From IMG/VR virus record IMGVR_UViG_3300048929_000780, positions 1 to 43,594 of that record: 43,594 bases of DNA; one strand, written 5' to 3'. Origin of the DNA: a virus. The notes under the pieces were generated by a model that saw only the letters and a list, made by a program, of their open reading frames with translations, was not told where the DNA came from and did no database searches. Shown one piece after another: positions 1 to 43,594 of the stretch. Made by a program: the position numbers and the translations under genes. How positions within the stretch are numbered: the first letter of the stretch is position 1; every line of letters starts with the position of its first letter.

Positions 1-1095
1 ATGAAGTACCGCTTCGGGGGCAAGGAGAAGCGCCTGGCGCTCGGCGTGTATCCGGAGGTCACGCTCGCACTGGCACGCAACCGCCGGGAAGACGCACGCC
101 GTCTGCTCGCGCAAGGTACTGACCCAAGCCAGCAGAAGAAGGACGCCGCCGCGGCGAAGGCCGGGCTGGACGCGCTGACGTTCGAATCAATCGGACGGGA
201 GTGGATGAAGGGCCGGCTTTGGGCGCCGTCGTACCGCATCAAGGTCGAAGCGTGGATGGAGAACGACGTGTTCCCATGGATTGGCTCCCGGCAGGCTGCC
301 GAACTTGAGGCGCCGGATTTCCTGTCGATCGCGCGACGCATGGAGCGGCGCGGCGCCATCGAGTCCGGCCATCGGGTGATACAGAACTGCGGGCAGATCA
401 TGCGCTATGCCATTGCCTCGGGCCTGGCCAAGCGCAACCCGGTCGCCGACCTACGCGGTGCGCTGCAGCCAAAGCCGAAGCGCCACTACGCAGCCTTGGC
501 CGAGCCGAAGGAGCTGGCACCGCTGTTGCGCGCTATCCACGCCTATCAGGGCAGGCCAGTCACGCGCTGGGCGCTCGCCCTCGCCCCGCTGGTGTTCGTG
601 AGGCCGGGAGAGCTGCGCCAGGCCGAGTGGACCGAATTCGACTTGGACGCTGGCGTGTGGCTCATCCCAGCCGACAGGATGAAGATGCGCGCCGAGCACC
701 TGGTGCCGTTGTCGCGGCAGGCCCTAGACATCCTAAGGGAGATCCACCCGCTGACCAACCGAGGCAGGTACGTGTTCTCGGGCCGCAACAGCGTGCAGCG
801 GCCGTTGAGCGAAAACACGGTGAACACCGCGCTGCGGCGAATGGGTTTCGAAAGCGATCAGATGACGGGCCACGGATTCCGCGCGACAGCCCGAACAATC
901 CTTGATGAGGTGCTAGGCTTTCGTCCCGACATCATCGAGCATCAGCTGGCCCATGCTGTCCGCGACCCGAATGGTAGAGCCTACAACCGGACCACCCATC
1001 TCACCGAGCGCTTCCGGATGATGCAGGCGTGGGGCGACTATTTGGAAGCCTTGAGGTCAGGCCTCCAACCACGGTGCACAGCAGCCGCACCTTGA
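1..1095 (+). CDS. int: P4-type tyrosine recombinase (integrase), N-terminus probably outside window
   Basis: Site-specific recombinase that joins an element to a tRNA-type attachment site. The C-terminal catalytic domain is complete: the first Arg is in VRPGELRQAEW (about residue 201), the HxxR box is HGFR (291-294), the next His is in QLAH (318), and the Tyr nucleophile is in AYNR (328). Before it lie the SAM-like core-binding domain (about 60-150) and the tail of the DUF4102 arm-binding domain (MKYRFGGKEKRLALGVYPEV). Family members usually carry about 40 more residues ahead of this point, so the ATG at base 1 is likely an internal Met and the real start lies upstream of the window. The two cargo genes follow in the same direction. 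Whether it serves the small tRNA-Phe island or the whole prophage cannot be settled here, because the left att is not visible. Confidence 0.93.
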   Translation: MKYRFGGKEKRLALGVYPEVTLALARNRREDARRLLAQGTDPSQQKKDAAAAKAGLDALTFESIGREWMKGRLWAPSYRIKVEAWMENDVFPWIGSRQAAELEAPDFLSIARRMERRGAIESGHRVIQNCGQIMRYAIASGLAKRNPVADLRGALQPKPKRHYAALAEPKELAPLLRAIHAYQGRPVTRWALALAPLVFVRPGELRQAEWTEFDLDAGVWLIPADRMKMRAEHLVPLSRQALDILREIHPLTNRGRYVFSGRNSVQRPLSENTVNTALRRMGFESDQMTGHGFRATARTILDEVLGFRPDIIEHQLAHAVRDPNGRAYNRTTHLTERFRMMQAWGDYLEALRSGLQPRCTAAAP

Positions 1096-1237
1096 ACTAC
1101 AGTGGACAATTGGCGCTGCAGACTGAGCAGCTCTTAACCATGCTTTCACCAAAATGCTGCCAATCAGTAATTGCCGATATCACAGGCCAACCTCGCGCGC
1201 AAACTTTTCCCAAATAAGTATTCAAGGATAGAAAATA

Positions 1238-2260
1238 ATGATCACGATCTCCCATGTAGACAAAGATCTTGTCATCGACAGCTGGGTTCTTAGTGGACAC
1301 TGCTCGTATGCTCACGCACTTGAGAAGCTTCACCCGCTAATCGGACGCTTCGAAGCTCAAAGGAAGATACAGAGCCAAACATTCTATGAGCGATTGCGCA
1401 GGGACATAATTCAGGGCTGCATAATGCCCCCAATCACTGTCGCAATAGTCGCCGACGATCCAAACTTCGCTGAACACGGATTCGATTTTCAGAGATACAT
1501 CAACAGCCACCTAGACAACGGCTACATTCTCGATGGTATGCAGCGGCTACACAACCTGTCGATAGTCAGCACTGAAGAAGGTTTCGACCCGAATAGAAAA
1601 GTCTACCTCTCCGTAGTCATTGCCGCAAAGAAGGACATGCTCCTGTACCGCATGATCACTCTGAACAATGGCCAAAAGCCAATGAGTCCGCGCCACCAGA
1701 TTGAAGTACTAACTCAGGAATTATTTGACTTCGAAGATCTTGAGATGGAAGTTCAAACCGAGAAGGAGCGGTCTGAGCGAATCGTCCGAGGCGCCTTCAA
1801 TCTTGCGGATATATCAAAAGGCTATCTCGCATTCCTCACTGACAATCTGCATAACGATAACAATAGAATTATTGCAGAGAAGATGGACGAGCTGATAATC
1901 TCAAAAATAATGCAAGCAGGCCCTGCGCAAGGAATACAGTTCCAGGAAATACTCGCCATGATCGATGCTTTCGCGGAGGATCAGACTGCGAAGTCATGGC
2001 TGAAGACCCAAAACAATCTAATCGGCTTCTGCGTCGGCGTAAAAACGAGTCACAATCTACTTGTCGAGAAGACACCTAGGGAATTTGGTGAGCTTTGCGG
2101 CCGTTTCGACGAGGCATTCAAAGCCATCAACGCAGCCAAAGTTAACCTTGGCAAGTATCGCAGAGAGCTTTCCTTCAAGTACATTAGATCGCTCGACGAG
2201 CTGCAAAACTACGAAGTAAACGACCTGATCGACTGGTGCAATGACGAGACGGCAACCTAA
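1238..2260 (+). CDS. DGQ(H)R/DUF262-like (ParB/Srx superfamily) protein, candidate defence component
   Basis: 340 aa. The centre of the N-terminal half reads YILDGMQRLHNL (D99-G100-M101-Q102-R103), a variant of the DGQHR/DGQQR signature of DndB-like and DUF262 (GmrS-like) proteins. It is followed about 40 residues on by a conserved-looking ITLNNGQKPMS segment (about 140-150), as in that superfamily. The rest is helical with no recognised motif. Members of these families bind nucleotides or DNA and often sit in phage-defence or DNA-modification loci. The start is supported by AAGGA about 9 nt upstream; the leader is AT-rich. The stop overlaps the next start (TAATG), so the two genes are translationally coupled. 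GC is clearly lower than in the phage genes, which suggests separate acquisition. Function not established. Confidence 0.8.
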   Translation: MITISHVDKDLVIDSWVLSGHCSYAHALEKLHPLIGRFEAQRKIQSQTFYERLRRDIIQGCIMPPITVAIVADDPNFAEHGFDFQRYINSHLDNGYILDGMQRLHNLSIVSTEEGFDPNRKVYLSVVIAAKKDMLLYRMITLNNGQKPMSPRHQIEVLTQELFDFEDLEMEVQTEKERSERIVRGAFNLADISKGYLAFLTDNLHNDNNRIIAEKMDELIISKIMQAGPAQGIQFQEILAMIDAFAEDQTAKSWLKTQNNLIGFCVGVKTSHNLLVEKTPREFGELCGRFDEAFKAINAAKVNLGKYRRELSFKYIRSLDELQNYEVNDLIDWCNDETAT

Positions 2261-3162
2261 TGGCCAATATCGTTATCTACAAGGACAGAGATAACTTCCA
2301 GCTCAACGATCTGGACCAGTTCGAAATAACTCACCAGACGCGCCCAGAGGCAATCTGCCTTAGGCTTCTGTGCGGAACTTGCGAAGTTTTCAATGTCGAA
2401 ACCGACGACAATACAACAGTCTCGACTAACTTTCTGGAATCCAGCTCGTCTGAAAACACGTCAATTGACCTATCCTTCCTTAATACTTACCAGGAAGGAA
2501 TAACCGCCCAAGACTATAACGCGCACCTCAAAAGTGCCAGTGATAATAACCGCGGCTTCTACAAGGACTTTCTCAGCGAGATAACCGTCGCAGCCTGTGC
2601 GGCAGAGAGATGCCAGGGAATTTCGTCCTTCCTGCATATCTACCGAGCGTACGAGAGGATTTCGTACGCCTTTCCGCTCATTTATGCATCCAAGAGCCGG
2701 GACTACATCGGGTCATTTAATAATCTCAAGTCGTGGCTTGCTGATACAAAAAACGATGGAAGCGCAGGGGAGCTGGCTTTTTTCAAGAAGTTCATTGATG
2801 CCACTTACGACGACAATGAAAAAAGCGCAACGACAGACTTCTATTTTACTGGGTCGGATGCCGTCAAGATTAGCCAATTCAGGCTAATGAAGAACAACAT
2901 TCTGAATTGGAAGATCGAACAGATCACACCCAGCACCATCGAAAATGAGATCATATCGATCCGATTCGACCAACTCCACACTGTGCTTCTCAATGTTAGA
3001 AATCGGTATTTCCACCAGATGAGTGGCCGAGGCGACAACATAAAGCAGGCCGCCGTGATTGACCCAGACGCCTTCTTCCTGGTGCTTTGTCGACCACTAC
3101 TGACGTATGTCGCAAAGCTTTTCCACGATATTGTGATAGAAGATATGAAATCGCCTGCGTGA
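2260..3162 (+). CDS. Putative HEPN-type ribonuclease, partner of the DGMQR protein
   Basis: 300 aa. Near the C-terminus it has VRNRYFHQM (R247-N248-x3-H252), which fits the catalytic R-N-x3-H motif of HEPN RNases, set in a predominantly helical region (about 100-295). The first ~90 residues look like a separate beta-rich domain. HEPN proteins act as RNA-cutting effectors in many toxin-antitoxin and abortive-infection systems. It overlaps the upstream gene by one base, and the pair sits between an integrase and a tRNA-Phe att fragment, a typical defence-island position. Low GC is shared with its partner. I infer an effector (this gene) plus sensor or regulator (upstream gene); neither role is shown by sequence alone. 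Confidence 0.75.
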   Translation: MANIVIYKDRDNFQLNDLDQFEITHQTRPEAICLRLLCGTCEVFNVETDDNTTVSTNFLESSSSENTSIDLSFLNTYQEGITAQDYNAHLKSASDNNRGFYKDFLSEITVAACAAERCQGISSFLHIYRAYERISYAFPLIYASKSRDYIGSFNNLKSWLADTKNDGSAGELAFFKKFIDATYDDNEKSATTDFYFTGSDAVKISQFRLMKNNILNWKIEQITPSTIENEIISIRFDQLHTVLLNVRNRYFHQMSGRGDNIKQAAVIDPDAFFLVLCRPLLTYVAKLFHDIVIEDMKSPA

Positions 3163-3191
3163 TAGCAACCCAGCAGAACATTATTGAGTTA

Positions 3192-3241
3192 GGGGATTGA
3201 AAATCCCCGTGTCGGCGGTTCGATTCCGTCCCCGGCCACCA
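3192..3241 (+). other. tRNA-Phe 3' half: integration attachment site (att)
   Basis: The segment folds as an anticodon arm GGGGA-TTGAAAA-TCCCC (GAA anticodon, Phe), variable loop GTGTC, T-arm with TTCGATT loop, and acceptor 3' strand ending ACCA. The D-arm and 5' acceptor strand are missing, so it is not a working tRNA. This is the usual footprint of a tyrosine integrase that recombines inside a tRNA 3' half. It marks a boundary between the integrase/cargo block to the left and what follows to the right. Confidence 0.85.
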
Positions 3242-3250
3242 CAATTTCAG

Positions 3251-3281
3251 ATGACCTGCAGAAATGCAGGTCATTTTTTTT
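3251..3281 (+). terminator. Rho-independent terminator after the tRNA-Phe fragment
   Basis: Perfect 10-bp inverted repeat ATGACCTGCA / TGCAGGTCAT with a GAAA loop followed by a run of eight T. It lies 9 nt behind the CCA end, where a tRNA-Phe terminator would be, so it may be the native terminator carried along with the att. Confidence 0.85.
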
Positions 3282-3286
3282 GCGTG

Positions 3287-3306
3287 TTGCACGGAATTTG
3301 CACGGA
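3287..3306. repeat. Tandem 9-bp repeat TTGCACGGA x2, possible integrase arm sites
   Basis: Two exact copies of TTGCACGGA start at 3287 and 3298, 11 bp apart, 46 bp to the right of the tRNA-Phe att. Such one-helical-turn direct repeats beside att cores are typical arm-binding sites of P4-type integrases. Being right of the core, they would belong to the element on the right side. No integrase gene is found next to them. Confidence 0.5.
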
Positions 3307-3371
3307 TCATAGCCGTCGGTCGCCCCACTGCTGCATATACTGACCTCACTCTCGACGTCAGGATGACCAGC

Positions 3372-3770
3372 ATGGCCGCAACCGCTTTCGGCACCATTGT
3401 CCAAGCCATCTCCTTGGCAGGTCGGCTTAGCGAAATCAGCAAGAAGATCGGAGACGCAGAGTTCAGTGCGCTGCTTGCTGACCTGCAGCTCGAACTGTCC
3501 GAAGCGAAGGCCAGGATTGCGACGCTTGTAGACGAAAACACCGATCTGAGGGCGCGTGTTCAAGCGTTTGAGGCTAAAGGACAGATCGCTGATGAGATGA
3601 CATTCGATGGCGTTGCTTACCGCAAGGCTGGCGACATGAGCGCCTATTGCCCGACCTGTTGGGATGCGAACGAACGCCTGATCAGGTTGAACGCGGTGCC
3701 AGCACGCATGTCGCGTTTGGCGAAGTACGTTTGCCCCAGCTGTCACGCTCCTTTCGGCCTAGGTGCGTAA
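3372..3770 (+). CDS. Coiled-coil protein with C-terminal zinc ribbon, unknown function
   Basis: 132 aa. The start at 3372 is chosen because AGGA lies 8 nt upstream; an ATG at 3363 is possible. Residues about 35-65 form a strong coiled coil (LELSEAKARIATLVDENTDL). The C-terminal part carries two Cys pairs, CPTC and CPSC, which form a zinc-ribbon-like unit. I do not recognise the family. It lies alone between two pairs of arm-like repeats, on the opposite strand to the adjacent phage late genes, so it may be cargo of a separate or decayed element rather than a phage gene. Confidence 0.65.
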   Translation: MAATAFGTIVQAISLAGRLSEISKKIGDAEFSALLADLQLELSEAKARIATLVDENTDLRARVQAFEAKGQIADEMTFDGVAYRKAGDMSAYCPTCWDANERLIRLNAVPARMSRLAKYVCPSCHAPFGLGA

Positions 3771-3876
3771 AAGCCCCCTACCATGTCAAGGTCGCGGAAG
3801 ATCAACAAAAACAACGACTAAGCCGATCACCCGCGATCATTGGTGACCTACGGAAATCAATGACTTACCCGTGGCA

Positions 3877-3896
3877 TGGGGTCAGTTTGGGGTCAG
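3877..3896. repeat. Tandem 9-bp repeat TGGGGTCAG x2, possible integrase arm sites
   Basis: Exact copies start at 3877 and 3888 (11 bp apart), just beyond the last gene of the phage late operon. They have the same design as the repeats at 3287 and 43258 but a different sequence. They probably mark the left end of an integrated element; no tRNA-like core is seen next to them. Confidence 0.45.
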
Positions 3897-3900
3897 TCCA

Positions 3901-4113
3901 TCAGGCGGCTTGGTCGTCGTCCATGGGCTGCAGCCGATTGGCGATGCCGTCGAAGCGGGCGGCCTCGGCGCGGAGGCGGCCGGCGCCGCGGCGGCGTGTC
4001 GCCCTCGCCCGCCAGTCGCCGCTGTGATTGCTCTCCAGGTCGTCGGCCTGCTGCCATAGCGAAGCCGCCCTCGCGCGCGCCCAGCGCGCCTTGCCGATGC
4101 TCTTCTGATCCAT
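3901..4113 (-). CDS. Small phage protein, unknown
   Basis: 70 aa, basic and helical with a central Arg/Ala-rich stretch and an acidic end (PMDDDQAA). It is the last gene of the minus-strand late operon. No strong ribosome site precedes the ATG. Chosen over the longer overlapping frames because its composition is ordinary, whereas those are Arg/Pro-rich shadows. No function recognised. Confidence 0.5.
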   Translation of the reverse strand: MDQKSIGKARWARARAASLWQQADDLESNHSGDWRARATRRRGAGRLRAEAARFDGIANRLQPMDDDQAA

Positions 4114-4179
4114 GCAGCCACTGTCGCCGCCGACGGTCGCACGCGCCGATACGTAGGCAACGCCGGCTGACTGCCACCG

Positions 4180-4548
4180 CTACAGTGTCGGGTTGGGGAT
4201 GGCGTTCAGCCGTCTCTGTTGTTGCATCTCGGTGCGGGAGAGCTTGCGGGCCGGCTCATCCTTCGCCAGCAGCTGCGCCACGGCATCCTTCAGCGGCACA
4301 CCTTCCAGTACTCGTGCCGCGCACCACCGCTCGGCAAAGCGTTTGCCCTGGGCGATGGTGGCCGCCCCGACCTCCTTGTCCTGCCACAGCTTCCTGCAGG
4401 ACAAGACGACCCGGACGCCCTTGGCACTCGGCTGCACACAGGCGATTTGACGGTTCCCCCACCACAGCCCCCAGTGCTCGCCATGCTGCACCCAGCCCGT
4501 GGGGCGAGGTGCGGTCACAAAGCCGGTGGAGTTGCAGGGCGGGAGCAT
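4180..4548 (-). CDS. Phage hypothetical protein
   Basis: 122 aa. The first half is rich in Trp and Cys (GWVQHGEHWGLWWGNRQIA), the second half is helical (AERWCAARVLEGVPLKDAV) and the C-terminus is basic. The residue mix and balanced hydrophobic pattern indicate a real protein. I do not recognise it. The exact start is uncertain since no ribosome site is evident. It is among accessory genes past the tail module. Confidence 0.6.
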   Translation of the reverse strand: MLPPCNSTGFVTAPRPTGWVQHGEHWGLWWGNRQIACVQPSAKGVRVVLSCRKLWQDKEVGAATIAQGKRFAERWCAARVLEGVPLKDAVAQLLAKDEPARKLSRTEMQQQRRLNAIPNPTL

Positions 4549-4624
4549 GGGCGCAGGATACGGACCGGGGTCTCAGATTCCGCGACGGCACGTCAGGGCC
4601 ATGCAAAGGCGTTGGCCAAGCCAG

Positions 4625-5239
4625 TCAGACGGCGCCAAGGTCACGCACAATCGCCTCACCCCGCTGCAGGAAGGCGGCGATGATCCGCCCGCCGGCTACG
4701 TGCCGCCCCTCTTCAGCATTCACATACTCGGCTTGCCGGCGCCCAGCGGCCAGGATCGCGTCGGGATGGAAGCTATCGGGGAGATCCTGCAGCGGCTGAC
4801 CTGGCGCAGCAATCCCGCCCACCAGCGCAGCGACACGTGCGTCGTGCTCGACGTCTGACTTCGCGTACGCGCTGCCGACAATCCGGCCTTGGGCCTTGGA
4901 CCAACCGACCACCACGATTTCCGCCTGCAGCTGATCGAGATCCATCTCGGCATCTAGGGCTGCCTGGACGTAGTTGGGCCACAGCTGATCCATAACCGGC
5001 CCGACCTCCCGCATGATCTGTTCAATGCTGAAAGCTTTCCGGAAGCTGGCCTCAAGACACAGTTGATAGATGCGGAGGAAGAACTGCCCGGATCCCCGCC
5101 CAGCAACGACGATGTTGTGCTGGGGGATCAGCAGCAGCTTGGCAGCCTCTGAGACCTCCCCGCTGACCGCGTCTTGAGCAAGGGTATCGACGGCCACGAA
5201 TGCTCGCTCCGGCGTCATCAGGACATTGAGGATGCTCAT
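4625..5239 (-). CDS. Putative proteasome/HslV-like Ntn-hydrolase encoded by the phage
   Basis: 204 aa. After removal of the initiator Met, expected because residue 2 is Ser, the N-terminus is Ser1 (SILNVLMTPERAFVAVDT), Asp is at 17 (AVDT) and Lys at 33 (EAAKLLLI), followed by IVVAGRGSG. In HslV and proteasome beta subunits the catalytic residues are Thr1, Asp17 and Lys33, with an AG-rich turn around 46-49. A middle helical part (about 60-100) and later strands (AEIVVVGWSKAQGRIVGSAY, about 110-130) also follow the alpha-beta-beta-alpha layout. I infer a Ser-nucleophile peptidase or amidohydrolase of this fold. Distant homology is not proven; no unfoldase partner is visible. It lies in the accessory end of the late operon. 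Confidence 0.6.
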   Translation of the reverse strand: MSILNVLMTPERAFVAVDTLAQDAVSGEVSEAAKLLLIPQHNIVVAGRGSGQFFLRIYQLCLEASFRKAFSIEQIMREVGPVMDQLWPNYVQAALDAEMDLDQLQAEIVVVGWSKAQGRIVGSAYAKSDVEHDARVAALVGGIAAPGQPLQDLPDSFHPDAILAAGRRQAEYVNAEEGRHVAGGRIIAAFLQRGEAIVRDLGAV

Positions 5240-5311
5240 GGGTGGCCGTAAGGACTAGGTCTCGCAACTATGGCCTGCGGCCGGCAGAACTGTCCAACTG
5301 GGCTGCCGAGA

Positions 5312-5665
5312 TCAGGCCGTGTGGAGGCGGTCGGAGGCTCGTTCGGCATGGACACGGGCCAAGCACATGCCCGGCACCGACCAGCGGCCTTCATCATCGC
5401 GTTCCACGTCCCAATGCGGGCCGGCCAACGTCTCATCCAGCCGATGAGGCCTTCGCGCCGTGCAATAGATGGCGTCGGCAACCGCTTCCATTTCGGAGCC
5501 GAACCACCGGTAGCCATTGACGCAGATCGCCACGGGGTGATCGGAGGGATGGGGATAGCTGGGCACCAACTCCTGCAACTGCCGCGCGGCCTCTCGGACG
5601 GTAATCTGGCGAAAATCCGGGGCGGCCGCCCAATGGTCGAGAATTCTCTCGGCGCCGGGCGTCAT
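5312..5665 (-). CDS. Phage hypothetical protein
   Basis: 117 aa. The start at 5665 is fixed by AAGGAG six nt upstream; the longer frame begins at a GTG that overlaps this ribosome site. Helical N-terminus, a conserved-looking Trp/Tyr patch (ICVNGYRWFGSEMEA) and a basic C-terminus. No recognised domain. First gene of the accessory run downstream of the tail genes on this strand. Confidence 0.65.
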   Translation of the reverse strand: MTPGAERILDHWAAAPDFRQITVREAARQLQELVPSYPHPSDHPVAICVNGYRWFGSEMEAVADAIYCTARRPHRLDETLAGPHWDVERDDEGRWSVPGMCLARVHAERASDRLHTA

Positions 5666-5761
5666 GGCGATCTCCTTCACTGGGCGGGCATCGGATAATC
5701 ACGCGGGACCGGTCAAAGTGATGCGAAAGAAGCGTCCCTGACTGGGGCACGGGATCACACA

Positions 5762-6427
5762 ATGTGCGGCCGATTCGTCCAGACCCCGATCCGAAACGCT
5801 GACACCCTGGGCTTCCCGCAGCTGGTCGGCGACCTGATGTCGATCCCCGAAAGCTACAACCTGGCGCCGGCGCAGCGCGCCTCGGTGATCCTCGATCGCG
5901 GCACCGGCCTGCAGGTCACCCGCCTTTCGTGGGGCCTGCTCCCCTTCTGGGCCAAGGCCAAGAAGCTGCAGGGCTCCACGATCAATGCCCGCATCGAGAC
6001 GGTGGCCACCAAGCCTGCCTTCCGGTCCGCGTTCAAGAAGCGGCGCTGCCTGATCCCCATGGCCGGCTACTATGAGTGGTCGGTCAACGCCGAGGACGGC
6101 AAGAAGGATCCATGGTTCATCCACGCGACCGGGCCGCTGCTGGCCGCCGGCCTCTGGGAAGACACCAGTCCCCTGCTCGACCCAGACAATCTGGGCACCT
6201 TCACCGTGATCACCGGTGACAGCAGTGGCGTGTCTGCCGATATCCACGACCGGATGCCGGTTTGGCTGACGGCTGGCCAGGCCGATGAGTGGCTGGCGGC
6301 CGAGCCCGACGAAGCGATGGCAATGCTGCTGGCCAGCGAGCCGCCGGCAATGGAGGCCTATCGCGTCAGTCGCGCGGTGAACACGCCGCGGAACAACCAG
6401 CCCGCCCTGCTCGACCAAGTGGCGTGA
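5762..6427 (+). CDS. SRAP-domain (SOS response-associated peptidase, YedK/HMCES-like) protein
   Basis: 221 aa, full length for the family. SRAP proteins form a covalent thiazolidine bond between Cys2 and abasic sites in single-stranded DNA. The key residues are all present: Cys2 in MCGRF, Asn75 in NARIET, Glu105 in GYYEW and His162 in DIHDRMPV. The gene is on the plus strand against the surrounding late operon, with its own leader. Its TGA is directly followed by the reverse stop of the next gene (TGATCA). Probably an accessory DNA-repair or protection gene with its own promoter; SOS control is typical of relatives, but I see no clear LexA site. Confidence 0.93.
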   Translation: MCGRFVQTPIRNADTLGFPQLVGDLMSIPESYNLAPAQRASVILDRGTGLQVTRLSWGLLPFWAKAKKLQGSTINARIETVATKPAFRSAFKKRRCLIPMAGYYEWSVNAEDGKKDPWFIHATGPLLAAGLWEDTSPLLDPDNLGTFTVITGDSSGVSADIHDRMPVWLTAGQADEWLAAEPDEAMAMLLASEPPAMEAYRVSRAVNTPRNNQPALLDQVA

Positions 6428-6625
6428 TCAGGCAGCGCTCTCGTCCTGATCTTCCTCCGCGGTGAACTTGTAGCTGCGTCCGGTAACCAACCCTGCAGCT
6501 GCCGCTGGTGCCACCGTCAGGGTGAGCTGGGGCACCCCGGCCTCGATCGGGACGAAGTTCAGCGTCACAATACCAGGCTGATCGGCCATTTCCATCTTCA
6601 TCTGCAGCTTTGCGCGAAATTGCAT
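6428..6625 (-). CDS. Small phage protein after the tail-tip gene
   Basis: 65 aa. The start at 6625 is supported by GGAGAG four nt upstream; longer readings add residues with no ribosome site. Beta-rich middle (TLNFVPIEAGVPQLTLTV) and an acidic C-terminus (EEDQDESAA). Small genes of this kind often follow J-like proteins, but the function is unknown. It ends back-to-back with the SRAP gene. Confidence 0.7.
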   Translation of the reverse strand: MQFRAKLQMKMEMADQPGIVTLNFVPIEAGVPQLTLTVAPAAAAGLVTGRSYKFTAEEDQDESAA

Positions 6626-6678
6626 ATATCTCTCCAGGTTGTGCGGTGGCATGGATACGCTGGCCACCGCTTCAGCGG

Positions 6679-9600
6679 TCAATCTTCAACCGACACGATC
6701 GATAGGCTCTGCGACGTGGTTGAAGCGTCCCAGTTGCCAGAATCGTGACTGTAGCTCTGACTTGAAAACGCGACGATCTCAGCGCGATAGGTTCTCTGTG
6801 CCGTGCCGTCGGCGCTGTCGTTCAACGTGAGTGACCCGGCCCATCGGGAGATCAGCACGTCGGGCGAATCCGGCTCGTTGCGGATGTCCAGATTGCCCCC
6901 GGCTTGGACCTGGCCCCAAAGCACCTCGCCTGCCGCCCCGATGCGACGATAGACATTGACCGTGGCCGAGTTCGTACCGCCGCCCGGCTGGAATCCTCCG
7001 GGGCCGAGTGCGTTCTTCGTGGCTCGTACCGTTCGGCTGTAGCTGATCACCACCTGCTTGTTCCGCCCATTGGTATCGAACGGGCCGACAGTGACGAAGT
7101 TTCCGATGGTGACAATGCTGGTCGACTGCGCGGCGTTGCGCCTGATGCCCGCGGCCAGCGCACCACCCCAGTAGGCATTGCCATTGACGTCCATCCAGAC
7201 CGTGGCGTTGGCCTTGCTGGCCGCCGCCGCACCGACGTTGGGGCCGAAGTAGTCGATCAACCCTTCACCGCCGACACCGAAGCCGTTGCCGATGATCCGC
7301 TGGGAGTTGCCACGCCACACCCGCAGATAACCCTTCTGGATCTCCAGCCCGTCCGCAGCACCCGGGCTGAGAATGTTCAGCACGTTGGCCAGCATGTTGA
7401 TCTCGCTGGTCGTGCCATTGTTCTTGTTCTGGATGCCCGCGATATTGCCGTTTACGTCGGTGTACAACCCCACGCTGGCGAAGGATTCCTGACCACCCGC
7501 AGACCAAGGCGACGGTGCGTCCTGACCGGGCTGCACCTCTTCCAGCATCGGGCGAACAAAGCGGCCAAAGTCGGTGCCATTCCCTGCTGCGGGCGCCAAG
7601 GCCAAGCGAAAGCCGACAGCCCTGCACCCAGCTGGCGGCTTGAACTTCACAAAGATGCGGTCATACGCAGCCAGCGTATTGCCGCCTCCGGCTGTCGATG
7701 GCGGCGAGATAACCTCCATGCCTGCGCCAGTCACCCACAGGAACGGCACACCCCAATAGCCGCTGGCGTACACGGACGCGATGTAGGTTTTCCCAGGAGT
7801 TACGGGAATGGACGCCGTGCTGCGCCAGATGACATGACCGTTTCCATTTGCCGTGCCGCTCTTCGTCAGAATCAGGGCGCGCATACCGGTCGGCACACCG
7901 GCGTCTACGTCCGTCTGGACATAGCCGGATACGTTCTGTGAGTTCGAGGTATTTGCCTCAAATGCCCAACCCGGCGTGGTTACCGCCGGCACTGCATCCG
8001 CGAATGTCGTGGCGGCGAGCATGTTGCCTGCTCCGCTGAGATTGGCATTGACCTTCGCCTCCAACTGGAGATATGCCGACGCGTCAGCCTTGCCCGCTAC
8101 CGCAGCCTGCACCTGGTTCAACTGCGTCGACTGGGCGGTGATCTGGCCACCCTGCTGGGCGACTGTCGCGTTGGTGGCTTGTAGCCCGCTGGCTGCTGCG
8201 TCGGCGGTCGCCTTTGCCCCATAGGCGTCGGTCACGTCCTGCCACATCACGTTGTCGATCAGCAGTGCGACATTCTGCGGCGTCTGCCCGTTGCGGCCTT
8301 GGATGGTCGCCCAGAGCTGGGCTTTCACCGTGGGGTTGCTGATCGTGACGTAGCCCGAGATCTTCGTCCAATTTGCCAAGGCATCCATTCGCTGCGAACC
8401 AGTTGTCGGCGCGGAATACCATGCGCGCACACCTGCCGAGTTGATGCCAGTCACACCGATCGAGTACGTCGATCCACCCGGCGCGACAGCGTCCGGATCG
8501 TTCTTGAGCCACGCCTCCACGAGGTACACGCGCCCTTCGTTGGTCAGGATCTCAGGACCGAAGTAGCTGTCCGTGTTGGTATTGCTGGGCGCCCCGGTGC
8601 GAAGCAGGCGCGCAGCGCGAGAACCGACGTACGCACGGGCGCCAGCGGCACCGGCGATCGCTCGCAGCGTTCCGGTTCCAGCCTGGTAGATCAGCGCGTC
8701 GGCGGCGTAGCCCTCAAAGCCCCCGTCGATCAGGATATTCGGGCCTGCCTGCTGGGTGGCCGCGAGCTGTGCGTTCACTGAGGTGATCGCTTGGCCCTGA
8801 GCGGTGGTGGTGCCCTCCAGCGCAGTGATCATCCCGGTCAGCGTGCTGGTCGCCGCAACGGTGGCATCCAGCGCCTGCGCCATCGCCCGCTTGTCGTCCG
8901 CCCCGATCGGCACGCCGTTCAGAACCTGCAGGGTGTACTCACACCACAGGTCAAGGCGGGCGCTGGTTGACGCGGGACTCAACACCTCCGTGCCAGCACC
9001 AGCCCCGAACTTTCGCCGCCCAATGAGGATGTACATGCGCGAGCTGGTCAGGGTGCCGACGGCAGCCGTGGTCCCGCCAGCGTCCACCAAGGCCGCGCGC
9101 AGTGCCGCCGCGCCGACGCCGCCGGGCAACAGAGTGCCGACGCTGTCGCTGGTGTAGACGATGAAGTACTGGTTCTCCGGAATGGTAGCGATGAAGTCGG
9201 CCATCGCCTGCGCGTTGCCGTTGGCGTCTGCCCAGGTATCAAAGCCGTTTCGCGATCCCAACGTGCTGTCGGCGTTGATCAGCACCACACCGAAGCCCCG
9301 GCCGGCCGGTGCAACCATCGCGCCCGAGGGGTTGCGAATGCCGGTGGCGCGTGGGCCGTTGGTGGGCTGGCTGGAGGTCACAGCGTTCGCCGTAATCTGA
9401 TAGCTCTTCACTTCACCAAGCGCCGACAGCTTCGCGTTGACGCTCGTAAGCGCCGTGCCTTGGCTGGTGACGGTGTTGCCGAGCTGAGTGACCCTGCTAT
9501 CGAGCGAGGTCAGGGCCGCGTTGCTGGCCTTGCCGGCTACGTCCGCCTGCACCTGCGTCAGCGCACTTCCCTGGGTGACAAGCGTCCCTTCCACGACGCC

Positions 9601-11610
9601 CACCCGCGTGGTGATTGAAGACAGTCCAGAGGCATTGGAGGCGATCTGCTCTTCGTCGGTGACATCGACGAATTCGAAGTCATCCACCAGTACGTAGCCG
9701 GCGCTGTTATAGATGCCCGCCGAGATCCGGAATCGCAGAATGTCATCGCCGATCGTGAAGGTCTGCTCAACCAGGCGCCAATCGGTCCATGCGGCGATGT
9801 ACCACTGGGACCACAACAGCAGTTCCACGCCGTCGGTCCGAACCGCACCCACGCGGATCTTCGAGCTGGCGGTGTCGCCGACGTAGTCGCCACTCACCTT
9901 TACCCATGCGCGAAGCCTGTACCGGCGCCCCGCTTTGACCTCGATTCCTTCATTGAGGTTCGCCTGCGCGGAGCTGGCGACGCCAGGCGGGGCAACAATC
10001 GCGCCACGGAGGCACTTGCCGCCATTGCGCCCTTCATTGCTGATGGACCAGCTGCTGGGCGCACCGGTCACTGCCCAGCCGGCGAGGTCGTTCACCAGAT
10101 CGCCGTTGATGATCAGGTTCACGCCTCGGCCCATCGCCGCACGCAGATCCGACGACACCTTCGTCGTGGCCTGGGCATTGGCCTGGTCCGCCGCGACCAT
10201 CGCGTCCTGTAGCGTCGTCACCGATGCGCTGGTGGCCAGGCCGCCGCTGCCGGCGGGCATGCGGGCTTCCATGGTCGTGATGCGCTGAACCTGCGAGCTG
10301 TCGGCCGCCGCGCGGGCGGTACGCTCATCGCCCATCAACCCCTGCGCCTGGCTGAGGTCGGTTCCGGTGTAGTTGCCGCGCATCTGTACGGCAAGGGTGT
10401 TCCGCTGGGTGGCTTCAGACGCGAGCGCGGTGACGCGGGCCTGCGTCTCTTCCTGCACCAGTGCCACGCTGGCGGCCGGCATCGGCCGGCCAATGGCCAG
10501 CCAGTCGATCAGGTAGTAGTCGGATACGCCCTGCGCGGCGCCCAGCTGCAGCCGGATGGCGGCGATAGTGCTGGGGCGCCAAGCGATGTCGGCCACGTCC
10601 AAGGTGGCCACGCCGGCGCTGTCCCATGCCGGCTCTGCCATCGTCACCCGCTTGGCCGTGTTCCAGGCGGCGTCCGTCGTGGTGGTCCACTGCAAGGCAC
10701 CGGCCCAGGTCGGGTTGCCCACCTTCTTGATCCGCATCTTCACGAATCGGTAGCCGCTGCCGTCGATAGCCAAGCCACCGGGCGACTGCACGTAGGGGTT
10801 GGCCGCGGCGTTGGCCGGCCGCAGCCAGCCGTCCACCAGAGCCGGTGCGCCGTTGCCGGTCCAGCTCTCCACCGTCAGGTTGAAGTCCCAGATCCGCTTG
10901 CTGTCGAACTGCGTGCCGCTGCCAGCGGCGACCTCCGACAGCGCGCGGGACAGGGAGTCGAAGCCATTCTGCTGCGTCTCGCTGACCTCGGTGATGGCAG
11001 CCTCGCGCTCCAGTTTCTCGTTCAGCAGGTCGGTGGCGCGGGTCTGCCCCTCGGCCGCGATCGCGTCCATGGCCTGGCCGATCTGGGTGACGCGGGTCTG
11101 CGCCTCCAGCACCAGACTCGCGTTGACCAGGCCGATATCGCGAGCACGGGCGGCCGCCTCGTTGGCGTCAGCCAGCGCGCGATCGAGGATCTCCTTGTCC
11201 AGCTTCTGCTGAGCGGTAACCAGCTGGGCCGTGGTCGGCGCTGGCGTGGCCTCAACCACCGTGCCTTGCCCAGGCTTGCCGCGCACCGAAGCGGTGATGC
11301 GGAAATACCACTTCTGCCCGCTGCCATCGCTGTAGAGGTAACGGGTTTCGGTGGTGCGGTGGATCTCCGTCCAGGGTCCATCCTGGGCGGGGCCGCGCTC
11401 GATGATGTAGACCACCCCCACCTGGTCAACGGCGTCCCATTCGATCAGGACGCCGTCGGCGACCGGCTCTGGCGTCACCCCATCCACCGGGGGCGTCTCC
11501 GGGGACACGTACACCGTCGGGAACCAGGACGAGTTCTGCGCCGTCACCGGGGTGACAGACGGCAACGCGCCCGCCCCGATATCAATCAGGATGATTTTCC
11601 GTTCTTGCAT
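6679..11610 (-). CDS. J-like tail tip/fibre protein with FN3, beta-sandwich and ILEI-like domains
   Basis: 1643 aa. Distal tail protein likely to contact the host receptor. From the N-terminus: a fibronectin type III domain (about 40-125), a coiled coil, a first beta-sandwich (about 235-375), coil, a CBM-like sandwich beginning GVNLIINGDL (about 495-650), coil, an ILEI/FAM3-like domain (about 765-870, FGVVLINAD then FDTWADANGNAQAMADFIA), further CBM-like sandwiches (about 955-1130 and 1190-1370), a DUF1983-like segment (LYTDVNGNIAG, about 1370-1460) and a C-terminal beta domain. Repeated coil units such as QGSALTQVQADVAGKAS link them. It lacks the N-terminal hub domain of lambda gpJ; the upstream 16571 and 17337 genes may supply that. 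It starts 4 nt after the tape-measure stop. Confidence 0.9.
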   Translation of the reverse strand: MQERKIILIDIGAGALPSVTPVTAQNSSWFPTVYVSPETPPVDGVTPEPVADGVLIEWDAVDQVGVVYIIERGPAQDGPWTEIHRTTETRYLYSDGSGQKWYFRITASVRGKPGQGTVVEATPAPTTAQLVTAQQKLDKEILDRALADANEAAARARDIGLVNASLVLEAQTRVTQIGQAMDAIAAEGQTRATDLLNEKLEREAAITEVSETQQNGFDSLSRALSEVAAGSGTQFDSKRIWDFNLTVESWTGNGAPALVDGWLRPANAAANPYVQSPGGLAIDGSGYRFVKMRIKKVGNPTWAGALQWTTTTDAAWNTAKRVTMAEPAWDSAGVATLDVADIAWRPSTIAAIRLQLGAAQGVSDYYLIDWLAIGRPMPAASVALVQEETQARVTALASEATQRNTLAVQMRGNYTGTDLSQAQGLMGDERTARAAADSSQVQRITTMEARMPAGSGGLATSASVTTLQDAMVAADQANAQATTKVSSDLRAAMGRGVNLIINGDLVNDLAGWAVTGAPSSWSISNEGRNGGKCLRGAIVAPPGVASSAQANLNEGIEVKAGRRYRLRAWVKVSGDYVGDTASSKIRVGAVRTDGVELLLWSQWYIAAWTDWRLVEQTFTIGDDILRFRISAGIYNSAGYVLVDDFEFVDVTDEEQIASNASGLSSITTRVGVVEGTLVTQGSALTQVQADVAGKASNAALTSLDSRVTQLGNTVTSQGTALTSVNAKLSALGEVKSYQITANAVTSSQPTNGPRATGIRNPSGAMVAPAGRGFGVVLINADSTLGSRNGFDTWADANGNAQAMADFIATIPENQYFIVYTSDSVGTLLPGGVGAAALRAALVDAGGTTAAVGTLTSSRMYILIGRRKFGAGAGTEVLSPASTSARLDLWCEYTLQVLNGVPIGADDKRAMAQALDATVAATSTLTGMITALEGTTTAQGQAITSVNAQLAATQQAGPNILIDGGFEGYAADALIYQAGTGTLRAIAGAAGARAYVGSRAARLLRTGAPSNTNTDSYFGPEILTNEGRVYLVEAWLKNDPDAVAPGGSTYSIGVTGINSAGVRAWYSAPTTGSQRMDALANWTKISGYVTISNPTVKAQLWATIQGRNGQTPQNVALLIDNVMWQDVTDAYGAKATADAAASGLQATNATVAQQGGQITAQSTQLNQVQAAVAGKADASAYLQLEAKVNANLSGAGNMLAATTFADAVPAVTTPGWAFEANTSNSQNVSGYVQTDVDAGVPTGMRALILTKSGTANGNGHVIWRSTASIPVTPGKTYIASVYASGYWGVPFLWVTGAGMEVISPPSTAGGGNTLAAYDRIFVKFKPPAGCRAVGFRLALAPAAGNGTDFGRFVRPMLEEVQPGQDAPSPWSAGGQESFASVGLYTDVNGNIAGIQNKNNGTTSEINMLANVLNILSPGAADGLEIQKGYLRVWRGNSQRIIGNGFGVGGEGLIDYFGPNVGAAAASKANATVWMDVNGNAYWGGALAAGIRRNAAQSTSIVTIGNFVTVGPFDTNGRNKQVVISYSRTVRATKNALGPGGFQPGGGTNSATVNVYRRIGAAGEVLWGQVQAGGNLDIRNEPDSPDVLISRWAGSLTLNDSADGTAQRTYRAEIVAFSSQSYSHDSGNWDASTTSQSLSIVSVED

Positions 11611-11614
11611 GGGG

Positions 11615-14600
11615 TTACCTGTTGAGGGTTTCGCGGATAGCGGAGCTGTTGCTCGTGCGTACGCCCGACGTGGTCACGCGGAGTAGCTCGCGGAGCACTT
11701 GGTTCTGTTCGGCCAGCAGGGTGTTGCCCTGCTGCACAGCCGCTGTCGTCTCGGCCTGGCCCTTCCCATCGACCATCAGGTCGAACACCGCCCGGCTGAA
11801 GTTGTCCGGCAGCGCCTCGATCACGTCAGCCAGCTTGCCCATGCTGGTGCCGTCCTCGAGGTCGAGGTTGCCCACCTTCATGCTGTCGATCAGGCCGGTG
11901 ACCTGCCCGTAGAGGCTGTTGTAGTCCTGGCCACTGGCGTAGAGGTTCCGACCGAAGCCCAGGGCCGCCTGTGCGGCCGCCTGCGCCGCGCTGCTGTCGC
12001 CGCCGGACACGGCGCGCTCCAGCTCCCGCATCGTCTCCTGCAGCTTCTCCTGATCGGTCAGCGGAGACAGGTCGCTGATCGAAAGCCCGTACTTCATGGC
12101 CTTCTTGTCGGCGTCGATCTGGGCCTGCAGCTTGCCCATGTTGGTCGCCCGCAGCGCCTCGATCTTGGCCAGGTCTTCCGCCCGGGCGCCGGACAAGCCC
12201 AGCGCCTTGGCGTAGTCGTTGGCCGCCTTCACCTGCTGGCGGTACGTGCGCTCGATCGTGAGCGCCTGTGACTGGTACTGCGTCAGGTTGCCGGTGAGCA
12301 GCTGCGTGGACACATCCGCCATCAGCGTGGCGTAGTTGCCCAGAAGCCCGGTGACCTTCTCGATCTGGGTGGCCAGGTCCGTGCCTGCGACGCCGGCCAG
12401 GTCCTGGAAGTAGTCCACCGCCTTGTTGACCTTCTCGATCTCCATGCTGTTCAGTGCCCGGCCCAGCTGGTCGGCATTGCCGACGGCCAGCGCGATCGAC
12501 GCACTCAGCGCGGAGAAAACGTCGGCCGACTCGTAGTACCCGTCCAGCTGGTTGCCGAAGCCCGACGCCCGCACCGCCTCGGTGAACAGGCGGTCGGTCA
12601 TGTCGCCCAGGTAGGCTTCCAGCTGGGCCTTGGCCTCGGCCGAGTCGGCGGACAGCGACAGCTTGCCAAGGTTCACGCGCACACCGGCCAGCTGTTGGGT
12701 CAGATCCACACCCAGCTGCTTGGCCAGATCCGTGGTTGCACCGCGCACCTGGCGCGCGGCCATATCGAAGGTGCGGTCGATGTTGGGATCGAGGCCGGTG
12801 TACTGCGTCCACTTCTTGTCGCTGCGGAACAGACCGCCCTTCGCCTTTACGTCCGCGTAGCTCTGGCCAGCGAAGCCGTCAAAGCCGTAGCTCCCGGTGA
12901 TGCCCTGCCCGGTGATCTTGGGCGCGCTGCGGCCGAACAGCTTTGCGTGGATGCTGGACCCCGACAAGATCGAGGCGGTCTTGTCGTTAAGGCCCAGCCC
13001 ACGGAAGCTCTTGTCCGCAAGGCCCACAGCGCCGGCCGTGGCGATCTTGCCTGCCCAGCTTTCGCCATTGGCGATGTCCCAGCCCTGATCGAACAGCTCA
13101 GCGTTCTTCATCATGCCGGCGATGATCCAGCCAATGATTGGCACCGCTGCCGCCGCGGAAGAGCCGGCAGCGCCAGCACCAGCTGCTGCCGACCCGCCCG
13201 CAGCACCACCGCCGGTGAGTGCCGCCACGTTGTTGCCAAACCCCATCAAGCTGCCCGCGCTGGCGCCACTCGACGCAGCAGATCCGGCACTGAAAAGGCC
13301 CTGCCCCTTGGACAACAGCCCGGCGATCGTCCCAACATTCTGGCCGCCTGCGGCGGATCCGTTCCCGCCGAACATGCCCATGATGCTTTGCATGCTGAAG
13401 CCGCTGCCCTGGCTGCCCCAGTTGCTGAAGCCCTCCATGATCCGCGTCTGGATCGGGATCACCAGCTTCTGCTGCAGCAGCTGGCGTGCGATGTCGCGCA
13501 AGCCCTGCTTGGCTACGTCCTTCATGTCATCCCACAGGCTGTTGAAGTCGCGCAGCCCGCCGGCGATAAACTCGGCCATGGCGTCGGCGGCGCCGTCCAC
13601 ACCCTGCAGCACGACATTCGCCCACGCCTCTACGTTGGCCGCGGCCTCTTCCACTTGGAGTGACAACGCCGCTGAAGCATCCGCAGCGGCCAGCATCGAA
13701 CGCTCGTACTCTTCGTAGCTCGCCGCGCCCTTGGCCAGCGCCAGCGCTTCCTTGCCGCCGGCTGCCTCCACCGCCTTCTGCAGCTCTTGGCGCATGTCGC
13801 GCTCGTTGAGCAGCTGCCGGCGATACAGCTCGCGTGCGCGGCCGATCTTGCCCAGCATCGCCAGCTCGGCGTCCATTGTCGCAAGCAAGGCCTCCGGGCT
13901 CGCAATGGCCCGATCCACCTCCGCCGCCACCTTGGCGTATTCCATTGCGCTCTGGGCCATCAGCACGTTGGCATCAGCCTGGGCGACGTTGCCCTTGGCC
14001 AGCGCGGCGTTGTACTCGGCCATGTTCTGCAGGTGCTTGGCCATCGCCTCGTCGAGCGGGCCATTCATCGCCGCTTCGGCCAGCTCCGCCTGCTGGCGGT
14101 AGCGCTCAAGCGCTTCGGTCGCGGCCTTCTGCTCCTTGATCGCCGCCTTGTCACCCGCCTTCGCAGACTGCGCGGCTTTCTGGGCCACCTCGGTCTGACG
14201 AATCAGGCTCAGCCCCAGCGCGATCTGCTTGTTGTACTCAGCGCGTTGCTCCGCGCTGAGCTTGTCGGCGCCTCCGGCCGCGTTGATCTTCTGCCCGACG
14301 TCAACCATGAAGGCTGCCTCGGCGCCCTGCTTCAGGCGCACGAGGTTCACAAGCTGGCCGTCAATGCTCGACTGTAGCGACTTCAGGTGCTGGTCGATCC
14401 CGTCAGAAGCGGCCTTGGAGGCTACTGCTTGGCGATTCAACGCAGCGGTGGTTGCGTCCGTCTGCTTCTCGGCTTCACCGCTGACGCCAGTGAGAGACTC
14501 CATCAAACCGCGCTGTCTCTCAAGCTCCCGGCTACTGGTTGCAGCAGCTGCGGTCTGCTGAGTAAGCGCCTTGGAAATTGCATCGGCCGCTGGCGAGCCA

Positions 14601-16054
14601 TCCGCCATCACCTTCCAAGCGGCCTCGAGTCCTTCGGAGAACTCGTCCGCACTGATCTTTCCAGCACGCAGAGAGACCTTCAACTGGTCCGTCTCTTTGA
14701 TGAATGCGTCAGCCTTCGAAACATCAGCAAAGGCAGCTGCAGCCGAGGTCATCCGACCAATTGAAGCCGCAACCTCCTCATACGACTCGCTGATACGGGC
14801 ATCGAGCTTCAGCAGCTCACCCGCCTGCTCCTGCTTGTTCAGTTCGCGGTACTTTGCAATCGTGTCGTCGAGCGTGCCGTTGAAATCGAGAAGCGCGCTG
14901 TCCGCATCCTTGGTGCTGTCGCGAATCACCCACCATCCCGCTGCTGCCGTGGCAAGGGCGGCGGCGATCCCCACCGGGCCTCCCAGAGCCGCGTAGGCAG
15001 ATGCCAAGCCTTGTGCGGCGACGCGCGCGGCGGTTTGCGCTGCTGTGAGGCGCACTGTTGCGGGAACCATTCCCATCATTCCGACCGAAGCCCGATTGGC
15101 CACGACTGCATTGGTCGCCCAGAGCGCGTTGAGGGCTGCTATTCCCTTCGTCAGCTTCCCACCGGCGTAGAACACGCCCAACCCCACGCCGAGCGGCACC
15201 GCGGCCGCTGCCACGACGTTTAGGTTCTGTGCAAACGAGTTGACCGCTGCCGTGGCCGCGGCGATGCCTCCGCTCTGCGCCTGGCTGCCGAGCAGACCAT
15301 TGAATGACTCTTTCAAGCCGTTGAGGGCACCGCCCAGCGTCTCACGCGCGGCCTTCCCGGCGCCCGCGTAGGACTCTTCCATTACCCCCATTACTATGGC
15401 CTGAGCCTCACCGAGGCGACCGGCGGCCTCCAGTGACGCCAGCATGTCCTTCTGCTGGGCGGTGAACTTGAAACCTTGCTTCGTCAGCGCTGAAACACCC
15501 TCTGCGGGGTACTCCAGTGCCTTGCCAATGGTCTCGGCAGATTGAGTGATGTTTTCACCCAATCGTACGGACTGATCAATCGCCAACTGCAGCGCGCGCG
15601 GGAAGTTCTCCCCCACGATGCCGGTGTAGGAGAGCAACCGAGTCTGCGCATTGACAATCTCGCCCGACGAATGGACCGTCGCCTTGGCCATCTTGTCAGC
15701 CATGTCGATCAGCTGTTTGCTGTTGAATCCAGCAGCCTGCCCCGTGGACTTCAGGGCCGCGTTCAACTGCGCCAGCTCGTTCTGGGCGTTCACGGTTTCG
15801 GTGATGAACTTACCCAGAAGCGCGCCGCCACCGATCGCACCGAATCCCTTTGCCAGCGTGGCCATGCTTACTTCGATGCTGGTGACGGACACCTTGGCGT
15901 CGCGTGCAGCCTGAGCGAAGCTATCAGACATCTCTCGCTGCATCTGCCGCATGGCTCGTGCAGAGCGATCCGACGCGCGCGCAGCTTTTCCCAGGTCACG
16001 TTCGAAACTGCCGGTTTCGGCGAGCAGGTCAACGGTAAGGGTGTAGAGGGCCAT
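11615..16054 (-). CDS. Tail tape measure protein
   Basis: 1479 aa. Sets tail length and passes through the tail tube. The start at 16054 (MALYTLTVDLLAETGSF) is the typical beginning of lambda-H-like tape measures; the open frame runs further upstream but crosses a terminator hairpin. Long coiled coils fill the first and middle parts, a hydrophobic Ala/Gly-rich segment lies near residue 370 (AAALATAAAGWWVI), and a Gly/Ala/Ser-rich stretch lies near 930-970. It is the longest tail gene after the tip protein and sits between the lipoprotein and tip genes. Confidence 0.93.
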   Translation of the reverse strand: MALYTLTVDLLAETGSFERDLGKAARASDRSARAMRQMQREMSDSFAQAARDAKVSVTSIEVSMATLAKGFGAIGGGALLGKFITETVNAQNELAQLNAALKSTGQAAGFNSKQLIDMADKMAKATVHSSGEIVNAQTRLLSYTGIVGENFPRALQLAIDQSVRLGENITQSAETIGKALEYPAEGVSALTKQGFKFTAQQKDMLASLEAAGRLGEAQAIVMGVMEESYAGAGKAARETLGGALNGLKESFNGLLGSQAQSGGIAAATAAVNSFAQNLNVVAAAAVPLGVGLGVFYAGGKLTKGIAALNALWATNAVVANRASVGMMGMVPATVRLTAAQTAARVAAQGLASAYAALGGPVGIAAALATAAAGWWVIRDSTKDADSALLDFNGTLDDTIAKYRELNKQEQAGELLKLDARISESYEEVAASIGRMTSAAAAFADVSKADAFIKETDQLKVSLRAGKISADEFSEGLEAAWKVMADGSPAADAISKALTQQTAAAATSSRELERQRGLMESLTGVSGEAEKQTDATTAALNRQAVASKAASDGIDQHLKSLQSSIDGQLVNLVRLKQGAEAAFMVDVGQKINAAGGADKLSAEQRAEYNKQIALGLSLIRQTEVAQKAAQSAKAGDKAAIKEQKAATEALERYRQQAELAEAAMNGPLDEAMAKHLQNMAEYNAALAKGNVAQADANVLMAQSAMEYAKVAAEVDRAIASPEALLATMDAELAMLGKIGRARELYRRQLLNERDMRQELQKAVEAAGGKEALALAKGAASYEEYERSMLAAADASAALSLQVEEAAANVEAWANVVLQGVDGAADAMAEFIAGGLRDFNSLWDDMKDVAKQGLRDIARQLLQQKLVIPIQTRIMEGFSNWGSQGSGFSMQSIMGMFGGNGSAAGGQNVGTIAGLLSKGQGLFSAGSAASSGASAGSLMGFGNNVAALTGGGAAGGSAAAGAGAAGSSAAAAVPIIGWIIAGMMKNAELFDQGWDIANGESWAGKIATAGAVGLADKSFRGLGLNDKTASILSGSSIHAKLFGRSAPKITGQGITGSYGFDGFAGQSYADVKAKGGLFRSDKKWTQYTGLDPNIDRTFDMAARQVRGATTDLAKQLGVDLTQQLAGVRVNLGKLSLSADSAEAKAQLEAYLGDMTDRLFTEAVRASGFGNQLDGYYESADVFSALSASIALAVGNADQLGRALNSMEIEKVNKAVDYFQDLAGVAGTDLATQIEKVTGLLGNYATLMADVSTQLLTGNLTQYQSQALTIERTYRQQVKAANDYAKALGLSGARAEDLAKIEALRATNMGKLQAQIDADKKAMKYGLSISDLSPLTDQEKLQETMRELERAVSGGDSSAAQAAAQAALGFGRNLYASGQDYNSLYGQVTGLIDSMKVGNLDLEDGTSMGKLADVIEALPDNFSRAVFDLMVDGKGQAETTAAVQQGNTLLAEQNQVLRELLRVTTSGVRTSNSSAIRETLNR

Positions 16055-16064
16055 GGTCCGTCCA

Positions 16065-16092
16065 TAAAAAAGGCCCGCACATGGCGGGCCTT
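16065..16092 (-). terminator. Terminator-like hairpin ahead of the tape measure gene
   Basis: On the minus strand: stem GGCCCGC / GCGGGCC with a 5-nt loop followed by six T. It lies between the lipoprotein stop and the tape-measure ATG, so the tape measure needs read-through or antitermination. Confidence 0.8.
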
Positions 16093-16149
16093 GTTTGAAT
16101 AATCCCCCAGACACAGGCCCGGGCAGCTATCAGATTTTGGGATGTCGCG

Positions 16150-16515
16150 TCAGTCCGAGAAACACGTGCTCTCGTCCTGACCGGCAAATCTCCCGCACTT
16201 CAGCATCAGCTTCTGCAGTCCGGTCGAAGTGTTCTGCCGATACGACGCCAGCTGAGTAGCCACCGCGTCGTCACTCATTGGCAGTGCAGACGGGGTCCGA
16301 TCTTTGGACGACCAAACACCCACAAAGCAGAAGCGCTTCTCCTTACACACATCCGCTACCGCGCGACCGATGACGTCAGCATTCCCTGCAAAGCGCTCAT
16401 CGATCTCCACGAAGTGAAAGTCCCCCTGCTTCGCCACTACACGCCAAACCTTTGGCCCCGATCCCCCGCAAGCGACCAGCGCTGAGAGCAGAGCCAGCAC
16501 TACCAACTTCCTCAT
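16150..16515 (-). CDS. Phage-encoded lipoprotein in the tail operon
   Basis: 121 aa. A strong ribosome site (AAAGGAGGTT) fixes the start at 16515. The N-terminus MRKLVVLALLSALVACGG is a type II signal peptide with lipobox LVAC, so Cys16 should be lipidated. The mature part is small and contains four further Cys, with a VCKEKRFCFVGVWSS segment. No homology recognised. A lipoprotein gene inside a tail operon suggests a lysogenic-conversion or superinfection-exclusion factor, as with known phage lipoproteins that block DNA entry; this is inference. A terminator follows directly. Confidence 0.8.
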   Translation of the reverse strand: MRKLVVLALLSALVACGGSGPKVWRVVAKQGDFHFVEIDERFAGNADVIGRAVADVCKEKRFCFVGVWSSKDRTPSALPMSDDAVATQLASYRQNTSTGLQKLMLKCGRFAGQDESTCFSD

Positions 16516-16570
16516 TTGCAACCTCCTTTGTAGAAATGGGAGTTTGGCATCACCGTCGAACGCGACCAAA

Positions 16571-17332
16571 TTAGGCGGGAATTTCTTCAAACTCCATGTA
16601 TCCGCTGAAGTACTGCCGGCTGATGTTCTCGGCAGAGGGCAGCTGGGTGGCGTGGCCATACATGGCAGCGCGCGCAGCCAGAACCGGATCGAACGCCTTG
16701 GTCTGAATGTCGCGGTATTGCGGCACCACGCATGAGCGTTGGCGCCCAGCCGTCGCCATCGCGACCGTCTCCCAGTCAGCACCGCTCAGGCCGCCCTTGC
16801 GCACCACCTCAGTCGCGCGGCCCGACAGCGTGGCGGTCAGGCGGCGGTACACCGCACCGGCCACGGTGTTCGCCTGCCCGCCCTTGGTCCGCGTGTGGGT
16901 GCTGGCGTCAACCAGCGCCACGGCCCATCCATCCGTGATCCCAACGTCCACCGTACGGAAGATCGCGATCTCCCCGACTTCAACGTTGGCCACAGTGGTG
17001 TCGATCTCAACTGCCACGCTGCTCACCGCCGCGCTACCGGTTGGGAACAGCCATGCACATACGGTCCCGGTCGGAAGGCGTACGGTCTGGCCGGTGGCGC
17101 CAGCTGCGCGGATGGTGACGCCGGCCGGCACGTTAAGGCCGAGCACGGCCACGATCCCAGGCACCACAGCCTCGGCGAGCGTGATGTTGATCGACAGTGC
17201 ACCGGTGCGAGCGATGCGCGCCCGGCGCGCGGGCTTACCGTCGAAGAGCGCGGCGCCGCCATCTGCCGTCAGCCAGGTCCCGCCCACCAGCGCCACCGAT
17301 TGAGGGGCTGGCATTCCATATCCGATCAGCAT
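16571..17332 (-). CDS. Phage tail protein, unknown (hub/baseplate region)
   Basis: 253 aa, almost wholly beta-strand and Val/Ala-rich in the first 180 residues, then a more polar C-terminus ending EFEEIPA. Position between the 655-aa hub-like protein and the tape measure suggests a distal tail structural role. Four bases separate it from the upstream gene, so the two are co-translated. No named family recognised. Confidence 0.75.
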   Translation of the reverse strand: MLIGYGMPAPQSVALVGGTWLTADGGAALFDGKPARRARIARTGALSINITLAEAVVPGIVAVLGLNVPAGVTIRAAGATGQTVRLPTGTVCAWLFPTGSAAVSSVAVEIDTTVANVEVGEIAIFRTVDVGITDGWAVALVDASTHTRTKGGQANTVAGAVYRRLTATLSGRATEVVRKGGLSGADWETVAMATAGRQRSCVVPQYRDIQTKAFDPVLAARAAMYGHATQLPSAENISRQYFSGYMEFEEIPA

Positions 17333-17336
17333 CCGT

Positions 17337-19304
17337 TCAACCCCACATCGTCAGGACCACGTCACCCGTGGCCGGGTTGCGCTCAACGCGCCGCACCAGC
17401 ACCGCCTTGCCCTCGTCCAAGCCATAGCGTGGGTACGTCAGCCGGCCGATCTGCCCGGGCTGCGGGTCCAAGCTCTGATCGCCGCGCACCGTCACCTGGT
17501 AGAAGAACCGCTGCTCCCGGTACATGCCCACCACCCGGTCGATCTCCGACTGCGCGTCAGCGGCGTCCCAGAAAAGCGAGATCACCGGATCTGCCGCGTC
17601 GGCGCGGCGATAGTGCTGGTGCAGCACCCCGCCCCCGTAAACCTGCGCGCGGAACAGGCCCGTCAGCTCGTCGCGGCGCGCCTGCGGCACGTCCACCACA
17701 TCCGTGACCAGATCCGAGGAAGCCAACGCCTGGACGTTCGGGCGGTACGCCATGCGGCGTGTCAGGTTCGGCGCGTCGTCTGGCACCGCCAGCAGATCCT
17801 CGGCCAGGTCGTTGGCCGTGAGCTCGAAGGCCGGAGCACCGCCGAACGTTTCGGGCGCCACCACACGGGTGAAGCGCAGCACCCCGGTTGCGTCCTGGTA
17901 GCAGGCAGCCCCATAGCTGGGGAGGATGGCGTTCATGGCATCCCGCCCGGTGATCGCATTGCCGGCGTAGTAGCCCACGCCCGCATAGCCCGTCGCGGCA
18001 TCAACTGCGGCGCAGTCGCCACCGGACCATGAGGTCTTGCCCAGGCGACCCATGATGTCGGCGATCGCCTGCTGCAGGGTGGCCGGGCGCTGGCCGGGTC
18101 CAACGCTGGACAGGTCCGCCACCACCGGCGTGACCGGCGGTGACTTCATGAGCAGCTGCTGCCCATCGGGCGACAGTTCGAACGTGCCCGGCTCCATCAG
18201 ATCGCCGCGGTCCATCACCGCATCGGCATAGACCAGGCCGTCGGCCACAAACATCGCGGTCGCATCAGAATTGGCACCCATCGCCGGCACGCTGGCCACC
18301 GCCCCGATCACGACCGGCTGCGGCTTCCATGCCAGGGCGGCGATGTTTGGCATGAACACGCCGCGGTTGATCGTCTCGTCAAGATCGTCGTGGGCATCGC
18401 GGAAGTGAACCGTCTTGCTGCCGTCGTCGTTGATCTCGATGCGGTCCACGGTGAAGCGGAACACGGCCGAGGTGTCGGCGAGCATGCCGGCGGAGCTGCC
18501 CGCCCGGATCTGGACAGGCATCCCCGACGCACCAGACAGCGCCAGGCTGTCGAGCAACCCATCGGCGTCGAGCAACACGCACTCGGCGGCGCTGGTCTGG
18601 GTGACGGGGTCGCCGCCCCATGGCCAGAAGTTGATCTCGCTGATCAGGTTCACCCCTTCAGCGATCAGCCCCTCGTAACGGGCATTGGCCGGGAGGTCAC
18701 CTGGCGCGGTAAGCCAGTCCGCGTCCGCCAGGCGGGTGACAGGGCGGGAGGCCGTAGCGACCTTCCAGCCGGCAAGCGCGGCCGGCCCTCGCGCGTTCCA
18801 CTGCCCAGCATTTACCGCCATGCACAGGCCACCAGCCTTGCTCGACGCCAGCGCGGCGGCAAAGTGCAAAGGACCGGCCAAGCTGATCTCCCGCTGATGC
18901 ACCTGGGTGGCACCCAAGTAGAGCTGCAGGCGTGACGGAGTGCCGAACACCACCCGCAGCCCAACGATATCGCCGTGTTTGACGGTCGGCAGCCCGCTTG
19001 CGACGATCGCGCCATCCAGCAGCACCCGGCCGGTGCCCAGCTCCCAGCCCACGCCGCCGGCGGCAGCACCAGGGTAGCTGGTGAGCGGCGCCGCTGCAGT
19101 CGCGAGGCCGATCACAGCCGACACGTCGTCATCTCCCCAGACGGCGAACTCTACGCCCACCGTGCCAGCGCTCTGCGCCACGTCCGATCGCGCCATACGG
19201 TTGAGGTTGGCCTCTGCCGTGGTGGCGAGCGTCAGGCCGCCGTCTCGCGCGGCCAGCAGCGGGCCAATGGGAACCGCCGCGAAGCGTCCGAAGTTGTCAG
19301 CCAT
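17337..19304 (-). CDS. Tail hub-like protein with N-terminal SPRY/lectin-like domain
   Basis: 655 aa. Residues about 45-170 (GVGWELGTGRVLLDG, then KHGDIVGLRVVFG and a LYLGATQV strand) resemble the SPRY/concanavalin-like beta-sandwich. The rest alternates beta domains, with a C-terminus (QPGQIGRLTYPRYGLDEG) like the hub domain of phage baseplate proteins. It lies just upstream of the 253-aa tail protein and next to the chaperone genes. Probably part of the tail tip, perhaps with glycan binding; the domain call is from pattern only. Confidence 0.75.
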   Translation of the reverse strand: MADNFGRFAAVPIGPLLAARDGGLTLATTAEANLNRMARSDVAQSAGTVGVEFAVWGDDDVSAVIGLATAAAPLTSYPGAAAGGVGWELGTGRVLLDGAIVASGLPTVKHGDIVGLRVVFGTPSRLQLYLGATQVHQREISLAGPLHFAAALASSKAGGLCMAVNAGQWNARGPAALAGWKVATASRPVTRLADADWLTAPGDLPANARYEGLIAEGVNLISEINFWPWGGDPVTQTSAAECVLLDADGLLDSLALSGASGMPVQIRAGSSAGMLADTSAVFRFTVDRIEINDDGSKTVHFRDAHDDLDETINRGVFMPNIAALAWKPQPVVIGAVASVPAMGANSDATAMFVADGLVYADAVMDRGDLMEPGTFELSPDGQQLLMKSPPVTPVVADLSSVGPGQRPATLQQAIADIMGRLGKTSWSGGDCAAVDAATGYAGVGYYAGNAITGRDAMNAILPSYGAACYQDATGVLRFTRVVAPETFGGAPAFELTANDLAEDLLAVPDDAPNLTRRMAYRPNVQALASSDLVTDVVDVPQARRDELTGLFRAQVYGGGVLHQHYRRADAADPVISLFWDAADAQSEIDRVVGMYREQRFFYQVTVRGDQSLDPQPGQIGRLTYPRYGLDEGKAVLVRRVERNPATGDVVLTMWG

Positions 19305-19307
19305 TGG

Positions 19308-19613
19308 TCATCCCAGTGAATCGAACCAGTCCTGGGCCTCGTCGTCGTCCGACCTGGGCACCAGCAAATCGATGAAGTCCTGCATGCCGCGCTTCGTGCC
19401 TGCCTGGCTGTGCGCGGCGAAGGTGAAGGCAGCGAATGCGGCCGGCTTGATGTGCAGCCCCACCGGATCGATGGGGTTCCGCTTGTGGAACTCCCACCAC
19501 CGCAGGAACTCCTTGCGCGACATGGTCCCGCGCAGCTCGGCCACCGTGCGATGAAGATGGCCGGCCAGCACGTGCCAGAACCAGTCCTCGCCCCGCTGCC
19601 TTAGGCGTTTCCC
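19308..19613 (-). CDS. Tail assembly chaperone T, made as a G-T frameshift fusion
   Basis: The T frame (DUF4035/gpT-like: WFWHVLAGHLHRTVAEL, then SRKEFLRWWEFHKRNP) is open upstream of its only nearby start codon, a GTG at 19571, and continues into the G gene in the -1 frame. Read from the slip at 19607-19613 it adds about 99 residues to G, giving a fusion of about 223 aa. Free T from the GTG would lack the conserved GEDWFWH lead-in. As in lambda, GT should bind the tape measure while G coats it. Confidence 0.88.
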   Translation of the reverse strand, partial: GKRLRQRGEDWFWHVLAGHLHRTVAELRGTMSRKEFLRWWEFHKRNPIDPVGLHIKPAAFAAFTFAAHSQAGTKRGMQDFIDLLVPRSDDDEAQDWFDSLG

Positions 19614-19978
19614 GCCTCGGCCTGGGCGTCAGCGGCCTTGTCGCCGAATCCCGAGTGCTTCATGGCCACCTGCTGCAGCTCGGCGGCCACCAGCGGCTTG
19701 AGCTGCGAGGCCTGGGCGGCCGTCATCACCGGCTTGCCATCCTCATCGCAGATGGTCGCCGCGATCAGCTTGGCACGATCGCCGTCCTGGAACAGCTTGC
19801 GGAACTCCGCGTCCGGCAGCTCGCGCACGTGGAACTGCGCCTTGTCGCCGCTGGGCAGGGTGATGGTGTCTGCATGCACGTCCTTGGACGCGAACATGCC
19901 CAGGCTGGTGAAGGTCTGCAGCACGGTCTGGGAGGTGGCAAGCGTATCGGTCGCCGCGGTGTCGTTGGTCTTGCTCAT
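19601..19978 (-). CDS. Tail assembly chaperone G
   Basis: 125 aa, acidic and helical, placed between the major tail protein and the T frame, as lambda G is. It binds the tape measure during tail building. The C-terminus (QAEAGNA) is encoded over the slippery heptamer GGGAAAC, after which zero-frame reading meets TAA within two codons. The preceding terminator hairpin at 20053 may limit its level relative to the major tail protein. Confidence 0.88.
   Translation of the reverse strand: MSKTNDTAATDTLATSQTVLQTFTSLGMFASKDVHADTITLPSGDKAQFHVRELPDAEFRKLFQDGDRAKLIAATICDEDGKPVMTAAQASQLKPLVAAELQQVAMKHSGFGDKAADAQAEAGNA
19607..19613 (-). promoter_or_regulatory. Programmed -1 frameshift slippery site GGGAAAC
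   Basis: Minus-strand heptamer G GGA AAC in the zero frame of G fits the X XXY YYZ rule; lambda uses GGGAAAG at the same place. Slipping leads into GGG AAA CGC CTA and the open T frame. Confidence 0.88.
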
Positions 19979-20052
19979 GGGCCGTTTCCTGAAATGGTGG
20001 CTGGGCGCGCAGGCCGCGCACGGCTAACACGCGGGGTTCCCGCGCGCCCGGC

Positions 20053-20083
20053 CAAAAAGAAGGCCCGCCGAAGCGGGCCGAAA
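20053..20083 (-). terminator. Terminator-like hairpin after the major tail protein
   Basis: Minus-strand stem GGCCCGC / GCGGGCC with TTCG-type loop followed by TTCTTTTT. Between the major tail protein stop and gene G; probably partial under antitermination. Confidence 0.75.
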
Positions 20084-20104
20084 GAAAGAGCGCCGTTGCG
20101 CCGG

Positions 20105-20575
20105 TCAGGGCGCCGGACGGTGGGTAGTGACCGCGCCGGAACCGCGAATGGTGATGGTGGCCTTCCAGATATCGTTGTCCGCCACCTGGACGGCGAAGTT
20201 CTGCACGAAGCCTTTGAACTGCTTGGAAACCACATCGTCGGGCGGCGTGATGACGCCATTGACTGCGACGGGCTTCTCGACGCCCTCGGTCTCAGACTTC
20301 GGTGCGGTGACCAGGAAGTCCACGACAGCGCCGCTCGTGTGCAGGGCCTCGATCTTCTCGTGGTCCACGGCGTCGTAGTTGATCTCGATGGTGGTGCTGC
20401 CGGTGGCCTTGCGGCCGGCAACGAACTGATCCCAGTCATCGTCGAAATCTGAGACGTCGATTTCCGATGCCTGGCCATCGGGGAAGCCAACCGAACGCAG
20501 ACGGGTCACCTTGGTGACCTCGGCGAGCGCGGTGGCGATGAACAGCTGGGTGTGCTTGGACTTCAAAACGCCCAT
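20105..20575 (-). CDS. Major tail (tube) protein
   Basis: 156 aa. Forms the tail tube. It has the usual small-tube length and beta pattern (VGFPDGQASEIDVSDFDDDW, then TTIEINYDAVDHEKIEALH). It lies directly upstream of the G/GT chaperones, the invariant place of the lambda-V-like gene. It is flanked on both sides by hairpin terminators, which may set its transcript apart. Confidence 0.88.
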   Translation of the reverse strand: MGVLKSKHTQLFIATALAEVTKVTRLRSVGFPDGQASEIDVSDFDDDWDQFVAGRKATGSTTIEINYDAVDHEKIEALHTSGAVVDFLVTAPKSETEGVEKPVAVNGVITPPDDVVSKQFKGFVQNFAVQVADNDIWKATITIRGSGAVTTHRPAP

Positions 20576-20612
20576 TGCGGTTTACCTCTTGTAGAAGCCC
20601 GGTCGCCGGGCA

Positions 20613-20637
20613 CAAAAAAACCGGCTTGCGCCGGCGG
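20613..20637 (-). terminator. Terminator-like hairpin ahead of the major tail protein
   Basis: Minus-strand stem GCCGG / CCGGC with a short loop followed by seven T, located 37 nt before the tail-tube start. Confidence 0.7.
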
Positions 20638-20659
20638 TTGGGATTGCGAAGTTGGCCGG

Positions 20660-21019
20660 CTACCGGATGGCCAGCAGCCGCACGTCGAAGGAAATGCCGA
20701 AGGCGCCGGTGTCGTCGTCATCGGGCGTGGGGTTGTAGGACTCGATACTGCCGTGTCGCTCCACCTCGTCGCGGATGGACACGGCAGCGGCGTTCGCTTG
20801 GCTCGCGCCGTCGCCCCACACCGTCAGGCGCACGCGCCAACCATCCGCCGGCGGCGGATCGGAAAGCTGCGCCATTGGTGACCCACCCACGACGCCCCAC
20901 GTCGCGTAGGGCAGCGCCGCACCCTCGGGCGCCACCCCGGGCCACACGCGAATCGGGTCGCCCAACAGCGCGCGCACAGGGCCGCTGGCCTGCAATATCG
21001 ATTGGATCAAAGGAACCAT
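20660..21019 (-). CDS. Tail completion/terminator protein (DUF3168-like)
   Basis: 119 aa. Caps the tail tube and fits it to the head. The start at 21019 overlaps the previous stop (TGATG). The N-terminus MVPLIQSILQASGPVRALLG and the beta-strand VRLTVWGDG followed by a helix with SIRDEVERH match the DUF3168/gpU-like pattern. Gene order (connector, HK97 gp10-like, this, tail tube) supports it. Confidence 0.8.
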   Translation of the reverse strand: MVPLIQSILQASGPVRALLGDPIRVWPGVAPEGAALPYATWGVVGGSPMAQLSDPPPADGWRVRLTVWGDGASQANAAAVSIRDEVERHGSIESYNPTPDDDDTGAFGISFDVRLLAIR

Positions 21020-21525
21020 CACAGCACCCAGCCTTGTCGTTTCAGCGCGCGAGTGATCGCGATCCACGTTTCATTGATGATCGCCTGGGCCGCTTGCGGA
21101 CCACGGGCCTCCGCCGAAGGCGTCAGGAACGGCTTGGCCGCCATCTTCTTGGTCCCGAACTCGACGTGCCGCCAGTAGTGCGCCCAGCCCGTCGTTTCGT
21201 AGACCTTGCCAACGCGGCGCAGGCGCTGGTTACGCTTCGTGTTCGAGTACTTGGCCTTTCGCCCGACCCGGACACCGACGGTGAAGTACTCCCCGTCCTT
21301 GCCCACGCCTGCTCGGCGCCGGTTCCTCGCGTTGGCCCTGCGGACCACGATCTCGCTGGCAAGGAAGCCGGAATGCTTCACGACCCGGTTTCGCGCCTCA
21401 TCACGGATGATGTTGCCGCCCTTGCGCATGCCGGTGCGCAGCGGCTTCCCACGGACCTCCTCAGGCAGGCCGCGCAGGGTCGTCAACAGTCCCTTCAGGC
21501 CATGAAGCTGTAATTCTTCAGCCAT
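21019..21525 (-). CDS. HK97 gp10-like neck/tail protein
   Basis: 168 aa from the Met at 21525 (MAEELQLHGLKGLLTTLRGL); the longer frame is Arg/Ser-rich noise. Helical start followed by a basic beta domain (HYWRHVEFGTKKMAAKPFLTP), the signature end of HK97 gp10 proteins. Overlaps the adaptor gene by 8 bp and the DUF3168 gene at the stop. Role: head-tail joining. Confidence 0.85.
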   Translation of the reverse strand: MAEELQLHGLKGLLTTLRGLPEEVRGKPLRTGMRKGGNIIRDEARNRVVKHSGFLASEIVVRRANARNRRRAGVGKDGEYFTVGVRVGRKAKYSNTKRNQRLRRVGKVYETTGWAHYWRHVEFGTKKMAAKPFLTPSAEARGPQAAQAIINETWIAITRALKRQGWVL

Positions 21526-21850
21526 CGGACACCCCGGCATCCACCATGAGGTTGATGTGGCTGCGCGCCGTCGGATCCGGCAGCACCGCGCGAATCGCGT
21601 ATATCTGGCCGTCGAACATGACCCGCATGGTGTTGAGGACACCCGGCAGATACGGGATCTCCATGCGTGCCGTCACCTGGCCATGCTCGGCACTTGCCGC
21701 CGTGAACTCCCGTCCGGACAGCGGCACCACTTCCGCTGGCACGTCCTTGTGCCAGTCGGTCCAAGCCTTCCTGTCCCCACCGAGCTGGTCACGCACCATG
21801 GTGAAGGCCTGCAGCGTGACGCGATGCCGGTACTTACCCGCCCGCCTCAT
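21518..21850 (-). CDS. Head-tail adaptor (head-closure) protein
   Basis: 110 aa, beta-rich, with MRRAGKYRHRVTLQ at the start and the RVMFDGQIYAIRAVLPD strand pair typical of SPP1 gp16-like stoppers. Neighbours on both sides are neck genes with overlapping ends. It seals the portal-connector after packaging. Confidence 0.85.
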   Translation of the reverse strand: MRRAGKYRHRVTLQAFTMVRDQLGGDRKAWTDWHKDVPAEVVPLSGREFTAASAEHGQVTARMEIPYLPGVLNTMRVMFDGQIYAIRAVLPDPTARSHINLMVDAGVSDG

Positions 21851-22269
21851 GGGAACACCCGACGGTAGGGGAACATCAGCCGGTCGACGGTTGGGTTCTC
21901 CACGTGGATGGTGCCGGTGATGCCCGCTTCACGGTTTGCGTAGAGGTCGCCGACCAGCAGCAGAATCGCCGCCCGCAGTGGCGCCGGCACCGGCCCGGGC
22001 ACCGTATCGAACAGCACGGGGTACTCACCGGGAGCACTGGTGACACTGCCCGGCTCAATGGGAAGAGGCGCACGTCGCTCGCCGACGGGGCTCCATTCGT
22101 AGCTGGCCACCACTAGCGCGTAGGCGGTCGCGCGCTCAACCACCTCGCGGGCGGCCACGATCAGGGCACCGATGAGAGTGTCGTCGGCGGCGTGGATCAC
22201 AGCCAGGTGCGCTTTCGCTTCCTCCAAGCTCACCGGCTCTTCAGTGGCTGGGATTCGCGTACGCAGCAT
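21847..22269 (-). CDS. Head-tail connector (HK97 gp6-like)
   Basis: 140 aa. The N-terminus PVSLEEAKAHLAVIHAADD, then LIGALIVAAREVVERAT and a late helical ILLLVGDLYANRE are the HK97 gp6-like pattern. It binds under the portal. It overlaps the adaptor start by 4 bp. Confidence 0.9.
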   Translation of the reverse strand: MLRTRIPATEEPVSLEEAKAHLAVIHAADDTLIGALIVAAREVVERATAYALVVASYEWSPVGERRAPLPIEPGSVTSAPGEYPVLFDTVPGPVPAPLRAAILLLVGDLYANREAGITGTIHVENPTVDRLMFPYRRVFP

Positions 22270-22272
22270 GCA

Positions 22273-22698
22273 TCAATCCCCTTCAGCAGAAGCTACGGCA
22301 TTGGGATGGGTGTCGATGAAGCCGCCCGCCTCGATCGCGGCGGCATGTGCGGCTTCGAACTCCCGGACCTCGCCGCAACGCCCGAAAGCGTTGTCGCTCA
22401 GCACCAACGCGCGCACCTTCGCGCCAGGCAGGGTCTGCGCCGGTGGGGCCTGTTCATCGTCGGCCTGTTGCTGACCGGGTTCCTCGACCGCCAACGCGCC
22501 GGCAGCCCCGGTGGCGACGCTCTCGGTAGCCGCCTGGGCAGCGACGTCGTCGGGCCCTCCGATGGAGTCGCCACCGAGCGTGGTGGCGACAGCAACGCCA
22601 CCCGCATTGAGCACTTCAGCGACGGACGCAACTGCGGCTGGATCCTCACCCACCGCAGCTTCACTGACCGGCGGGGCTTGGGGTTTTTGTTTTGCCAT
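22273..22698 (-). CDS. Phage hypothetical protein between capsid and connector
   Basis: 141 aa from the Met at 22698. The first ~90 residues are Ala/Gly/Val/Glu-rich and likely flexible; the last ~45 (LPGAKVRALVLSDNAFGRCG) form a small domain that recurs beside capsid genes in other phages. The role is unknown; a head decoration or stabilising protein is possible. Confidence 0.7.
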   Translation of the reverse strand: MAKQKPQAPPVSEAAVGEDPAAVASVAEVLNAGGVAVATTLGGDSIGGPDDVAAQAATESVATGAAGALAVEEPGQQQADDEQAPPAQTLPGAKVRALVLSDNAFGRCGEVREFEAAHAAAIEAGGFIDTHPNAVASAEGD

Positions 22699-22760
22699 GG
22701 TCCTGCTCCTGGTACAGGCCAGGCGGTCAGCGGACCGCCCGGCCATTCAAGGGTGCCGGC

Positions 22761-23999
22761 TTACGCCGCGGCGCCGTGCTGGAAGGTCTTGACCGCGCCG
22801 CCCACGTCGATCAAGTTGCCGCCGGTCCGCATCCAGGCAAGGAAGCCCACCTGCCCCTTCTTGATGTAGGCCGAATCGTTGAAGCGGAACAGCGTCACCG
22901 CCATCACATCGCGGATCTTGTAGTAGCTGAAGTCACCGAAGACGATCGACTTGGCACCAGCGGCCGGGCTGGCCATGTGCTGGTTGATCTCGATATCACG
23001 GTTCAGCAGACGATCCGGAGCGCCGCCCGGGTTGCCCTGTTCGTAGCCCGGCACGAAGATCGGGCGGCCGCTTTCGTCCTTGACCTTGCGGACCATCTTC
23101 AGCATGTCGTCGTGGAACATCCACTTCCCGTTGGCACGGTATGCGGGGTCGATGCTGTGCTCGAGGTCGATCAGGTCGTCATACAGGATGAGCGGGATGG
23201 CCGAAGCCGCGCCGATCTTACCGTTGCTGGCGGCAGTGATGAGACCCATCGGCTGGCCGACGCCGGTGCCCACGGTGTAATGACGGTTGGTGACGCGTCC
23301 CAGCCGGGTCTGCAGGCGGCCGGTAATGAAGCCCTCGATGTCCGAGGTCGTGTCCTGCAGCAGCTCCCAGGGCACCGTTACGACCTTGGAGCTGTACTTG
23401 TGCACGCCCAGGCCCTTGGTGCCGAACTCAACGTCATCGTCGGTCGCCGACTGGTTCTCCGCCACGACCTCACCCTCTTCCGAGGTGCCGTCGCTGGTCG
23501 GGTACTGCATCGGCTCGCCGCCGGCAGTGCTGAAGACGTCCGCAACACGCCGCATGCCGCCGAAGTCCTTCAGGGCTTCGAGGATCTGAGCTGCGAGCGT
23601 CGTCGGGACGGTATAGCCGCCCTGTTCCGGGTTCACATTCGGGTTTCCGCTCATCGCGGCATTGACCTGGGTCCAGTCTTCCGCACTCAGGGCCTTGTCG
23701 CCACCGCGAGCCCACTTGTCGAAGAGCTTGCGGTCCTGCGGGCGCTCGTTGTTGCCGGGCGCTTGGTGTTCGCGCACGCCGGCATCGCGCATATGGTTGT
23801 CCGCGGTCAGGTCCATGATCTTCTGATGGCGCTCGATGGAAGCGTCGATACGCTCGATCTCGGCGATATTGGTGTCGTACTTGGCCTGGTTCTCGGCGGT
23901 CCAGGTATTGCCGTCACCGGTGCTGGTGTCCAGCAGGTTGCGGGTTTCCTTTGCCAGCGCGGTGCGGCGCTCCCGCTCGGCCTGAATGTTAAGGGGCAT
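22761..23999 (-). CDS. Major capsid protein, HK97 fold
   Basis: 412 aa. The N-terminal ~110 residues form a helical delta/scaffold domain (ERERRTALAKETRNLL) that the protease removes; the mature shell domain follows from about GGYTVPTTLAAQILEAL. The E-loop, spine helix and P-domain segments are in expected order and the C-terminus reads LIDVGGAVKTFQ. Ribosome site AAGGA precedes the ATG. The gene follows a terminator hairpin. Confidence 0.95.
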   Translation of the reverse strand: MPLNIQAERERRTALAKETRNLLDTSTGDGNTWTAENQAKYDTNIAEIERIDASIERHQKIMDLTADNHMRDAGVREHQAPGNNERPQDRKLFDKWARGGDKALSAEDWTQVNAAMSGNPNVNPEQGGYTVPTTLAAQILEALKDFGGMRRVADVFSTAGGEPMQYPTSDGTSEEGEVVAENQSATDDDVEFGTKGLGVHKYSSKVVTVPWELLQDTTSDIEGFITGRLQTRLGRVTNRHYTVGTGVGQPMGLITAASNGKIGAASAIPLILYDDLIDLEHSIDPAYRANGKWMFHDDMLKMVRKVKDESGRPIFVPGYEQGNPGGAPDRLLNRDIEINQHMASPAAGAKSIVFGDFSYYKIRDVMAVTLFRFNDSAYIKKGQVGFLAWMRTGGNLIDVGGAVKTFQHGAAA

Positions 24000-24019
24000 G
24001 TGTCAGTTTCCTTTGGGCG

Positions 24020-24044
24020 AAAAAAAACCGCCTTGCGGCGGCTG
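24020..24044 (-). terminator. Terminator-like hairpin between protease and capsid genes
   Basis: Minus-strand stem CCGCC / GGCGG with GCAA loop followed by eight T, 21 nt before the capsid start. Confidence 0.75.
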
Positions 24045-24066
24045 ATGAACTGCGGGCGGGAGTCGC

Positions 24067-24813
24067 TTACGCAGGCGCGCGCTCGAGCAGCGCAAGGCGC
24101 CGATCAAGCCCGGTTCGATGGGCGGCGATGGCGGCATCGTCATCGCTCGCAGTGTTCTTGGGCTTCCCGAGCGCGGACGGGGCGTTGTTGTAGGCCGAGA
24201 GATCCCAGCTGTTGCTGGCGCCCTTCTTGCCTACCACCTCCACCACCCGGTCAGCGAAGCCGTGCTGCACCGCCTCATCAGCGGTGAACCAGGTCTCTTC
24301 GTCCATCCACTGCACAACCTGCTCTGCGCTCAGACCGGAGCGGCGGGTGTAGTCGCCGGCGAGTCCTGCGTCGATCTTGGTCAGCAGCTCCCCGGTTTTC
24401 GACATCTCGGCTTTGTTGCCGATCGCGATCGTCCAGGCGTTGTGGATCATGAACTGCGCGCCTTGGCTGATTTCCACCTCATCGCAAGCCATGCAAAGGC
24501 CGGTCGCGGCAGAGGCAGCAATGCCATCGACGTGGGCAACCACCTTCGCCTTGTGCTGGGCGATGGCCGTCATCATCGAGCGAGACGCGAACACATCACC
24601 GCCTGGGGAGTCGATCCGAAGATGGATCGTCTCCACATCCAGCGCGGCAAGCTCACGCACAAAGGTGGTTTCGTCGATATCGCCCCACCAGCCACCGATC
24701 ACGCCGTGCAGGTAGATGGTGGCCACGCCGTCGCCAGCTTCGGCGCGCAGCGGCTTGGAGGCGTTCGCGTTGTTACGCGCGAGCTGCAGTAGCTTCGGGA
24801 TCGGCATCGTCAT
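24067..24813 (-). CDS. ClpP-type head maturation protease
   Basis: 248 aa. Cuts the capsid delta domain during prohead maturation. The Ser is in GIAASAATG (Ser101), the His in FMIHNAW (His124) and the Asp near 148 (TKIDAG); the IDSPGGDVFAS strand-turn is also conserved. The start overlaps the portal 3' end by 41 bp, and an internal Met3 start is possible. The last 40 residues are a charged tail. Confidence 0.93.
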   Translation of the reverse strand: MTMPIPKLLQLARNNANASKPLRAEAGDGVATIYLHGVIGGWWGDIDETTFVRELAALDVETIHLRIDSPGGDVFASRSMMTAIAQHKAKVVAHVDGIAASAATGLCMACDEVEISQGAQFMIHNAWTIAIGNKAEMSKTGELLTKIDAGLAGDYTRRSGLSAEQVVQWMDEETWFTADEAVQHGFADRVVEVVGKKGASNSWDLSAYNNAPSALGKPKNTASDDDAAIAAHRTGLDRRLALLERAPA

Positions 24814-26113
24814 CAGTCCTATCGGGATCGTTCTTGTTACCGGGCGGCTTGGCCGCCTCGGTGGGCAGGTACAGCGTGTCTCCGCCTGGGATCGGCGGCA
24901 GGTTCTTCAGGCGGCGAACCTCGTTGACGTACATCCAGCCTTGGGCCCCTGGCCCGCCGAGCGCCTTGCTGAAGTACTCTGCCTGCGCCTTGGAGTCACC
25001 GGCCATGAAGCCGTCGACGTTGTGTTCAACGTAGAAGCGCTCGGTCCTGAACAGCTTGCGGTTCAACTCGTCCTTGACGCGCTTCAGATGGGAACCAAGG
25101 GTGTACTTCACGAATCCGATGCCCATCGACTCGATGCCAGTGCCGAAGCTGCTGGCCTTCGTGGTTTCACCGATCATGTGCGGCGGAACGCCGAAGGCGC
25201 GGGCGATGTCGATCACCTGCCACTGCCGCGATTCCAGCAGCTGCTGGTCCACGGCCGACATGGTCAGTTCCTTGACGTCGAGGCCCTCGGTCAGGATCAG
25301 CGGGATGCGGCGGTTGCCTTGGGTGCCGCCGTATTTCTTGACCCACGCGTCCCGGAAGCCCTCCTGCATCTCGGGGGTCATCTTGTTGGTGGCTGTAATT
25401 GCCACCTCCGGCTTGCCGCCCTCGCTGAAGAACTTGCCGGCGTGTTCGTCGCCTTGAATGGCGATGCCGATTCCGTTCCGGGCACCCCACTGGATCACCG
25501 ACATCGAAGATACGCCGTTGAAGCCGAAGCCAGGTATGTGCAGCACGTCGTCCTGATCCACCGTGAAGTAGCCGATGGTGTCGTGGAACGTGTACTGCAG
25601 CCGGCGCGGCTCCTTGGGGCTGGAGCGCTCCTGCTCCAAAATCGTCACCCTATCGCGCGGCCAAGGGATCAGTCCGGTTACCGCGCCGCTGCGGTTGCGG
25701 GTGGCGTAGGCGATGCCGTCTCCGCGCAACAGCATCTGGGAGATCAGGAACTCCCAAGCGGTGGAGGCAGACCACGCCGGGCCGAACTGCTCGTTCAGGA
25801 TCCACCAGTAATCGTGCTTGGCGCGCTGGCGACCGTCTTCCATCCGCTCGAATACCGGCAACGGGAGCTGGGCGATCGAGCCAGCGATCAGGCTCACGCA
25901 ACTGTAGACCGCTGACACCCGCATTGCGGTCTTGTCGGTTACAACAGCGCCAGATGCCGTCGCGGGGTTTCCGAAGACCTCAAACATCCGAAGATCGGAC
26001 GAGGCTACGGTGTCCCCCTCAGTCAACGCATTCACGGTCGGAGCCTTGGCCCGGAGCGCGCGCTCTATGCCGAGGGCAACGTCCAAGCGGTTGCGTGCGA
26101 TTTTTGCGCTCAT
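24773..26113 (-). CDS. Portal protein (HK97-type)
   Basis: 446 aa from the Met at 26113 (MSAKIARNRLDVAL), which overlaps the TerL stop (TGATG). It forms the dodecameric ring for DNA passage. Core motifs: AVYSCVSLIAGSIAQLPL, then FGVPPHMIGETTKASSFGTG and the long helix VKYTLGSHLKRVKDELN. The C-terminus is charged and disordered. The upstream extension in the same frame is basic noise. Confidence 0.95.
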   Translation of the reverse strand: MSAKIARNRLDVALGIERALRAKAPTVNALTEGDTVASSDLRMFEVFGNPATASGAVVTDKTAMRVSAVYSCVSLIAGSIAQLPLPVFERMEDGRQRAKHDYWWILNEQFGPAWSASTAWEFLISQMLLRGDGIAYATRNRSGAVTGLIPWPRDRVTILEQERSSPKEPRRLQYTFHDTIGYFTVDQDDVLHIPGFGFNGVSSMSVIQWGARNGIGIAIQGDEHAGKFFSEGGKPEVAITATNKMTPEMQEGFRDAWVKKYGGTQGNRRIPLILTEGLDVKELTMSAVDQQLLESRQWQVIDIARAFGVPPHMIGETTKASSFGTGIESMGIGFVKYTLGSHLKRVKDELNRKLFRTERFYVEHNVDGFMAGDSKAQAEYFSKALGGPGAQGWMYVNEVRRLKNLPPIPGGDTLYLPTEAAKPPGNKNDPDRTDDDADPEATAARA

Positions 26114-27783
26114 CAGTCCATCACCACGAAGCCCTGTTGAATTTGACCGGTGTCCTGCGCTTGCATCGCGCGGGCCATGGCCATGATCAGCGCCACCGCG
26201 CCGTCGATCTTGTTGTCGTTCGATTCCTTCCGGGGGTACACGTGCTCCTTCGCGTCTATCCGAGCCACCACGTTGCCCATCATCCAAGTCAGCGCGGCGT
26301 TGCCGTCGTGCCACAGCTGGTGGGACAAGATCAGGGCCTCCACTTCCTTCATCGGCGCGGAGAGGTTGCGGACCGATTGAGCCATCTCCACCACCGGCAG
26401 GCCTTCTTGGCCAAGCCTGGTCATGACGTAGGTTGCTTGGGTCGGATCGAAGGCGATGTCCTGAATGTCGATTCCGCGTGCCGCCAGCTCTTTCAGCTCT
26501 TCTTCGATGAAGGCGTAGTCGGTCATGTTTCCTGGCGTGGCCACCATCAGGCCTTCCAGCACATACAGCTGGTAACGCTCGTTTTCCGCTACCGCCGCTT
26601 CCGGCACGTAGAAGCGCGGAACAACGTAGAAGGAGCCGTCCTTCTCGAAAAGCATCACCACCGCCGCAACGTCCAGCTTCGATGCGAGGTCGACGCCGAC
26701 CCAGCAGCGGCAGCCGTCGAAGTCATCGAGGTCGAACGACCGCTTCTGCCGCTGCCACGCCAGCATGTTCATCCAGGCGAGCTTGGCGCCCACCCAGTCG
26801 TTCAGGTGCTTGGTGCGGAAGGCGCTTTGCTTGCTGGCAGACCGTTTGGCCTGCGCTAGCTGCGCCAGCAGGAACTCTTCGAAGACGGAAACCCCGTAAT
26901 TGGGGTTGGCCTTGCGCAGGCTCGCCGGATCGTCCCACCGGTCGCCCTCGTCGATGCCGAAGATCATCCCGAAGATGGTTTCGTCGGTGACCTCGCCTTC
27001 CAGAATTCGGATCACATCGCGCCGCTTCTCGTAACACGGCCCGCCCAGGTTGGTCCCGGCGGTGGTAATGATCCCCAGCAGGGGCTGCTCGCGCGCGCCC
27101 ATGCCGGTCTGCATCGCATCGACCATGTGGTCGGTGTCGTGCTCGTGGTATTCGTCCACCAGCGCCGCGTGCGGGCTGGACCCGTCACCCGGCTTGCCGA
27201 TCATCGGCTCGAACTTCGACATATCCTCCATGACAAACATGGAGCCGGGGTTCTTCGGGTTGCCCGACTGTTCAATACCGAAGCGCGCGCGCAGTGCGGG
27301 CATCTTCTGGACCATCTGCCAGGCCGGCCGGTACACCTCGAAGGCCTGCTTCTCGCTGGTGGCGCCCGAGTAGATCTCCGCACCGGCCTCGCCGTCGGCG
27401 GCAAACAGGTAGAGGCCTCGTGCCGCCAGGCGCAGCGACTTGCCGTTCTTTCGGGGGATCTCTTCGTAGGACTCGCGGAACCGGCGCATGCCGGTGGACT
27501 TGCGGACCCAGCCGAAGAGGTTGCACTCAATGAAGTGCTGCCAGGGCTCATACACCAGGAGCTGCTTCTTTGCCGCCCACTTGCCCTTGGTGTGGGGCAT
27601 CAGCTCTTGGAACTTGACCGCGCGATCGGCCTTGGCCGCGTCGTACTTGTACGGCCAGTCAGGGCCGGTCCGCTTCAAGTCATCCAGAAACCGCTGGCAA
27701 GCCAGGATGATGTACCGTCCGGCCGGAATCTTCCCGGCCACCACGCTGCGTGCGTAGGCCTTGGCAGATTCGCTCGGGGTCAT
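26113..27783 (-). CDS. terL: Terminase large subunit
   Basis: 556 aa. Motor ATPase and nuclease that packages DNA. The Walker A variant is RKNGKS (about 111-116), the Walker B is ALVDEYHEH (Asp210, Glu211) and the RNase-H-like nuclease begins at CWVGVDLASKLDVAAV. Length and order fit the HK97-type TerL. It starts 4 nt after TerS and overlaps the portal start. Confidence 0.96.
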   Translation of the reverse strand: MTPSESAKAYARSVVAGKIPAGRYIILACQRFLDDLKRTGPDWPYKYDAAKADRAVKFQELMPHTKGKWAAKKQLLVYEPWQHFIECNLFGWVRKSTGMRRFRESYEEIPRKNGKSLRLAARGLYLFAADGEAGAEIYSGATSEKQAFEVYRPAWQMVQKMPALRARFGIEQSGNPKNPGSMFVMEDMSKFEPMIGKPGDGSSPHAALVDEYHEHDTDHMVDAMQTGMGAREQPLLGIITTAGTNLGGPCYEKRRDVIRILEGEVTDETIFGMIFGIDEGDRWDDPASLRKANPNYGVSVFEEFLLAQLAQAKRSASKQSAFRTKHLNDWVGAKLAWMNMLAWQRQKRSFDLDDFDGCRCWVGVDLASKLDVAAVVMLFEKDGSFYVVPRFYVPEAAVAENERYQLYVLEGLMVATPGNMTDYAFIEEELKELAARGIDIQDIAFDPTQATYVMTRLGQEGLPVVEMAQSVRNLSAPMKEVEALILSHQLWHDGNAALTWMMGNVVARIDAKEHVYPRKESNDNKIDGAVALIMAMARAMQAQDTGQIQQGFVVMD

Positions 27784-27786
27784 GCA

Positions 27787-28167
27787 TTAGAACTCGTCGA
27801 ATGGATTGCCCTTCTGGGGTTTCTCGGTCCCAAGCTTCTGGCGATCCGCCGGCGTGAGGCCGAGCCGCGCCAGGCAGCCGATCAGGTGCGAGTACTTGGC
27901 CGCCTTGAAGTCGGCGCGGTTGGCGCGGAACTCGGCGAGCAGCGACGCGGCCACCTCCATGACGAACCGGTCGGCGCTGGTCAACACCCCTGGCAGCGAG
28001 CACTTGTCCAGCTCCTTCCAGACCTCGATCACGTCGTCAGGCAGATGCGCCGGCGGCTTTCCGAGTGCCTTGCCAGTGGTCGGCGGCGCCTTCTTGTAGC
28101 GCTGGGGATCCTTCTTGGTGGCCCCTTTAAGCTCGGCCAGCTCCCTTGGTTGCTTGTGCCGGGCCAT
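27787..28167 (-). CDS. terS: Terminase small subunit (P27-like)
   Basis: 126 aa. Recognises the packaging site. Typical P27-family features: a basic N-terminus (MARHKQPRELAELKGATKKD), then PAHLPDDVIEVWKELD and a helical end with KLGTEKPQKGNPFDEF. HNH, TerS and TerL genes are adjacent, as in cos-packaging phages; the 85-bp gap at 28168-28252 may hold cos. Confidence 0.92.
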   Translation of the reverse strand: MARHKQPRELAELKGATKKDPQRYKKAPPTTGKALGKPPAHLPDDVIEVWKELDKCSLPGVLTSADRFVMEVAASLLAEFRANRADFKAAKYSHLIGCLARLGLTPADRQKLGTEKPQKGNPFDEF

Positions 28168-28252
28168 TTGGAATGCTCCAACTGAAATTTGAATTCTGCG
28201 GACGCGCGAGGAAAAGAGGGGGCGCGTATCGCGAGGCGTTCAGCCTCAACTT

Positions 28253-28633
28253 TCACCCTCCCCCCCTACCTTGGCGACCTCCGCCGTGGAACGCGTCACG
28301 GCCGTTGGGGTTCCACGCCGGCCGCCCAAATCCGCCGTTCTCGCGCGCGGTCTTCGCGCTGTGGCAGGGCCTGCAGAGGGACTGGTGGTTGCCCGGGTCG
28401 TTGTTGGCGTCGTCGCCGTCGATGTGGTCTACATCCGTTGCCGCCTTGACCCTGCCCAATGCAGCGCAGTGTCGGCACAGCGGCTCACGCGCCAGGTGGG
28501 CGGCCCGCATCTTTCGCCATGCGGCCGAATTGGTCGGCAACGCCCGGCGGGCCTGTCGCCGCCTCACCTGCCGAGCGTCTTCCTTGTAGGGCTTCCAGCC
28601 GGTCGGCCGGTGCTGCGCGGGCCTGGTCGGCAT
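28253..28633 (-). CDS. HNH endonuclease (packaging-associated)
   Basis: 126 aa. The HNH fold carries DHIDGD, the Asn of the GNHQSLC stretch and CRPCHSAKT, and a zinc-binding pair CRHC...CRPC. HNH genes next to terminase stimulate cos cleavage in HK97-like phages. Basic N-terminus, Gly/Arg-rich end. Start overlaps the previous stop. Confidence 0.93.
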   Translation of the reverse strand: MPTRPAQHRPTGWKPYKEDARQVRRRQARRALPTNSAAWRKMRAAHLAREPLCRHCAALGRVKAATDVDHIDGDDANNDPGNHQSLCRPCHSAKTARENGGFGRPAWNPNGRDAFHGGGRQGRGGG

Positions 28634-28890
28634 CAGTACGGGTTCCCGTCCATGTCGGTGCGCGGCGGCTCTGCCGCGGCTTCGCCGTCCGGCACTGGCA
28701 CGCCCACCTCTTCGCCCAGCAACAGCACGACCGACTGCGCGAGCAGGCCGATATGTTCAGCCTGCTGAGCGATCTGGCGGCCTTGCTCCACGATAGTCGC
28801 CTGCTGCTGAGCGTTCTGGCGTCCCTGCTCCACGATCGTGGCGTGCTGCTGCTCGGCCAACGACAGCAGGCGATCTATGCGCTCGTCCAT
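28633..28890 (-). CDS. Small coiled-coil protein with internal repeat
   Basis: 85 aa. Residues about 16-45 contain two copies of a 14-residue unit (ATIVEQGRQNAQQQ and ATIVEQGRQIAQQA), predicted as a coiled coil, then a hydrophobic helix and a Pro/Glu-rich tail. Shares its start with the stop of the DUF1064 gene. Function unknown. Confidence 0.7.
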   Translation of the reverse strand: MDERIDRLLSLAEQQHATIVEQGRQNAQQQATIVEQGRQIAQQAEHIGLLAQSVVLLLGEEVGVPVPDGEAAAEPPRTDMDGNPY

Positions 28891-29243
28891 CAGAACTCCT
28901 CGACGGCCCAGCCGCCTCCGTCCCGCTTGGGCTTCACCCGGACCGCAATGAAGCGCATCGGGTACAGCGCGGCAGCCATCCTGATCTTGACCCTGGCATC
29001 GTCCATCCAGAAGCCCTTGACCTCGTGCAGCTCCATCACGCCATCAGCGGCTAGCACCGCAAAGTCAGGCGTGTAGAACATGCCGTCAGCCAGGCGCAGC
29101 TTGATGCCCTCGAACTTGTGCCACTGGATCTCACCGACGGCCTCTAGCTGGCGCAACCGCTCCGCGTAGGCGGCCTCGGTCTTGTTCATCTGGCCGACCT
29201 TGAGCCGGCCAAGCGCCAACATGGCCTTGCCCTGCCCCGCCAT
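28890..29243 (-). CDS. DUF1064 PD-(D/E)xK nuclease
   Basis: 117 aa. Contains YTPDF (Asp) and LHEVKGFW (E-x-K), the active-site pair of PD-(D/E)xK nucleases, as in phage DUF1064 proteins. Residues KIRMAAALYPMRFIAV complete the fold. It probably cuts recombination or replication intermediates. Overlaps both neighbours by single bases. Confidence 0.88.
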   Translation of the reverse strand: MAGQGKAMLALGRLKVGQMNKTEAAYAERLRQLEAVGEIQWHKFEGIKLRLADGMFYTPDFAVLAADGVMELHEVKGFWMDDARVKIRMAAALYPMRFIAVRVKPKRDGGGWAVEEF

Positions 29244-29533
29244 CAGCGCGGGCTGCGGCGGCGGACCTGGGCTTTGGCCTTCTTGCTCTTGGGCAGCGGA
29301 GGCAGGCGGTCCTGCACTTCAATCAGAACCCCATTGATCGCGGCCAGCTGGCTGGTGAGCGAACTGATCTGCGAGCCGGCAGCGGAATCGACATCCTCGC
29401 CGTGCGCTTTGACCGCGGCGAGCTCGCCGCGCACGGCCTCACCTTCCACCTCGAGGGCGCGCAGGCGCTGTGCAAGCCGCTGGGAGAGAGTCGGCCACAG
29501 GGTGACGCCGAGTACTTTGATGGTTCGGGACAT
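29243..29533 (-). CDS. Small phage protein, unknown
   Basis: 96 aa from the Met at 29533, preceded by GGAG. A hydrophobic start, a long helix (about 20-80) and a basic C-terminal tail (KSKKAKAQVRRRSPR). Lies just downstream of Rz. Function not recognised. Confidence 0.65.
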   Translation of the reverse strand: MSRTIKVLGVTLWPTLSQRLAQRLRALEVEGEAVRGELAAVKAHGEDVDSAAGSQISSLTSQLAAINGVLIEVQDRLPPLPKSKKAKAQVRRRSPR

Positions 29534-29548
29534 GGTGATCTCCAAGGA

Positions 29549-30058
29549 TCAGGGGCGCTTGGCGCCGTTGATGGCCGTCTCGACGGCCCGGTATCGGTCT
29601 ACGGTTTCGTCTCGCTCGGACTGGGCGAGCTCGCAGGCCCGTACAATTCCTGCCGCACCGAGCCGGCGTAGTCGGTCTTGTTCTGCAGCCGCTGCGGCAG
29701 CGGCGGCACCGTCGGCCAGGCGGCCGGTTTCGCAACTGGCCCAGTGGCCACGCAGCCGGCCAAGCTCACCATCGCGGCCAGCAACAGCAGCTGCGATGCG
29801 CTCTTGATAGTCAGCATTGATCTTTTCCTCTCGCACGTCGGCGGTATCTCCCGCCTGCTGGACTTCTGCTACCTGTTCGCGATCGACAGACCGCGCCACC
29901 TGCTCTCCAGCCAAGGCCTCCCGTCCGTCGGCCGCCTCGGCCGTGGCGGTACTGAGAGCCGCGCGATCTCCGCGCCAGGACCAGCCTGCAGCGAACGACA
30001 GCACGCAGCACACGACCCATGCGATCAGCAGGCCGACGACCAAGTAGGCCCGACTCAC
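29549..30058 (-). CDS. Rz: i-spanin (Rz-like)
   Basis: 169 aa. Inner-membrane spanin subunit for the last step of lysis. Start GTG at 30058, inside the endolysin stop (GTGA). A single N-terminal membrane anchor (LVVGLLIAWVVCCVLSF, about 6-22) is followed by a long periplasmic coiled coil. The o-spanin gene is embedded in another frame of this gene, a typical Rz/Rz1 arrangement. Confidence 0.85.
   Translation of the reverse strand: MSRAYLVVGLLIAWVVCCVLSFAAGWSWRGDRAALSTATAEAADGREALAGEQVARSVDREQVAEVQQAGDTADVREEKINADYQERIAAAVAGRDGELGRLRGHWASCETGRLADGAAAAAAAAEQDRLRRLGAAGIVRACELAQSERDETVDRYRAVETAINGAKRP
29599..29817 (-). CDS. Rz1: o-spanin (Rz1-like lipoprotein), nested in Rz
   Basis: 72 aa, fully inside the Rz gene in a different frame. 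Signal peptide with lipobox LAGC (Cys22), then a short Pro-rich mature part (WPTVPPLPQRL) as in Rz1. Anchored in the outer membrane, it joins Rz to fuse the two membranes. Confidence 0.88.
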   Translation of the reverse strand: MLTIKSASQLLLLAAMVSLAGCVATGPVAKPAAWPTVPPLPQRLQNKTDYAGSVRQELYGPASSPSPSETKP

Positions 30059-30594
30059 GGGGCAAGCTCGGCAACGCACTTGGCATGCCGCTCCAGCTGC
30101 CGATCCCACACGCCCCAACACACCTTGTTCGGCTTGCCGTTGATCAGCGTCGAGCAGTCGTAGCCACCAGCACGCTTCCACAGCAGCAAGGCGTCACAGG
30201 CGGCACGGTAGTTGCCCACCAGCAGCTGGCGTCGCATGGACGAGGTCTGCCAGTTGCCTGTCCCGTACTGGTAGGTGAAGTCCAAATAGAGGTCGTACTC
30301 ACTCTGTGTGAGGTAGACGCCAGGAAGCGAGGCGCGGAATCGCTTTTCCTCCCCCGCGATGTGTGCCTGAGCGGTGTGCAGGGCACGATCCGGAGTGATT
30401 CGATCACCGAGCCGCACCGGCGTCCCGTCGGCGTGGAAGGTCGATCCGAAGCCGACCGTGGGGCGGTCGTTCTTGGTGGGGATGACGGCCGTATCGGTAT
30501 AGCCCTCCCTGGATACGATCGCGACCAAGCCGGCTGCGCTCAGGACCAGAAGCGCCACGAGCGACCGACCTGTTGCGCCACCGGGCCGGCTCAT
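30055..30594 (-). CDS. Endolysin, GH24 lysozyme with signal-anchor-release N-terminus
   Basis: 179 aa from the Met at 30594. A hydrophobic but Gly/Ala/Ser-rich N-terminal segment (SLVALLVLSAAGLVAIV, about 11-27) is followed directly by the catalytic SREGYTDTA (Glu30) and RPTVGFGST, the T4-lysozyme-type active site. The weakly hydrophobic anchor points to a SAR endolysin that is exported by Sec and released when the membrane is depolarised. Starts at ATGA overlap with the holin. Confidence 0.9.
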   Translation of the reverse strand: MSRPGGATGRSLVALLVLSAAGLVAIVSREGYTDTAVIPTKNDRPTVGFGSTFHADGTPVRLGDRITPDRALHTAQAHIAGEEKRFRASLPGVYLTQSEYDLYLDFTYQYGTGNWQTSSMRRQLLVGNYRAACDALLLWKRAGGYDCSTLINGKPNKVCWGVWDRQLERHAKCVAELAP

Positions 30595-30827
30595 GCCTTG
30601 GTCGCCTTGGCAGCCTGCCGCCACTCGCGGACCCAGCGCCAAACCAGATGGGTGATCTGGCCGACCAGGTAAACGACGGTCAGGATCACGACCAGGCGGT
30701 CGAGGTTGACGCCGCCGGCGACTGCACCGGCGACCGCAACCGGTGGCGTGACCTTTGCCGCAGCACTGGCCGCGGTGCTGATGATTTCGTCCCGCATGGT
30801 TGCCCCGTGGATTGTCCGGTTCGGCAT
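30591..30827 (-). CDS. Holin/pinholin candidate with two possible starts
   Basis: 78 aa from the Met at 30827, preceded by GGAGGGG; a second Met in the same frame at 30797 gives a 68-residue form lacking a charged leader (MPNRTIHGAT). A main membrane segment is LVVILTVVYLVGQITHLVW, with a weaker Ala/Gly-rich segment before it, and the C-terminus is basic. Position immediately before the endolysin and the basic end fit a holin. A holin/antiholin dual start is possible. Confidence 0.75.
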   Translation of the reverse strand: MPNRTIHGATMRDEIISTAASAAAKVTPPVAVAGAVAGGVNLDRLVVILTVVYLVGQITHLVWRWVREWRQAAKATKA

Positions 30828-30910
30828 ATCGCCCCTCCCGGTTTGGTCAATAGGTGCCCGCCCCGCTGCCGGCTTGGCGCGAGGGTTAATCCGGTCTGGG
30901 AAGCGGGCAA

Positions 30911-30940
30911 AGAAAAAGCCCCGGCTGTGGCCGGGGCTTG
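30911..30940 (-). terminator. Strong terminator between Q and lysis genes
   Basis: Minus-strand stem AAGCCCCGG / CCGGGGCTT with CCACAG loop and TTTTTCTTT. A natural target for the upstream Q-like antiterminator, like lambda tR'. Confidence 0.88.
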
Positions 30941-30993
30941 CGTCTGGATAGTGGCAAGAATGCCCGCGTTTCCGATGACCCTTCAAGTCATCG

Positions 30994-31701
30994 CTATGCA
31001 GCGCGCGAAAGCGCCTGACCGAACTGCCGCGCAGCTTCGTTCTCTGCGGCTCGCATCTGGATGAGCATCCACTCATAGACTGGCTGCCAGAACCTACTGT
31101 ATGCCGAGCAGTCGGCCCCGATGGCTGTTGCGCGCTTTCGGCCGCTCAGTTGCTCCAGCCCACTCCCGTCGCATGCTTCGCACTCCACGACGCCGGTGCC
31201 CTCCGGTGCAGCCTGTGTGCGCAATCCCTCGCATCGCTTGCAGCAGCCGGCAGCGGCCATTTCACCGATCACCGCCACCGCCAGTCCGCCAAGCTGCTCC
31301 ATGGTGCTGATGGGCCAACACAGCGCGCGCGTGGCCTCCAGCTTTGCCTCAGCGCGCGCGAACTCCCGGCGCTGCATGTCCGTAACCGCATTGCCCGCCC
31401 AGCCCATACAGGTTTTGGCGATGCCGTATTCCGTCCGCGCCAGGCTCAGCACCTGCTGGTGTCGGTTGTATTCCGGAGCAACCAGCGCGATGACGGCCTT
31501 CCGCAGATGGTCGATGCGCCGCGCCGCACTCTCTGGCCACCACAGGGCCTCCAGCAGCTCACGACCGAGGCCGGCGGGCACCATTGCCAGCGCCGCGGCA
31601 ATATCCTGCGTGGTCAGGTCCGGCGTGCCGCCACGGCCGGTGTCGAACTTCACGGTTGTTGGCCCCATCCTGCTGGACAGCAGCTCACGTACATTCCCCA
31701 T
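30994..31701 (-). CDS. Q-like late antitermination protein
   Basis: 235 aa from the Met at 31701 (MGNVRELLSSRMGPTTVKFD); an earlier Met at about 31774 overlapping the previous stop is an alternative. The C-terminal third has a zinc-finger-like CCKRC...CEACDGSG set, with CxxCxG repeats as in phage 82-type Q proteins. Located between the early genes and the lysis genes, with a strong terminator after it, which supports a role in switching on the late operon. Confidence 0.8.
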   Translation of the reverse strand: MGNVRELLSSRMGPTTVKFDTGRGGTPDLTTQDIAAALAMVPAGLGRELLEALWWPESAARRIDHLRKAVIALVAPEYNRHQQVLSLARTEYGIAKTCMGWAGNAVTDMQRREFARAEAKLEATRALCWPISTMEQLGGLAVAVIGEMAAAGCCKRCEGLRTQAAPEGTGVVECEACDGSGLEQLSGRKRATAIGADCSAYSRFWQPVYEWMLIQMRAAENEAARQFGQALSRAA

Positions 31702-31762
31702 GGCCTTTCCCCTTGTGCTCTCGTTGATTGAACTCACCACCCTGACAAGGTCCAGCACGCGC

Positions 31763-31960
31763 TCAGCAGCCATTGCGGGTCGTATCCAGTGGCAGGACTG
31801 CAAAGCCATTCGCCTCAAGCTCGCGCAACAGCACTAGGCCACGGTCAATGGGATCGCCAGCCGATGCCTTGGATGCGGCCGAACAGGCTTCGCCGATCCG
31901 CCACGCATCAAGGTTTCCGGGTTGCCGGCCTGTGTAGGTGTACGCGCTGTCTCGGCTCAT
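31763..31960 (-). CDS. Small phage protein, unknown
   Basis: 65 aa, overlapping its upstream neighbour by ATGA. Contains a DAWRIGEACSAAS helix and a charged middle. Unrecognised; conserved-looking spacing argues for a real gene in the early operon. Confidence 0.65.
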   Translation of the reverse strand: MSRDSAYTYTGRQPGNLDAWRIGEACSAASKASAGDPIDRGLVLLRELEANGFAVLPLDTTRNGC

Positions 31961-32457
31961 GCTGCCCGCTCCATCTGCTCCCAGTGCGCCGGCAAGCGCT
32001 GCACCCGACCACCACGAGCCAGAAATTGCTCAATCGTCTCCACCGGCGGCGCGGCCTTCACCGCGCTCGGGGCCGGCGTGTTCGCCGCCTGCATAGCGAC
32101 TCGGGCAGCGCGCGAGCGCTTGGGGGCTGCTACGGCCTGCTGTTTCGCCCCGCGGCGAGACCTGGCACGACCCGCATCCCTCTCGCGCTGGCGCTCTTTC
32201 CGCTCAGCGTCGGTCAGCACCACTCGCGGCATCCCCTGCCCCGTCAGCTCGTACACAGGTCCAATCTTGGTCTCCGTGCGCGCAATGAATCCCGCGCCTA
32301 CGCAGTACCGCACTGCATCGCGGACGGCCCTGCGCTGGTCAATCGTTTCCGCAGCACACCCTTCGCAGATGGCCACCATCGTCCAGGGCGCATCGATCAC
32401 GTTCGCGGTCAGCCAAGCACGCACGGCAGCCGGGGTCGGATTGGTTTTGCTGGTCAT
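31957..32457 (-). CDS. Phage protein with winged-helix-like N-terminus
   Basis: 166 aa. The first ~70 residues (VRAWLTANVIDAPWTMVAI, then RDAVRYCVGAGFIART) look like a helix-turn-helix/winged-helix unit ending in a small wing. The middle is Arg/Ala-rich and the C-terminus contains IEQFLARGGRVQRLP. Probably DNA-binding, function unknown. Overlaps the Ref-like stop by 4 bp. Confidence 0.6.
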   Translation of the reverse strand: MTSKTNPTPAAVRAWLTANVIDAPWTMVAICEGCAAETIDQRRAVRDAVRYCVGAGFIARTETKIGPVYELTGQGMPRVVLTDAERKERQRERDAGRARSRRGAKQQAVAAPKRSRAARVAMQAANTPAPSAVKAAPPVETIEQFLARGGRVQRLPAHWEQMERAA

Positions 32458-32819
32458 GCTGCCTGCCTCTGTTCATTGATGAAGGTCTGTTGGGCGATCA
32501 GCTCGTCGTCCGAACCGAATGCCTCATGAAATTTCTTCGACCAGTGCAGCGGCGGGCCCCAGCGGTCCACCATCTGCTGCTGAGTCATGTGCTCGTGCCG
32601 GTAGCGCTGGTGATGCCACTGGCACAGCGCGTAGCCGAAGAAGTGGCCGCGCCGGATGTTTCCCGACTTGGCGTGGTTGTATTCACAGCCGTAGACGACG
32701 TGGCGCTGAGCCATCAGGCCTTCCGAGAACCGAACTAGGCAGGCCATGCACGGGCCGGTCTTGGCGATCTCGATCCGTGCGGCCTCGGCCTTTGTCGGCG
32801 GTGGTGCGCGGGACCACAT
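32454..32819 (-). CDS. Ref-like RecA-dependent nuclease / recombination protein
   Basis: 121 aa from the Met at 32819. Contains GPCMACLVRF, then CEYNHAKSGNIRRGHFFGYALCQWHHQRY (quoted in two parts: GPCMAC, and the HH-R end), an HNH-like zinc fold matching P1 Ref and phage NinG-type proteins. Such proteins help RecA-mediated recombination. Start overlaps the previous stop (TGATG). Confidence 0.8.
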   Translation of the reverse strand: MWSRAPPPTKAEAARIEIAKTGPCMACLVRFSEGLMAQRHVVYGCEYNHAKSGNIRRGHFFGYALCQWHHQRYRHEHMTQQQMVDRWGPPLHWSKKFHEAFGSDDELIAQQTFINEQRQAA

Positions 32820-33028
32820 CAGGCCGCGGCCTTGGACTGGGCGGCGACTTGTTCCAGCTCGACGGCTTTCGCCAGGTAGTAGTCGTGGCGGTCCTTCCGC
32901 ACCACTGAGCTGAACTGGAAGTCCACCAGCGCCTGCGCAGCGGCAGCACGCCACAGGGGCGCCTCCTGAGCCGCGGTCATGCGGGCGTCGTGCATGAAGA
33001 TGTCCAGCTGGTTTTTGTCCGAGCGCAT
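32819..33028 (-). CDS. Small phage protein, unknown
   Basis: 69 aa, helical, with overlapping starts and stops on both sides (TGATG at each end). Sequence includes MHDARMTAAQEAPLWRAAA. No recognised domain; presumed replication accessory because of its position between the P-like and Ref-like genes. Confidence 0.6.
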   Translation of the reverse strand: MRSDKNQLDIFMHDARMTAAQEAPLWRAAAAQALVDFQFSSVVRKDRHDYYLAKAVELEQVAAQSKAAA

Positions 33029-33681
33029 CAGGCAGCCAGCTCCCGTGCCAATTCCTCCAGACGCGTCAGAATCTTCGCGTTGGCACCGGGAGCGGCTTCG
33101 ACCTTCCCAGCCAACAGAGCCACCGGATTGAAGGCCGGCGTCGCCGCGGTCAGCTGCAGCTGGTCGCTCACTTGGTCGTGCGCTAGCAGCCCCTTGCTCA
33201 GCGCGTCTGTGAGCACCGCGTTCCGGCTGGTGAGGTCGAAGCCCAGCGACGGGGTGTAGCTGGCCGGCAGGCGTGCAGCGCGCGCATCCTTCAGCAGACG
33301 GCCGTAGGTCTCAAGGAACGCGGGCCGGGCGGCGATCTTGTCGCCGGCCTGCACCAACGGCAGAGCGGTGTTCCACGCCTGCTGGGTGAGCGTGGTCCAG
33401 ACCACGGTATTGCGCTCGTCGGCCGCCTGGATGGCAACCGCCCATGCTTCATTCGGGGCCGGGTGGCCGTCGTCGATGCGCTCCAACACTGCAGCGAGGG
33501 ACAGGCGCCCCTTCAGCTCCCGGCGGCACCCGGCCAGCGCGCGCTCCAGCACCGCCATCGAGTAGCAGGACAGGTCTTGCACCATGTAGGCCGCTGCGGT
33601 CGGGCGCAGCTGGTCACCAATCACCTCGGCCGTGGCCATCAGGCCCTTGACCAGGTCTTCCTGCTCGCGGTCAGACAGCAT
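33028..33681 (-). CDS. P-like replication protein, probable helicase loader
   Basis: 217 aa from the Met at 33681. Helical, with LSCYSMAVLERALAGCRREL and LSLAAVLERIDDG segments similar to the N-terminal fold of helicase-loader proteins (G39P/P-like). It follows the O-like gene with an 11-bp overlap, as lambda P follows O. Likely brings the host DnaB to the phage origin. The family call is by position and pattern. Confidence 0.65.
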   Translation of the reverse strand: MLSDREQEDLVKGLMATAEVIGDQLRPTAAAYMVQDLSCYSMAVLERALAGCRRELKGRLSLAAVLERIDDGHPAPNEAWAVAIQAADERNTVVWTTLTQQAWNTALPLVQAGDKIAARPAFLETYGRLLKDARAARLPASYTPSLGFDLTSRNAVLTDALSKGLLAHDQVSDQLQLTAATPAFNPVALLAGKVEAAPGANAKILTRLEELARELAA

Positions 33682-34558
33682 TGGTCGGCCTCCGGCTGCG
33701 CAGCAGCTCGATCGCTTCATCGGCGGCGCTCAGGTTCGATTGGGTCTGGTCCGTTTGCTGGGCGCTGGTGGTCGTGACCTGCCGGCCAGTGGCCCACTGC
33801 GTCCGGTATGCCTCGGCCCCGGCCAGCAGCACGCCCAGGTCGTGCATCCGCTTCACGGCGTACTGCTCGTTGACGCTCAGGAACCAGCCGGCCACGTGCG
33901 CCGCCTCTTCCCGGCCCAGCCGCTTCACCAAGTCCCGCACGTTGGTGTTCACCTTGGCGTTGCGCACCGGGTCCACGCCGTGCCGCAGACGGTAGGCCGT
34001 GCGGTAGGCAGCCCACGTCTGCTTGCAGGCTTCCTGCATCTGCGCTTCGAGGGCCGCCTTGGACAGCGGCGCGGCCAGCGCCGGAACTGGCGGTTCTTCT
34101 GACGGTTCAATGGGGGTTATATGACGGTTAGGCGGCACGGGGCGCACCTCCAGCCCTGCGCCCCCTGCCTCACCCCCTGCACCGGGCGCATCCCCTCCTG
34201 CGGCAGGCGCACCCCCTGCATGGGGCGCAGCACCTGCGCCCGGTGCATCCCCCGATTTTCCGGCCTTTCGCTTGCTCTTCGAAGGGGCGGCGGACGCATC
34301 GAACCTCGCCGGGGTGACCGCATAGACGCTGCTGCTGTTGAAGCGGCGCTCGCGCGACAGCAGGCCGACCAGCTCGAGGTGATCCATTGCATCGCGCACA
34401 GCGCGCGCCGACATGCAGCAGCGCTTGGCGATGGTCCCGATGGCCGGCCAGCACACGCCGTCGTCATTGGCCTGATCGGCCAGGGAGATGAGAACAGCCT
34501 TCTGCGTAACGCTCAGGCTCTGCAGCGGCCAGCACTGGCTCATGATGATCGTGGACAT
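33671..34558 (-). CDS. O-like replication initiator
   Basis: 295 aa. The N-terminal winged-helix (HTH_36-like) domain (about 15-75: TQKAVLISLADQANDDG, SARAVRDAMDHLELVGLL) binds the origin. A Gly/Ala/Pro-rich linker follows (about 90-140) and then a C-terminal domain (about 165-265) for partner binding. The linker DNA holds repeated GC motifs that may be the origin, as in lambda O. Confidence 0.8.
   Translation of the reverse strand: MSTIIMSQCWPLQSLSVTQKAVLISLADQANDDGVCWPAIGTIAKRCCMSARAVRDAMDHLELVGLLSRERRFNSSSVYAVTPARFDASAAPSKSKRKAGKSGDAPGAGAAPHAGGAPAAGGDAPGAGGEAGGAGLEVRPVPPNRHITPIEPSEEPPVPALAAPLSKAALEAQMQEACKQTWAAYRTAYRLRHGVDPVRNAKVNTNVRDLVKRLGREEAAHVAGWFLSVNEQYAVKRMHDLGVLLAGAEAYRTQWATGRQVTTTSAQQTDQTQSNLSAADEAIELLRSRRPTNAV
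34139..34247. repeat. Repeat cluster inside the O-like gene, candidate replication origin
   Basis: GGGCGCA or its complement occurs five times (34140, 34157, 34184, 34223, 34235). Two 20-bp copies of the CACCCCCTGCA-x-x-GGGCGCA type lie at 34171 and 34210 (18 of 20 identical), and the 13-mer TGCACCGGGCGCA at 34178 is repeated inverted at 34235. Lambda-like origins lie in the same part of O. A Gly/Ala-rich coding bias could also make such repeats. Confidence 0.45.
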
Positions 34559-34561
34559 GGT

Positions 34562-34873
34562 TCAGACCGCCAGGGTGTAGTTGTCGCCTGGGGCAACAGG
34601 CCACCAGGTGCACGCGCTGCGGCCGCTGACCTCGCAGGGCTTCTTCGGGCCACGCCATGCGCGGCCGTCCTCCAGCAGCTCAGGCAAGCGGCGCGCGAGC
34701 ATGTAGCGGTCGTGGCCGGTGGCCTTGGCCAGCTCCATGCTGGTCAGCCCGGGGTGCGACCTGAGGGCGCTGGCAACGCGGTCCTGCTGGACGGTCTGCA
34801 GTCCGCTGGAAACCACGTGCGCGGCGGCCTCGTGACTGGTGCTGATATCGGTGGAGCGGGCCAGATGATTCAT
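34562..34873 (-). CDS. Small phage winged-helix-like protein
   Basis: 103 aa. The central part (RVASALRSHPGLTSMELAKATGHDRYMLARRL) looks like a winged helix; the C-terminus has a WW/Trp patch. Four-bp overlap with the CII-like gene. Probably a small DNA-binding regulator; unrecognised family. Confidence 0.6.
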   Translation of the reverse strand: MNHLARSTDISTSHEAAAHVVSSGLQTVQQDRVASALRSHPGLTSMELAKATGHDRYMLARRLPELLEDGRAWRGPKKPCEVSGRSACTWWPVAPGDNYTLAV

Positions 34874-35400
34874 CGGCGCGCCCTCCCCTTCGCTGCAGCG
34901 CGCGCCACATTGCGCTCCAAGCGGTGGGCCATCGTGCGCAGCGCGCGAGCCTCGCTCACCATCAGCGCGGCTTCGTCGCTGTCGATATGCCGGTCGCCAA
35001 TTGCATCAACGGCCGTGCCGGTGAGGCGGCCGACTCGCGTGGTGATCTCCAACAGCTTCAGCTGCACCGCGGCGATCTCGTCGGGCCAGCCGCCTTCCGG
35101 CGCCGGCGGGACCAGGTCAACGGCCATTCCGAACTGCCCGGCCAGTGCCTGCATCCACTCCAGTGCGTACTCGCTGCCGCCTGCCTTCTGCTGCATCCAC
35201 TCGGTCAGCAGCTCAGCGATCTCGATCGTGACCGATTCACCCTCGGTGCCATTGAGCTTGGAACGCAGCGTCTCCGGGTGCATGGACTTGCCACGGCGGT
35301 CTGTCAGCCATTTGGCAGCCTCGATCACACCGCCCGGCGTCTTGCGCACGGCGTTGTAGAGGCAGTCGAGCCAGTTAATCGAGGAAGTACGGCAGGTCAT
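34870..35400 (-). CDS. CII-like phage regulatory protein (CP76 family)
   Basis: 176 aa. The N-terminal ~80 residues (YNAVRKTPGGVIEAAKWLTD, ETLRSKLNGTEG) match the phage CP76/CII-type regulator domain. Located right after Cro, as lambda cII is. Probably binds DNA to influence lysis-lysogeny choice; the target is unknown. Confidence 0.75.
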   Translation of the reverse strand: MTCRTSSINWLDCLYNAVRKTPGGVIEAAKWLTDRRGKSMHPETLRSKLNGTEGESVTIEIAELLTEWMQQKAGGSEYALEWMQALAGQFGMAVDLVPPAPEGGWPDEIAAVQLKLLEITTRVGRLTGTAVDAIGDRHIDSDEAALMVSEARALRTMAHRLERNVARAAAKGRARR

Positions 35401-35509
35401 GGTTCACCTTGGGATGACGGGTGTTTCAAGGTTTCGAGCTGGCCCGTCATGGCGCACGATCTGCGTCATGGACGAATTCAATTCAGGGACGATGGCCAGG
35501 GACGGCCAA

Positions 35510-36001
35510 TCAGGCGGCGTGGACGCCGAGGTCGATACGGTCGGCGTCCGGATCGTCCGGCGCCGACGCCGCCAGCGACGGCTGCTCCTGCACTCCGAGC
35601 AGCTGCAGCACCTGCGGCAAGGCCGGGACGCTCAGCTCTTCCGGCCACGCCTCAACCTCACCGGTTGGCAGCCGCAGCACTTTGGCCAGATGCGCGTCGG
35701 TCTTGAGGCCCAGCTTCGCCCGCAGCGCGCGCTTGCTCATTCGCGTATCGACGAGGGTCCGAACGGCCTGTCGAACGGTGAGATTTGGTGCATCAGAGTC
35801 AGGCCAAATGTCCGGGCGCAAATCGTTAAGCGAGACAGCTGCGCCACTTTCGACGTGGAGCAACCTCACCAAGCCGCCGTCGAATCGCTGCCCCTTGCTC
35901 AGCGCCTTACGCAGATAACCGATGGAAGTGCCGGCTCGTTTGGCGAATGCAGCCTGTTCGGCCGGAACCAGAGTGCTGAGGTAGGTGCGAAGAGTGTCCA
36001 T
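35510..36001 (-). CDS. Cro-like regulator (YdaS-type helix-turn-helix)
   Basis: 163 aa. The N-terminal HTH (LVPAEQAAFAKRAGTSIGYL, RKALSKGQRF) is of the YdaS/Cro type; the C-terminus is Pro/Asp-rich. Divergent from C1 across the operator region. Its promoter (TTGACT, 16 bp, TAATTT at 36008-36035) puts the transcription start almost at the ATG, so the mRNA may be leaderless. Confidence 0.8.
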   Translation of the reverse strand: MDTLRTYLSTLVPAEQAAFAKRAGTSIGYLRKALSKGQRFDGGLVRLLHVESGAAVSLNDLRPDIWPDSDAPNLTVRQAVRTLVDTRMSKRALRAKLGLKTDAHLAKVLRLPTGEVEAWPEELSVPALPQVLQLLGVQEQPSLAASAPDDPDADRIDLGVHAA

Positions 36002-36007
36002 ACCGGT

Positions 36008-36063
36008 AAATTACCATATGGTAAAGCTCAGTCAATACCATTTGGTACATTACCCTCTGGTAT
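36008..36063. promoter_or_regulatory. Switch region: three repressor operators and the Cro promoter
   Basis: Dyad sites TTACCATATGGTAA (36011-36024), ATACCATTTGGTAC (36035-36048) and TTACCCTCTGGTAT (36050-36063) share the half-site TACC...GGTA. On the minus strand TTGACT (36030-36035) and TAATTT (36008-36013), 16 bp apart, form a promoter for Cro; one operator fills its spacer and another abuts its -35. A plus-strand promoter for C1 should lie here but is not clear. Confidence 0.85.
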
Positions 36064-36077
36064 CGGACACTCGCCGG

Positions 36078-36782
36078 ATGACTAAGGCCGACACTCCGAT
36101 CGTTGCGCTTCGCCGGGCCAAACTGCGCAAGTGGATTGAAGATCACCACGCAGGCATCCAGGCGCAGTTCGTGACGAACACCGGGATCAACCAGGGTGAG
36201 CTATCAGGGCTACTTGGTAAGAAGTCGTTTGGCGAGAAGCGCGCCGCCTCACTAGAGGCTGCAGCTGGTATGCCTGCCGGCTACCTGAGCCAAGAAGGAC
36301 TTATAGACGACCTGATCGATATCAGCCGCGTCGCACCGGTCTTAGAGACTGAGACGCGTCCGGGCTATGTTCGCTTCGACGTTTTCGAAGGGGGCGCAGG
36401 GATGGGTGCAGGATTGGTGAACCAGGACTACCCCGAGGTGGTGCAGACGATCGAGGTGGCCGAGTGGGAGGTTCGCCGGAAGCTGGGATACCTGCCAAAG
36501 CCCGGCCGGATTCAACTGATCACCGGTCGTGGGCCTTCGATGAAGCCCAAGCTCGAGGACGGGGACATCATCTGGATCGACACGAGCTGCAACTACTTCG
36601 ATGGAGACGACTACTACCTGATCAACATAGGTGGCGAGACGCAGATCAAGATGCTGCAGAAGCGCGGAGACGGCATGTACGTGGTTAGCATCAATCCCGA
36701 CTTCCCCACGTACCGATCCGACGAAGGTGAAGTCAGCATCCTCGGGAAGGCCCTGATACACGCCGGACTCCGGCGCTTCTGA
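36078..36782 (+). CDS. C1-type prophage repressor (S24/LexA-like)
   Basis: 234 aa from ATG 36078. An N-terminal HTH (about 10-65: FVTNTGINQGELSGLLGKKS) and a C-terminal S24 peptidase-like domain with catalytic Ser154 (GRGPSMKPKL) and Lys191 (QIKMLQKR). Possible cleavage sites are Ala-Gly at 107-108 or 111-112. RecA would trigger self-cleavage and induction. The upstream operators and the second set at 37896 are its likely targets. No ribosome site is seen, so translation may be leaderless. Confidence 0.92.
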   Translation: MTKADTPIVALRRAKLRKWIEDHHAGIQAQFVTNTGINQGELSGLLGKKSFGEKRAASLEAAAGMPAGYLSQEGLIDDLIDISRVAPVLETETRPGYVRFDVFEGGAGMGAGLVNQDYPEVVQTIEVAEWEVRRKLGYLPKPGRIQLITGRGPSMKPKLEDGDIIWIDTSCNYFDGDDYYLINIGGETQIKMLQKRGDGMYVVSINPDFPTYRSDEGEVSILGKALIHAGLRRF

Positions 36783-36810
36783 CGGACCCGCTCGAACTTG
36801 GGCCAGGCAT

Positions 36811-36837
36811 AAAAAAGCCCCGCCGAAGCGGGGCTTT
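36811..36837. terminator. Bidirectional terminator between C1 and the 60-aa gene
   Basis: GCCCCGC / GCGGGGC stem with a 4-5 nt loop. T run of six on the minus strand, shorter on the plus strand; separates the convergent genes. Confidence 0.8.
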
Positions 36838-36859
36838 CAGAGACGACACGGCGCGCGGA

Positions 36860-37042
36860 TCACGCAGCTCGCTTAGCCTCAACGTATTCAGAAGCTACAG
36901 ACGAGAACCAAGAGATCCCCTTTGCGTCGTCACCCATCTGGGATAGGCGGGCCTCAAACGCGCCAGCAAGGCTTTCAGTCAACTCGTCCTTAATGGCGAG
37001 AAAGCCCGCGTGGTCCATATGGACACAGCCGAACTTAGCCAT
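36860..37042 (-). CDS. Small accessory protein in the immunity region
   Basis: 60 aa, preceded by AGAGGAAT and a strong promoter at 37120-37148. Helical (LAIKDELTESLAGAFEARL). No recognised domain. Convergent with C1, where lambdoid phages keep lysogenically expressed genes, so it may act in the lysogen. Confidence 0.65.
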   Translation of the reverse strand: MAKFGCVHMDHAGFLAIKDELTESLAGAFEARLSQMGDDAKGISWFSSVASEYVEAKRAA

Positions 37043-37116
37043 GGCAATTCCTCTCTATGTAAATGTGAACTTGGGCGGAGGCCCGATAAATCCTGGGCAG
37101 GATGCCTCCGGCGGTC

Positions 37117-37148
37117 CTTAGGGTAACCTAAGTGAAAATGCGTGTCAA
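37117..37148 (-). promoter_or_regulatory. Promoter with dyad operator for the 60-aa gene
   Basis: On the minus strand TTGACA (37143-37148), 17 bp, TACCCT (37120-37125). A perfect 6-4-6 dyad CTTAGGTTACCCTAAG (37117-37132) covers the -10. Different from the C1 operators, so another regulator should act here. Confidence 0.7.
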
Positions 37149-37168
37149 CGGACAAGCCTATTCAGGTG

Positions 37169-37750
37169 TCAGCTTGCTGTTCCAACCAGCTGAAGATGGG
37201 TGCCGTCAGCGCCAGGCTTCTTAGACACCATGAGCCAGTTGCCGTGGCTTTTAACATCATAGTGTTCAGAGTACTTATCTACGCTGAAGATGGCAGTGGC
37301 CACCGCAGTCATAAATTGCGCATCCAGCGGGAAAGCAGTGTGAATTTTTAGTTGCCGCGATGGGAAGACTCCGTACGTGAGGCTCAGACAGCCAACAATC
37401 GCTGTGGCTGCAATCCAAGCCAGCGCCGCATAGTTCGGCTCTGAGTCGGCCAAGTTCAGATCCGGCTGAACGTAAACGTCCAACATGCGGATTTCACTTT
37501 TTGCCTTTGCATGAGAGACGACCAGCAAGGCGGATGCGTACTCAACGCCCTCTTCTACTACCGCACACAGGCAACCACCACCGTCACCCATGTTCACATC
37601 ACCGTGCACAGTTCGCTCGGTGTATTCGAGACCAGCGGTGTAATACGTGGCGCTGACGTTCTCTTGATTGCTATTGATCTGCGAAAGCCACGCGCCCTTC
37701 GTCACGTCGAAAAGAGCTGGCTGTACATGGTCGACAAACTTGTACTTCAT
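37169..37750 (-). CDS. Accessory protein with central hydrophobic segment, unknown
   Basis: 193 aa; a G-rich run (GGGGGGG) lies just before the ATG and may serve as ribosome site. A soluble N-terminal part with DGGGCLCAVVEEG, a hydrophobic span near 105-120 (AALAWIAATAIVGCL) and a polar C-terminal part ending QLVGTAS. GC is lower than in the structural genes. Located between C1 and the rightward early promoter, opposite in direction, a common site for phage-exclusion genes. No family recognised. Confidence 0.6.
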   Translation of the reverse strand: MKYKFVDHVQPALFDVTKGAWLSQINSNQENVSATYYTAGLEYTERTVHGDVNMGDGGGCLCAVVEEGVEYASALLVVSHAKAKSEIRMLDVYVQPDLNLADSEPNYAALAWIAATAIVGCLSLTYGVFPSRQLKIHTAFPLDAQFMTAVATAIFSVDKYSEHYDVKSHGNWLMVSKKPGADGTHLQLVGTAS

Positions 37751-37895
37751 GAATCCCCCCCCTGGAAGCAGCGCCTTCCTGGCGCGCGTAAAGAATACAA
37801 GGCCAACGCCTTTCCCGATGTAGGGATTTTCCTACCCCTCGCCCCAGGGGTTAAATGAACGAAATTGATATCCGTTCAGCTATGGCGCGGGTGGT

Positions 37896-37936
37896 TTACC
37901 TTTTGGTATTGACACAACTTTACCATTTGGTAATCT
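37896..37936 (+). promoter_or_regulatory. Second repressor-controlled promoter (PL-like) with two operators
   Basis: Dyads TTACCTTTTGGTAT (37896-37909) and TTACCATTTGGTAA (37920-37933) match the C1-region operators. TTGACA (37909-37914), 16 bp, TAATCT (37931-37936) is the same layout as the Cro promoter. It drives the rightward early operon from 37989. Confidence 0.9.
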
Positions 37937-37988
37937 CACTTCCGTCGCCCCAGTAACAGCCCATCCGGGCCGGGGCACGGAGACTTCC

Positions 37989-38240
37989 ATGGCCTGCTTC
38001 ATCGTCAGCGCGCGCGCCCACCCAGTCGTGGAAGCCCGCCCCAGTACCGCCACCGTCGTCATCAAAGCCGGTGACGTCATCGTCAGCCTCTCCCCCGATG
38101 AGGCCACCCAGCTCTGCAAAGACCTCGCCCACGCCGCGATGGCGCTGAGCCGCACCGCCCGCGCGCGCCGCGGCATGGTGCCCGCCGGTGGCATCGAGAC
38201 TGCCCGTGGCCACGCCGGCCTGGCTGAGGTGGCGGCGTGA
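37989..38240 (+). CDS. Early operon protein 1, unknown
   Basis: 83 aa, first gene after the rightward promoter. A beta-rich start (TATVVIKAGDVIVSLS), then a helical half and a basic patch. The next gene starts in its stop (GTGA). Function unknown. Confidence 0.7.
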   Translation: MACFIVSARAHPVVEARPSTATVVIKAGDVIVSLSPDEATQLCKDLAHAAMALSRTARARRGMVPAGGIETARGHAGLAEVAA

Positions 38241-38461
38241 GCGCCTTCTACCTTGGGGACCGCGTACGGATCGGGGCTAGCGATTACGACCTGGCGGAAG
38301 ACCCGAACCTTGCTGTCGGGTCCACTGCAACCGTAGTGGGCGTTGAGCAGGGCGCTTGCCTTATTCGAACTGACGAAGGACCGCGCCACACGCTGGAGCG
38401 CGGCGAGGGATGGTGCTTCTACGAAGACGAGCTTGAGCTGCTCGAAGGCGGTGCCGCATGA
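38237..38461 (+). CDS. Early operon protein 2, unknown (SH3-like?)
   Basis: 74 aa, GTG start overlapping the previous stop. Beta-strand pattern AFYLGDRVRIG...TATVVGVEQGACLIR suggests a small barrel. Acidic end. Unrecognised. Confidence 0.6.
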   Translation: MSAFYLGDRVRIGASDYDLAEDPNLAVGSTATVVGVEQGACLIRTDEGPRHTLERGEGWCFYEDELELLEGGAA

Positions 38462-38694
38462 GCGCCGTCATCCTCCAGTTCCCCACCAACACCGCCCTGC
38501 GCGCCAACGGCGCAGGCCTGGCCGTGGCGATCGCTGCCAAGCGCATGGGCTACCGGCCGCACCACATCGCCCGGGCCGCCGCACTCGCCCGGCGCGAGGT
38601 GCTGGACGGCCACAAGAGCGCTGGCCGCGCCGTCGCCGACATGACCCGCGACCTGTCCCGCGCCGCCCGCAGCCACACGCTGGGGGACGCATGA
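38458..38694 (+). CDS. Early operon protein 3, unknown
   Basis: 78 aa, basic and Ala/Arg-rich helical (LAVAIAAKRMGYRPHHIARA). ATGA overlap on both sides. May bind nucleic acid; no family known. Confidence 0.65.
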   Translation: MSAVILQFPTNTALRANGAGLAVAIAAKRMGYRPHHIARAAALARREVLDGHKSAGRAVADMTRDLSRAARSHTLGDA

Positions 38695-38825
38695 GCGGGA
38701 TCGACTTCGCCTTCGGGCTGATCGTTGGCTTCGCCGCCGGTGCCCTCGTGGTCACCGCCTGGCTGCAGCGGCGCGAGGAAGAGCATTTCGCCGCCCTGAT
38801 GGAGCAGATCCGATGCGCGGGGTGA
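38691..38825 (+). CDS. Early operon protein 4, 44-aa single-pass membrane protein
   Basis: 44 aa, ATG at 38691 overlapping the previous stop. One membrane segment (FAFGLIVGFAAGALVVTAW) followed by a charged end. Too small for most gene finders; supported by tight packing with neighbours. Confidence 0.6.
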   Translation: MSGIDFAFGLIVGFAAGALVVTAWLQRREEEHFAALMEQIRCAG

Positions 38826-38995
38826 TTCGCCACTGGCGCGCCGGCGGGCTGGTGCTGCTGAGCGCCCTGCTCGCGGCCGTCGCCTTCGCCATGGCCTGGG
38901 CCGGCATCGAAGACACCGGCGTCTACTTGCTCATGGGCGCCCTGCTCTGCGCCACCCAGGTGCCCGATGCGTGGAGGCGCGGTCGCGATGGCTGA
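38813..38995 (+). CDS. Early operon protein 5, small two-segment membrane protein
   Basis: 60 aa, overlapping both neighbours. Two membrane segments (LVLLSALLAAVAFAMAWA and TGVYLLMGALLCATQ) with basic ends. Unknown. Confidence 0.65.
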   Translation: MRGVIRHWRAGGLVLLSALLAAVAFAMAWAGIEDTGVYLLMGALLCATQVPDAWRRGRDG

Positions 38996-39527
38996 TACCA
39001 CCGTCGCCTCCACCGTGCGCGCCATGCGCCGTGCAGGCGCCGCCGGCGAACCAGTGCCGGCAGAGGTCGCCGCTGCCTGGGCAAGGGTCTTCATGGAGCA
39101 GCTGTATGGCTCGCAGAAGCCGGTCCGGTACGAGTGCCGGCTGCGCGGCAGCAGAGAGCCTTGGGAAGAGGCCAAGCTCGAGGACGTGGCCAACCCGCGC
39201 CGTCGGAATCTGACCATCCGCGCGCTCTACCTGCACCCGCCGGTCGGAAAGCAGGAGCATCGGTGGCCGCCCGGAAGCAATGGTGACGGCCGATGTCTGG
39301 ACTGCGACGAAGCCGAATGGCTCGCAGGACCGGACTGCCGGCCGCACGCTCCGCTCCGCGACCACCGCTCATCCATGCCCTTCCGCATCACCTGGCTGAT
39401 CGAACCACTCGAAAAGCTCCAGTACCTGACCAAGTTCCTCAGCCCGCTCGAACGCGCCAAGTGGCGCAACGAAACCACCTACTTCATCGACCGCATCAGA
39501 GACCACGAGAAGGGAAGCCAGCCATGA
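38988..39527 (+). CDS. Early operon protein 6, unknown
   Basis: 179 aa from ATG 38988. Helical N-terminus, a Cys/Trp-containing middle (CLDCDEAEWLAGPDC) that could bind metal, and a C-terminal part MPFRITWLIEPLEKLQYL that could be a separate domain. Unrecognised. Confidence 0.65.
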   Translation: MADTTVASTVRAMRRAGAAGEPVPAEVAAAWARVFMEQLYGSQKPVRYECRLRGSREPWEEAKLEDVANPRRRNLTIRALYLHPPVGKQEHRWPPGSNGDGRCLDCDEAEWLAGPDCRPHAPLRDHRSSMPFRITWLIEPLEKLQYLTKFLSPLERAKWRNETTYFIDRIRDHEKGSQP

Positions 39528-39856
39528 CGACCGACAAGTGCAACGACACCCCGACCCCTGCCGAGATCCGCATCTGGGAGGTCAGCGACTGCGAATGGTT
39601 CGCCGGGGCTGGCGATGCCGCCGCCATCTTGGCCGCCTACATGGACCACACGCGACTGGACGAAGACGAAGCCACCTCGAACGGCCAGTACCCACGCCTG
39701 CTCACTGACGCCGAGCTGGACAGCATGACCTACACGTACACCGATGAGGACGAGCTGCCCACCGAGCAGGCCACGTTCCGCACGGCGCTGGAGCGCGCGA
39801 TCGCCAATGGAGAGGCCGCAGAAGCACCCTCCCTCTTCGCCACGACGGAGTTCTGA
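39524..39856 (+). CDS. Early operon protein 7, acidic, unknown
   Basis: 110 aa, ATG inside the previous stop. Strongly acidic (TDEDELPTEQ); a DNA-mimic role is conceivable but unproven. Contains EIRIWEVSDCEWFAGAGD. Confidence 0.65.
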   Translation: MTTDKCNDTPTPAEIRIWEVSDCEWFAGAGDAAAILAAYMDHTRLDEDEATSNGQYPRLLTDAELDSMTYTYTDEDELPTEQATFRTALERAIANGEAAEAPSLFATTEF

Positions 39857-39858
39857 GT

Positions 39859-40095
39859 ATGTCGACCGCGAAGCCAACCATCCGCACCACCACTCGTGCG
39901 CTCGTGCAGGTCACCGTCGAAGTGCCTTGCGGCTCTTGGGGCACCGGCTGCGAACTGTCGCAGGTATACCGCCAAGCAGCGGAAGGGGCGACCGGCAAGC
40001 TGCGGCGCTTGTTGGTGAACGATGGCATCCGAATCGTGGGTGTCGCGTCGATCAAGGCGATCACCACCAACACGGAGGCCACGACCAATGGCTGA
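39859..40095 (+). CDS. Early operon protein 8, unknown
   Basis: 78 aa, ATG two nt after the previous stop. Beta-strand start with CGSWGTGC motif and a basic middle. Eight-bp overlap with the next gene (ATGGCTGA). Confidence 0.65.
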   Translation: MSTAKPTIRTTTRALVQVTVEVPCGSWGTGCELSQVYRQAAEGATGKLRRLLVNDGIRIVGVASIKAITTNTEATTNG

Positions 40096-40543
40096 TATCG
40101 AACAGCACTCTGCCGCCGACGTCCCGGCTGACCAGCTGAGCGTCCTGCGCCACACTCTGGGCGTCGGCGAGGATGGCTGCGCCCCCAGCTACCGCAATCA
40201 CTTTGTCACCGGCGAAGGCGGCCGCGATCACGCGCTATGCATGGCGCTCGTGGCCGCTGGATTGATGACCAGGCACAGCGGCAACGCCCTGACGGGCGGC
40301 AGTGACGTGTTCGGCGCGACCAACGCGGGTCGACTTGCCGCTGCGGGCACGCCACCGAAGCTCAGCCGCAGTCAGCAGCGCTATCGCGAGTACCTGCGTA
40401 CCGACAGCAACTTGTCTTTCATCGACTGGCTGCGTTCTCCCTACTGCCCGAAGTTCGCCACCCTGGCCACCGTTAAGCCGCCGGGTGACCTGCGGACGAA
40501 GATCCGCCCCGTCGCTGAACTGAAGAAATGCACCAATGGCTGA
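40088..40543 (+). CDS. Early operon protein 9, unknown, paralogue of the interrupted gene beside it
   Basis: 151 aa from ATG 40088. Helical with a Cys/His-containing middle (GRDHALCMALVAAGL) and a distinct C-terminal tail (LATVKPPGDLRTKIRPV). The same tail recurs 0.9 kb downstream (41396-41480), as part of a disrupted gene. Unrecognised family. Confidence 0.7.
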   Translation: MADIEQHSAADVPADQLSVLRHTLGVGEDGCAPSYRNHFVTGEGGRDHALCMALVAAGLMTRHSGNALTGGSDVFGATNAGRLAAAGTPPKLSRSQQRYREYLRTDSNLSFIDWLRSPYCPKFATLATVKPPGDLRTKIRPVAELKKCTNG

Positions 40544-41480
40544 CCTGCACACGAGCGTCCAAGGTTCACCTGAAAAGCTGCGCCAGTTCGGGCGGGAGCT
40601 CTTGCACCACCATTCCTTCCATCGCCTCGTGGTTTTCGTAGTAGTTGGCCAGCTGGTTAACCAGCCGGTCTATCGCCGCAAGAACGGCGCGCCCGTGCGT
40701 GAACCGGTTCTCCGCCATCTTCGCTCGCCTTTCCATGGGAAGAAGGCTAATGGCATTTGCGCTCATGCCTGGCCCACGGTTGAAGTTCTGCCATGCCGAA
40801 AGAAGCGTGAGGATGGAAAAAGCATCGGCATCCTCGAAGCCGTCGAGTTGATCCGCAAAACGCTCTATCAGGGACAATTCCGGCAACGGCCTAGAGTTAA
40901 CGAAGACCGCAAGAATCTCGTCACTCGGGTTCTGCATAACAGCCGGGCGGACGTTCGCCAGCAGGATCATCAGATCGCGCCGGGCAAATACGAGCTCCCT
41001 GCTGAAAGCGTGAGCCATCCTAACGGCCTTGGTCCTCTGCAACTGTCTCGAATGCTCGCGGTCGTTAGCTTGCAGCTCTCGGGCATTTTTTTGCTCACCG
41101 TCGGCGGCTTCCCTGGCGACATTGATCTGGCCCTTGGCGACGTGGAGCGCTGCAAGAACAGCGGCAATCGTAGCAACAGCGGAAGCCCATGCAGCAGCCT
41201 CTGCCGAACGATCCATTGGAAAGCCCACGAAGGCAACGGTGCCGGCGATGCCAACAGCGCCGCCGACCAGCAAAAAGCCGATCGGATTACGAATAGCGGA
41301 AAAGGCGGCCAACCACCTGTTGCGAACCATCTGCTGATCCCCCTGTGGAGTGATCGGCATTCTGCCACGGGCGGCGGCACCGCCACCCAACGCACCACCC
41401 TGGCCACCGTCAAGCCGCCGCGTGACCGGCGCACCAGGCTGCGCCCCGATACCGAACACAAGGACTGCTCCCATGGGTGA
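40536..41480 (+). pseudogene. Interrupted early gene: N-terminal start at 40536 and C-terminal remnant at 41396-41480
   Basis: The start ATGGCTGA overlaps the previous stop exactly as other genes in this operon do, and the end (LATVKPPRDRRTRLRPD...) matches the tail of the 40088 gene over 85 bp without gaps, about three quarters identical. The middle is the complement of the 40566-41330 gene. The open frame through it is a coincidence. I read this as an older paralogue of the 40088 gene split by the minus-strand insertion. Confidence 0.6.
40566..41330 (-). CDS. Membrane-anchored accessory protein (moron) with coiled coil
   Basis: 254 aa from the Met at 41330, preceded by GGGGGA seven nt upstream. 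Two N-terminal membrane segments (IGFLLVGGAVGIAGTVAF and AAAWASAVATIAAVLAAL), a coiled coil (ADGEQKNARELQANDREHS) and a cytosolic helical domain of about 140 residues. Opposite in direction to the early operon and lower in GC. The layout recalls membrane proteins linked to phage exclusion; no family recognised. Confidence 0.7.
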   Translation of the reverse strand: MVRNRWLAAFSAIRNPIGFLLVGGAVGIAGTVAFVGFPMDRSAEAAAWASAVATIAAVLAALHVAKGQINVAREAADGEQKNARELQANDREHSRQLQRTKAVRMAHAFSRELVFARRDLMILLANVRPAVMQNPSDEILAVFVNSRPLPELSLIERFADQLDGFEDADAFSILTLLSAWQNFNRGPGMSANAISLLPMERRAKMAENRFTHGRAVLAAIDRLVNQLANYYENHEAMEGMVVQELPPELAQLFR

Positions 41481-41556
41481 TGGCTCCCGCTTGTTCAAAT
41501 TCCCGCTGCCGCAGCGCTCGCGCCTGCGCCGGCGTGACCGGGCCGCCATGGTTCAA
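41473..41556 (+). pseudogene. Truncated start of an early-operon gene
   Basis: ATGGGTGA overlaps the interrupted gene's stop, the operon's usual junction. About 28 basic residues follow (LFKFPLPQRSRLRRRDRAA) before the reading merges into the complement of the next minus-strand gene. Probably the leftover beginning of a gene cut by the second insertion. Could be too short to prove. Confidence 0.4.
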
Positions 41557-42222
41557 TCAGCGGTGACTGGGCTGCCCTTGCAACGTCTGCTGAAGCACCG
41601 AATGTGCCTGTTTCTTCAGTTTTTCTGCCATGAGAGTCGCACTTGGCTCAATCGCCTCCACCGTGTACCCGTTACCTACGGCGTCCACCAGTGCATATTT
41701 TGCTCGCTCCATACTCTCAAGCACATCCGTGTAGAGCTGTCTCGTCGCAACGGTATTTACTGCAATCCCCTTCGCGGTCGGGATCTGTGCGAGTGCTCGG
41801 ATGCCGGTCCCCATGTCTGCAATGGCAATCGCAAGAGGCGACTCAAGAGCATCTGGAAGGCAGTCAAGGAACGGTATTACGCGCACGCAAGCATCGGAAC
41901 TGAGGAGCGAGAACTGCGCGCTTGCCACGTGAAATACATGCGGAGCGCAAACCGTTGGCTCCAGAAGCTTGAGCGCTGCGGAGATGTGAAGTGCCTGCAT
42001 ACCCAAATCGACCGAAGCGATGCGGGCCTCTGCTCGCCCGATCCGGGCACGCTGCTGCCTCGTATAGAGAATGGGCCATACCCCAACAATGAGGGCAACG
42101 ATCACCGCAACTGCCGTCAATCCTGCCGCCAGCATTCCTCCAACTGCGGATATCGCGGTCCAGTCCATGTTGCAGCTGGTGCTTGCCTCGAAGCACGGCA
42201 CGTAGCGCGCAGCAGTCGTCAT
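41557..42222 (-). CDS. Second membrane-anchored accessory protein (moron)
   Basis: 221 aa from the Met at 42222 (GGGGGGAT upstream); a start at 42168 would give 203 aa. One N-terminal membrane segment (AAGLTAVAVIVALIVGVWPI), a basic helix, then a helical domain with two Cys. It lies on the same minus strand as the previous accessory gene. No recognised family. Convergent or opposed to the early operon, so probably expressed in the lysogen. Confidence 0.65.
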   Translation of the reverse strand: MTTAARYVPCFEASTSCNMDWTAISAVGGMLAAGLTAVAVIVALIVGVWPILYTRQQRARIGRAEARIASVDLGMQALHISAALKLLEPTVCAPHVFHVASAQFSLLSSDACVRVIPFLDCLPDALESPLAIAIADMGTGIRALAQIPTAKGIAVNTVATRQLYTDVLESMERAKYALVDAVGNGYTVEAIEPSATLMAEKLKKQAHSVLQQTLQGQPSHR

Positions 42223-42360
42223 TCCATATCCCCCCGGTTGGTGACCGTGAATTCTGACATGGAGCCCCGCCATGCGTGAGGGCCCAATCTTCTTAAACGG
42301 CGCTGCCGCCCTTCCCTGTCCGGCGTCGCTGGCGCTCCCCATCCAACCGGAGCTGTTCGC

Positions 42361-42660
42361 TTGAACATGACCCCATCATTTGGCCTGGGAGCATTGGCGT
42401 TCTCGGCCACCATGGAAGTTCCGCACATCGCCAAGCGCGAGAGGCCGCTGGCTCAGCACGACTATGCGGACTACGGCTGCGTCCGATCCGTCATGGAATT
42501 CATGAAGTGGGCGCACGAACAGGACCGCTTCCCGACGGTCCCGGCTGTGCAGAACCGCTTCAACGTCAGCAAGGCGACGGCTTACCGGTGGACCAACGCC
42601 CTTGCTGAGACGTACGGCATCGACCCGCCGGTTCGATCCGGTCCAGGCATCTTCGAATGA
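42361..42660 (+). CDS. Early operon protein with helix-turn-helix
   Basis: 99 aa if read from TTG 42361 (GGAG upstream at a normal distance); ATG 42367 or 42412 are alternatives. The end has an HTH-like VPAVQNRFNVSKATAYRWTNAL, so a DNA-binding regulator is likely. It restores plus-strand transcription after the two insertions. Confidence 0.7.
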   Translation: MNMTPSFGLGALAFSATMEVPHIAKRERPLAQHDYADYGCVRSVMEFMKWAHEQDRFPTVPAVQNRFNVSKATAYRWTNALAETYGIDPPVRSGPGIFE

Positions 42661-42685
42661 CTGCCGCCAATCAGGAGAAATCCCT

Positions 42686-42967
42686 ATGACCCAGCGACAC
42701 ATCAGCCACCCCGAGCCGCTGCCGGACTGCGCCGCCGGCCACAGCGCGCGCCACATCCGCGACCTGCGCGGTCTGGCCGCCGGCGGCGGCCACTTCGTTG
42801 AGTGCCGGTGCCGGGCGACCCGGAAGCACGCCGACGCGGATACCGCGATCGCGGAATGGCGGCGGATCAACCGCCCCGCGCGTGTGCGCCGGACGCCTGA
42901 GCCGGCCATCGTCGACAACGTGGTGCAGATGCGGCTGCCCGGCCTGGCCGCTGGCAACGCAGCGTGA
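42686..42967 (+). CDS. Lar-like protein (restriction alleviation type)
   Basis: 93 aa from ATG 42686 with AGGAG upstream. A Lar-type pattern with a Cys near the start (EPLPDCAAGHSARH), then HFVECRCRATRKHADAD and AIAEWRRINR. Lar-family zinc ribbons modulate host type I restriction. Cys spacing is looser than in the classic family, so the assignment is tentative. Confidence 0.6.
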   Translation: MTQRHISHPEPLPDCAAGHSARHIRDLRGLAAGGGHFVECRCRATRKHADADTAIAEWRRINRPARVRRTPEPAIVDNVVQMRLPGLAAGNAA

Positions 42968-43017
42968 CCGCCATTTACCAAAACCAATCAGCCGCACGCC
43001 GCGGCGAAGGAGACAAG

Positions 43018-43254
43018 ATGACCAGCACCACCGAACGCCGAGCCCCCAACCTGCTGCGCCTGAAAGAGGTCATCACCAAGACCGGGCTGTCCAAGAACAC
43101 CATCTACGACCGGATCCGGAAAAAGGAGTTTCCTGCGCAAATCGACCTCGGGGGCAACTGCGTAGCTTGGTCGGAGGACGAGATCGACCGGTGGATTCAG
43201 GCGAAGATGGATGCCCGTCACGTCAACGAGGACGGATTGCCGAAAGCCGCTTGA
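43018..43254 (+). CDS. alpA: AlpA-family excisionase/regulator
   Basis: 78 aa from ATG 43018, AAGGAG upstream. MerR/AlpA-type HTH: LLRLKEVITKTGLSKNTIYD, then KKEFPAQIDLGGNCVAW and EDEIDRWIQAKMD. AlpA proteins act as excisionases for P4-type integrases. It is the last phage gene before the arm repeats and attR. In the circular phage it would lie close to the integrase if the integrase at 1-1095 belongs here. Confidence 0.92.
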   Translation: MTSTTERRAPNLLRLKEVITKTGLSKNTIYDRIRKKEFPAQIDLGGNCVAWSEDEIDRWIQAKMDARHVNEDGLPKAA

Positions 43255-43257
43255 TTC

Positions 43258-43277
43258 GGGGGCATATGTGGGGGCAT
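43258..43277. repeat. Tandem 8-bp repeat GGGGGCAT x2, likely integrase arm sites
   Basis: Exact copies start at 43258 and 43270, 12 bp apart, between alpA and the att core. Placement and spacing match arm-type sites of P4-like integrases. Confidence 0.6.
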
Positions 43278-43333
43278 CCGTCATTGAGTGGACTGCCCCG
43301 CCTTACTGTCACAAGGCCTTGCGGGCTAACCGG

Positions 43334-43353
43334 GATTCCCCTTGGCTCCACCA
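43334..43353 (+). other. Right attachment site: 3' end of a tRNA-Ala/tmRNA-like gene
   Basis: GATTCCCCTTGGCTCCACCA equals a T-loop end, T-stem 3' strand, acceptor strand TGGCTCC and ACCA. The U70-equivalent is typical of tRNA-Ala and tmRNA. Sequence to the left does not continue as a tRNA, so this is a fragment, probably attR. No copy of the core is found elsewhere in the window; the matching attL should lie upstream of base 1. Confidence 0.65.
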
Positions 43354-43363
43354 CTATTCAACA

Positions 43364-43395
43364 CAAAGCCCCGGGAATTCTGTTCCCGGGGCTTT
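43364..43395. terminator. Strong bidirectional terminator beyond the att
   Basis: 13-bp stem AAAGCCCCGGGAA / TTCCCGGGGCTTT with TTCTG-type loop and T-rich flank. Probably the original terminator of the tRNA/tmRNA gene and of the converging host gene. Confidence 0.9.
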
Positions 43396-43423
43396 TGTTT
43401 TTCAGCAACCTGCGCGCGCGGAC

Positions 43424-43594
43424 TTACGCCCCCTCAGGATTATCCTTGCGCTCCGGCCGACGTGTTCCCGCATCATGGATCGCCTGATCGGTCTGGCCCG
43501 GCCGTTGCTTGGCGGTTTCATCCTGCTTGCGGTCCTGCTGACTCTCTTCGATGCCTTCCTGCTTGCCGTGTTCGCTGGGCTTGGTGTCTGCCAT
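43424..43594 (-). CDS. Host-side hydrophilic small protein
   Basis: 56 aa from the last base of the window (ATG) to TAA at 43424. Very polar, rich in Gln, Lys, Glu and Asp (EESQQDRKQDETAKQ). It marks the return of chromosomal DNA after the att. No function recognised; relatives would place the host. Confidence 0.7.
   Translation of the reverse strand: MADTKPSEHGKQEGIEESQQDRKQDETAKQRPGQTDQAIHDAGTRRPERKDNPEGA

Follow-up and report, generated by a model that had tools for sequence, protein, structure and literature searches.

The gene pair at positions 1,238 to 3,162 of the window, that is, of the whole 43,594-nucleotide stretch of viral DNA analysed (IMG/VR record IMGVR_UViG_3300048929_000780), is likely to be prophage-borne cargo encoding a compact, deep-branching variant of the Dazbog anti-phage system, in which a sensor, DzbA, would release a HEPN-type RNase, DzbB. 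Judging from sequence homology, the first gene is the dzbA of the published system. Dazbog (Millman et al. 2022, as cited in PMC10952713) consists of DzbA and DzbB, which are represented in PADLOC by PDLC03835/PDLC03836. An earlier note on this DNA knew of no named system with this pairing and proposed a possible new defence system, counting correspondence with a system that already has a name among the results that would speak against it. We found such a match and reject the reading as a new named system, because the first protein (P0001) matches the PADLOC DzbA model with E=2.5e-49, as do 69 of the 69 scanned members of its clade; its partner (P0002) shares the C-terminal motif of DzbB. The system is therefore known, and the compact branch is a new variant of it.

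Table 1 Features of the gene pair and its surroundings in the window.
Feature	Position	Strand	Description
P4-type tyrosine integrase, upstream neighbour of the pair	1..1095	+	N-terminus lost at window edge
dzbA-like ORF (P0001)	1238..2260	+	340 aa; ParB/DUF262-type, compact Dazbog clade
D99-G-M-Q-R103 motif of DzbA-like protein	1532..1546	+	residues 99-103
dzbB-like ORF (P0002)	2260..3162	+	300 aa; putative HEPN-type RNase effector
R247-N-R-Y-F-H252 motif of DzbB-like protein	2998..3015	+	end of helix 236-251
tRNA-Phe 3' half, then terminator-like hairpin	3192..3241	+	matches annotated tRNA-Phe genes; single-copy

Both open reading frames were recovered with the boundaries given in Table 1, as was their translational coupling. 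The genes overlap by one nucleotide within TAATG, the TAA of P0001 occupying 2258-2260 and the ATG of P0002 beginning at 2260. The DGMQR motif described for the first protein is present, as is the R-N-x3-H motif described for the second (R247-N248-R-Y-F-H252). The GC content of the pair is also lower, as the earlier note had observed, with 0.47-0.49 vs 0.62-0.69 for most of the phage.

To place the first protein, we compared the profile of its clade with that of canonical DzbA, where "canonical" denotes pairs matching both PADLOC models, a set to which the experimentally tested Dazbog prototype does not itself belong. The two profiles align over nearly their full length (hhalign, probability 100, E=1.1e-50). 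D99, G100, Q102 and R103 are invariant across the 69 DzbA sequences of the clade. The match of P0001 to the Pfam family GmrSD_N (DUF262) stays below the cut-off with E=0.03, whereas relatives reach up to 2.6e-7. For the AlphaFold2 model of P0001 (pLDDT 84.7), the top 11 Foldseek matches consist of SspE, PadC (ParB-like), ParB, Noc, BrxU and an RK2 repressor complex, all of them weak (E 0.09 to 0.91). No homologues of P0001 were found in the phage records searched, and a sequence search of the PDB with the DzbA and DzbB profiles returned nothing relevant.

Next to canonical Dazbog, the pair shows the same dzbA-dzbB order, tight coupling, a DUF262-type first gene with DGxQR, and a second gene with YxxxE and a C-terminal R-polar-x3-H. 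It differs in size, DzbA of the window clade having about 340 residues compared with 393 in the PADLOC profile and DzbB about 300 compared with 341, although DzbB members in the set reach about 425 residues. Moreover, the compact branch forms a deep, separate clade whose DzbB mostly escapes the PADLOC model. Another named system is PD-T4-2 (Vassallo et al. 2022, PMC9519451), a defence of E. coli against T4 for which PMC10952713 gives both DUF262 and HEPN; neither window protein gave a PADLOC match so named. GmrSD, BrxU and SspE share the DUF262 (ParB/Srx-like) NTPase domain with DGQQR, and the latter two also turned up as weak fold matches to DzbA, but all three carry a DUF1524 HNH nuclease that was not found in the window pair. 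Pairings of ParB and HEPN genes in general were already noted in 2013 (PMC3710099), whose Table 1 places the HEPN families MAE_28990 and RiboL-PSP in operons with ParB, and MAE_28990 also with methylase genes. Like our pair, they place a HEPN-motif gene beside one of the ParB type, in some cases together with a methylase, but the HEPN families are different.

We then asked whether the two genes are conserved together. One search through 84,980 species genomes and a second through viral contigs together yielded 112 loci, and 107 complete pairs were obtained from these loci, four plasmids and the closely related prophage L002. The intergenic spacing lies between -11 and +14 nucleotides in 105 of the 107 pairs, the remaining two being coupled less tightly. 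An R-polar-x3-H motif is located within 130 residues of the C-terminus in 106 of the 107 pairs, compared with an expectation of 4.2 for shuffled tails. The sole exception (L072, 5168-6067) reads KNRYFH, with lysine in place of the motif arginine; this natural DzbB variant may have lost or changed its effector function. A unit of a DGQxR/DUF262-like and a HEPN-like protein, as the earlier note had conceived it, is thus well supported as a conserved pair. At one locus (L061, 3445-4500) an intact compact-clade DzbA has no recognisable adjoining DzbB although the contig runs on, and three others (L054, L084 and L092) appear frameshifted or decayed.

Compact members occur in Pseudomonadota, Bacteroidota, Bacillota, Cyanobacteriota, Thermodesulfobacteriota and Verrucomicrobiota. 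In a DzbA tree built with a quick method, in which long branches are flagged, a stem of 3.28 changes per column (SH-aLRT 99) separates the compact clade from canonical Dazbog. The window sequence clusters with those of L002, Pseudomonas, Psychromonas and a Desulfuromonadaceae MAG, and members with a longer DzbB from Lactiplantibacillus and Enterococcus sit within the compact DzbA clade. The pair is carried on prophages and plasmids, with integrase neighbours at some loci.

A motif-based count made with no background control placed C5 methyltransferases close to about 11 of 100 pairs, in many cases directly adjoining them. Examples are L004, L022, L028, L039, L052, L057, L077, L079 and L086, and L004 additionally carries an MvaI/BcnI-type restriction enzyme. 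These neighbours may be relevant to the reported triggering of Dazbog by methylation. As only about one in nine loci has such a gene nearby, we discarded the methyltransferase as a third component; the window itself showed none when searched for the motifs. We regard the association as a lead, not a requirement.

The second protein is more divergent. P0002 has no match in Pfam, NCBIfam or PADLOC, the DzbB model included, and that model is matched by five of the 73 compact DzbB members, with a best E-value of 2.9e-5. The compact and canonical DzbB profiles nevertheless align (hhalign, E=7.5e-5, probability 62), and the alignment pairs YRxxE with YQxxE and RNRYFH with RNFIFH. YxxxE and R-polar-x3-H are common to both branches. 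E107, Y128, E132, P139 and H252 do not vary among the 73 compact sequences, and R247 and N248 each occur in at least 90% of them, while the only four invariant columns of canonical DzbB are Y235, E239, R328 and H333. Plasmids of Moritella, Pseudomonas and Pantoea bear pairs matching both the DzbA and the DzbB models, in which RCSIAH, RNFIFH and RNSYVH lie near the end of the second protein.

Is DzbB a HEPN protein? The AlphaFold2 model of P0002 (pLDDT 89.4, pTM 0.90) contains helices at residues 98-116 and 120-145, an insert at 149-235, and helices at 236-251, ending at R247-H252, and at 269-297. Four of the helices form a core whose third helix ends with the motif, and E132 is located on helix 120-145. 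This predicted order of helices fits the HEPN layout described in PMC3710099, in which helix 2 bears an acidic residue that is conserved. Single members of the DzbB family show weak HEPN matches in PADLOC and Pfam, and six of the nine weak non-Dazbog PADLOC matches of compact members are to HEPN RNases (Csx1/Csm6, Cas13-ApeA, Csx1 and Cas13a). A Foldseek search of the model against PDB and BFVD gave no significant match; HEPN proteins in its list are LsoA (RNase LS) at rank 4 (E=3.1), Csm6 at rank 14 and one further protein far down. Likewise, the compact DzbB profile did not reach significance against the fetched RiboL-PSP and ApeA HEPN families (P=0.39 and 0.2), while canonical DzbB gave P=0.021 against RiboL-PSP. 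The best local alignment in both the RiboL-PSP and the ApeA comparisons places the motif in register. MAE_28990 was not among the Pfam matches of the DzbB sets, and profile comparison with the retrieved RiboL-PSP/MAE_28990 proteins did not reach significance. The HEPN motif proposed for P0002 is thus conserved and the assignment plausible, but fold search and profile comparison did not lend it significance. On balance, DzbB is probably a HEPN protein. The literature searched, from which the original Dazbog papers were absent, contained no statement to this effect, and we therefore claim no priority for it.

The setting of the pair is that of a prophage. The integrase beside it, called P4-type before, bears the expected domains (Pfam Phage_int_M 1.6e-27, Phage_integrase 1.3e-15, Arm-DNA-bind_3 6.4e-14). 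The remaining window is that of an ordinary temperate tailed phage, with terminase, head-tail adaptor, tail protein, a CI-like repressor and, at the right end, an excisionase-type regulator. A second dip in GC content (0.54-0.58) lies at 36000-38000, around the CI-like repressor and a minus-strand ORF (37169-37750), and an SRAP-type gene (SOS-response-associated peptidase) at 5762-6427 resembles one in Stenotrophomonas phage Smp131. L002, the sister prophage, encodes proteins 87% (DzbA) and 78% (DzbB) identical to those of the window, in the same order of integrase, dzbA, dzbB and tRNA-Phe. The earlier note had taken the tRNA-Phe sequence for the attachment site. The 3' half of a tRNA-Phe is real, although ARAGORN did not find a whole tRNA at this piece, and L002 has its counterpart downstream of dzbB at 5250-5299. 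However, the fragment is single-copy in both sister prophages and the integrase of L002 directly adjoins an intact tmRNA gene; tRNA-Phe is therefore probably not the attachment site of this integrase. The prophage's own left end lies outside the window, so this reading is drawn from L002, and the piece is probably a relic rather than a working attachment site. It could possibly stem from an older attachment site or from a swap of the integrase together with its cargo.

How might the pair act? According to reviews, Dazbog defence requires the DUF262 gene and has phage methylases as a trigger, while its molecular mechanism has been called unclear (PMC10952713, PMC12409349); in SspE and BrxU, DUF262 domains act as NTPases responsive to modified DNA (PMC10952713). 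Our analysis shows the conservation of the pair, the homology of its DzbA to Dazbog, the conserved motifs and the predicted fold of each protein. We propose the following scheme. DzbA, with its ParB/DUF262 fold, would bind a nucleotide through a pocket formed around DG(M/I/L)QR and would sense phage DNA, probably its modification or the product of a phage methylase. Sensing would act through the nucleotide site to free DzbB. RNA would then be cut by the HEPN-type domain at the C-terminus of DzbB (R247-N-x3-H252; E132 lies one helix earlier), so that the infected cell would stop growing or producing phage and the lysogen population would be protected. Here, the sensing trigger is inferred from the literature, whereas gating by the nucleotide and the RNase activity are purely inferred.

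An addiction module of the toxin-antitoxin kind, with DzbB as toxic RNase and DzbA as its neutraliser and autoregulator, would keep the prophage in place with no sensing of phage DNA. Such a module would agree with the tight coupling of the two genes, the HEPN-like motif of the second, their presence on prophages and plasmids, the integrases beside some loci, and the frequency of HEPN domains in toxin-antitoxin systems (PMC3710099). Yet DzbA is a large protein whose sequence is strongly conserved between phyla, with 33 invariant columns among 69 members, and its mean column identity of 48% is well above the 28% of DzbB; the homologous Dazbog is reported as a methylase-triggered phage defence. 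We consider such a module unlikely. Quite improbable in our view is restriction resembling type IV, with DzbA as the reader of modified DNA and DzbB, or DzbA itself, as the nuclease that cuts phage DNA instead of RNA. The distant relationship of DzbA to GmrSD_N, the presence of SspE and BrxU among its weak fold neighbours and the methylase trigger given in reviews point this way; against it, Pfam scans of the window proteins and their relatives found no DUF1524/HNH domain in either protein of the pair, and the most conserved residues of DzbB suit a HEPN site, not a metal-dependent nuclease. Finally, that the pair is an unrelated new two-gene system sharing merely a DUF262-like first gene with Dazbog is very improbable, since, despite the undetected P0002, the modest hhalign probability for DzbB and the long stem between the clades, the near full-length DzbA alignment, the gene order, coupling and both DzbB motifs common to the two branches, and the few compact members matching the DzbB model all tie it to Dazbog.

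With the pair read as a compact Dazbog, its implications reach beyond this prophage. The compact branch is widespread and usually overlooked. Because the DzbA model matches all 69 scanned members of the clade but the DzbB model only 5 of 73, system callers that need both models would probably miss this large branch. We lean slightly towards a wider view, namely that all Dazbog is a HEPN-effector system, in which a ParB/DUF262 NTPase would sense the modification of phage DNA and gate an RNase toxin, and that the compact clade, present in at least six phyla, is its second major type, with an effector usually missed by PADLOC. The near-universal R-polar-x3-H in compact and canonical DzbB gives a direct and cheap hypothesis, a DUF262 sensor gating an RNase effector, and the HEPN-type appearance of the second protein suggests a possible mode of action for Dazbog.
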